The translations under genes were made by a program, and so were the position numbers. This document shows, one piece after another, positions 1-37,590 of a DNA stretch of 37,590 nt. The DNA lies in assembly GCA_016234115.1 (NCBI GenBank), contig JACRHD010000007.1, positions 1 to 37,590 of the forward strand. Direction: 5' to 3'. Position 1 is the stretch's first letter; each line of letters begins with the position of its first letter. The notes below the pieces were generated by a model. The model was not told the origin of the DNA, did not search any database, and was given only the letters and a program-made list of their open reading frames with translations. This DNA comes from Nitrospirota bacterium (GTDB taxonomy: Bacteria; Nitrospirota; Thermodesulfovibrionia; UBA6902).

Positions 1-145
1 ATTTATTTATCCGCAGATTACACAGATTTCACAGATTGAAACAATATTTCTAAATACATCTGTGTTAATCAGTATAATCTGTGGATTAATATTTATTTTT
101 TTCCTCTGTGGTCTCTGTGGTTTGTCTCTTGATGGTGAATCAGGG
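1..145. repeat. Dispersed 145-bp repeat, copy 1
   Basis: Positions 1-145 match 17170-17314 in the same orientation with 5 mismatches and no gaps by my alignment. The unit is an imperfect palindrome: an arm carrying CAGATTACACAGATT is answered by TGTGTTAATCAGTATAATCTG further right. It is noncoding and the left edge is cut by the window start. Confidence 0.9.
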
Positions 146-280
146 GACAACGGCGCAATTAGCTTGCTTTATGAATGCAAAACAATTTCTTATTAGACAA
201 GAGACATGCCCTTTGTGGTATATACAAAAGAGTTATTATTGAAACAGCCGCCGGGCTGCGGCATTCAGGGAGGACTTAAA

Positions 281-574
281 ATGGCTTTCGTTTATATACG
301 GTACAGGATTGAGAATTACAAAAAATGGAAAACCGCTTTCAATGACGCCTTTGAGATGAGGAAGAAGGGAGGTGAGAAGAGCTACCGTGTTTTTCGAAGC
401 TCCGACGATCCGAAAGAAATGGTCCTTCTGCAGGAGTGGAGCAGTATCGCCGGCGCCCGCAGGTTCATAAATTCAAAAGCAGTACAACAGTGCATGGCCC
501 GGGCCGGTGTAGTCGGAAAACGCGAAATCTTTTTTTTAAAAGAAGTCCCGCAGGCCGACCAATCCGTACATTAA
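281..574 (+). CDS. Small ABM-like (dimeric alpha/beta barrel) protein
   Basis: A 97-residue protein starting at ATG 281, chosen because AGGGAGGA lies 5-12 nt upstream; an in-frame ATG at 206 has no comparable site and adds an unlikely 25-residue leader. The pattern (a YIRYRIENYKKWKTAF opening strand/helix, a central VLLQEWSS strand, a SKAVQQCMARAGV helix and a final hydrophobic strand) resembles the antibiotic-biosynthesis-monooxygenase/ferredoxin-like fold found in many small cytoplasmic proteins. I see no catalytic signature and cannot name a substrate. It stands alone between the repeat at 1-145 and a convergent membrane-protein gene. The fold call is moderate; function is unknown. Confidence 0.6.
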   Translation: MAFVYIRYRIENYKKWKTAFNDAFEMRKKGGEKSYRVFRSSDDPKEMVLLQEWSSIAGARRFINSKAVQQCMARAGVVGKREIFFLKEVPQADQSVH

Positions 575-700
575 AATTCATCACAGACTGCTTGAACACG
601 CGCCCTTATGCAAAACGGCCGTGTTATGCCGACATTGTTTGCGGTAAATAGAAGGATCAGGGAACAGGGTTCAACTCCCCGATAGTATTTATTTTAAGGC

Positions 701-2053
701 TTATCGATGCTGATGTTTCCCGGCCGAAGAAATCACAATGTCTTTAATCGTCTTTTCTCCAAGGGCAGCGATGTATGCGTCATCCAGTCTTTTTATAATA
801 TTGTCCACTTCAGTTACCTGGAACATTCTATGCTCTATTGAGACCGCTTCATGATGGGCAATTCTCACAGCATTGAAAATGTCTCTCAGGGGAATATTTT
901 CAATATCTCTTGCGGGGAGGTATCCCGGCGGATCAGTTCCGGTTTCGATAAGCAATTCATTGCGCACTAATAAAGTGATTACATCATGAACGGCGTCAAC
1001 AGGGAGATTGAGGCGGGCCACAAGAGAATTGAGGGTCCACGAATGCCTGCCGTAATAATAGTCGTAACTGATCAGGTACATGATTAAAACCGCGGTCCTT
1101 TCCCTGAGCCGGTTGCTGAAATGAAATACCTCTTTCTTAATCGATAGAAACTGGGGATACTGGTGGTAGAAAGATATCTGCGCACCGACGAGGAGTATGA
1201 GCCAGCTTACGTACAGCCATATCATAAACATGACAAGGACGGCAAAGCCGGAATATATGGCCGCGTATTGAGTAGACGATACGACGAAATAAGTAAAACC
1301 CCAGCCGGCCGTCTGCCATAGAATTCCCGCCAGCACGCCTCCGAACAGGGCCGACCTGAAATTCACTCTTGTATTAGGCAGAAAAATGTAAAGAAACGTG
1401 AATACTCCGCTGATGATAATATACGGAGTTACTCTGGCCGCCAAATAAAAAAAAGGTCCGAAGACCTCTATCCTCATGAGTTTCTGAACAAAGGCATGAC
1501 TCATAAAAGACGCGGTAAGACCGGCGGCGGAAAATATCAGGACAGGCACTATCAGCAGCACGCTGGTATAATCGCTGAAGCGTCTCCTGAAACTTCTTGC
1601 CCGTTTCACCATCCAGATATAGTTGAAGGCCGACTCGACTTTCTGAATGACAGACAGGAAGGTATATATAAGCATCACAAAGCCGAGCGAGCCGAGCACG
1701 CCGACTTGCATATTTTCTATAAAGCCGGCGATCTTTGCCGTTATTTCTTCACCCTTTTCACCAAGCGGGGCAAGGAATTCAAGAAGGTATGGGACCATTA
1801 TCTGGTTGTGCACTCCAAAGGCCTTTAACACGGAAAAACTTATTGCCAGGACCGGCACAATTGCGAGAATAACGGTATAGACAAGACCCATTGCCCTGAG
1901 CGTCAACTGTCCCTCCGTAAACTCCTTCAGGGCGACGCTGCACAGTCTCAGCGATTTGACAAGGAACGACTTGAATTTCCCGAGGGCGCCGGTATCCATC
2001 TCCCATAGTCCCCTGGAAAAAAAGTCCGTTAATTTTTTTTTGACGTTTATCAT
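701..2053 (-). CDS. YihY/BrkB family inner-membrane protein
   Basis: A 450-residue polytopic membrane protein. About six hydrophobic segments are visible from residue 50 to 290, including LGLVYTVILAIVPVLAISF-like, LIYTFLSVI, SVLLIVPVLIFSAAG, YIIISGVFTFLYIFLP and FAVLVMFMIWLYVSWLILL. This is the YihY family, long mis-named ribonuclease BN; E. coli RNase BN activity belongs to another protein, so I do not assign nuclease function. The family core is about 280-300 residues. Here about 150 extra C-terminal residues form a soluble tail that looks like a winged-helix domain (SLVARLNLPVDAVHDVITLL), as in longer members of the family. ATG 2053 is preceded by AGAGGC. It transcribes away from the zinc-ribbon gene at 2187. 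Confidence 0.85.
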   Translation of the reverse strand: MINVKKKLTDFFSRGLWEMDTGALGKFKSFLVKSLRLCSVALKEFTEGQLTLRAMGLVYTVILAIVPVLAISFSVLKAFGVHNQIMVPYLLEFLAPLGEKGEEITAKIAGFIENMQVGVLGSLGFVMLIYTFLSVIQKVESAFNYIWMVKRARSFRRRFSDYTSVLLIVPVLIFSAAGLTASFMSHAFVQKLMRIEVFGPFFYLAARVTPYIIISGVFTFLYIFLPNTRVNFRSALFGGVLAGILWQTAGWGFTYFVVSSTQYAAIYSGFAVLVMFMIWLYVSWLILLVGAQISFYHQYPQFLSIKKEVFHFSNRLRERTAVLIMYLISYDYYYGRHSWTLNSLVARLNLPVDAVHDVITLLVRNELLIETGTDPPGYLPARDIENIPLRDIFNAVRIAHHEAVSIEHRMFQVTEVDNIIKRLDDAYIAALGEKTIKDIVISSAGKHQHR

Positions 2054-2186
2054 TTGCCTCTATTCAATTTATGTTTTACCCTTACAATGACTTTTGTCTG
2101 AGTCGCTCCTGCGGCTTCCATCCGTACCTCCTGCTTAACTTGGGAATTGCCGATATGAAAATTCTATCATATTTAATTCAGGAGAA

Positions 2187-2531
2187 ATGGTTTTGAAAAA
2201 CTGCAATCGGAGCATTATAATATCAAAACAAAAGGCGATGCAAAGAAACGATGATAAACAGGTTACGCGTGAATTCTGGCTGCGCCAGGGACGTCAGCTT
2301 CTGGCCATAGCAGCAGCGCTTTTTCTCGTCTTGTTGATGGCTGTGGCCCATAAGCGCCATGATCTGTTCGGGGAATATTCAAAAAATACCCTGATCGCGG
2401 TCCAGCTTGTGGTAATAACTGCGTTTATTGCCTTTACCGCCTTTAACTGGAGATGCCCCGCATGTAAGAAATATCTCGGCAGGGATATTTATAAACGCGG
2501 GTGTAAACATTGCGGGACCAGGTTGAGATAA
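2187..2531 (+). CDS. Small membrane protein with C-terminal zinc ribbon
   Basis: A 114-residue protein with two hydrophobic helices (about residues 38-53 and 68-86) followed by a zinc-ribbon tail, CPAC then CKHCG at residues 91-110. This predicts a two-pass membrane protein with a small metal-bound cytoplasmic knob. ATG 2187 is only 2 nt from AGGAG (2180-2184). TTG at 2193, in frame and 8 nt from that site, is an equally good start, and ATG 2238 is a third option that would remove a basic leader. I recognise no named family. It is divergent from the YihY-family gene and convergent with the ABC-F gene. Confidence 0.6.
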   Translation: MVLKNCNRSIIISKQKAMQRNDDKQVTREFWLRQGRQLLAIAAALFLVLLMAVAHKRHDLFGEYSKNTLIAVQLVVITAFIAFTAFNWRCPACKKYLGRDIYKRGCKHCGTRLR

Positions 2532-2561
2532 GTTACCGGGTCATTCCGGATAAATGAAATA

Positions 2562-4475
2562 TCAGGGGGCGACGCCGCCGACAGGCGTCGACTTCAATAT
2601 TGCTTCCAGGAATTCCCACCGCTCATAGGCTTCGGCGATTTCTTTTTCGAGTTCTCCGATTTTAGACTTGATCTCCGGTAACCTGCTTCCGTTTTGCTTA
2701 TAGAATTCAGGATTCGCGAGGGATTCATACAGCCCGTCACGCCCGGCTTCCAGCGATTCAATGAGAGCAGGCAGGGCCTCGATCTCTTTCTTCTCTTTGA
2801 AGGTCAGGGTACGCGGGCGCTCCTGCTTCTGACGGGGTTTTGCGGGCTTTGCGGGTCGTTCCGGTTTTTCCGGAGCCGAGGGTTTACGCTGTCTCAGCCA
2901 GTCGTCATACCCACCGACGTATTCTTCGACCCTGCCGCCGCCTTCAAACACTATCGTGCTCGTTACGATGTTATTGAGGAACGCCCGGTCGTGGCTTACG
3001 AGAAGGACCGTGCCCCGGTACTCCATCAGCATCTCCTCAAGGAGCTCAAGCGTGTCCGTGTCGAGATCGTTTGTGGGCTCGTCCATGACCAGTACGTTTG
3101 ATGGTCTTGTGAAGAGCTTCGCAAGCAGGGCGCGGTTTCGCTCACCGCCTGAGAGGACCTTTACCGGGGAGCGGGCGCGCTCAGGGGGGAAAAGAAAATC
3201 TTCGAGATAACCTATTATGTGTCTCGTCTTTCCGTTGACGGTCACATGACTGCCTCCGTCCGCGACGTTTTCCATAACTGATTTGTCGTCATTCAATTGC
3301 TCGCGGTGCTGATCGAAATAGGCGACCTCGATTTTAGTCCCTCTTCGCACGGAGCTGCTGTGAGGCTTCATATCTCCCAACAGAATCCTCAGCAGTGTGG
3401 TCTTGCCGGAACCATTGGGGCCGATGATGCCGATCTTGTCGCCGCGCATGATGACCGTGGAGAAATTATTTATCACGGGAACGCCTTCGTATATATGTCC
3501 GAGGTCTTTGGCCTCAAGGACGAGTCTGCCTGACCGTTCGGCCTCGTTCAGTCTCATCGCTGCGCTGCCGGCCTGTTCGCGTCTTGCGCGGCGCTCAGTC
3601 CTCATCTCCTTCAGTGCCCTTACACGCCCTTCGTTGCGCGTGCGCCTGGCCCTGATACCCTGCCTTATCCACGCCTCTTCCTGCGAGAGCTTCCTGTCGA
3701 ACAGGGCGTTGCGGGTCGCTTCCGCATCGAGTTCGGCCTGTCTTCTCGTCAGGTAGGTTGTGTAATCGCCGGGCCAGTCCGTGACTCGGCCCCGGTCCAG
3801 CTCGATGATTCGTGTTGCCAGGGACTGAAGGAACTCGCGGTCGTGCGTTATAAAAAGCAGGGAACCGCGATACCCGGTGAGAAATTCCTCAAGCCACGCG
3901 ATAGAACCTATATCGAGATGGTTGGTCGGTTCATCGAGCAGCAGCAGGTCCGGCTCATTAACGAGCGCGCGGGCCAGCAGCGCCCTCCTTTTATTTCCGC
4001 CGGAGAGTTCGGCTACCGGGGCTTCAGGGTCCAGCCTGAGACGGGAAAGCACGGTCTCAACCCTCTGCTGTATCTGCCAGCCGCCTGAGGATTCGATCAG
4101 GCGCTGAAGCCGTTCGAGCTCCGCGATCAGGGTTGTGTCCCCACCGTGCGAAAGCCTGACGCTTACGGAGTGGTAATCTGAAAGCAGGCCGACCATATCG
4201 CCGAGCCCTCCGGAGACAACGTCGAATACCGTCCCCGTGAGGTCCTGCGGGACTTCCTGCGACAGAGACGCTATCCTCACACCCTGCGCGTATATGACAT
4301 CGCCCGAGTCCGGGGTGATCTCGCCGGTGATGATCTTCATAAGCGTGGACTTGCCGGCCCCGTTCCTTCCGACAAGACAGACCCGCTCGCCGCTGCCGAT
4401 CCGGAGCGTCACCCCATCGATCACCTCCGGGCCTCCGAAGGCGAGCCTTATGTCCTGTAAACAGACTAATGACAT
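2562..4475 (-). CDS. uup: ABC-F family ATPase, Uup type
   Basis: A 637-residue soluble protein with two ABC ATPase domains and no membrane segments. Domain 1 has Walker A GRNGAGKST, signature LSGGNKRR and Walker B LLLLDEPTNHLD. Domain 2 has GPNGSGKTT, LSGGERNR and VLVMDEPTNDLD. An Arg-rich linker separates them. The C-terminal ~90 residues, after a Pro/Lys-rich stretch, form a charged coiled coil typical of Uup rather than EttA. ABC-F proteins act on ribosomes; Uup is linked to DNA-repeat stability and ribosome assembly in E. coli. ATG 4475 has only a weak upstream site. A terminator-like hairpin and a palindrome separate it from metF, so it probably has its own promoter. Confidence 0.92.
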   Translation of the reverse strand: MSLVCLQDIRLAFGGPEVIDGVTLRIGSGERVCLVGRNGAGKSTLMKIITGEITPDSGDVIYAQGVRIASLSQEVPQDLTGTVFDVVSGGLGDMVGLLSDYHSVSVRLSHGGDTTLIAELERLQRLIESSGGWQIQQRVETVLSRLRLDPEAPVAELSGGNKRRALLARALVNEPDLLLLDEPTNHLDIGSIAWLEEFLTGYRGSLLFITHDREFLQSLATRIIELDRGRVTDWPGDYTTYLTRRQAELDAEATRNALFDRKLSQEEAWIRQGIRARRTRNEGRVRALKEMRTERRARREQAGSAAMRLNEAERSGRLVLEAKDLGHIYEGVPVINNFSTVIMRGDKIGIIGPNGSGKTTLLRILLGDMKPHSSSVRRGTKIEVAYFDQHREQLNDDKSVMENVADGGSHVTVNGKTRHIIGYLEDFLFPPERARSPVKVLSGGERNRALLAKLFTRPSNVLVMDEPTNDLDTDTLELLEEMLMEYRGTVLLVSHDRAFLNNIVTSTIVFEGGGRVEEYVGGYDDWLRQRKPSAPEKPERPAKPAKPRQKQERPRTLTFKEKKEIEALPALIESLEAGRDGLYESLANPEFYKQNGSRLPEIKSKIGELEKEIAEAYERWEFLEAILKSTPVGGVAP

Positions 4476-4489
4476 ATATCACCTATATC

Positions 4490-4580
4490 CAGTAGCAAGT
4501 AGTTAGTAGTAAGCAGCTAAGGGAAAAACATACCCTGAAGTTTACCCCCTTAACTACTGACTACTTGCTACTAACTACTG
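4490..4580. repeat. Palindromic repeat (AGTAG-rich arms)
   Basis: The left arm 4490-4523 and right arm 4547-4580 are imperfect reverse complements built from CAAGTAGTTAGTAG-type words. It lies in the metF-uup gap, just upstream of the uup start on the minus strand. It is a short nonautonomous palindrome of the kind scattered through the window. Confidence 0.75.
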
Positions 4581-4588
4581 AAAAAATC

Positions 4589-4620
4589 AAAGAGAGCCCG
4601 GTACAATCCGGACCCTCTTT
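4589..4620 (-). terminator. Probable terminator after metF
   Basis: On the minus strand an imperfect hairpin (AAAGAGGG / CTCTCTTT outer arms, CCGG / CCGG inner arms) is followed by GATTTTTT. It lies about 38 nt past the metF stop codon. Confidence 0.6.
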
Positions 4621-4658
4621 TAATTTGAAATTTCAAATTTGAAATTTGAGATTTTAAG

Positions 4659-5540
4659 TTACAGCAGTCCCGCTCTTTCCATGATCGTCGGCACCTTGTC
4701 TTCCATTCCGATCGCCATTATATGGACGCCGTCGCAGATTTTTTCATCCTTCAACTGCCTGATGTGCCGGGCCGCGATGTTTAACCCTGTATCGAGGGCC
4801 TTTTCCTTTCCCGCAGCCTTGATTTCATCAATGAGGTTCTGAGGCACCTTGATCCCCGGGACGAAGTTGTTCATGAAGTTTGCCATTCCGGCGCTCTTGA
4901 GGACAACGATGCCTGCCATGATTTTAACAGGGAACTGCCTTGCGTGCGCCATGAAGGTCTTGAATTTTTCTATGTCGTAGATCGCCTGCGTCTGAAAGAA
5001 CTTCGCGCCTGCCTTCACCTTTTTTTCGAATTTCATGAGCTGAGGCTCTATGGGTATGGACTCCGGTGTCACAACAGCCCCCTGGAAATAATCGGTCGGA
5101 CCTTTCAGCTCATTGCCGGACATGTCCTTCCCATTATTGAGACCGTCGACAATCTTCAGAAGCTGGACGGACTCCACGTCATATACGGGTTTCGCCTGCT
5201 TGTGGTCCCCGGCTGAGACGTGATCGCCTGTCATGCAGAGGACGTTCTTTATCCCTAACACGTACGCGCCCAACAAGTCCGCCTGAAGCCCGATCCTGTT
5301 TCTGTCGCGGCAGGTCATCTGGAGTATCGGTTCGAGCCCGTTTTCCAGCGCCAGCTTGCATACGGCGATGGACGATATCCTCATTACGGCCGACTGGTTG
5401 TCGGTAATGTTCGCCGCGTCGATCTTGCCCCGCAGGATTTCCATGTGGTGCAGCATCTCCTTTATGTCCGTCCCCTTCGGAGGGCCTATTTCCGCGGTAA
5501 CTACGAATTTGCCTGAGTTAAGCGTATCCCTGAAGCTCAC
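4659..5540 (-). CDS. metF: Methylenetetrahydrofolate reductase, MetF family
   Basis: A 293-residue TIM-barrel flavoprotein that reduces 5,10-methylene-THF to 5-methyl-THF. Family landmarks are the N-terminal VTAEIGPPKGTD, DNQSAVMRISS, LQMTCRDRNRIGLQADLLG, VLCMTGDH and KAGAKFFQTQAIYD. The start is GTG 5540 with AAAGGAGG upstream; it overlaps the metV stop as GTGA, indicating translational coupling. In acetogens and related anaerobes MetF works together with MetV in the methyl branch of the Wood-Ljungdahl pathway, and the pairing here argues for that role over methionine synthesis alone. No RnfC2 or HdrA partner gene is adjacent, so the electron donor cannot be inferred. Confidence 0.93.
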   Translation of the reverse strand: MSFRDTLNSGKFVVTAEIGPPKGTDIKEMLHHMEILRGKIDAANITDNQSAVMRISSIAVCKLALENGLEPILQMTCRDRNRIGLQADLLGAYVLGIKNVLCMTGDHVSAGDHKQAKPVYDVESVQLLKIVDGLNNGKDMSGNELKGPTDYFQGAVVTPESIPIEPQLMKFEKKVKAGAKFFQTQAIYDIEKFKTFMAHARQFPVKIMAGIVVLKSAGMANFMNNFVPGIKVPQNLIDEIKAAGKEKALDTGLNIAARHIRQLKDEKICDGVHIMAIGMEDKVPTIMERAGLL

Positions 5541-6205
5541 TTTTTCTTTTCCTCCTTTGTCCTGGCGATTAGCGCGCGGGGTTTCTGGCTCTTGGACCAG
5601 TCTTTTGCCTCCCTTGTCTTTTTCATGTCATCGAGCCTGTTGATCTTATTCAGCCTCTCATAAATCCGCACCCAGCAGCACTGGATGTCCGGGCTGACCT
5701 CGCATTTTCCCTCATTCGTCCCGCCGCACGGCCCGTTAAGGAGCCCTTTGGGACATGCAGTCACCGGGCATATGCCTCCCGTCTCATCGAGAATGCACTC
5801 GCCGCACAGTGAACACCTTTCGTCGAATATCTGAAAGCGGGTCATGTTCGCGAGAAACATAGTATCGTTGGATTGATATACGGGTTTTTCGGGGAAGATC
5901 TCGACAGCGGCCTGCGTGCCCGCGCCGCAGGACATCACTATGACAACGTCCGTTTTATCGAGCTGTTCTTTAAACGGCTTCAGCTCGACCTTTGTGCCCA
6001 GGACCTGACAACCTGTCTTGGCCCTGAAGGTCCCTGTCACGGTCTTGCCTTCCTTCTCAAGCGCCTCTTTCAGTTCAGCCAATTCAGGCTCACCGCCCGT
6101 GCCGCACAGGGACGCGCACTCGGAACAGCCGACAAGAAAGAAACTCTTGTAGTCCTTTATATTCTCCATCAGGTCTTTGAATTCTCTTTTTTTCGTTGCA
6201 ATCAT
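5537..6205 (-). CDS. metV: MetV-like methylene-THF reductase partner, Cys-rich
   Basis: A 222-residue protein with the MetV (methylene-THF reductase C-terminal) pattern. An N-terminal half with LVGCSECASLCGTGG and VVIVMSCGAGTQ is followed by a Cys-rich half: CSLCGEC, GGICPVTACPKGLLNGPCGG and KCEVSPDIQCCW. These residues can hold zinc and an iron-sulfur cluster. MetV forms a complex with MetF in acetogens. The tail is basic and Lys-rich. ATG 6205 follows AAGGAGAA. The gene sits between folD and metF on the minus strand, and the GTGA overlap with metF supports a stoichiometric complex. Confidence in the family is high; the cofactor content is inferred from the cysteines only. Confidence 0.9.
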   Translation of the reverse strand: MIATKKREFKDLMENIKDYKSFFLVGCSECASLCGTGGEPELAELKEALEKEGKTVTGTFRAKTGCQVLGTKVELKPFKEQLDKTDVVIVMSCGAGTQAAVEIFPEKPVYQSNDTMFLANMTRFQIFDERCSLCGECILDETGGICPVTACPKGLLNGPCGGTNEGKCEVSPDIQCCWVRIYERLNKINRLDDMKKTREAKDWSKSQKPRALIARTKEEKKK

Positions 6206-6228
6206 TTTGTTCTCCTTCGCTTCTAATC

Positions 6229-6325
6229 TTCCCCCTTAGTTAAGGGGGACTGAGGGGGTTATTTAAATAACTCCCCTAACCCCTGCTTTAGGCACCTACT
6301 GTTGGTCTTTTCCAAAGAGGGGGAC
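6229..6325. repeat. MITE-like palindrome, copy A
   Basis: The outer arms CCCCCTTAGTTAAGGGGG... and ...TTTTCCAAAGAGGGGG resemble each other in reverse complement. The right arm contains the segment GGCACCTACTGTTGGTC, found identically at 22015-22031 in copy B (21933-22047). It fills most of the folD-metV gap. Confidence 0.8.
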
Positions 6326-6329
6326 TTAG

Positions 6330-7238
6330 CTATTTTACTCCAGCATGTATCTTAGCTGATTTAACCGTGTTCTTCATAAGCATGGTAATGGTCATGGGGC
6401 CGACGCCGCCGGGCACAGGGGTAATAGCTCCCGCTATTTCCTTGGCTGCGTCAAAGTCTACGTCTCCCTTCAGGATAGGGACCATCTTGCCTGTCTTTTC
6501 ACTCAGCTTTTCACCGACCCTGTTGACGCCTACATCAATTACGCAGGCCCCGGGCTTGATCCATTCAGGCTTTACAAGGCCGGGCACGCCGGCGGCGACA
6601 ATGAGGATGTCCGCGCGCTTGCAGTGCGCTTCCATGTTTTTGGTCCCGGTATGCACAACGGTAACTGTTGAATTAGCGCCCTTGCCTTTCTGAAGCATGA
6701 TGTTCGCGATCGGCTTTCCGACAATATTGGAACGGCCCACAACAACAACTTCCGCTCCCGAGGTCTCGAAACCGGCCCGCACGATCAGCTCCTGAATACC
6801 GGCCGGGGTGCAGGGCAGAAATTTCGCTTCCTCTCCGCCTATCATTAAACGTCCTACATTGACCGGGTGGAAGCCGTCCACGTCCTTGTCGGGGTCTATG
6901 GCGTTGAGGACCTTCTTTTCATTTATATGCTTCGGCAGGGGAAGCTGAACAAGTATGCCGTGCACCTTCGGATCTTTGTTGTACTTGTCGATGAGACCGA
7001 GAAGCTCGGCTTCGGTTATTTCAGCAGACTGGTCGTCCTGTATTGAATTGAATCCAAGCTCGTGGGCTGTTTTCTGCTTGCCTGTAACATAACTGACAGA
7101 CGCCGGGTTCTTACCCACAAGTATGGTAACGAGTCCCGGCACTACCCCGTGTTTTTCTTTTAACTCAGCAATTTCCTTTTTGAGCTCTTCCCGTATCTGC
7201 GCGGCAATTTCCGTGCCGCTGATGATCTTTGCAGCCAT
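6330..7238 (-). CDS. folD: Bifunctional methylene-THF dehydrogenase / methenyl-THF cyclohydrolase
   Basis: A 302-residue FolD. It interconverts methylene-, methenyl- and 10-formyl-THF in the cytoplasm. Canonical residues are in canonical positions: Tyr50 and Lys54 in SYVTGKQKT, Gln98 in VQLPLP, Asp121 in DKDVDGFHP. The Rossmann segment VVVGRSNIVGKP and the PGGVGPMT signature near the C terminus are present. Length is slightly above the usual 280-290. ATG 7238 follows AAGGAGGA. It lies upstream of metV and metF in the same orientation, though a MITE-like repeat intervenes, so co-transcription is likely but not shown. It supplies the middle steps of the methyl branch between formyl-THF and MetF. 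Confidence 0.97.
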   Translation of the reverse strand: MAAKIISGTEIAAQIREELKKEIAELKEKHGVVPGLVTILVGKNPASVSYVTGKQKTAHELGFNSIQDDQSAEITEAELLGLIDKYNKDPKVHGILVQLPLPKHINEKKVLNAIDPDKDVDGFHPVNVGRLMIGGEEAKFLPCTPAGIQELIVRAGFETSGAEVVVVGRSNIVGKPIANIMLQKGKGANSTVTVVHTGTKNMEAHCKRADILIVAAGVPGLVKPEWIKPGACVIDVGVNRVGEKLSEKTGKMVPILKGDVDFDAAKEIAGAITPVPGGVGPMTITMLMKNTVKSAKIHAGVK

Positions 7239-7396
7239 TTTCTTCCTCCTTGTTTAATGTAGTCGGGATTGTAAGTCCGGGGCTAACGTATCAATGCCTT
7301 GCCGTTCCTATTATAACCGATTTCCAATCCCAAGTTCCTGACCTGACAACATGAACCCTTATACTAACAACTTTATAAATAAAGACACTAATTATT

Positions 7397-7502
7397 TGTC
7401 ATGCCCGAAGTCCCCCCGACTAAGACCTTCGAGGGCAGGCTTAATCGGGCATCCAGTTCTTTTAATTGTCTGGATTCCCGCTTACAGACTGCGGGAATGA
7501 CA
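7397..7502. repeat. Dispersed palindromic element between folE and folD
   Basis: The ends are TGTCATGCCCG (7397-7407) and CGGGAATGACA (7492-7502), inverted with one mismatch. Inside are nested short inverted words such as CCCGA...TCGGG. A 12-bp direct repeat, ACAACTTTATAA, occurs at 7367-7378 and 7500-7511. The gap 7239-7535 holds no gene. Confidence 0.7.
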
Positions 7503-7535
7503 ACTTTATAATATATTTATGAACTTTTTTATTAA

Positions 7536-8099
7536 CTAATCTCTCTTTTTTATCAATTCCAAAAGCTCCATCCTCGTCGATTCCTTTGAGCGGAAGATCC
7601 CCCTTACGGCAGAGGTGACTGTTCTCGCGTTGGGTTTCTTGACCCCTCTCATGGAAAGGCAGAGATGTTCCGCGTCTATAATTACCATTGCCCCTTTGGG
7701 CTTTAATTTATCCATAATCAGATCAGCAAGCTGAGTAGTCAGACGCTCCTGTACCTGCGGCCTTTTGGCAAACATCTCAACTGCCTTGGCAAGCTCGCTC
7801 AGACCCACAATTTTTCCGCCCGACGGAATATAAGCGACATGGGCCTTTCCGATAAAGGGCAGGAGATGGTGCTCGCAAACGGAGTGGAAAGGTATGTCCT
7901 TGAGAAGGACCATCTCATCATGACTTTCACCCTCGATAGGCTTCAGCAGTTCTTCGGTCGGGGTCTCGAGCCCCGCGAAGATTTCCTCGTAAAGCTTTGC
8001 TATGCGCTCAGGGGTATTTTTCAGTCCCGCCCTCTCGGGATCTTCGCCGATGCCTTCGAGGATGAGACGCACACCCTTTTCGATTTTTTTCCTGTTCAT
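7536..8099 (-). CDS. folE: GTP cyclohydrolase I (FolE)
   Basis: A 187-residue FolE that converts GTP to dihydroneopterin triphosphate, the first step of tetrahydrofolate synthesis. Zinc ligands are visible as Cys75 and His78 in [10 protein letters not shown] and Cys147 in [41 protein letters not shown] and the C-terminal TSAVRG are family landmarks. Length matches bacterial type IA enzymes. ATG 8099 has GGAG about 9 nt upstream. Its place between the cyclo-ligase and folD groups folate synthesis with folate-dependent one-carbon chemistry, plausible for an organism needing much THF. Repeat elements flank it on both sides. Confidence 0.97.
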
Positions 8100-8143
8100 A
8101 ATGATAGTTACTCCGTTAATTAAAAGCGCAAATCAAAAATAAA

Positions 8144-8252
8144 ACATCAAAAATCAAAATGACAGATTAAAATGTAAAAATCATACGCAAGCTTTTATCT
8201 TTAAGTTTTAAGTTGTCATTTTGCATTCTAATTTTTAATCTTTGATATTTGT
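8144..8252. repeat. A/T-rich imperfect palindrome overrunning the cyclo-ligase 3' end
   Basis: The left arm (CATCAAAAATCAAAATGACAG, split here as CATCAAAAATC and AAAATGACAG, 8145-8165) and right arm (AATTTTTAATCTTTGAT region, 8230-8246, plus TTGTCATTTTGCATT) are imperfect reverse complements. The right arm encodes the last residues and stop codon of the minus-strand cyclo-ligase gene. Confidence 0.65.
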
Positions 8253-8842
8253 CTGCAGTTTATCGTCCTCTTGTCCGTAATGATCTTATCCATTCTCACA
8301 TCATGCGGCTCCGCCGGTATCTCCCGGGCGATCTGCTCTTCAAAGGCTAACGCAATCAGAACCGGCCTTTCTTTACCCTTGCCCCTTGCCCCTTGCCCCT
8401 TGCCCACTGAAAACAGCCTGTCATAATAGCCGCCGCCGTATCCGAGACGGTTTCCGTCTTCATCAAAGCCCGCGCCAGGAACAATTACGACGTCAATCTC
8501 ATTCAAGCCCCTTTCGCCCGACTTCCTGACCGCCGGTTCAGGGATACCCATGTAACCGGGTTCGATTTCAGAAATATTATTTATTGCGAAGAGCCTTAAC
8601 ATCCTCTTTTTGCTTTCGACCCTCGGCAAGACTATTTCCTTCTTTAATTTCAATGCATGCTCTATGCACGCCGCCGTATCCACCTCGCTCCTGAATGAAG
8701 CGTAAAATAATATACTCTGCGCCTTTTTGAAGTCAGCCGACGCATAGAGTCTTTTCCTTATGGCCGCTTCTTTGCCCTTCTTCTGTTCCGGCGTGATACG
8801 GTCTCTTTTTTTTAAAAGTCTTTCTCTGAGAGTCTTCTTCAA
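8228..8842 (-). CDS. 5-formyltetrahydrofolate cyclo-ligase
   Basis: A 204-residue 5-FCL (YgfA/MTHFS family): ATP-dependent conversion of 5-formyl-THF to 5,10-methenyl-THF, returning a dead-end folate to the pool. Landmarks are the basic N terminus LRERLLKKRDRI, FYASFRSEVDT, VIVPGAGFDEDGNRLGYGGGYYDR and VLIALAFEEQI. Between YYDRLFS and PVLIALAF sits an unusual run, VGKGQGARGKGKER, encoded by tandem GGGGCAA DNA repeats (8376-8405). The final residues come from a palindromic repeat. The start is TTG 8842, overlapping the cooC stop as TTGA. No gene symbol is given because naming varies (ygfA, fau, fthC). Confidence 0.92.
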   Translation of the reverse strand: MKKTLRERLLKKRDRITPEQKKGKEAAIRKRLYASADFKKAQSILFYASFRSEVDTAACIEHALKLKKEIVLPRVESKKRMLRLFAINNISEIEPGYMGIPEPAVRKSGERGLNEIDVVIVPGAGFDEDGNRLGYGGGYYDRLFSVGKGQGARGKGKERPVLIALAFEEQIAREIPAEPHDVRMDKIITDKRTINCRQISKIKN

Positions 8843-9612
8843 ATCGATTTTTCTAAATTATTTTTTATCGCCGCCGCTTCATCAAGGGTCTTCTGTGAGG
8901 CCCTGTAAGACGGCAGCCCGTGAATGTCGAGCTCCATGATGTTTTCGTTAAAGCTGATCACGCCTAAAAATTCCATATCGCCGAGATTGTTCCTGATAAA
9001 AAGCACGTCCTCCTCTTTCCTGACCTTGTTGGCCACGACGAATACTTTTTTTACGCCTAAGTCTTTTGCGAGGGTCTTCACTGCGACCGCGGTCTGGAGG
9101 CTCCTCTGTCCCGGTTCCACAACGACAATGAACGCGTTGACCCCTTCGGCAGTTCCTCTTGTGAAGTGCTCTATGCCGGCCTCCATATCGACGATAACGA
9201 CCTCGTCTCTCTCCACGATGAGATGCTTCAGAAGCCGTCGCAGCAAGGCGTGTTCCGGGCAGTAACATCCCGAGGCCGCGAATTTCGACTTGCCCATCAC
9301 GAGCAGGGTGATATTATTAATCTTATGGCCGAAGCCTTCGGGGATGTCATCTACCTTCGGGTTGATCTTGAAAATGCCGCCGCTGGAGCCGGGTTTTGCC
9401 CCTGTCCTTTCTTCAACGAGCTCCGCCATCTCCGCTATGGGTCTGATCTTTGCGACTTCATCTTTTGTAACGCCTAAGGCTGACGCAAAATTCGCGTCAG
9501 GGTCCGCATCTACAGCGATGACCTTTTTGCCCTCGGAGGCGTATATATGACTCAGGAGGGAAGATAATGTCGTCTTTCCCACGCCGCCTTTACCTGTAAC
9601 TGCTATTTTCAT
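8839..9612 (-). CDS. cooC: CooC/AcsF-type nickel-insertion ATPase
   Basis: A 257-residue MinD/NifH-like P-loop ATPase. Walker A GKGGVGKT lies at residues 7-14, DADPD follows at 36-40, and the CooC-specific Cys116-x-Cys118 pair is in GCYCPEHALLRRLL; that pair binds metal at the dimer interface in characterised CooC. VDMEAGIEHFTRG is the Walker B/switch region. CooC-type proteins load nickel into carbon monoxide dehydrogenase (or AcsF into acetyl-CoA synthase). No CODH is in the window, so the client is inferred to be elsewhere. ATG 9612 follows AAAGGAAA. It is the first gene of the minus-strand block and is coupled to the cyclo-ligase by a 4-nt overlap. Confidence 0.93.
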   Translation of the reverse strand: MKIAVTGKGGVGKTTLSSLLSHIYASEGKKVIAVDADPDANFASALGVTKDEVAKIRPIAEMAELVEERTGAKPGSSGGIFKINPKVDDIPEGFGHKINNITLLVMGKSKFAASGCYCPEHALLRRLLKHLIVERDEVVIVDMEAGIEHFTRGTAEGVNAFIVVVEPGQRSLQTAVAVKTLAKDLGVKKVFVVANKVRKEEDVLFIRNNLGDMEFLGVISFNENIMELDIHGLPSYRASQKTLDEAAAIKNNLEKSI

Positions 9613-9714
9613 GGGTTTCCTTTGCCTGTAAAAGAGTTAACATACTACCATTTAAGGGAAATCTTTGTCAAAAGACTTGTTAATTGTTGTATGATATTAA
9701 AATGCAATTCAGAC

Positions 9715-9788
9715 AAGAGGCTATAGGCTATGGGCAACAGGAATAACAAAAGGGCTGTTTTCCCCAGTGCCTATAGCCATAGCCTCTT
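9715..9788. repeat. Palindrome with GGCTATAGGCTATG arms
   Basis: The left arm 9715-9736 (AAGAGGCTATAGGCTATGGG) and right arm 9768-9788 are imperfect reverse complements around a 31-nt centre. It lies between divergent cooC and the SDR gene, so it cannot simply be a terminator for either. Confidence 0.75.
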
Positions 9789-9839
9789 GCCAATCATGAT
9801 TGATTTACGAAAATTATACCATATAGAAAGGAAGGCGCT

Positions 9840-10781
9840 ATGAAGAGAATTCTTGTGACGGGAGGCGCGGGCTTTTTAGGGTCCCACTTGTGCGAAAGGC
9901 TGCTCAGAGGGGGGCATGAAGTTATCTGCGTTGATAATTTTTATACGGGACGCCGGTCCAACATCATCAACCTTCTGAAAAAATCTTCTTTTGAAATGAT
10001 GAGGCATGATGTGTGTTTCCCTTTATATGTTGAAGTTGACGAGATCTACAATCTCGCCTGCCCTGCGTCGCCGGTCCATTATCAGTTTGATCCGGTGCAG
10101 ACGACCAAGACGTCGGTCCACGGCGCCATCAACATGCTCGGACTTGCAAAGAGGGTGAAGGCAAAGATCTTTCAGGCCTCGACCTCCGAGGTCTACGGCG
10201 ACCCCAGGGTCCATCCCCAGCCAGAAACTTATTGGGGGCATGTAAACCCCATCGGTTATCGCTCCTGCTATGATGAGGGGAAGCGGTGCGCCGAGACGCT
10301 TTTTTTCGATTACCTGCGCCAGCATAAACTGAGAATAAAAGTCGCGAGGATATTTAATACATATGGACCGAAGATGCACCCCAATGACGGGCGTGTCGTG
10401 AGTAATTTCATCATGCAGGCATTGGAGGGGAAGCCTATTACGGTATACGGCGACGGGAACCAGTCGAGGAGTTTCTGTTATGTAGACGATTTGATCGACG
10501 GCTTTGTCAGATTTATGAATTCCGGGGACGAGCTTACAGGTCCGGTAAATCTCGGCAACCCGGTGGAATTTACAATACTCGAGCTTGCCGAAAAGGTCAT
10601 TAAATTGACCCGGTCGAAATCCAGGATTATCTATAACCCGCTTCCTTATGACGACCCTGTACAGCGTCAGCCGGACATAACGACGGCCAAAAAGGAATTG
10701 AAATGGAGACCGAAGGTGCAGCTTGAAGACGGGCTGAAAGAGACGATCAGGTATTTCAAGAAGATAGTAGCTGCTAAATAG
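9840..10781 (+). CDS. UDP-glucuronate decarboxylase-like SDR
   Basis: A 313-residue extended short-chain dehydrogenase. The NAD-binding [10 protein letters not shown] is at residues 8-17, STSEVYGDP at 114-122, the catalytic Tyr144-x3-Lys148 in CYDEGKR, and [20 protein letters not shown] later. [15 protein letters not shown] and [21 protein letters not shown] are the hallmarks of UDP-xylose synthase (UXS), which turns UDP-glucuronate into UDP-xylose; related dehydratases share parts of the pattern. Its role would be sugar-nucleotide supply for surface polysaccharide. AAGGAAGG precedes ATG 9840. It is a single gene, followed by a hairpin terminator, with no glycosyltransferases nearby. Confidence 0.9.
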
Positions 10782-10784
10782 AGA

Positions 10785-10824
10785 GGTAGGGGCAAGCGGC
10801 CGTTCGCCCCTACCGATGTTTTTT
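10785..10824 (+). terminator. Hairpin terminator after the SDR gene (REP-like)
   Basis: GGTAGGGGC (10785-10793) pairs perfectly with GCCCCTACC (10806-10814). A run of six T follows 4 nt later. The TAGGGGC core matches the REP-like hairpins near and inside the transposase gene at 11261. Confidence 0.65.
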
Positions 10825-11153
10825 CGGAGCTTGGGAATAAAGGATACTTTTCAACCAACGGTTCCTGTCAGCCTGGATATGGATTAACCAACACCGGTGA
10901 CTTTGAGCATTTGGGGTCGCGCGGCTACTGGTCGGGTACGGGGTTTTCAGCGGGTCCGGACAACGCCTGGTACTTCGATCCCAGCACTTGCATCCAGGAC
11001 ACCAGCAAAAAGAACGGTGACTACAACGCCATTGCTGTTCGTCCCGGCGATGTTTCCATCGCCGTCGCGCCTGAGCCGATGTCGATGGTGTTGTTTAGCG
11101 TAGGCGGTGTTGTTATGGCAGCGCGCAGGAAGCTGTTGAGACGGCGTGGGTAA
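10821..11153 (+). pseudogene. 5'-truncated PEP-CTERM protein with DUF1566/Lcl-like segment
   Basis: An open frame without a credible start or signal peptide. It reads ...FEHLGSRGYWSG, then DNAWYFDP, then NGDYNAIAVRPGD, a pattern I associate with DUF1566/Lcl repeats (YWS...AWYF...AVR). It ends in a PEP-CTERM sorting tail: PEPMSMVLFSVGGVVMAARR plus basic residues. The only starts are internal TTG/GTG codons (such as TTG 10911). The N-terminal half seems lost, with the SDR gene's terminator hairpin directly at the break. This suggests the 3' remnant of an exported, exosortase-processed protein, left by deletion or rearrangement. A short expressed protein cannot be excluded. Confidence 0.6.
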
Positions 11154-11186
11154 TTTGAATTTTATAAATTATCGTGATTGATTGCA

Positions 11187-11209
11187 GGGGCGCGTTTCAA
11201 ACCCGCCCC
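11187..11209. repeat. REP-like hairpin upstream of the transposase
   Basis: GGGGCGCGTTT and AAACCCGCCCC form a near-perfect hairpin with one mismatch. The same element occurs at 30468-30488. It sits about 50 nt upstream of the REP-associated transposase start. Confidence 0.75.
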
Positions 11210-11528
11210 TAACTGTTCATGGTATAATGTCAGGCATATTTTCTCAGGGGACATGCGTCAATGAAATACAATCCGGACATTCACCACCGGAGATCAATTC
11301 GGTTACAGGAATATGACTATGCAAATCAAGGCGCTTATTATGTAACGATATGCGTGAAAGATCGGGAATGTCTGTTTGGTTCAATACATAACAGGAAAAT
11401 GGTTTTAAATGATGCAGGGCAGATGGTCTACAAATGGTGGAATGAATCGGCACATAAATTCAACCGGATTGAATTGGATGAATTTGTTATCATGCCGAAC
11501 CATATGCACGGGATCATTACAATCGTAG

Positions 11529-11550
11529 GGGCGGACCTATGTGTCCGCCC
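11529..11550. repeat. REP-like hairpin inside the transposase gene (first)
   Basis: GGGCGGAC (11529-11536) pairs perfectly with GTCCGCCC (11543-11550) around a 6-nt loop. It encodes the inserted residues GADLCVRP. Confidence 0.8.
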
Positions 11551-11616
11551 AACTGGTAATACCCGTGTCTGCCCTGGCCAGGTGTACACTGTCGACCATG
11601 ATTACAATCCAAAGCT

Positions 11617-11638
11617 GGGCGCACACGCAGGTGCGCCC
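11617..11638. repeat. REP-like hairpin inside the transposase gene (second)
   Basis: GGGCGCAC (11617-11624) pairs perfectly with GTGCGCCC (11631-11638) around a 6-nt loop, followed by CTACCC. It encodes GAHAGAPLP. Confidence 0.8.
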
Positions 11639-11879
11639 CTACCCAGCGTTATCCAATGGTTTAAAACGATGACCACGAATGAATGCATTCGTGCAGTCGG
11701 CATGCGTACCTCCGCGTTTTCCGTAGGTGCTTCAGGCACGGGAATGACAACTGAGCCCTCCGGCTATTGCATTCGCCCACCTTTTGTGTTATTTATAAAA
11801 TGAAGCGGGTAAAAAATCGGGGGACACCGATGCTTGTAAACAGATTTTTGCCTGTTTTGAAAGTGTAGTTGGTAGTTTT

Positions 11880-14612
11880 TTGAGCAAATTAGCATTAACC
11901 ATCGACGGAAAAAGCATTCAGACCGCTGAGGGACAAACGGTCCTGAGCGCGGCAAGAGAAAACGGAATCCACATCCCCACCCTCTGTTATCATCCCCGCA
12001 CCAAACAGGCCGGTAAATGCAGGCTTTGTGTGGTCGAAGTCGAAGGCCTGCCGGGTCTGCGCGTCTCCTGTTCGCTTGAAGCAAAGACGGGTATGGTGGT
12101 CCGCACAAATACCGAACAGGTCATCGAAACAAGAAAGATGATCATAGAGCTTTACCTGTCTAACGGGAAACACAACTGCCTGGCCTGCGAGGCCAACGGC
12201 GCCTGCGAGCTTCAGGACGCCGCATACCGCCTCGGCATCGACAAACCGGCTTTCCCGGAGATACCCAAAGACAAGCCTTACGATGATTCATGCCCTATGA
12301 TAATCAGGGACATGAATAAGTGCATCCAGTGTTACCGCTGCATAGAAGCCTGCAACAGCATAGCGGTAAACGACGTGCTGGATATGGGCTTCCGGGGCAG
12401 CAGCATGACCGTTGTATGCGATACGGACAAGCCTATGGGCAAGTCATCCTGCGTTGTATGCGGAGAGTGCGTGCAGCTTTGCCCGACCGGGGCGCTGACA
12501 GAGAAGAAGGCGGTGGGCAAGGGCAGGGCGTGGGAGATGAAAACGATAAAGACCACGTGCGGCTACTGCGGGGTAGGCTGCCAGTTGGACCTGCACGTCA
12601 AAGACAACCGGATCATAAAAGTGACCGGGGCGGAAAATACTGCCCCCAATTACGGCAGCTTATGCGTAAAAGGGAGGTTCGGTTATGATTATGTTCATTC
12701 ACCTGAGCGCCTGAAATCGCCTCTTATAAAAAAAGACGGAAAGTTTGAAGAAGTAAGCTGGGACGAGGCCCTTGATTTCGTGGCAGGCAGGCTGACGGAA
12801 ATCAAAGACAAATATGGCCCCGGGGCCATTGTCGGGATAGGCTGCGCCCGTTCAACGAATGAAAGCAACTACGTCATGATGAAATTTATGCGCGCTGTGA
12901 TCGGGACCAACAATGTGGACCACTGCGCCCGGACCTGACACGCCCCTACCGTGGCCGGTCTGGCCGCAACCCTTGGGGCAGGGGCGATGTCCAATTCCAT
13001 CGGGGAGATCGAAAACTGCCCTGTGCTTTTTGTAATCGGCTCCAATACAACGGAGACGCACCCGGTGATAGCCTCGTGCATGAAGAGGGCCGTAAGAAAA
13101 GGGGGGCAGCTCATTGTCGCCGACCCCAGGAAAATCGCCCTCACACGCTGGGCTGCCAGACACTTCCAGCCCAAAGTGGGGTCTGATATCGCACTGCTTA
13201 ACTCGGTCATGTACGAGATAATCAGAAACGGGTGGCATAATAAAGACTTCATCGAAAACTATACCGAAGGATTTGAAGAACTGAGAAAGGCGGTCGAAGA
13301 TTATCCCCCTGAGCTGGCCTCGAAGATATGCGGACTTGCCCCTGAGGAAATAACGGAGCTCGCGAGGATATTAGGCACAGCAGAAAGGGTCGCTCTCTTT
13401 TATACCCTCGGAATTACAGAGCACGTAACCGGCACGGACAACGTCAAGACCTGCGCCAATCTCCAGATACTGTTAGGCAATATCGGCAAGGAGTCCGCGG
13501 GCGTCAATCCGCTGAGGGGGCAGAACAATGTCCAGGGCGCGTGCGATATGGGCGTGCTGCCTGATGTGTTTACGGGTTATCAGAAATCAGCGAATCCCGA
13601 GGTAAGAAAAAAGTTTGCAAAGGCATGGAACATGGATTCTCTGACGGATACTGAGGGAACAAAAATACCGGCAATGTTTGACGGGATGGTCCACGGCGAT
13701 GTCAGGGCGCTTTATCTTGCCGGAGAAAATGTGGTCATGTCGGAGCCGAACCAGGAGCATACGATCAATTCGCTTAAACACCTCGATCTCCTGATTGTCC
13801 AGGATATCTTCCCAAATGAGACGACTGAATACGCTCATGTGGTCCTTCCGGCGACATGTTTCGCTGAAGCGGACGGGACATTCACGAATACCGAAAGGCG
13901 GGTGCAGAGAGTAAGAAAGGCGGTGGAGCCGCCGGGGCAGGCAAGAGAGGACTGGTGGATCGTAAACGGGATTGCAAAGAGGATGGGACGTGATATGGGG
14001 TATACGTCGTCGGAACAAATCTGGGAGGAAATACGTCAACTGACGCCCAGCATGGGAGGGATCACTTACGGGAGAATTGAACGTCAGGGACTGCAATGGC
14101 CATGTCCTGATTCATCGCATGCAGGGACCTGTTTTCTCTATTGCGATAACGTGTTCCCCTGCGGCAAGGCGCAGTTCAGGCCCGCGCAGTGGCGTCCTGC
14201 TGTTGAAACGCCTGACGCCGAATACCCGTTTGTGCTGACCACAGGCCGGAGGCTGTGGCATTATCACACCGGCACACAGACAAGGAGATCTGCCGGATTT
14301 GAGGACATATTCCCTGAAGAGCTGATAGAAGTCAGCCCGCAGGACGCGGAAAGACTGAAAATTGACAACGGCGAATTTATCATGGCGGTCTCGCGCAGGG
14401 GCCGGGTCAGGGTAAAGGCATGGGTCACCGACAGGGTCCCGCAGGGACTGTGTTTCATGTCCTTTCACTTCCACGAGGCTTGCTCAAACGTGCTGGCGAA
14501 TAATGTGTTCGACCCCGTGACCGCGACCGCCGAGTATAAGGCGTGCGCGATAAGACTGGAAAAAGATAAAATTAAAACACAGAGACACGGAGGCACAGAG
14601 AAGAAATGGTAA
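11880..14612 (+). CDS. fdhA: Selenocysteine formate dehydrogenase catalytic subunit, NuoG-fused
   Basis: A 910-residue protein read through an in-frame UGA (codon 353, 12936-12938) as selenocysteine. From the N terminus: a 2Fe-2S domain (Cys36, 47, 50, 64); a His98-Cys100-Cys103-Cys109 cluster as in NuoG; two 4Fe-4S motifs (Cys148/151/154/158 and Cys191/194/197/201); then the molybdopterin-enzyme 4Fe-4S site (Cys227/230/234/262) and catalytic domain. Around UGA the sequence is DHCART-U-HAPTVAGL, the formate dehydrogenase active site with the conserved His after Sec. It oxidises formate or reduces CO2. The start is TTG 11880 without a strong ribosome site. The last ~12 residues (TQRHGGTEKKW) come from a repeat. 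It is followed by nuoE- and nuoF-like subunits. Confidence 0.95.
12936..12978 (+). promoter_or_regulatory. UGA-Sec codon and bacterial SECIS hairpin
   Basis: Right after the UGA, stem GTGGCC (12951-12956) pairs with GGCCGC (12962-12967) around the loop GGTCT (12957-12961). The outer arms CCCC (12943-12946) and GGGG (12975-12978) extend it. The GGUCU apical loop is the one known in the E. coli fdhF SECIS recognised by SelB. Reading frame continues unbroken on both sides. Confidence 0.9.
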
Positions 14613-14780
14613 AACCGAAATCCGAATATCGAAATCCGAAACAAATTCAAAATTCGAATGCTCAAATGATCAAAACATTGCTGTTGGGAACATTTGAATT
14701 TAGGTCATTCGATTTTGTTTTGAATTTCGTATTTCGTGCTTCGAATTCAAGTCTTTCTCTGTGTCTCAGTGCCTGTGGTT
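14577..14780. repeat. Long imperfect palindrome in the fdhA-nuoE gap
   Basis: The arms begin ACACAGAGACACGGAGGC (14577) and end TCTGTGTCTCAGTGCCTGTG (about 14758-14777). Inner arms rich in CGAAAT/ATTTCG words also pair. The element overlaps the fdhA 3' end and fills nearly all of the 179-nt gap before the NuoE-like gene. Confidence 0.8.
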
Positions 14781-14791
14781 AATTAACGGTT

Positions 14792-15271
14792 ATGGACGAC
14801 AAGGTAAAAAAATTAATAATCAAACTCACTCACAGGTTCCCTAAAAAGGAATCCGCCGTCTTGCCCGCGCTTGCGATGATACAGAAAAGGAGCGGGAGGA
14901 TTATTGAGGACGATATGGAAGAGATAGCGAGGATAATGAATCTGCCTGAGGCGCGGGTCTTCAGCGCGGCGAGTTTCTATTCCATGCTCAGTCTGAAGAG
15001 AATAGGAAAATATCATATCCAGGTCTGTAACAATATCGTTTGCTCGCTGCTCGGAAGCGAATCGCTGTGGGACCATATCTCTGAAAGACTCGGCATAACA
15101 GAGGGCGAGATAACGGATGACGGACTGTTCAGCATCTCGTCCGTCGAGTGTCTCGGTTCATGCGGATACGGACCCGCGATGCAGATCAACATGGACCATT
15201 ACGAAAACATGACCGTTGAAAAAACCGACTACATAATCGATTCCATAAGGAGAGGGGAATGGTGGCTATAG
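14792..15271 (+). CDS. NuoE-like 2Fe-2S subunit of NAD-linked formate dehydrogenase
   Basis: A 159-residue thioredoxin-like ferredoxin of the NuoE/HymA family. The 2Fe-2S ligands are Cys79 and Cys84 (QVCNNIVCSLLG) and Cys120 and Cys124 (VECLGSCGYGPAM). The N terminus with LPALAMIQKRSGRI and ARVFSAASFYSML is typical. It passes electrons between the flavin subunit and the FdhA clusters. ATG 14792 has no strong ribosome site. It overlaps the NuoF-like gene by 13 nt, implying coupled translation. The trio FdhA-NuoE-NuoF matches NAD-dependent or electron-bifurcating formate dehydrogenases; which one cannot be decided from sequence alone. Confidence 0.93.
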   Translation: MDDKVKKLIIKLTHRFPKKESAVLPALAMIQKRSGRIIEDDMEEIARIMNLPEARVFSAASFYSMLSLKRIGKYHIQVCNNIVCSLLGSESLWDHISERLGITEGEITDDGLFSISSVECLGSCGYGPAMQINMDHYENMTVEKTDYIIDSIRRGEWWL

Positions 15272-16509
15272 CCGAAAGAATATTGCTGACAAAAAGTAAT
15301 GTCAGGGAGCTGCACTCCATCAGCGTGTATCTTGAACACGGAGGATATCAGGCGCTGAAAAAGGCGCTTTCCATGCCCCCTGCGGATATCATCTCGATGG
15401 TAGAGCAGTCCGAACTCAGGGGGAGGGGCGGGGCGGGTTTTCCCGCGGGCAGGAAATGGAGATTTCTCCCCGCCGGCCGGCAATTGAAGAGGTATCTCAT
15501 CTGCAACGCCGACGAGGGAGAGCCGGGCACCTTCAAAGACCGGCAGATTATGGAATTCGATCCCCACCTGTTGATTGAAGGCATGACCATAGCGGGATAT
15601 GCAACCGGCTCGTGTCAGGGTTTTATCTATATCAGGGGCGAGTACGACTGGATAGCGAAGGTCCTCGTCAGGGCGATCAAGGAGGCCGAGGACATCGGCT
15701 TCAGCGGGAACAATATCCTGGACACCGGCTTTTCATTCTGCGTAGACGTCTTCAGGGGCGCCGGTTCGTACATATGCGGGGAAGAGACGGCCCTTATAGA
15801 ATCCATTGAAGGAAAAGCGGGAAGGCCGAGACTTAAGCCGCCGTTTCCGGCGTCCTGCGGGCTGTACGGCGAGCCGACTGTTATTCATAATGTCTCGACC
15901 CTTGCGTTCGTCCCGTTTATTATCGAAAGAGGACCGGAGGCCTTCAAGTCCTTCGGGAAGCCCGGCAGTTACGGGACCAAGATGTTCGGCCTGTGCGGTC
16001 ATGTCAATAAGCCCGGCGTTTATGAACATCCTTTAGGCGTTTCCCTAAAAAAGCTCATATATGAAGACGCCGGCGGAATAAAAGGGGGCAAGCGTTTAAA
16101 GGCGGTAATTCCAGGGGGGCTTTCCGCTCCTGTCCTGAAGGCGAATGAGATAGATATCTCTATGGACTTCGATTCCCTCACCGCTGCCGGTTCGTTATTA
16201 GGCACAGGGGGGATCATCGTGCTGGATGAAGGCGTGTCGATACCTTTCGTCGCGCAGAAGACCGCAAAGTTCTTCGCGCACGAATCGTGCGGCAAATGCA
16301 CCCCCTGCAGGGAAGGCACAAATGTCATCAGGTTTCTGATGGACAGGTTAATGCAGGGGAAGGGTTCTTTAAACGACATCGAGCAGGTCCTTAGGCTGTG
16401 CCGCTACATGAAAGGCGCCACACTCTGCGCCCTCGGAGAAGCGGCGGCCCTTGCCATAGGGACGATGGTAAGAAAGTTCAGGGACGAGTTTGAGGAGCTG
16501 GTGAAGTAG
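15259..16509 (+). CDS. NuoF-like NADH/FMN subunit of formate dehydrogenase
   Basis: A 416-residue NuoF/HymB homologue. NADH- and FMN-binding motifs are RGRGGAGFPAGRKW (residues 54-67) and NADEGEPGTFKDR (83-95), with GAGSYICGEETALIESIEG further on. The 4Fe-4S ligands are Cys344, 347 and 350 in ESCGKCTPCREGT and Cys390 in ATLCALGEAAA. There are no extra ferredoxin domains at either end, unlike the larger HydB/HymB versions. ATG 15259 follows AAGGAGAGGGG and overlaps the NuoE-like gene. It makes the complex NAD(H)-linked and soluble, since no membrane subunit is present. It converges on the Uma2 gene. Confidence 0.94.
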   Translation: MVAIAERILLTKSNVRELHSISVYLEHGGYQALKKALSMPPADIISMVEQSELRGRGGAGFPAGRKWRFLPAGRQLKRYLICNADEGEPGTFKDRQIMEFDPHLLIEGMTIAGYATGSCQGFIYIRGEYDWIAKVLVRAIKEAEDIGFSGNNILDTGFSFCVDVFRGAGSYICGEETALIESIEGKAGRPRLKPPFPASCGLYGEPTVIHNVSTLAFVPFIIERGPEAFKSFGKPGSYGTKMFGLCGHVNKPGVYEHPLGVSLKKLIYEDAGGIKGGKRLKAVIPGGLSAPVLKANEIDISMDFDSLTAAGSLLGTGGIIVLDEGVSIPFVAQKTAKFFAHESCGKCTPCREGTNVIRFLMDRLMQGKGSLNDIEQVLRLCRYMKGATLCALGEAAALAIGTMVRKFRDEFEELVK

Positions 16510-16528
16510 TGTTTGTCGGTGTGTTCCT

Positions 16529-17059
16529 TCAAATCAGCTTCTTCAGTTTGACCTTCACACCTTCAAGCATCTCGAATTCTTCATCGAATCCATATCGCAG
16601 AGCGTCTTTTCTGCCGACCTGATGGATAGTCACGGCTTCAGTTTGCGGATCGACGATAATTATCATCCCGACGCCGATTGAAAGGTAGTCATTCACTTTT
16701 TCGGCTATCTCTGAAGCTGTATTGCTTTCTGAGATTATTTCAACTATGAGGTCAGGGGCTGTTTCCAGCATTCCCTTTGGTCTGAACGGGACTCGCGACT
16801 TGCTTATATATACAACATCAGCGGCGCGAAGCCGAAATGGCCGTTTAGTTATCAATATGCCTACTTCACCAACAGCTACAAAACCTTTCTCTCCGTAATG
16901 TTTTCTTAAAAGCTCACAAAATACCCCCTCAATACTGCCGTGCTCGAATCCTGTCGGCGTCATGTCCCTGCGCTCCCCGTCGATGATTTCAAATGTCCCC
17001 TCCGGCAACGAGTCGATGTCCTCGTAAGTAAATATCTTCTTTGCCGTTAATGCAGCCAT
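16529..17059 (-). CDS. Uma2 family (DUF820) putative restriction-like nuclease
   Basis: A 176-residue member of the Uma2/DUF820 family, with a PD-(D/E)XK-type fold. Landmarks are the N-terminal YEDIDSLPEGTFEIIDGE, HGSIEGVFCELL, the RAADVVYIS strand (Asp), PDLIVEIISESNTASEIAEK (catalytic Asp/Glu...Lys region) and the closing DPQTEAVTIH. Biological roles of this family are poorly known; many copies sit near mobile or repeat-rich DNA, as here, where the 145-bp dispersed repeat lies just upstream. ATG 17059 has AAAGGGAGACAC upstream. It is monocistronic and converges with the formate dehydrogenase operon 19 nt away. Confidence 0.85.
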   Translation of the reverse strand: MAALTAKKIFTYEDIDSLPEGTFEIIDGERRDMTPTGFEHGSIEGVFCELLRKHYGEKGFVAVGEVGILITKRPFRLRAADVVYISKSRVPFRPKGMLETAPDLIVEIISESNTASEIAEKVNDYLSIGVGMIIIVDPQTEAVTIHQVGRKDALRYGFDEEFEMLEGVKVKLKKLI

Positions 17060-17149
17060 GTGTCTCCCTTTACTTGAAAGATATGGTTATTTTAACTGCT
17101 TTGGATATGATGTGCAAGCGAGCGGAATACCGGAATCCACCACCTAACC

Positions 17150-17314
17150 ACAGAGGTCACAGAGAAGAGATTTATTTATCCTCAGATTACACAGATTTCA
17201 CAGATTGAAAAAATATTTCTAAATACATCTGTGTTAATCAGTGTAATCTGTGGATTGATATTTATTTTTTTCCTCTGTGGTCTCTTTGGTTTGTCTCTTG
17301 ATGGTGAATCAGGG
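17150..17314. repeat. Dispersed 145-bp repeat, copy 2, with flanking arm
   Basis: 17170-17314 matches 1-145 (5 mismatches). To its left, AACCACAGAGGTCACAGAG (17150-17168) is the inverse of CCTCTGTGGTCTCTTTGGTT inside the element, so the full palindrome starts near 17150. It occupies the 325-nt gap between the Uma2 gene and the PEP-CTERM gene, which holds no other gene. Confidence 0.9.
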
Positions 17315-17334
17315 AATATGAGCGGGTAACAACA

Positions 17335-17362
17335 AAGGCAGGGCCGTTTGTGACCCTGCCTT
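17335..17362 (-). terminator. Terminator of the PEP-CTERM lectin-like gene
   Basis: Nine-bp perfect arms AAGGCAGGG / CCCTGCCTT around a 10-nt loop. On the minus strand TTTGTTGTTA follows. It lies 23 nt past the stop codon of the minus-strand gene. Confidence 0.8.
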
Positions 17363-17384
17363 CAAGGTATCAGATATGAAACTG

Positions 17385-17927
17385 TTAATCCTTCTTTATC
17401 TTCCTTCTTGCCGCAAACACACCCACCAGGCCGCTGCCGAGAAGCAGCACGGTGGACGGCTCCGGCACGGGATTGACGATGTCTTTTTCGGCAATTCCAA
17501 ACCCGCTGTGCCAGGGATTACCGGTATACGTCCACGCCGGCCCTGTGTCGTTCCAGCCGCCGGTAGCATCATATCCCCAGTTAATCTGGACCCAGTTTGC
17601 AGCATTGCCGTTATTAGGTTCTCCGCCCGCCCAATGTAAATATGTTACAGGTTCGCCGCTTACCCATTCCCATCGGCCCTCCTGAGCGATATCGTTCAGA
17701 CCTATAAAGTGTTCATAACCGAAAGTGTCGAATACCCACGCATCCTCTGCGGCGTCATTAATCGTTACGAGATGCCCGCCCCATGCCATTGCATTTGCCT
17801 CGGCTTGTGTCCAGGTAGCGCCGGAAACCAATTCGTATTCGTGGCCGTTGTATGGTATGGCGAATGCTGAAACGGCAGTTGCGAAAATGGCGACCTGGAT
17901 CAAAAATAGTGTAATAATCTTTCTCAT
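17385..17927 (-). CDS. PEP-CTERM protein with C-type lectin-like domain
   Basis: A 180-residue exported protein. The start is ATG 17927 with GGAGG 6 nt upstream; an upstream in-frame ATG (17984) adds a basic leader before the signal peptide and is rejected. Residues 1-23 are a signal peptide ending SAFA. The body has C-type-lectin fold landmarks: WTQAEANAMAWGGHLVTIND, FIGLNDIAQEGRWEWVSGEP and WAGGEPNNG...ENW-like NWVQI. The tail PVPEPSTVLLLGSGLVGVFA then RRKIKKD is a textbook PEP-CTERM sorting signal for exosortase. It lacks the disulfide cysteines of animal lectins. It is probably an extracellular matrix or surface protein; the ligand is unknown. Confidence 0.9.
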   Translation of the reverse strand: MRKIITLFLIQVAIFATAVSAFAIPYNGHEYELVSGATWTQAEANAMAWGGHLVTINDAAEDAWVFDTFGYEHFIGLNDIAQEGRWEWVSGEPVTYLHWAGGEPNNGNAANWVQINWGYDATGGWNDTGPAWTYTGNPWHSGFGIAEKDIVNPVPEPSTVLLLGSGLVGVFAARRKIKKD

Positions 17928-18199
17928 TCTTTGCCTCCGTGCTTTATATTTAAAATAACTTGAATATTTGACTGAATATAGCAAATTAAATGCCAGGATG
18001 AAACCGTTTGATTATATTGAAATTGTAAAAAGTGGAATAGCAATTGAGATGTAAAATAATTTTATTAGTGTAAAGTTGACCGACTCAGATATGTAACCTA
18101 TTCCGACATTATTAAATCCGGATGACGGCAAGTTCGGGCCTCTGCCGTAACTGATGGACCAGAAGAAAATGTTGGGGATGCACAGAAAGGGAATGTTCG

Positions 18200-18766
18200 C
18201 TACCACGGATAATAATAAGGATAAAACGGATAATCGTCGTAGAACGGGGAATAGCGGTAGCGGTAGTACGGCGGCCTATAATAGGGAGGATAATAGGGGG
18301 AATAGCGATAATAGTCCTGCGCCTTATATTCCTCCCAGAGATAGATTTCTTTTATGTCGAACAACGGATAGACATAATCCATTTCCCCGATGGCGCCTTT
18401 CCTCGTCCCGATAAACTCACCGGCAACCGTTACTTCCCTCTTTTCACTGTAAATAAGCGGGTCTAAAATGTCCTTGCCCCGGTAAAGCGCCAGAAACCGT
18501 TCATTGGAGGTCCCGTAAGACCTCAGGTAGCCCTGGGAATTTACTGGCACGTAGATCGCTTCTACAAGAGAGCCCTCCTTTGTCAATGTCGTCTTTACGA
18601 CTATGCCTCCAAGGATAAACAGTCGCCCGGTGTTCTGCTCCTGATTTTGCCTGACGTCGGCGAGACGGACGCCGTAAGTCCCTCTTTGCATCATATCTTT
18701 TGTCAGCACCGGGGCGCAGGAAATGATCAAAACTGATGCGGCGAGTATGAGACAGATTTTTTTCAT
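18200..18766 (-). CDS. Slp family outer-membrane lipoprotein
   Basis: A 188-residue lipoprotein. The start ATG 18766 is placed 9 nt after CAGG; ATG 18775 would abut it. The signal peptide ends in the lipobox LIISC, so the mature protein starts at Cys. The Slp-family body runs through GRLFILGGIVVKTT, VPVNSQGYLRSYGTSNERFLALYRG and REVTVAGEFIGTRKGAIGEMDYVYP. The last ~40 residues are an unusual Tyr/Pro/Arg-rich tail (YYRYSPYYPPYYRPPYYRYR and onwards). Slp proteins are starvation/stationary-phase outer-membrane lipoproteins of unknown mechanism. The gap 17928-18199 upstream of its stop codon shows no gene. Confidence 0.88.
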   Translation of the reverse strand: MKKICLILAASVLIISCAPVLTKDMMQRGTYGVRLADVRQNQEQNTGRLFILGGIVVKTTLTKEGSLVEAIYVPVNSQGYLRSYGTSNERFLALYRGKDILDPLIYSEKREVTVAGEFIGTRKGAIGEMDYVYPLFDIKEIYLWEEYKAQDYYRYSPYYPPYYRPPYYRYRYSPFYDDYPFYPYYYPW

Positions 18767-18850
18767 GTCGGTCATCCTGAATTAAGTATATCAAAAGACG
18801 GTAATACGTCAAGGGGGGAGAGATGCGGGAGTGATGAGACAGGCCCACCC

Positions 18851-18896
18851 TTCGACAGGCTTAGGGTGACAAGCTTGTCATGGTGAGCTTGTCGAA
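18851..18896. repeat. REP-like palindrome centred on AAGCTT
   Basis: The arm TTCGACAGGCTTAGGGTGAC is answered by GTCATGGTGAGCTTGTCGAA, centred at 18871-18876, with further pairing outside (GACAGGCCC... / ...GGCCCGCTGTC). It lies between the zinc-ribbon gene and slp. Confidence 0.8.
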
Positions 18897-18979
18897 CCAT
18901 GGATGGCCCGCTGTCCCGATTCATCGGGAGCTGATTTATGAGGTCGTACTGATGACAGTATTCTTCAGCTTCTCATTAA

Positions 18980-19156
18980 TCATCTCGACTGTTCCCGTTC
19001 GTCCTTCAGGCTGGAGTACGTCTTTAAACTCGTTACGCCTTTTTTTTCAAGCTCGGTCTTGTCCAAATCCATGGCATTCCATCCTTCCCTGTCATAACCG
19101 CATATGCATTTTTTGATTTTTTCACTGATCGGGCGGCCGCATACCCTGCATTGCAT
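18980..19156 (-). CDS. Small zinc-ribbon protein
   Basis: A 58-residue protein with Cys3, Cys6, Cys17 and Cys19 (MQCRVCGRPI then KKCICGYD), a compact zinc-ribbon or rubredoxin-like knuckle, and a Lys-rich tail (KTELEKKGVTSLKTY). ATG 19156 is chosen because AGGAGG lies 7 nt upstream; the in-frame ATG at 19162 is only 1 nt from it, and 19207 lacks a site. Function unknown. It diverges from the isoaspartyl methyltransferase gene. Confidence 0.55.
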   Translation of the reverse strand: MQCRVCGRPISEKIKKCICGYDREGWNAMDLDKTELEKKGVTSLKTYSSLKDEREQSR

Positions 19157-19261
19157 AGGCATACCTCCTTTTGCTTCTTCATATATGTTCGCACGTTGCT
19201 GAAACAATAGATGTGACGATTGTCACTGCCGGCCGGGGGCCTGTTTGACGCCGGCCGGTTT

Positions 19262-20020
19262 ATGCCTGATAATTGTCGTATGGCAAGGTCAATAATAATC
19301 CCGCTGGTCATCTTTTCACTATTTATCTTCGCCTTCTCCCGATACCCGACTGCCGAAAGCGCGCATAAGTCCGACACGGACATGACAAAGGCCCAGAGAC
19401 AGAGGATGGTCCGGGAGCAAATCGCCGGAAGAGGGATAAAGGATGAGCGCGTCCTCGACGCGATGGCGAAGATACCGAGACACCTCTTTGTCGAAGACCC
19501 GCTGAAGAGACAGGCCTACGAAGACCATCCGCTGCCGATAGGGGAAGGGCAGACCATATCCCAGCCTTATGTGGTGGCGCTCATGACAGAAGCGCTTAAG
19601 CTGAAATCCTCCGACAGGGTGCTTGAGATAGGAACGGGCTCCGGGTATCAGGCAGCGGTCCTCGCTGAAATCGCCGGTGAAGTTTATACAATTGAAATCA
19701 GGGAGAGGTTAAAGGAAACAGCCTCAAGACTGCTCAGCGACCTCGGATACGAAAATATCAAAACGAAATACGCGGACGGCTATTTCGGCTGGGAGGAATA
19801 CGCCCCTTTCGATGCGATTATCATAACAGCGTCGGCCAACCACATTCCACCTCCTCTTCTCAAACAGTTAAAGGAAGGCGGGAGATTGATAATCCCCCTT
19901 GGAAGCACGCTTTATTATCAGACGCTGACCCTTGTTACAAAGAAAAGAGGGGGGCCCATTGTGGAGCAGATGAGCGGCGTTGCCTTTGTGCCGATGACAG
20001 GGAAGGCGCAGGGGAGATAA
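19262..20020 (+). CDS. pcm: Exported protein-L-isoaspartate O-methyltransferase
   Basis: A 252-residue Pcm, which methylates L-isoaspartyl residues so damaged proteins can be repaired. Landmarks are [56 protein letters not shown], the SAM-binding [19 protein letters not shown], and FDAIIITAS near ALPPPL-like [21 protein letters not shown]. The first ~30 residues ([19 protein letters not shown] then PTAESA) form a signal peptide or anchor, so it probably acts in the periplasm, as in some deltaproteobacteria and Nitrospirota. The start is uncertain: TTG 19220, ATG 19262 and ATG 19280 are all in frame and none has a good ribosome site. It is followed by a short GGGG-rich repeat at about 20027-20050. 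Confidence 0.9.
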
Positions 20021-20060
20021 GGAGCGAGGGTCAAGGGGCCAGGGTCCAGAAAGAACAAAA

Positions 20061-20091
20061 GGGAAGTCCGGATACTGAAACCGGACTTCCC
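20061..20091 (-). terminator. Terminator of hcp
   Basis: Eleven-bp perfect arms GGGAAGTCCGG / CCGGACTTCCC with a 9-nt loop. On the minus strand TTTTGTTCTTT follows, about 10 nt past the hcp stop codon. It lies between convergent pcm and hcp, so it may also stop pcm transcripts. Confidence 0.85.
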
Positions 20092-20100
20092 TTGATAGCG

Positions 20101-21741
20101 TTACGCCTCTATCCTGTCTTCTTCGAGAATCTCGGCGAGGTCTTCATCAGGGGTTGTGATCGCCTTGATGTTATAGTTGTTCACAAGGAATTCGAGCACG
20201 TTCGGGGTCAGGAATGACGGCAGCGTCGGGCCTAACCGGATGTCCTTTATGCCTAAGTAAAGCAGGGTCAGGAGTATCGCCACTGCCTTCTGCTCGTACC
20301 ACGAAAGCACCATCGAAAGAGGCAGTTCATTTACTCCCACGCCGAAGGCCTTCGACAGCGCGAGTGCGATCTGTATCGCGGAGTATGCGTCATTGCACTG
20401 GCCTATATCGAGCAGGCGCGGGATACCGCCTATGTTTCCAAGCTCCTTATCGAAGAACCTGAACTTGCCGCAAGCGAGGGTCAGCACCACGCAATCTTTC
20501 GGGACCTTCTCCACGAATTCCGTGTAATAATTCCTGCCCGGTTTGGCCCCGTCACAACCCGCAACGAGGAAGAAGTGACGGATCGCCCCGCTCTTGACTC
20601 CGTCTATTACCTTATCAGCAACACCCATCACGGCATTCCTGGCAAAGCCCGTCATAACGGTCTTGCCGGGGACATCTTCTGTGAAGCCCGGCAATTCAAG
20701 CGCCCTCGCAATTGCGGGTGAAAAGTCCCTGCCGGTAATGTGCGTGACGCCCGGCCAGCCGACCAGTCCGCAGGTGAAGACATTATTCCTGTACGATTCC
20801 TGCGGCTTCTGCAAGCAGTTCGTCGTCATGACGATGGCGCCGCGAAATTTAGCGAATTCCAGATGCTGGTTCTGCCATGCGGTGCCGTAGTGGCCGTAGA
20901 AGTGCGGGTACTTTTTCAGCTCCGGATAGCCGTGGGTCGGGAGCATTTCGCCGTGAGTGTAGACATTGATACCTGTCCCTTCGGTCTGTTTGAGAACGGC
21001 TTCGAGGTCCTGCAGGTCATGGCCCGACACCAGTATCGCCTTGCCTCTTTTAGCGCCCAACGGCACTGCTGTCGGCACGGGATGACCGTATGTGCCGGTG
21101 TTGGCAGCGTCAAGCAGCTCCATGGCCTTCAGGTTGATCTCTCCGCATTTCAGCGCGAGTGCTACCCAGTCATCAAGCGTCAGTTCTTTATTCAGCATTG
21201 AGCTCAGGGCCTCATGGATGTATGCGTATACGGAATCGTCTTTCTGCCCGAGGGTCTGCGCGTGGTAAGCGTATGCGGCAATACCCTTGAGGCCGTACAG
21301 CGTGGTCTGCTCCAGAGAAGAGATGTCGGCGTTCACTTCGTTAGGTACGATAACAGCGGCCTCACCCTGTTTGACCATTGCCTCAATTGTCTTTGCGGGA
21401 ATAAATGAGGCGGCGTCTTCACTGAAGCCGTCATTTCCCAAAGAGGTCTTGACCTTTTCCTTCAGGGCCTCCCTCAGCTCCAAGCATTTATTTATAAGGC
21501 CCGCGAACCTTTCGGGATCGAAGTTAACGTTCGTCAGTGTGGAAAAGAGCGCCCCGACTGTAAACTCATCGACTTCCCGGTCTGAAACACCTGCTGTCCT
21601 TGCCTCGACCGCGTAAAGCGAAAGCCCTTTTAATGCGTGGACTAAAAGGTCCTGAAGCGCTGCCACGTCGGATTTCTTTCCGCAGGTCCCTATCTTGATG
21701 CAGCCTCCGTGCGCGGCCTGTTCACATTGATTACAAAACAT
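20101..21741 (-). CDS. hcp: Hybrid cluster protein (hydroxylamine reductase), class I
   Basis: A 546-residue hybrid cluster protein. The N-terminal cysteines Cys3, Cys6, Cys14 and Cys20 (CNQCEQAAHGGCIKIGTC) give the CX2CX7CX5C spacing of class I proteins from strict anaerobes. Hybrid-cluster ligand segments are visible: PNEVNADISS-like Glu, VSGHDLQDLEAVL, YTHGEMLPTHGYP, MTTNCLQKP, FTCGLVGWPGV, VAGCDGAKPGRNYY and LACGKFRFF with IPRLLDIGQCNDAYSA. It handles nitrosative stress, as NO reductase and protein S-nitrosylase in E. coli, with hydroxylamine reductase activity in vitro. ATG 21741 follows GGGAGGT. It is divergent from a Crp/Fnr regulator that most likely controls it. Confidence 0.97.
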   Translation of the reverse strand: MFCNQCEQAAHGGCIKIGTCGKKSDVAALQDLLVHALKGLSLYAVEARTAGVSDREVDEFTVGALFSTLTNVNFDPERFAGLINKCLELREALKEKVKTSLGNDGFSEDAASFIPAKTIEAMVKQGEAAVIVPNEVNADISSLEQTTLYGLKGIAAYAYHAQTLGQKDDSVYAYIHEALSSMLNKELTLDDWVALALKCGEINLKAMELLDAANTGTYGHPVPTAVPLGAKRGKAILVSGHDLQDLEAVLKQTEGTGINVYTHGEMLPTHGYPELKKYPHFYGHYGTAWQNQHLEFAKFRGAIVMTTNCLQKPQESYRNNVFTCGLVGWPGVTHITGRDFSPAIARALELPGFTEDVPGKTVMTGFARNAVMGVADKVIDGVKSGAIRHFFLVAGCDGAKPGRNYYTEFVEKVPKDCVVLTLACGKFRFFDKELGNIGGIPRLLDIGQCNDAYSAIQIALALSKAFGVGVNELPLSMVLSWYEQKAVAILLTLLYLGIKDIRLGPTLPSFLTPNVLEFLVNNYNIKAITTPDEDLAEILEEDRIEA

Positions 21742-21799
21742 AATGTACCTCCCTGAAATTGGTTTGATTACGCAATCCGTAATTTTTCATCATGGTCCT

Positions 21800-21842
21800 A
21801 TCTTACCCGCCAGTAGAATGGATGTCTTTGACCTATGTCAAA
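21800..21842 (-). promoter_or_regulatory. hcp promoter with Crp/Fnr-type operator
   Basis: TTTGAC-CTAT-GTCAAA (21827-21842) is a perfect inverted repeat of Crp/Fnr type. On the minus strand TAAGAT (21805-21800) is a good -10 box. A start at about 21793 puts the operator centre (21834.5) at -41.5, the class II activator position. The regulator is probably the divergent HcpR-like protein. A second inverted repeat, ATTACG-CAATC-CGTAAT (21767-21783), lies in the leader. Confidence 0.7.
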
Positions 21843-21848
21843 AAGAAA

Positions 21849-21926
21849 GGGGCCAGGGGCAAGGGGCCAGGGGCCAGAGGCCAGAGGCCAGGGGGCAAGG
21901 GATCAGGGGCAAGGGATCAGAGGGGG
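21849..21926 (+). repeat. GGGGCCA/GGGGCAA tandem-like repeat with G-quadruplex motif
   Basis: Degenerate 7-nt units. The first four tracts are G4-N3-G4-N3-G4-N3-G4 (21849-21873), a perfect quadruplex motif. Related units lie inside the cyclo-ligase gene (8376-8405, minus-strand G-rich) and after pcm (about 20027-20050). Together with the MITE copy B it fills the 350-nt hcp-regulator gap. Confidence 0.8.
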
Positions 21927-21932
21927 ACAATA

Positions 21933-22047
21933 TTCCCCCTTTGGAAAAGGGGGATGAAGGGGGATTTTGTAACAAAAACTTTTCTTTCAAAAAATCTCCC
22001 CGGCCCCTGCTTAAGGCACCTACTGTTGGTCTTTTTCAAAGAGGGGA
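21933..22047. repeat. MITE-like palindrome, copy B
   Basis: TTCCCCCTTTGGAAAAGGGG at the left and TTTTTCAAAGAGGGGAA at the right are inverted ends. The right arm carries the 24-nt asymmetric segment with GGCACCTACTGTTGGTC shared with copy A (6229-6325). It ends just upstream of the regulator gene, where a TTGACA box (22052-22057) begins. Confidence 0.8.
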
Positions 22048-22091
22048 AATTTTGACAGGAACTATTGAATCATGGTATTACATTATCCGGT

Positions 22092-22793
22092 ATGAGCGAG
22101 AAGAAATCCGGCCATTTGACCCTTTTGAGGAGCACGCCTCTGTTGCTGAATCTGCCTGAGACGGCCCTCGCGATGTTGGACGGGATACTGACAGAGAGGT
22201 CTTTTTCAAGGGGAGAAACCATCTTTTCCGAGGGGAGCGAGTCAGTCGGGTCCTACATCATTATCAAGGGCCGCGTAAAGGTCTTCAAGCTCTCGGCTGA
22301 GGGCAAGGAGCAGATACTTCATATAGTAGGGACCAAAGAGCTGTTAGGCGCTGTCTCAGCCTTTGCCGGCACACCGTATCCGGCGCATGCCGAAGCGATG
22401 GAGATGACAACGGCGTTTTTTCTGCCCCGCAAGGATTTCCTCGTCCTGATCAGAAAAGAGCCTTCCGTCGTAATGAACATGATGGCCAGCCTTTCAATGC
22501 GCCTGCAGCATTTCACGCGGATGATCGAAGACCTTTCCCTGAAGGAAGTCCCTGGAAGACTCGCAGCTTATCTCCTCTATCTCCATGAGCGCGGCGGGGG
22601 CAGCGACGTTGTTGAAATAGATATATCCAAAGGACAACTCGCAAGCCTGCTCGGGACCATACCTGAGACCCTTTCGAGGATCCTCCGCAAAATGAGCGAC
22701 AGGGGCCTCCTGAAGGTCAGCGGGCGCAGGATCAAACTTCTCAACAGGAAGGCGCTGCAGGACATAGTCAACGGGGATAAGTTGGGGCTTTAG
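22092..22793 (+). CDS. Crp/Fnr family regulator, HcpR-like
   Basis: A 233-residue transcription factor. The N-terminal cyclic-nucleotide-binding fold (FSRGETIFSEGSESVGSYII, KGRVKVFKLSAEGKEQILHI) is followed by a dimer helix and a C-terminal winged helix-turn-helix (ISKGQLASLLGTIPETLSRI then LRKMSDRGLLKV). It lacks the N-terminal Cys cluster of Fnr, so it should not sense oxygen through 4Fe-4S. Position next to hcp fits HcpR, the heme/NO-linked activator of hcp in anaerobes. ATG 22092 lacks a clear ribosome site; TTG 22065, with AGGA just upstream, would add 9 residues. TTGACA (22052) with TATTAC (22076) may be its promoter, placing the TTG start outside the transcript. Confidence 0.88.
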   Translation: MSEKKSGHLTLLRSTPLLLNLPETALAMLDGILTERSFSRGETIFSEGSESVGSYIIIKGRVKVFKLSAEGKEQILHIVGTKELLGAVSAFAGTPYPAHAEAMEMTTAFFLPRKDFLVLIRKEPSVVMNMMASLSMRLQHFTRMIEDLSLKEVPGRLAAYLLYLHERGGGSDVVEIDISKGQLASLLGTIPETLSRILRKMSDRGLLKVSGRRIKLLNRKALQDIVNGDKLGL

Positions 22794-22840
22794 GGGTTTC
22801 GCCTCATCGGTTGAATTCGTCGGTTGTACGGTGTCGGCCT

Positions 22841-23260
22841 TTACTCCCCGATGATCTTCACCAGAACGCGTTTCCTGCGGCCGCCGTCGAATTCTCCGTA
22901 GAAGATCTGCTCCCACGGTCCGAAGTCGAGCTTCCCGGCCGTAACTGCCGCGACGACCTCTCTGCCCATGACCTGTCTTTTCAGATGAGCGTCGCCGTTA
23001 TCTTCCCCGGTCCTGTTGTGGCGGTACTGTGAAACGGGCTCATGAGGGGCGAGTTTTTCAAGCCACGCCTCGTAGTCGTGATGGAGACCCGATTCATCGT
23101 CGTTGATAAAGACAGAGGCGGTTATGTGCATTGCGTTGCAAAGTACAAGACCTTCCCTGATGCCGCTTTCCCTCAGACATTCCTGCACCTGGGGCGTTAT
23201 GTTGATGAACGCCCGCCTTGTGGGCACATTGAACCAGAGTTCCCTGCGGTATGATTTCAC
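22841..23260 (-). CDS. YjbQ family protein (secondary thiamine-phosphate synthase-like)
   Basis: A 139-residue YjbQ/UPF0047 protein. Family landmarks are [47 protein letters not shown] (its conserved His/Asp set) and [19 protein letters not shown]. coli YjbQ can act weakly as thiamine-phosphate synthase; the physiological role is not settled. The start is GTG 23260 with GGAGGG 4 nt upstream. It converges with the HcpR-like gene and diverges from the kup riboswitch. Confidence 0.93.
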
Positions 23261-23360
23261 ATTCCCTCCATTTTGAACTGACCTGGCTTTCTAATTTAAA
23301 CAAGATGGGCGGATTAAGCAAATTTAAGTTGCGCAATAAGAGGATGAATTATATCTGCTA

Positions 23361-23389
23361 TTGACAAAGTTTAAAAATCGTATTAATGT
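23361..23389 (+). promoter_or_regulatory. Promoter of the kup riboswitch transcript
   Basis: TTGACA (23361-23366), a 17-nt spacer, then TAATGT (23384-23389). Transcription would start near 23396, at the first base of the aptamer. Confidence 0.55.
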
Positions 23390-23396
23390 TGAATCA

Positions 23397-23535
23397 ACAT
23401 AGCAGCCGAAGTCCATTCAAAGAATGGACGCGGGGGACCCAAATGTTGGGGCGTATTTCCCGGTTACCGGGAATAGGGCACTTCCAGGCCCGAGCCCGTC
23501 AGCTAACCTCGCAGGCTTTTGGAAGGGCAATGGCG
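23397..23535 (+). promoter_or_regulatory. c-di-AMP riboswitch (ydaO/yuaA class)
   Basis: Conserved blocks of the ydaO/yuaA aptamer appear in order: GCCGAAGTC (23405-23413), CGCGGGGGACCC, TTGGGGCGTATTTCC, CCCGAGCCCGTCAGCTAACC (23491-23510), TCGCAGGC, then GGAAGG (23521-23526). This class binds cyclic di-AMP and usually turns off potassium-uptake or cell-wall genes. A terminator follows and kup is directly downstream, the classic arrangement. Recognition is from memory of the consensus; a covariance search would confirm it. Confidence 0.93.
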
Positions 23536-23543
23536 AGAGTATT

Positions 23544-23568
23544 AAACCGCTGCCCAGGCGGTTTTTTT
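23544..23568 (+). terminator. Riboswitch expression-platform terminator
   Basis: AAACCGC (23544-23550) pairs with GCGGTTT (23558-23564), and the T run continues to 23568. It lies 33 nt before the kup start, so it acts as the regulated terminator. Confidence 0.8.
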
Positions 23569-23600
23569 ATTTCCTCCGTTCGCCCTCAAAAGGAGGAATA

Positions 23601-25412
23601 ATGTTCCGAAGGGAATCCGTGCGGGGCGTTATAAAAGCCCTTGGTCTTGTCTTCGGGGACATAGGCACAAGCCCGATTTACACTGTTACTGTTGCTTTTC
23701 TGATCCTGCCTAAGACCCCCGATAATATTATGGGAGTGATGTCGCTGATCATCTGGACGATGTCGGTCCTCGTGTCTCTCCAGTATGTTGTTCTCGCCAT
23801 GAGGCTGAGCATGAGGGGGGAAGGAGGGACCATAGTCCTTAGGGAGATCCTCTCGTCCCTTCTCAAAGACAAAAAGAAGGCGGCCCTCGTGATGATGCTT
23901 TCAGTTATCGGAATTTCTCTGCTGATGGGCGATGGGGTGATCACTCCTGCAATCAGCATACTGAGCGCCGTTGAGGGCATTGCCCTTATACCCGGGTTTG
24001 AAAATATCTCCCGGACATTCATTGTGCTCCTGTCAGGCGTTATCGCGATTGTCCTGTTTTCATTCCAGAACAGGGGGACCGAGAAGGTCGCTTTCGCATT
24101 CGGCCCCATCACGTCGGTCTGGTTTCTGGCCCTCATATTTTTCGGGACGGTCTCCATAATGGAATATCCCGGCGTGCTGGCTGCGGTCAACCCGTGGTTC
24201 GGCATACGTTTCCTTGTGAATAACGGTTGGACGGGCTTCGTGGTGCTCGGGGAAATCTTTCTTTGCGCAACCGGGGGCGAGGCCCTTTATGCCGATATGG
24301 GACATCTTGGAGCGAAGCCGATACGGCATGCCTGGATAGGCGTTTTCATCGCCCTTTCCGTGAACTATCTGGGGCAGGGGGCCTTTTTAATGGGCCATCC
24401 AGAGGCGAAGAACACCCTTTTCGAGATGGTCATGCACCATGCGAGCGGGCTGTATATTCCCTTTTTAGTCCTCAGTGTCGCCGCTACCATTATCGCCTCG
24501 CAGGCCATGATCAGCGGCACGTTCTCTATTGTTTATCAGGCGATTGCCACAAGGATAATGCCGATGTTCAGGGTAAATTACACGTCTACCGAGCTGAAAT
24601 CCCAGATTTACATACCCTCGGTCAACTGGTTTTTACTTGCGGCCGTCCTGTTCATAATGATCGAATTCGGGGAATCAAGCCGTCTTGCAGCGGCCTATGG
24701 TCTCGCTGTTACAGGGACAATGACGATTACCGGCGTCATGATGATGTGGATTTTTCATCTCAGGAAAAAGCCGGTCCTTTTTGTACTGTCATTCTTCGTT
24801 ACATGCATCGATATATTGTACCTGTCGGCCAACTTCTATAAAATTCCACACGGCGGATACTGGTCGCTTGTCCTCGGGTCTTTACCGTTTACAGTCATTC
24901 TTATTTACACGCAGGGACAGAAGAGGCTTTACCGGGCGATGAGATTCATGCCGTTTGAGGAGTTTATCCGGAAATTCAATGAGACCTATACATCCGACCC
25001 GAAGTTAAAAGGCTCCGCCCTTTATTTGATCAGGGACATCAAAAGGGTCCCTGCGTTTATAACTCAGACCATGTTCCTGCACGGCATAATTTACGAGGAC
25101 AATATTTTCCTCTCGGTAACGGTCCGAAGCGATCCCTACGGTGTAGTCGGTTACTATAAGGAGGACATTGCCAATGGACTGAGGTCGTTTGAAATAGAGG
25201 TAGGGTACATGGAAGTGATTTCGGCTGAGGATGTAATGAGACAGGCCGGAATAGACGAGAGGGCGATATATTACGGGCTCGAAGACATCTCGGCCGAAAA
25301 CCCGGTCTGGAAGTTGTTTTCACTTATTAAAAGGGTGCTGCCTACTTTCATCAGGTTCTATGAATTCCCATCCTCAAAGATGCACGGCGTGATTACGAAA
25401 GTAAATATTTGA
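23601..25412 (+). CDS. kup: Potassium uptake protein Kup
   Basis: A 603-residue Kup/HAK/KT transporter, a proton-coupled K+ importer of the inner membrane. Landmarks are LGLVFGDIGTSPIYT near the N terminus, MRLSMRGEGGTIVLREIL, DGVITPAISILSAVEG and GGEALYADMGHLGAKPIRHAW; about 12 membrane helices are followed by a soluble C-terminal domain with FITQTMFLHGI and GLEDISAENP. ATG 23601 is the true start: AGGAGG lies 5 nt upstream, and an in-frame extension to 23424 only reads through the riboswitch and terminator. Expression should fall when c-di-AMP is high, consistent with c-di-AMP control of potassium. Confidence 0.96.
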   Translation: MFRRESVRGVIKALGLVFGDIGTSPIYTVTVAFLILPKTPDNIMGVMSLIIWTMSVLVSLQYVVLAMRLSMRGEGGTIVLREILSSLLKDKKKAALVMMLSVIGISLLMGDGVITPAISILSAVEGIALIPGFENISRTFIVLLSGVIAIVLFSFQNRGTEKVAFAFGPITSVWFLALIFFGTVSIMEYPGVLAAVNPWFGIRFLVNNGWTGFVVLGEIFLCATGGEALYADMGHLGAKPIRHAWIGVFIALSVNYLGQGAFLMGHPEAKNTLFEMVMHHASGLYIPFLVLSVAATIIASQAMISGTFSIVYQAIATRIMPMFRVNYTSTELKSQIYIPSVNWFLLAAVLFIMIEFGESSRLAAAYGLAVTGTMTITGVMMMWIFHLRKKPVLFVLSFFVTCIDILYLSANFYKIPHGGYWSLVLGSLPFTVILIYTQGQKRLYRAMRFMPFEEFIRKFNETYTSDPKLKGSALYLIRDIKRVPAFITQTMFLHGIIYEDNIFLSVTVRSDPYGVVGYYKEDIANGLRSFEIEVGYMEVISAEDVMRQAGIDERAIYYGLEDISAENPVWKLFSLIKRVLPTFIRFYEFPSSKMHGVITKVNI

Positions 25413-25437
25413 CGTTATCATTTCAGCGCTGCAGGAG

Positions 25438-25652
25438 ATTGGGGTCAAACCTTCAGAAGTCATTTATGAAGAGGTTGGAAAGGGGAAAAAGAAAGGGACA
25501 TGGCAAGACAACTGAAAGTAGAGTTTGAAGGGGCTTTTTATCATATAACCATTATCACCTTTTGATTGAAACACCGAAAGCGAACATAAAATGAAGACAT
25601 AAACCGTTTGTCTGAGAGGATGATAAATGATTTTTGAAGGTTTGACCCCAAT
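25438..25652. mobile_element. Decayed RAYT/IS200-like element with 18-bp terminal inverted repeats
   Basis: ATTGGGGTCAAACCTTCA (25438-25455) and its exact reverse complement (25635-25652) bound a 215-bp unit. Imperfect pairing continues inward (TCATTTAT / ATAAATGA). Inside is a collapsed transposase gene. The right end lies 6 nt past the gspF stop codon. It was probably mobilised in trans or is a dead remnant. Confidence 0.8.
25500..25594 (+). pseudogene. Transposase remnant with internal deletion
   Basis: ATG 25500, after AAAGGG, opens MARQLKVEFEGAFYHIT, the typical start of a Y1 (RAYT-like) transposase. The frame then stops, while another frame continues with NHYHLLIETPKANI and a stop. HYH is the HUH motif, normally some 80 residues further on. 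The middle of the gene has therefore been deleted with a frame change, and the 3' part is gone. Confidence 0.85.
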
Positions 25653-25658
25653 AGCGGT

Positions 25659-26834
25659 TCACTGCACTATCTGGTTCATCTCGAATATCGGCAGGAGGAC
25701 CGCGACGACGATGAATCCGACGACCAGGCCCATTGTCAGTATGAGAATAGGTTCGAGGAGGCCGATGGACCTTTGGAGTTTCCGGTCAAACTCGGACTCG
25801 TAGGAATCTGCCGTCTTCCTCAGGACCTCGGCGAGTCTCCCGGTCTGTTCACCGGTGGCGATGATCTGCAAAAGCGTGGGCGGAAAGCCGTCGAGGCTCG
25901 AGGAGAGCTTCGCGCCCTGAGAGACGAGGTCGCGCGCGGCCATTATCCTGTTTTCCAGGACTACGTTGCCTGTGGCGCGTGAAGTAAGCTGCATGGCCCT
26001 TAAGATGGGAAGCCCTCCTGAAAGCAGAAAGGATATCGTCATGGTGAAGCGAAGCATGTACAGGCCCATCAATATACCGGTGGGGTCTTTGAGGAGGACC
26101 CGGTCGATTATATCTTTCCTGTTCTTCGAGACCCGCCTGAACGTAATCACGAGGCCCGCCGCGGCTGTCAGCAGGAGCCACCAGAAATTCTTGAAAACAT
26201 TGCTCACCTGAATCAGAACGATCGTGGCAAAGGGGAGGGCGGCCGAGCTCTCCTCGAATACCTTTGTTATCTTGGGGATGACAAAGGTGAAAAGGAACAT
26301 CACGATGAAGACGCTTACGCATGCCATAAAGAGAGGGTATATGAGGGCGGTCTGGACCTTGTTTTTTATATTGACCTCGGTCTCGAGGAAATCGGCCAAT
26401 TTCATAAGAACATCCGTCAGCGCGCCGCTGCTTTCGCCGGCAGCGACCATGCCCGTATAAAAGTCCTTGAAGATCTCAGGGTGCGCCTGTAAAGCCCTCG
26501 CCAATGACGCGCCTCCGGACACCCTCTCTTTTATGTCTATAAGGACCCCGCTCCACGCGCCTTTCTGTTCTGAAGACAGCGCGCTTATCGCATCCACAAG
26601 GGGCACGCCCGAAGAAAGCAGGGTCGAAAGCCTCCGCGTCAGTCCTGCTAATACCAGGGGGGAATATTTCGTGAAGGGGCCCTTTTTATAAGAAGGCGCT
26701 TCTTCCTTAATTTCCCTGGGGAAGATGCCCAGGGACTTGATCTTCAGGGCCGCGTCTTTCTGGCCGTCCGCTTCGATAACGCCTTCCGTAGCGGAGCCTT
26801 CGGGGTTGTAACCTTTGTATTTAAAAACGGGCAT
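25659..26834 (-). CDS. gspF: Type II secretion inner-membrane platform protein GspF
   Basis: A 391-residue GspF/PilC-family protein. It begins MPVFKYKGYNPEGSATEGVI and contains two homologous T2SSF domains. The first runs through LSTLLSSGVPLVDAISALS and the second through LRFTMTISFLLSGGLPILRAM; three membrane helices include YPLFMACVSVFIVMFLFTFVIP and the last PILILTMGLVVGFIVVAVLLP. It anchors the assembly ATPase and pseudopilus assembly. PilC of type IV pili is similar, but gspC and gspD in the same cluster support secretion. It is separated from gspE by a 92-nt palindromic repeat. No pseudopilin genes follow; a mobile-element remnant does. Confidence 0.93.
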   Translation of the reverse strand: MPVFKYKGYNPEGSATEGVIEADGQKDAALKIKSLGIFPREIKEEAPSYKKGPFTKYSPLVLAGLTRRLSTLLSSGVPLVDAISALSSEQKGAWSGVLIDIKERVSGGASLARALQAHPEIFKDFYTGMVAAGESSGALTDVLMKLADFLETEVNIKNKVQTALIYPLFMACVSVFIVMFLFTFVIPKITKVFEESSAALPFATIVLIQVSNVFKNFWWLLLTAAAGLVITFRRVSKNRKDIIDRVLLKDPTGILMGLYMLRFTMTISFLLSGGLPILRAMQLTSRATGNVVLENRIMAARDLVSQGAKLSSSLDGFPPTLLQIIATGEQTGRLAEVLRKTADSYESEFDRKLQRSIGLLEPILILTMGLVVGFIVVAVLLPIFEMNQIVQ

Positions 26835-26837
26835 AAC

Positions 26838-26928
26838 TCAGCTTTCAGCAATCAGCGATCAGCTTTCAGCAAAAAAAACTTCAATACGCGCCGTTCGGCT
26901 GTATGCTGACAGCTGATAGCTGATTGCT
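26838..26928. repeat. Palindromic repeat (AGCTGATAGCTGA family) between gspE and gspF
   Basis: The left arm has two TCAGCTTTCAGC words (26838-26870), the right arm GCTGACAGCTGATAGCTGAT (26905-26924). They are imperfect reverse complements. The right edge overlaps the gspE stop codon (26927-26929). Confidence 0.8.
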
Positions 26929-28447
26929 ATGTTTCAGTATCTTTCTGCGTCACTCTTAAAACTTCCTCTATCGTCGTGATCCCCTGCAGTATCTTTTCGA
27001 CCGCGTCTTTCTGGAGAGGTTTGAAACCGGATTTTATTACTGCCGTCCTTTTGATGTCATAAGCCTCTTTCCTCTCCACGATCATCGTCCTTATCTCAGG
27101 GGTGATCTCAAGGAATTCATAAATCCCTTTTCTTCCGATATAACCCTTTCCAAGACATTTATCGCATCCTTTGCCGCGATACAGAACGGTAGGCGAAGGC
27201 ACGGCTTCAAGGTAGTCCGTTTCCTGTTTTGAAGGCGCGTACGGTTGCCTGCAGTGCGGGCAGATGACCCTGACCAGTCTCTGCGCGAGAACGCCGATAA
27301 GCGACGACGCGACAAGAAAGGGCTCTATCCCCATATCAATGAGCCTCGTCAGGGCGCTCGGGGCGTCGTTTGTATGCAGGGTGCTCAGCACGAGATGCCC
27401 TGTCAGCGAGGCGTGCACCGCGATCTCGGCGGTCTCCAGGTCCCTTATCTCACCCACCATCATAATGTCGGGGTCCTGCCTGAGAATTGACCTCAGGCCC
27501 GCGGCGAAGGTCAGACCTATTTTGGGATTGACCTGCATCTGCCCAATGCCGCCTAACTGGTATTCAACAGGGTCTTCAACAGTGATGATGTTTCGGTCCT
27601 CGGTATTCAGCGTTAAAAGTGAAGCATAAAGGGTCGTGGTCTTTCCGGAGCCGGTGGGGCCTGTTACGAGCACAATGCCGTTGGGCCTGGAGAGGGCGTT
27701 TTTGAACGAAGTTAGAATGGAATCCGAAAAACCCAGCATCTCAAGACTCAGGACGCCGGACTGCCTGTCAAGGAGCCTGAGGACCGCCCTTTCACCTAAC
27801 GCCGTCGGGATTATCGAGACCCTGATATCGATGTCTTTACCGCCGACAAGGAGCCTTATCCTCCCGTCCTGCGGGAGTCTCTTCTCCGCGATATCGAGCC
27901 CGGCTAATATTTTTATACGCGATATGAGGGCGTCCTGGATGATCTTCGGCGGGCTCAGCACCTTGCGCAGGATGCCGTCCACCCTGAACCTCACGTCCAG
28001 GCCTTTTTCATAGGGCTCCACATGTATGTCGCTCGCCTTTTCCTTCACGGATTCCATCAACAGCGCGTTGAGAAGGCGTATTATCGGCGCCTCTTCGGTG
28101 AGTTCGAGAAGGTCTTTGGGGGATTCAAATTCGGTCGCGACCCTGGAGAGGTCCTCACCCTTGATATCGCCCATGACTTCCGATACCCTGCTGGTCCTGC
28201 TGTAGACCCGGTTAATGGCGTCAAGGATCAGTTCATCCGTCGCGTGGACCGGATGGGGCCTGAGGTCCAGGCGTCTGGCAAGGTCCCTGAGGGCGAATAT
28301 TCCCCGGCTGCCGGATACGGCCGCTATCAACTCGCCGTCCTGCCTTCTCAACGGTAAAAAGACATTTCCTTTTACGAAAGAGAGGGGAAGGCCCTGGAGG
28401 AGGGAAAATTCGATCTCATCATCTGTTATGACTTCAATGGTTTCCAT
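26927..28447 (-). CDS. gspE: Type II secretion ATPase GspE
   Basis: A 506-residue secretion ATPase. An N-terminal regulatory domain (about residues 1-130) is followed by the catalytic core: DIHVEPYEKGLDVRFRVDG, Walker A GPTGSGKTTT, the Asp box TVEDPVEY, Walker B QDPDIMMVGEIRD, the His box TGHLVLSTLHTNDA, and a zinc-binding tetracysteine (CPHC and CDKC) near residue 400-430. It powers pseudopilus assembly at the inner membrane with GspF. ATG 28447 lies 29 nt past the gspD stop codon. The stop codon falls at the edge of a palindromic repeat. Confidence 0.96.
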   Translation of the reverse strand: METIEVITDDEIEFSLLQGLPLSFVKGNVFLPLRRQDGELIAAVSGSRGIFALRDLARRLDLRPHPVHATDELILDAINRVYSRTSRVSEVMGDIKGEDLSRVATEFESPKDLLELTEEAPIIRLLNALLMESVKEKASDIHVEPYEKGLDVRFRVDGILRKVLSPPKIIQDALISRIKILAGLDIAEKRLPQDGRIRLLVGGKDIDIRVSIIPTALGERAVLRLLDRQSGVLSLEMLGFSDSILTSFKNALSRPNGIVLVTGPTGSGKTTTLYASLLTLNTEDRNIITVEDPVEYQLGGIGQMQVNPKIGLTFAAGLRSILRQDPDIMMVGEIRDLETAEIAVHASLTGHLVLSTLHTNDAPSALTRLIDMGIEPFLVASSLIGVLAQRLVRVICPHCRQPYAPSKQETDYLEAVPSPTVLYRGKGCDKCLGKGYIGRKGIYEFLEITPEIRTMIVERKEAYDIKRTAVIKSGFKPLQKDAVEKILQGITTIEEVLRVTQKDTET

Positions 28448-28476
28448 TATAATTAGGGTCCCGCCCCCTCGAACCC

Positions 28477-30414
28477 TCAGGGTTGCCTGTCACTGTTAAT
28501 CCTGACTTTATAATTCGGCTCCGCGTAAAGCACCTCCGGAAGCGCCGTGAACTCTTTTATGGCGGCCTCTACATCATGGGCCGGTCCGAGGTTTATATGA
28601 TAAATGTTGAGCTCTTGAAAATACTTTATGACCGTCGCCTCTTTTTGGGCGATGATTTCCGCGGCCCTGTCCCTCGATACTTCCTCCCTGAATCTCACCA
28701 TGAGCTCTCCCGGACTGTAGGACTGCTCGCGCATGGAAAATTCCCTGTGTTTATCAGCCGTGATTTTTGTCAGCTGCTCCGACTCCTTGACCACGTGCGG
28801 GGAAAGGAATACGAGGAGGTTTGTCTTGTTCTTTGACGTATTTTTAAATTTGAAGAGCCAGCCCAGGACCGGGATGTCTCCAAGCACGGGCATCTTGGCT
28901 ACATTCTCCTCATCCCTTTCCTGCATGAGTCCGCCGATGACGACAGTGCGTCCGTCCTTGACGACTACGGAGGTCTTTGTCGAGCGCTTGGTTGTAGTAG
29001 GTCCTACCGTGGTCAGTATGCTTTCGGTGGTCTCCTTCAGGGCCGAGATCTCCTGGTAAATGTCGAGCTTTACGTAATCCCCTTCAGTTATCTGCGGGGT
29101 AAGCCTGAGGGTTATGCCGACGTCTCTCCTCTCTATGGAGCTCAGGACCGTATTCGTGGTGGTTACGTCGCGCTCTCTCTTTGAAATGAAAGGCACGTTC
29201 TCACCCACTATTATCTCGGCCTCCTCATTATCGGATGTGAGGATCTGGGGAGTGGAAAGGACGTTGACGGCGTCCCTGAAATCGTTCAGGCTGAAAAGGG
29301 CCGCAAACCCCGGAGACGTAAGGGTCTGGGTGGTGACTGTCCCGGATGAAGATATGGAAGTTACGGGGATGTCGAGGAAATTTCCCATACCCCCCGCTGA
29401 AAATCCGGTCAGGCCGTTGATAATGGAAAGCATGGTGGTCGTGCTCAGGTTCCCGAAACCGCCTATGAAGACCGGTTCATTATTGTGTTCCGCGGTCGCC
29501 CTCCATTTGGTCCCCAATTCCTTCAGCTTGTCTATGGAAGCCTCGATGATCATGGCCTCCACGTACACCTGTTTTCTCCTCTTGTCTAACATCCTGATGA
29601 CGCCCGCGATATTTTCATAATCGGACGGCGGGGCGATAATGATAAGCGAGTTGGTGCTCTTGTCCGGCATTATGCTGAACTGCGGGGCGGGCTCGGGCGC
29701 GGCGCCCTTCTGCCTGTCACGCGCTGCCTTTGAAGCCGTCTGCATGGTCTTGACCATTCCTTCGAGGACCTTCGCGAGGTCCGTCGCGTCGGCGTTCTCG
29801 AGGAAATAGACGTTGATCTTTATCTGTTCCTCCTGCGCCGACGGCTGGTCGATAAGTTTCAGGATCGCCACGATTTTTTCGATGTTGATCGCCGAATCGA
29901 CAACAAGCAGCAGATTGCCGGGACCGAAGGCGGATATGTGTCCGTCCCTCGAAACGACGGGACGCAGGAAGGCAATAGTGTCATCGGCCTTGATATGCTG
30001 GGTCGGTATCAGTTTTGTTATGTAGGCCTCGTTTACCGGGATGGTTTCATCAGTGGAGATATTACCTTCCTCCTTGGCCTGGGCGGACGGTATGATTTTA
30101 TATGTCCTGGGTCCGAGCGGGATAATAGTATAACCCTTCAGGCCCAGAACCGACGTAAAAAGAGTAAAGGACTGGTCGATGGAGAGCTTTGCCGGGGCTA
30201 TGATGGTGATCTTGCCTTTTATTCTCTCGTCAAAAATAAAGTTGACGCCGGATATCTCACTGATGAATTTTATCACCGTAGGTATTTCAACGTCCACGAA
30301 ATTAAAGGCGATGTTTTCAGCGGGCTTCTTTTCTTCAGCAAGCGAGAAGGCGGGACAGGCCGCGATCAAAAAGGTAAAAAATACGGCAAGACAAAAAACC
30401 CTGACAGTTTTCAT
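28477..30414 (-). CDS. gspD: Type II secretin GspD with C-terminal subtilase-propeptide-like domain
   Basis: A 645-residue outer-membrane secretin. ATG 30414 is chosen for its position directly before a signal peptide (KTVRVFCLAVFFTFLIAA) and AAAGG 7 nt upstream; ATG 30447 adds 11 residues. The N0 domain (FNFVDVEIPTVIKFISEISG), N1-N3 domains and the secretin barrel (QVYVEAMIIEASIDKLKELG, PQILTSDNEEAEIIVGENVP, VVKDGRTVVIGGLMQE, LLVFLSPHVV) are in normal order. After the barrel, residues ~567-641 (SPGELMVRFREEVS, LNIYHINL, LPEVLYAEPNYKV) look like a fervidolysin-type subtilase N-terminal prodomain. That is not a normal part of GspD. Confidence 0.93.
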   Translation of the reverse strand: MKTVRVFCLAVFFTFLIAACPAFSLAEEKKPAENIAFNFVDVEIPTVIKFISEISGVNFIFDERIKGKITIIAPAKLSIDQSFTLFTSVLGLKGYTIIPLGPRTYKIIPSAQAKEEGNISTDETIPVNEAYITKLIPTQHIKADDTIAFLRPVVSRDGHISAFGPGNLLLVVDSAINIEKIVAILKLIDQPSAQEEQIKINVYFLENADATDLAKVLEGMVKTMQTASKAARDRQKGAAPEPAPQFSIMPDKSTNSLIIIAPPSDYENIAGVIRMLDKRRKQVYVEAMIIEASIDKLKELGTKWRATAEHNNEPVFIGGFGNLSTTTMLSIINGLTGFSAGGMGNFLDIPVTSISSSGTVTTQTLTSPGFAALFSLNDFRDAVNVLSTPQILTSDNEEAEIIVGENVPFISKRERDVTTTNTVLSSIERRDVGITLRLTPQITEGDYVKLDIYQEISALKETTESILTTVGPTTTKRSTKTSVVVKDGRTVVIGGLMQERDEENVAKMPVLGDIPVLGWLFKFKNTSKNKTNLLVFLSPHVVKESEQLTKITADKHREFSMREQSYSPGELMVRFREEVSRDRAAEIIAQKEATVIKYFQELNIYHINLGPAHDVEAAIKEFTALPEVLYAEPNYKVRINSDRQP

Positions 30415-30467
30415 AGAATGGCCTTTCTTTCCTGCGTTCATATTCATAATATTTGCTTAGCTTGCAT

Positions 30468-30488
30468 GGGCGGGTTTCAAACCCGCCC
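30468..30488. repeat. REP-like hairpin between gspC and gspD
   Basis: GGGCGGGTTT and AAACCCGCCC are perfect 10-bp arms around one C. It belongs to the same family as 11187-11209. Confidence 0.85.
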
Positions 30489-30490
30489 CG

Positions 30491-30567
30491 ACTCTTAACT
30501 CCTGACTCTTAACTCCTGACTCTTAACTCTTAACTCTTAACTCTTAACTCTTAACTCTTAACTCTTA
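30491..30567 (-). repeat. Heptanucleotide tandem repeat, 11 units of ACTCTTA
   Basis: Eleven 7-nt units (plus-strand ACTCTTA, two reading ACTCCTG). The last unit supplies the TAA stop codon of gspC. An array of the same heptamer in the opposite orientation is at 34384-34432. Confidence 0.95.
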
Positions 30568-31458
30568 TTTTATCCGGTAGCTCATAGACATATTTTGTCC
30601 GCCCCTTATTATATCAAGATTGACGTTATTCATCCCCCTCAACGCGGACATGGCCTGTATCGCGACCTCGGCGTTTGAGATTTCCAGATCATTTATCTTC
30701 AGCAGGACATCGCCGTTCCTCAGACCGAGACTGTGATAAATCCCGCCGGGAATCACCTCGCTGATCGAGAACCCCTCCTGTTTGCCGTTTTTTATATTGG
30801 GAAGCAGCCGCGCGTCGGTGAGAATCTGTTCAGGATTATCAAGGGATTTCTGTATCCTCCGGCTGTCAAGAATATATTCCCGTTCACCTACTTTCCTGGC
30901 AAAGGGACCCGGCTGCGCGGGCTCCTTGATCTGCTTCTGGTCCTGCAGCGGTTCAATGGCCGTATCAGGTATCGAGACTGTAAAGGTCGCGCCGTTCTTC
31001 TCTATTACCGCGGACGCATGCTCTATCTTCTTCAGGACTCCGTAATCAAAGACCCTGTCTCCAAGGGCGAAGACCTGCTGCTGCACCGGCGTCTGTGCGC
31101 TGTCCTCGAAAATTGCGTAACCGAGTCTTCCGGACCCGAGGGCTGTCCCCATGAGGACCAGGTTTGTAACCGGGACGTCAGGCGACTCTGTCTCCTCAGT
31201 CCGGGACACGGTGATGGGATAAAGTTTTCCAGGCGCCCCGAAGGGATTTTTTTCAAGGATCGGGGCATACTGCATGAGGTCTTTTTTAAGGGTGGGCTGC
31301 CGGACATTCGATCTGTCTTTGCTGCCGGCGTCCGGCGGCGGCTTTTTTGTCATGGAGACGCTGATGACGTTACGGGTCAGAAGGAGCGCGGCCGCCAATA
31401 TGAAAACCGACAGCAGGTAGTTAATTAAACGGAGCTTCCTTACGGAAAAGTCAAGCAT
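30565..31458 (-). CDS. gspC: Type II secretion protein GspC
   Basis: A 297-residue bitopic inner-membrane protein. A short cytoplasmic N terminus and one membrane helix (INYLLSVFILAAALLL, residues 12-28) are followed by the homology region (LVLMGTALGSGRLGYAIFED, FALGDRVFDYGVLKKI). A C-terminal PDZ domain runs from about residue 205 to 297 (ISEVIPGGIYHSLGLRNGDV, LKINDLEI, DIIRGGQ). GspC links the inner-membrane platform to the secretin periplasmic domains and helps recruit substrates. It is the first gene of the minus-strand gsp cluster and is divergent from the secreted-protein genes. Its stop codon is inside the heptamer array. Confidence 0.92.
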   Translation of the reverse strand: MLDFSVRKLRLINYLLSVFILAAALLLTRNVISVSMTKKPPPDAGSKDRSNVRQPTLKKDLMQYAPILEKNPFGAPGKLYPITVSRTEETESPDVPVTNLVLMGTALGSGRLGYAIFEDSAQTPVQQQVFALGDRVFDYGVLKKIEHASAVIEKNGATFTVSIPDTAIEPLQDQKQIKEPAQPGPFARKVGEREYILDSRRIQKSLDNPEQILTDARLLPNIKNGKQEGFSISEVIPGGIYHSLGLRNGDVLLKINDLEISNAEVAIQAMSALRGMNNVNLDIIRGGQNMSMSYRIK

Positions 31459-31735
31459 GTAAATAGATTAAACTTTTACCTGTTTCATGTCAACAAGTGA
31501 AAGGTAAGTATCAAGTATATGGGTTTCGGAGTGTCGGAAAATTCAATCTTGTAAAGATAATTTACATATATTCCCTCCCATTAATTATTGAAGCCTGTAT
31601 AATCATATAGTTCAAAGTGGCATTGAAGTTGCGTGAGTACATCAGGACATTCTTGACTATGTAAAAATAATCGACAATCGACAGAGAGGGGAATGGTCGC
31701 CCCAAGAGACCATAAACAGAAAGGAGAGGTGAAAC

Positions 31736-34378
31736 ATGATGAAAGGGAAAATATCAAAAGGGGTTGCGAGAGTTTTTGCGGTACTTATAGTGCTGTTGAG
31801 CATTTTTTCGCAGGGGGTCCTGGCGGCAATCCCGCAGACGATCAACTATCAGGGGTTTCTGACGGAGATGGACGGGACGCCGGTAAACAATGCGGCGGCG
31901 CAGATGAGGTTCTCATTGCATGACTCGCTGACTGCCGGGAACGAGTTGTGGAATGAAAAGCAGACGTTAAATATCCAGAACGGGATTTACAATGTTGTCC
32001 TCGGTTCAGCTTCGGCATTTCCTCCGGCGCTTGATTTCAGCGCGCAATATTATCTCGAAGTGGCGGTATACGATACGGTTACTTCTTTATTTGAAACACT
32101 TTCGCCGAGGCAGCCGTTGACAAGCGTTCCTTACGCGATGAGGGCCGCAAGCGCAGATATCGCCGTCAGTGTCTCGGGCAGCGCTATCGCGGGCGCTTCT
32201 ATTACTCCCGACAAGCTTGCCAACATTTGCAGTGAAGGCGAAGCCCTGGTGATGACCGCAAACGGCTGGGTGTGCGGGAAGGTAGTTTCTCAGGTATGTT
32301 CCCCCGGCGACTTTATTAATTGCTATGCAGGGCCTGACGGGACGATGAATATTGGTATTTGTAAATCAGGCACTCGCAGATGCAATGCCGCCGGAACAGG
32401 CTTTGGAGAGTGTACGGGGCAGACACTGCCTGCCGCAGAAATTTGCGATGACCTTGATAATGACTGCAATGGATTAGTTGATGATGCGCCGGGCTCGACA
32501 GTATGGTATCCGGATAATGACAATGACGGTTACGGGGACCAGTCAGCAGGAATCATGAAATGCACTCAGCCTTCGGGATACATAGAAACGGGCAATGACT
32601 GTGATGACGGGCTGTCTTCGGTATATCCGGGAGCCGGTGAAGCATGCGACGGCCTTGACAACGACTGCGACGGCTCCACGGATGAAAGCTGTGTCGATAC
32701 TGCCTGCTTTGCCCAGGAGCTGGACATGCTCAACAGTTGCTTCACAACCTGCGGAAGCAATTTTGTATGTCAGCAGGCCTGCCTGTCTTCAGTATCTCAG
32801 ACGTGCGGGTACGCGTTCACTAATCTTGTCATGTGCTCTGTAGGTTCGGGGTGTAATATGGAACCGAATTGCATGATGGAGAGCTGCCCCAATCAGTGGA
32901 TTAATATTTTCGGATCAATGTGTGATAACGGGGACACAAAGGTCTGCGGGTCGGACATAGGGGCGTGCCGTCAGGGCGCTGAGACCTGCGTCAACGGCGC
33001 CTGGGACCATACGTGCGCCGGTGAGATCGCGCCCGTTGCCGAGATATGCGGAGACGGAATTGACAACGACTGCAACGGAACAACTGACGAAGCATGGGTC
33101 TGCAGCGACAATGACGGCGACGGTTTTATTGGAAGAGACGACTGCGATGACGCTGATTTGAATATTTATCCGGGAGCTGTGGAGGTATGCGACGGCATTG
33201 ATAACAACTGTGACGGGCAGACGGATGAGGGCGTGACGACCCAATACTTCATCGATCGCGATGGAGATGGTCACGGGGACCCATCCGAAAGTATCGAGGC
33301 CTGTTCTCCGCCGTCATTTGAATACGTATCCGATTCGACCGACTGTGATGATTCCAGAAGTGATATTTATATCGGCGCTGATGAAGTCTGCGACGGCCTG
33401 GATAATAATTGCAACGGGCAGACCGACGACAACTGCTACTCATGCGGTAACGGCATTTGTGAAGCGGATAAAGGAGAAACACTTGCCAAATGCGAGTTCG
33501 ACTGCGCTGTTTGCGGCGACGGCATATTGCAGTCGTCAGAGCAGTGTGAAGACGGCAATGCGGACAACAACGACGGCTGCAGCTCAACCTGCAGGGATGA
33601 ATACTGCGGCGACGGCATTGTTCAGTCGAATGAAGAATGTGATGACGGCAGCACCATGAACAATGACGGCTGCAACTACATCTGCAAGAGAGAGTACTGC
33701 GGCGACGGGATACAGCAGTCCGGTATCGGTGAAGTTTGCGATGACGGCAATGCTGTCAACGGAGACGGGTGCAATACACTGTGTCAGCTTGATTGCATCA
33801 ACAATTCAACCATTCTATGCGGCCCATCCGATGTGGGTGAGTGCAGACGGGGCACGCAGACATGTATTGACGGAACGTGGAGCGAATGTATCGGAGAGAT
33901 CGTCCCCTCAGCGGAGATATGTGACGGACTTGATAATAACTGCGACGGGCAGGTGGATGAGGGATGTCTGCAGGCGCAGGAGTTGATCTGTGATGACGGT
34001 ATTGATAACGATGGAGACAGTCAGACCGATTGTGCCGATGGTGATTGCGCATCTGCCGGAAACTGCCTTGCGTCAATGTGCAATGATGCCGTGAAGAACG
34101 GCAATGAGACAGACACTGATTGCGGCGGCAGTTGTTCTAAATGCGTTGAAGGGAAAAGATGTCTCGGCTATACAGACTGTGCAAGCGGGGTTTGCTACAA
34201 CGGCTTCTGTGCTTTTCCTACCTGCATGGATATGGTAAAGAACGGCAGTGAGACGGACATCGACTGCGGAGGGGGCGTCTGCCCTAAATGCAGTATCGGC
34301 GAGGATTGTATTGTAGCTCCTGATTGTTCAAGCGGAAATTGCGCCAACAATATTTGTCAGGCTGCTGCGGGACAGTGA
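31736..34378 (+). CDS. Large secreted Cys-rich protein with MopE-like metal-binding repeats
   Basis: An 880-residue exported protein. Signal peptide residues 1-30 (VARVFAVLIVLLSIFSQGVLA). Residues ~31-150 form a domain with INYQGFLTEMDGTPV, GIYNVVLGS and LSPRQPLTSVPYAMR, shared with the protein at 34684. The rest is Cys/Asp-rich. Six CDGLDN(D/N)C(D/N)G-type units followed by TDE/VDD match the putative metal-binding motif named after MopE. Between them are thrombospondin-3-like Ca-binding runs (DNDNDGYGDQ, DRDGDGHGDP). Three CGDGI...CDDGN..N.DGC...C units match the myxococcal Cys-rich repeat. Two NG.ETD.DCGG units end the protein. SD AAAGGAGAGG precedes ATG 31736. It is divergent from gspC, so it is a candidate type II substrate. 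Confidence 0.85.
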   Translation: MMKGKISKGVARVFAVLIVLLSIFSQGVLAAIPQTINYQGFLTEMDGTPVNNAAAQMRFSLHDSLTAGNELWNEKQTLNIQNGIYNVVLGSASAFPPALDFSAQYYLEVAVYDTVTSLFETLSPRQPLTSVPYAMRAASADIAVSVSGSAIAGASITPDKLANICSEGEALVMTANGWVCGKVVSQVCSPGDFINCYAGPDGTMNIGICKSGTRRCNAAGTGFGECTGQTLPAAEICDDLDNDCNGLVDDAPGSTVWYPDNDNDGYGDQSAGIMKCTQPSGYIETGNDCDDGLSSVYPGAGEACDGLDNDCDGSTDESCVDTACFAQELDMLNSCFTTCGSNFVCQQACLSSVSQTCGYAFTNLVMCSVGSGCNMEPNCMMESCPNQWINIFGSMCDNGDTKVCGSDIGACRQGAETCVNGAWDHTCAGEIAPVAEICGDGIDNDCNGTTDEAWVCSDNDGDGFIGRDDCDDADLNIYPGAVEVCDGIDNNCDGQTDEGVTTQYFIDRDGDGHGDPSESIEACSPPSFEYVSDSTDCDDSRSDIYIGADEVCDGLDNNCNGQTDDNCYSCGNGICEADKGETLAKCEFDCAVCGDGILQSSEQCEDGNADNNDGCSSTCRDEYCGDGIVQSNEECDDGSTMNNDGCNYICKREYCGDGIQQSGIGEVCDDGNAVNGDGCNTLCQLDCINNSTILCGPSDVGECRRGTQTCIDGTWSECIGEIVPSAEICDGLDNNCDGQVDEGCLQAQELICDDGIDNDGDSQTDCADGDCASAGNCLASMCNDAVKNGNETDTDCGGSCSKCVEGKRCLGYTDCASGVCYNGFCAFPTCMDMVKNGSETDIDCGGGVCPKCSIGEDCIVAPDCSSGNCANNICQAAAGQ

Positions 34379-34383
34379 TCGTC

Positions 34384-34432
34384 GAGTCAAGAGTCAAGAG
34401 TTAAGAGTTAAGAGTTAAGAGTTAAGAGTTAA
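34384..34432 (+). repeat. Heptanucleotide tandem repeat, 7 units of GAGTTAA
   Basis: Seven 7-nt units (two GAGTCAA, five GAGTTAA) starting 6 nt past the stop codon of the Cys-rich protein. Reverse complement of the array at 30491-30567, so the pair frames gspC and the Cys-rich gene. Confidence 0.95.
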
Positions 34433-34484
34433 GCAGGGGCTGGCCGGAGTCTGTCCAGTGAAAGTACAATGGGATGTCTGATCG

Positions 34485-34649
34485 GTGACTCAGACGGTCT
34501 CGGGAGAAGAGGAGTTTTTTGTAAAGGATGTGAATTTTACCTTTACTGTTTCAGCGCAGCGGCGTAGCCTTATAAGGGTCCAATGCCCGGCGGACCCGAT
34601 AACGATTGACGGCAGTGACTGTGTAAGGCGGTTAACGATAGAGACATAA
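34485..34649 (+). pseudogene. Short open frame, possible gene remnant
   Basis: The 305-nt gap before the next gene holds a 54-residue open frame from GTG 34485 to TAA 34647. It contains a plausible protein-like stretch (EFFVKDVNFTFTVSAQ, CPADPITIDGSDC). A stop codon lies just upstream in frame and there is no ribosome site. It may be the 3' end of a lost secreted protein. I cannot name a family. Confidence 0.3.
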
Positions 34650-34683
34650 GCGACAAATAACCTTTAGAAGGAGAGACAGGAGA

Positions 34684-36735
34684 ATGACACTTCAGAAAGC
34701 GGCAAGACTCACAGCGGGATTAGCAGTTGCGGCAGTAATAATATTGATCAGCGGATTGGCCTTTGCAGAGGCGCCCAGGACAATCAACTATCAGGGATAT
34801 CTGACAGACTCGACCGGCAATCCGGTGGATGGTGTTGTGGACATGACTTTCAGGATTTATAACGTCCCTGTGGGCTCTAACGAGCTTTGGGTGGAAACAC
34901 AGGGCAGCGTACAGGTAAAAAGCGGCATTTATAACATTGTCCTCGGATCGGTCAGTTCAATGAGCCGTCTGACATTCAATGAGCAATATTATCTGGGCGT
35001 CCAGACCGGGGCCGACGAAGAGATGTCTCCACGCCAGCCATTGACGAGCGCTCCTTATTCCTTCAGGTCGCTGTGGACTGACAATGCCGACATGGTTGAC
35101 GGGAAGCACTACAGCGATATAAGTGCGGATATATCCTCGGAAGCGGCCGCGAGACAGGCCGCTGATACAACTGTTCAAAACAATATCGACAATGAAGCAG
35201 CGGCAAGATCAAATGCCGATGCTACTCTGACAAGTAATCTCAATGCGGAGGCGGCTGCGAGACAGGCTGCCGACACGACTCTTCAGACCAATATTGATAA
35301 CGAAAGTGCGGCAAGAGCAAACGCCGATGCTGCTCTGACAGGCAATCTCAACGCGGAGGCGGCTGCGAGACATGCTGCCGACACGACTCTTCAGACCAAT
35401 ATTGATAATGAAAGTGCGGCAAGATCAAACGCCGATGCTACTCTGACAAGTAATCTCAATGCGGAGTCATCAGCAAGACAGGCCGGCGATAATTCACTTC
35501 AGACGACAAAACAGAACCTGATAACCGGCGGCTGCGATTTGGGAAGCAGCATACGTCTCATAAATACCAGCGGGACGGTTGTCTGCGAGACGGATGACGG
35601 CATCACATCTGAATCCGATCCTCAGGTCGGCAGTAATACGGCAAATTATGTCCCGAAATGGAACGGCTCGGCGTTAGTATCGGGAGACATATACGACAAT
35701 GTATATGTCGGGATCGGGACAACCAGCCCGACAGCCAAACTCCATATAGCGGGAGGAAATTTGTTCGTCGAAGATAATCAACCTAACATTATTCTCAACA
35801 CGACAGATACGTTTCAGTCTTCGGTAGTGTTCAGGGCCGCAGGATCGGACAAGTTCGCAATAAGCACCGATATAGGAGGCTATTCAATAAATAATTTTGC
35901 GATATCGGACGCGTCCGGCGCTGGGGCCGCGATTGCACGGTTTTTTATAGATCCAAACGGCAATGTCGGGATCGGCACAACGACTCCCTCAGCCAGGCTC
36001 CATGTCGCAGGCACTGCAAAGGCCACGAATTTTGAAGGCGGGGATTCGGATGGAGATCTGAATATGATTAGAGATGTCAGTAGTTCGTATGCCAATGCGT
36101 GGTTCCGGGTGTTTACCAACGGCACTGCTATCGAACAGTTGCGCATCGGCGACGGCGATGAGGCGACCATTTTAGGTGACGGGGTATTTTCAGCCAACGG
36201 CATTGACTATGCCGAGGCCTTCAAAATAGCTGACCAAACCCTTGAGGCCGGCGACGTCGTAGTCCTTAATCTGAGACAGCCTGAATTCATCCAGAGGTCA
36301 AAGAGGCCCTATGCTTCAAATCTCGCAGGCGTCATTTCAGGTAAACCTGGATTCCTGACCGGACAGAGCTTCGATGCAGAAGAACAGGCGGACCCGCAAA
36401 CAGCCGAGCTCAGGCGTCAGGCCAGGATCAAGGGAGACCACGATGAGGATAAACGGTTGACAGGTGAGCTTCAGGAGAATGTCAGGCGGCAGTATCGCGC
36501 AGTCGCTCTTGCCGGAAGAGTGCCTGTGAAAGTGGACGGGGCCAAGGGCCCGATCAAACCCGGCGACCGGCTTACTTCGAGTCCGACACCGGGACACGCG
36601 ATGGCAATGAAGGAAGCAGGGCAGTCTATCGGGATCGCTCTGGAGGCATGGGAAAACGACGGACGCGGCACTATACTGGTTCTTATTCAGCCGGGCTGGT
36701 GGAGTCCGCTGGATGATGACAGGAAAGACTGGTAG
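34684..36735 (+). CDS. Secreted repeat protein sharing N-terminal domain with upstream gene
   Basis: A 683-residue exported protein. Signal peptide to about residue 28 (GLAVAAVIILISGLAFA). Residues ~30-135 repeat the domain of the gene at 31736 (TINYQGYLTDSTGNPV, GIYNIVLGS, SPRQPLTSAPYSFR). Residues 153-278 are seven 18-residue repeats, probably a coiled-coil stalk. Then come fibre-like units (VGIGTTSPTAKLHIAGG, VGIGTTTPSARLHVAG) and a C-terminal domain with NGIDYAEAF, AGDVVVLNL, KPGDRLTSSPTPGHAM and GRGTILVLIQPGWW. No predicted enzyme site. SD AAGGAGAGACAGGAG precedes ATG 34684. Probably surface or extracellular; likely a secretion substrate by context. Confidence 0.85.
   Translation: MTLQKAARLTAGLAVAAVIILISGLAFAEAPRTINYQGYLTDSTGNPVDGVVDMTFRIYNVPVGSNELWVETQGSVQVKSGIYNIVLGSVSSMSRLTFNEQYYLGVQTGADEEMSPRQPLTSAPYSFRSLWTDNADMVDGKHYSDISADISSEAAARQAADTTVQNNIDNEAAARSNADATLTSNLNAEAAARQAADTTLQTNIDNESAARANADAALTGNLNAEAAARHAADTTLQTNIDNESAARSNADATLTSNLNAESSARQAGDNSLQTTKQNLITGGCDLGSSIRLINTSGTVVCETDDGITSESDPQVGSNTANYVPKWNGSALVSGDIYDNVYVGIGTTSPTAKLHIAGGNLFVEDNQPNIILNTTDTFQSSVVFRAAGSDKFAISTDIGGYSINNFAISDASGAGAAIARFFIDPNGNVGIGTTTPSARLHVAGTAKATNFEGGDSDGDLNMIRDVSSSYANAWFRVFTNGTAIEQLRIGDGDEATILGDGVFSANGIDYAEAFKIADQTLEAGDVVVLNLRQPEFIQRSKRPYASNLAGVISGKPGFLTGQSFDAEEQADPQTAELRRQARIKGDHDEDKRLTGELQENVRRQYRAVALAGRVPVKVDGAKGPIKPGDRLTSSPTPGHAMAMKEAGQSIGIALEAWENDGRGTILVLIQPGWWSPLDDDRKDW
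35140..35517 (+). repeat. Seven 54-bp coding repeats (18 residues each)
   Basis: Units alternate between (E)AAARQAADTTLQTNIDN and (E)SAARSNADATLTSNLNA types, giving a 108-bp higher-order period with near-identical DNA. They encode the stalk of the protein at 34684 and could expand or contract by recombination. Confidence 0.9.
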
Positions 36736-36785
36736 AAATCCCGATTACTCGAACAAAGCACGGCGGATAAAAGGAGAGGGAAGTC

Positions 36786-36842
36786 ATGGAAAAGAGATTC
36801 GTTAAAACGATTTATGCAGGCCTGATGGTCTGTGTGTATTAA
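36786..36842 (+). CDS. 18-codon ORF with strong ribosome site
   Basis: AAGGAGAGGGAAGTC precedes ATG 36786, reading MEKRFVKTIYAGLMVCVY then TAA. The peptide resembles the first half of a signal peptide. It is either a leader peptide for the next gene or the stump of a third secreted protein lost by deletion. The ribosome site resembles those of the two upstream secreted-protein genes. Confidence 0.4.
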   Translation: MEKRFVKTIYAGLMVCVY

Positions 36843-36884
36843 ATGAATTCTACAGATAACAGGTTTCGTAATAAAGGAGAAGAC

Positions 36885-37590
36885 ATGAAAGACAAAAAGT
36901 GGTCTGCAAGGTATCTGTCGGCAACAGTGTTTGCAGTGGTCCTGCTGCTGACCGTGAACATGCTTCATGCCGCAGGGCAATCCAGCGCGAATTACCAGAT
37001 ACCGACGGACGTAATATCAGGAGGCGGAGGAGACAGCGGCTCGGCCAATTATTCCACCAGCCACACAACCGGACAGTCCACCGCAATCGGCGAGTCCTCG
37101 AGTGCGAATTTCACAAACCAGGCGGGGTTCTGGTACACGTTTTACGGAGTCGGTACGTCATGTGAAACAGGGCCTGCAATCGGCAGTATAAACGTTGAAG
37201 GCTGTCTCTCCGAGCTTTGCAAAAGCGATTTGAGCGCGAGTGCAAGCGATGAGTGCGGAGGCAATCTCACATACACGTGGACGCCGTTAAACGGCGGGGC
37301 GATTATCGGCAGCGGGGCGAGCGTACAATTCGACCCCCCTGACGCCGGGCCTCATCCGTGTCCTTATCAGGTGCAGCTTACGGTGACGTCGGACGTATCA
37401 GGATTATCATCGAATCAGACTGTAGACGTACGCATCAAGATGGCAGGAGACGTAAACGGAGACGGAGTGGTTAACCTGATGGACAAGCTTCTGGTGCGGC
37501 AGCACTTCGGCCAGTCAGTAGGGGACCCGAACTGGGACGTCAGGGCCGACGCAACGTGTGACGGGGTGGTGAACCTGATGGACAAACTCA
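36885..37590 (+). CDS. Secreted protein with dockerin-like repeats (partial, runs off window)
   Basis: At least 235 residues, open to the window end. ATG 36885 follows AAAGGAGAAGAC. Signal peptide residues 1-30 (SARYLSATVFAVVLLLTVNM, ending HAA). Next is a Ser/Gly-rich segment of a type common in exported proteins (SSANYQI, SGSANYSTSHTTGQSTAIG, SSSANFTNQAGFW). A four-Cys Ig/PKD-like domain follows, with LTYTWTPLNGG and YQVQLTVTS. It ends with two EF-hand-like dockerin repeats (GDVNGDGVVNLMDKLLVRQH, then TCDGVVNLMDKL). Dockerin type I binds cohesin or, in non-cellulosomal bacteria, unknown partners. Third in the run of secreted-protein genes opposite gspC. Confidence 0.8.
   Translation, partial: MKDKKWSARYLSATVFAVVLLLTVNMLHAAGQSSANYQIPTDVISGGGGDSGSANYSTSHTTGQSTAIGESSSANFTNQAGFWYTFYGVGTSCETGPAIGSINVEGCLSELCKSDLSASASDECGGNLTYTWTPLNGGAIIGSGASVQFDPPDAGPHPCPYQVQLTVTSDVSGLSSNQTVDVRIKMAGDVNGDGVVNLMDKLLVRQHFGQSVGDPNWDVRADATCDGVVNLMDKL

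Follow-up and report, generated by a model that had tools for sequence, protein, structure and literature searches.

A subtilase prodomain, probably captured, at the C terminus of the T2SS secretin GspD in the class Thermodesulfovibrionia

The window analysed here is a stretch of 37,590 nucleotides from a Nitrospirota bacterium of the class Thermodesulfovibrionia (contig JACRHD010000007.1), and it carries a group of T2SS genes on its minus strand. Open reading frame and profile matches identified gspD (28477..30447, minus) as the gene for a 656-residue T2SS secretin with a C-terminal prodomain; its product scored 483 bits against TIGR02517, the GspD equivalog model (cut-off 351), and the Pfam domains N0, Secretin_N and Secretin are all present. 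The genes adjoining gspD confirm the T2SS context: gspC, encoding T2SSC and PDZ domains, lies directly upstream (30565..31458, minus), and the ATPase gene gspE (26927..28447, minus) and gspF (25659..26834, minus) complete the group downstream. In relatives the same order, C-D-E-F, is followed by pseudopilin genes and further gsp-type genes. Within GspD, the secretin barrel domain (PF00263, residues 393-554; 28786..29271, minus) ends in LLVFLSPHVVKE, which is followed by a predicted S-domain-like charged helix (residues 555-576; 28720..28785, minus) that links the barrel to a 75-residue tail and in which F570 is kept in 67 of 73 relatives. The tail contains the motif E643-P644-N645 (28513..28521, minus), and the chain stops 11 residues past N645, without an S8 catalytic domain behind the prodomain.

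The sequence-only reading had described a subtilase-propeptide-like domain at this C terminus, and the claim was borne out by Pfam, a PDB profile search, an AlphaFold model and Foldseek. The coordinates given at that time, 28480-28734, correspond to residues 572-656, and the domain proper spans approximately residues 577-650 (28498..28719, minus). In the whole GspD protein, residues 569-645 match PF22148 (Fervidolysin_NPro-like) at E=5e-15, with scores of 56.0-59.7 bits against a cut-off of 21 and 59.7 bits for the tail alone. A profile built from 15 GspD tails and compared with all PDB sequences retrieved just two chains with E below 1, namely the subtilisin E prosegment (E=0.05) and that of BPN' (E=0.1); phmmer with a single tail as the query gave no match in the PDB. 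The AlphaFold model from 68 tails predicts a helix and a βαββαβ fold of the propeptide type, with high confidence in the domain, and the solved structures ranked highest by Foldseek were fervidolysin (1r6v), then the subtilisin prosegments 1spb_P and 1scj_B, at a probability of 1.00 and a best E-value of 1.6e-3, which is modest but usual at 75 residues. Both the PF22148 match and the first rank of 1r6v uphold the likeness to the fervidolysin prodomain that had been proposed. By family and predicted fold, the GspD tail is a subtilase prodomain, probably a captured one; the Pfam profile, the PDB profile and the fold search together rule out a chance resemblance.

A survey of GspD homologues recovered the same fusion in 73 GspDs. 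In a scan of 296 Nitrospirota genomes, the tail was restricted to the class Thermodesulfovibrionia, where it is present in 73 of the 78 GspDs read and absent from 5; in the genomes sampled from other Nitrospirota classes, GspD stops at the usual short helix or at a low-complexity stretch. An assembly error or chimera is ruled out, because dozens of genomes that were assembled independently share the fusion. When mapped on a secretin-core tree, the distribution of the tail required three changes, which fits a single gain, either after family f7 split off or at the base of the class with a loss in f7, and at least two losses, one in G262 and one in the genus of G113 and G217. A prodomain tree (74 columns) placed the GspD tails on one side of a branch and the subtilase prodomains on the other with a support of 80, which is not decisive. 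The tail is under purifying selection, with dN/dS values of 0.06-0.38 in close pairs, but the constraint is weaker than that on the secretin core, for which the closest pairs gave 0.03-0.13. Beyond Nitrospirota, samples from two other phyla were searched, and neither the 291 genomes from the phylum of a deltaproteobacterial-labelled MAG nor the 193 genomes from the phylum of an Omnitrophota MAG yielded the fusion; a 782-residue candidate in G338 turned out to be an S8 protease. In some relatives in the order of the window's genome (L019 and L079:7136-7519), the loop ahead of the second helix of the tail holds an insert of about 31 residues, two of them cysteines.

The residues with which a prodomain meets its protease are largely kept in the tail. 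Over the 73 tails, E643 is retained in 69, P644 in 71, and Asn or Asp at position 645 in 68, and these three positions align with Glu69, Glu70 and Asp71 of the BPN' prosegment. In BPN', Glu69 and Asp71 cap helices of the protease (PMC6993865), and SUB1-ProM, a stand-alone malaria inhibitor that is encoded beside subtilisin genes, has the same Glu/Asn pair (PMC6993865); E643 and N645 thus supply the helix-capping Glu and Asp/Asn of a subtilase prodomain. Furthermore, position +5 from the capping Glu corresponds to P4 in known complexes and is occupied by Val, Ile, Leu or Met in 58 of 73 tails. The commonest tail end lies 8 residues past the Glu (14/73, with 40/73 ending 6-13 residues past it), matching the BPN' prosegment, which ends at Glu69+8; the tail of the window's own GspD reaches +13. 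The side chains of E643 and N645 should have no structural duty in the isolated fold, and that they are conserved nevertheless speaks for a partner, presumably one with exposed helix ends. Additionally, Y616, I599, E638 and F633 are conserved in the tails and absent from subtilase prodomains, the usual His/Asn of which is replaced by I599.

S8 subtilases would be the candidates for such a partner. Complete or near-complete S8 genes are located in the T2SS locus at 8 of 78 gspD loci (L065, L066, L067, L068, L069, L070, L071 and L136; 8 genomes of families f5, f12 and f15), and those counted are always on the operon strand; a fragmentary S8-like open reading frame on the opposite strand in L091 was left out of the count. 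Their positions are immediately upstream of gspC, in the interval from gspE or gspF to the pseudopilin genes, or past the last gsp-type gene, and some loci hold two, one ahead of gspC and one at the far end. Altogether, 11-12 S8 genes were seen in T2SS loci, compared to approximately 1.1 expected by chance in 1.2 Mb, an excess of about 10-fold. In family f12, the E-P-N motif is kept in two genomes with a T2SS-locus S8 gene and the Glu is lost in four relatives without one; it should be noted that no more than one or two evolutionary events underlie this pattern. A test for Glu loss in genomes that lack S8 gave p=0.09, which is suggestive only.

The link between tail and S8 is looser at the level of whole genomes. 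S8 genes are present in 48 of 55 scored tailed genomes, and the raw association with the tail (48/55 vs 17/48, p=5e-8) comes from hand-taken counts, with T2SS presence and kinship as confounders. The remaining 7 of the 55 gave no S8 match, five of these being 99-100% complete (G040, G138, G146, G154 and G170), and the Glu is kept in the tails of 5 of the 7. Conversely, the tail-less G262, G113 and G217 still have S8 genes, so the tail is not needed for having S8, and S8 presence tracks the T2SS as such, since 4 of 5 tail-less T2SS genomes have it. A strict co-occurrence of tail and S8 is ruled out by these exceptions in both directions. Every S8 protein examined, including the operon-linked ones, carries its own prodomain, and this also holds for the two S8 genes of the window's genome, which are on other contigs. 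The neighbouring S8 peptidase lacking a propeptide that had been anticipated was therefore not found among them, and a role of the tail as chaperone for such a protease in the window's genome is ruled out.

Some relatives bear a further domain that helps to locate the tail. Much of family f1 has GspDs in which the tail is continued by a long linker and then a SPOR domain (Pfam 22.6-24.8 bits, cut-off 21). In the family of the window's GspD, the proteins with this arrangement are those of L108:6754-9237, L106, L105, L112, L114, L115, L119, L120, L090, L113 and L117, the assignment being based on Pfam in L106, L108 and L115 and on a sequence motif in the other loci. The window's own GspD has no SPOR domain, and with only 29 bases between the gspD stop and the gspE start there is no room for a SPOR remnant. 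SPOR domains bind peptidoglycan, which places the C terminus of GspD in the periplasm, and published S-domain positions agree with a C terminus on the periplasmic side (PMC6532946). The earlier proposal of a domain acting at the exit gate is thus doubtful, as both the SPOR domains of relatives and the secretin structures in the literature indicate a C terminus that lies in the periplasm, around the barrel and not in the pore; the tails would probably ring the outside of the barrel beneath the outer membrane. Where a linker and SPOR domain follow it in f1, the tail has no free end that could act in a product-like manner.

We consider the leading explanation to be that the captured prodomain still binds subtilases in trans, as a docking and inhibitory site for S8 proteins exported by the T2SS, and assign it a rough probability of 0.45. 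The prodomain would have been fused to GspD once in the ancestry of the class Thermodesulfovibrionia and then kept, and fifteen copies of the tail would hang on the S-domain helices on the periplasmic side, under the outer membrane, where they could dock folded S8 subtilases awaiting export. The open sheet face of the tail would sit on two surface helices of the protease, which E643 and N645 would cap, and the C-terminal strand would point toward the active site, such that the protease is held or kept inactive until its release through the secretin. This reading draws on the family and fold, the cap residues, the P4-like residue, the tail end, the S8 genes in T2SS loci, the f12 pattern and the purifying selection; against it count the tailed genomes without S8, the tail-less genomes with S8, the S8 proteins' own prodomains, the SPOR domains of f1 and the weaker constraint on the tail than on the core. 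The sequence-only reading had likewise offered binding or chaperoning of a secreted subtilase, which gains circumstantial support from the helix-cap residues, from C termini at the position of a processed prodomain and from S8 genes in T2SS operons, whereas its exit-gate and propeptide-less S8 elements do not hold. Extended to the class as a whole, the picture would be of a T2SS with a channel-tethered inhibitor and docking station, whose tail receives active subtilases in the periplasm, silences them and hands them to the pore; we put this forward tentatively, with less assurance than binding itself.

The strongest rival, a serious one although somewhat less probable, is that the prodomain fold has been exapted as a structural module that meets no protease and instead takes over from a pilotin-bound S-domain in assembling the secretin, targeting it to the outer membrane or stabilising the ring, or acts as a rigid platform for additional anchors such as SPOR. 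Retention of the tail in near-complete genomes without S8 would follow naturally, the tail-specific conservation of Y616, I599, E638 and F633 points to a new constraint, and the SPOR domain after the tail in part of f1 shows this end being used for anchoring. A search for AspS-family pilotins found none in 21 relatives, an absence that fits a structural role but was otherwise weighed as neither support nor exclusion, because pilotins are diverse and the lack of one family means little. However, a structural role leaves unexplained both the high conservation of the protease-capping Glu and Asn/Asp and the S8 genes in T2SS loci, and both the same class (G262, G113 and G217) and the remainder of the phylum contain T2SS secretins without a tail.

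Substrates of the T2SS are thought to enter by the secretin N-domains inside the periplasmic vestibule, with the C terminus outside the barrel, and this speaks against a third and unlikely explanation, in which the tail is a receptor that binds a surface common to many T2SS substrates, or released prodomains, for general docking and not inhibition. Such a receptor would account for tails in genomes without S8, and its place on the secretin and the S8 genes in the operons of some lineages are compatible with it, but nothing points to other substrates. Least probable by far is a passive hitch-hiker, that is, a propeptide piece of a neighbouring subtilase gene fused to gspD by accident and tolerated, because dN/dS values well below 1, near-universal retention in a diverse class and a near-invariant motif disfavour it, even if S8 genes beside gspD could have been its source and the tail was lost at least twice.

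Both parts of the fusion are known already, and their combination was not found described. Compared to the prodomains of fervidolysin and subtilisin (PF22148 / MEROPS I9), the GspD copy differs in its place at a secretin C terminus with no catalytic domain behind it. SUB1-ProM, POIA1, the yeast proteinase B inhibitor and SPI-1 likewise have the prodomain fold without its protease; they occur as small free proteins whose inhibition has been measured, whereas the GspD tail is fixed to an outer-membrane pore and any inhibition by it is putative. In Aeromonas, the folding and inhibition of the subtilase ASP are handled by ORF2, a partner encoded next door whose C terminus lies at the active site (PMC5638518), which resembles the handling of subtilases in trans proposed here for the tail; ORF2, however, is a separate protein and not part of a channel, and ASP depends on it, whereas the S8 proteins here carry their own prodomains. 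PulD and EpsD, with their pilotin-binding S-domains, and the pilotin-independent ExeD share the N-domain and secretin architecture and the charged helix after the barrel, but known GspD secretins end after a short S-domain (PMC6532946). Legionella LspD has an N-terminal SPOR domain and was stated in 2022 to be the only T2SS secretin known with one (PMC9239104); in the SPOR-bearing relatives described here, the domain is instead C-terminal and follows the prodomain. Among open-licence papers, no description was found of a secretin-prodomain fusion, of its class-wide retention or of a C-terminal SPOR domain, and an earlier account may exist elsewhere; nor did the papers found include a T2SS secretin that continues into a comparable folded domain past the S-domain. 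By that measure, the tail would be the first folded module described in a T2SS secretin past its S-domain, and no other subtilase prodomain would be known to be tethered to a channel.

It has long been asked how the T2SS recognises its folded substrates, and a prodomain that still binds would provide a direct, testable physical link of the secretin to one cargo class. If it serves as an inhibitor and docking site, the secretion machine would itself provide, in trans, the safeguard against its most hazardous cargo; if the structural alternative is true, a protease prodomain would have been turned into an assembly or anchoring part.

Several other observations were made in the relatives and in the window. 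Small stand-alone prodomain proteins of about 119-141 residues, resembling I9 inhibitors, are encoded at L104:5104-5463, L245 (G337:C105:3845-4084) and L246 (G338:C2:104346-104582) and in G650, G723 and G754; the one at L104 adjoins a giant subtilase, and the GspD of the same genome has lost its tail. In the window, the only break in the reading frame of a formate dehydrogenase-like molybdopterin oxidoreductase (11880-14612, plus) is an in-frame TGA at 12936-12938 (context CARTUHAPTVAGL), and the protein is therefore probably a selenoprotein. A c-di-AMP riboswitch (RF00379, 95.8 bits; 23394-23532, plus) lies at the 5' end of the open reading frame for a Kup potassium transporter, the true start codon of which is probably downstream of the listed 23424. 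Divergent from gspC is the gene for an 880-residue, exported-looking, cysteine-rich protein (31736-34378, plus) with MopE-type metal-binding and DUF4215 repeats, which is a possible T2SS substrate; the next open reading frame (34684-36735, 683 residues) had no Pfam match. Lastly, the gene at 17385-17984 (minus) encodes a protein that combines a C-type lectin domain with a PEP-CTERM sorting signal.
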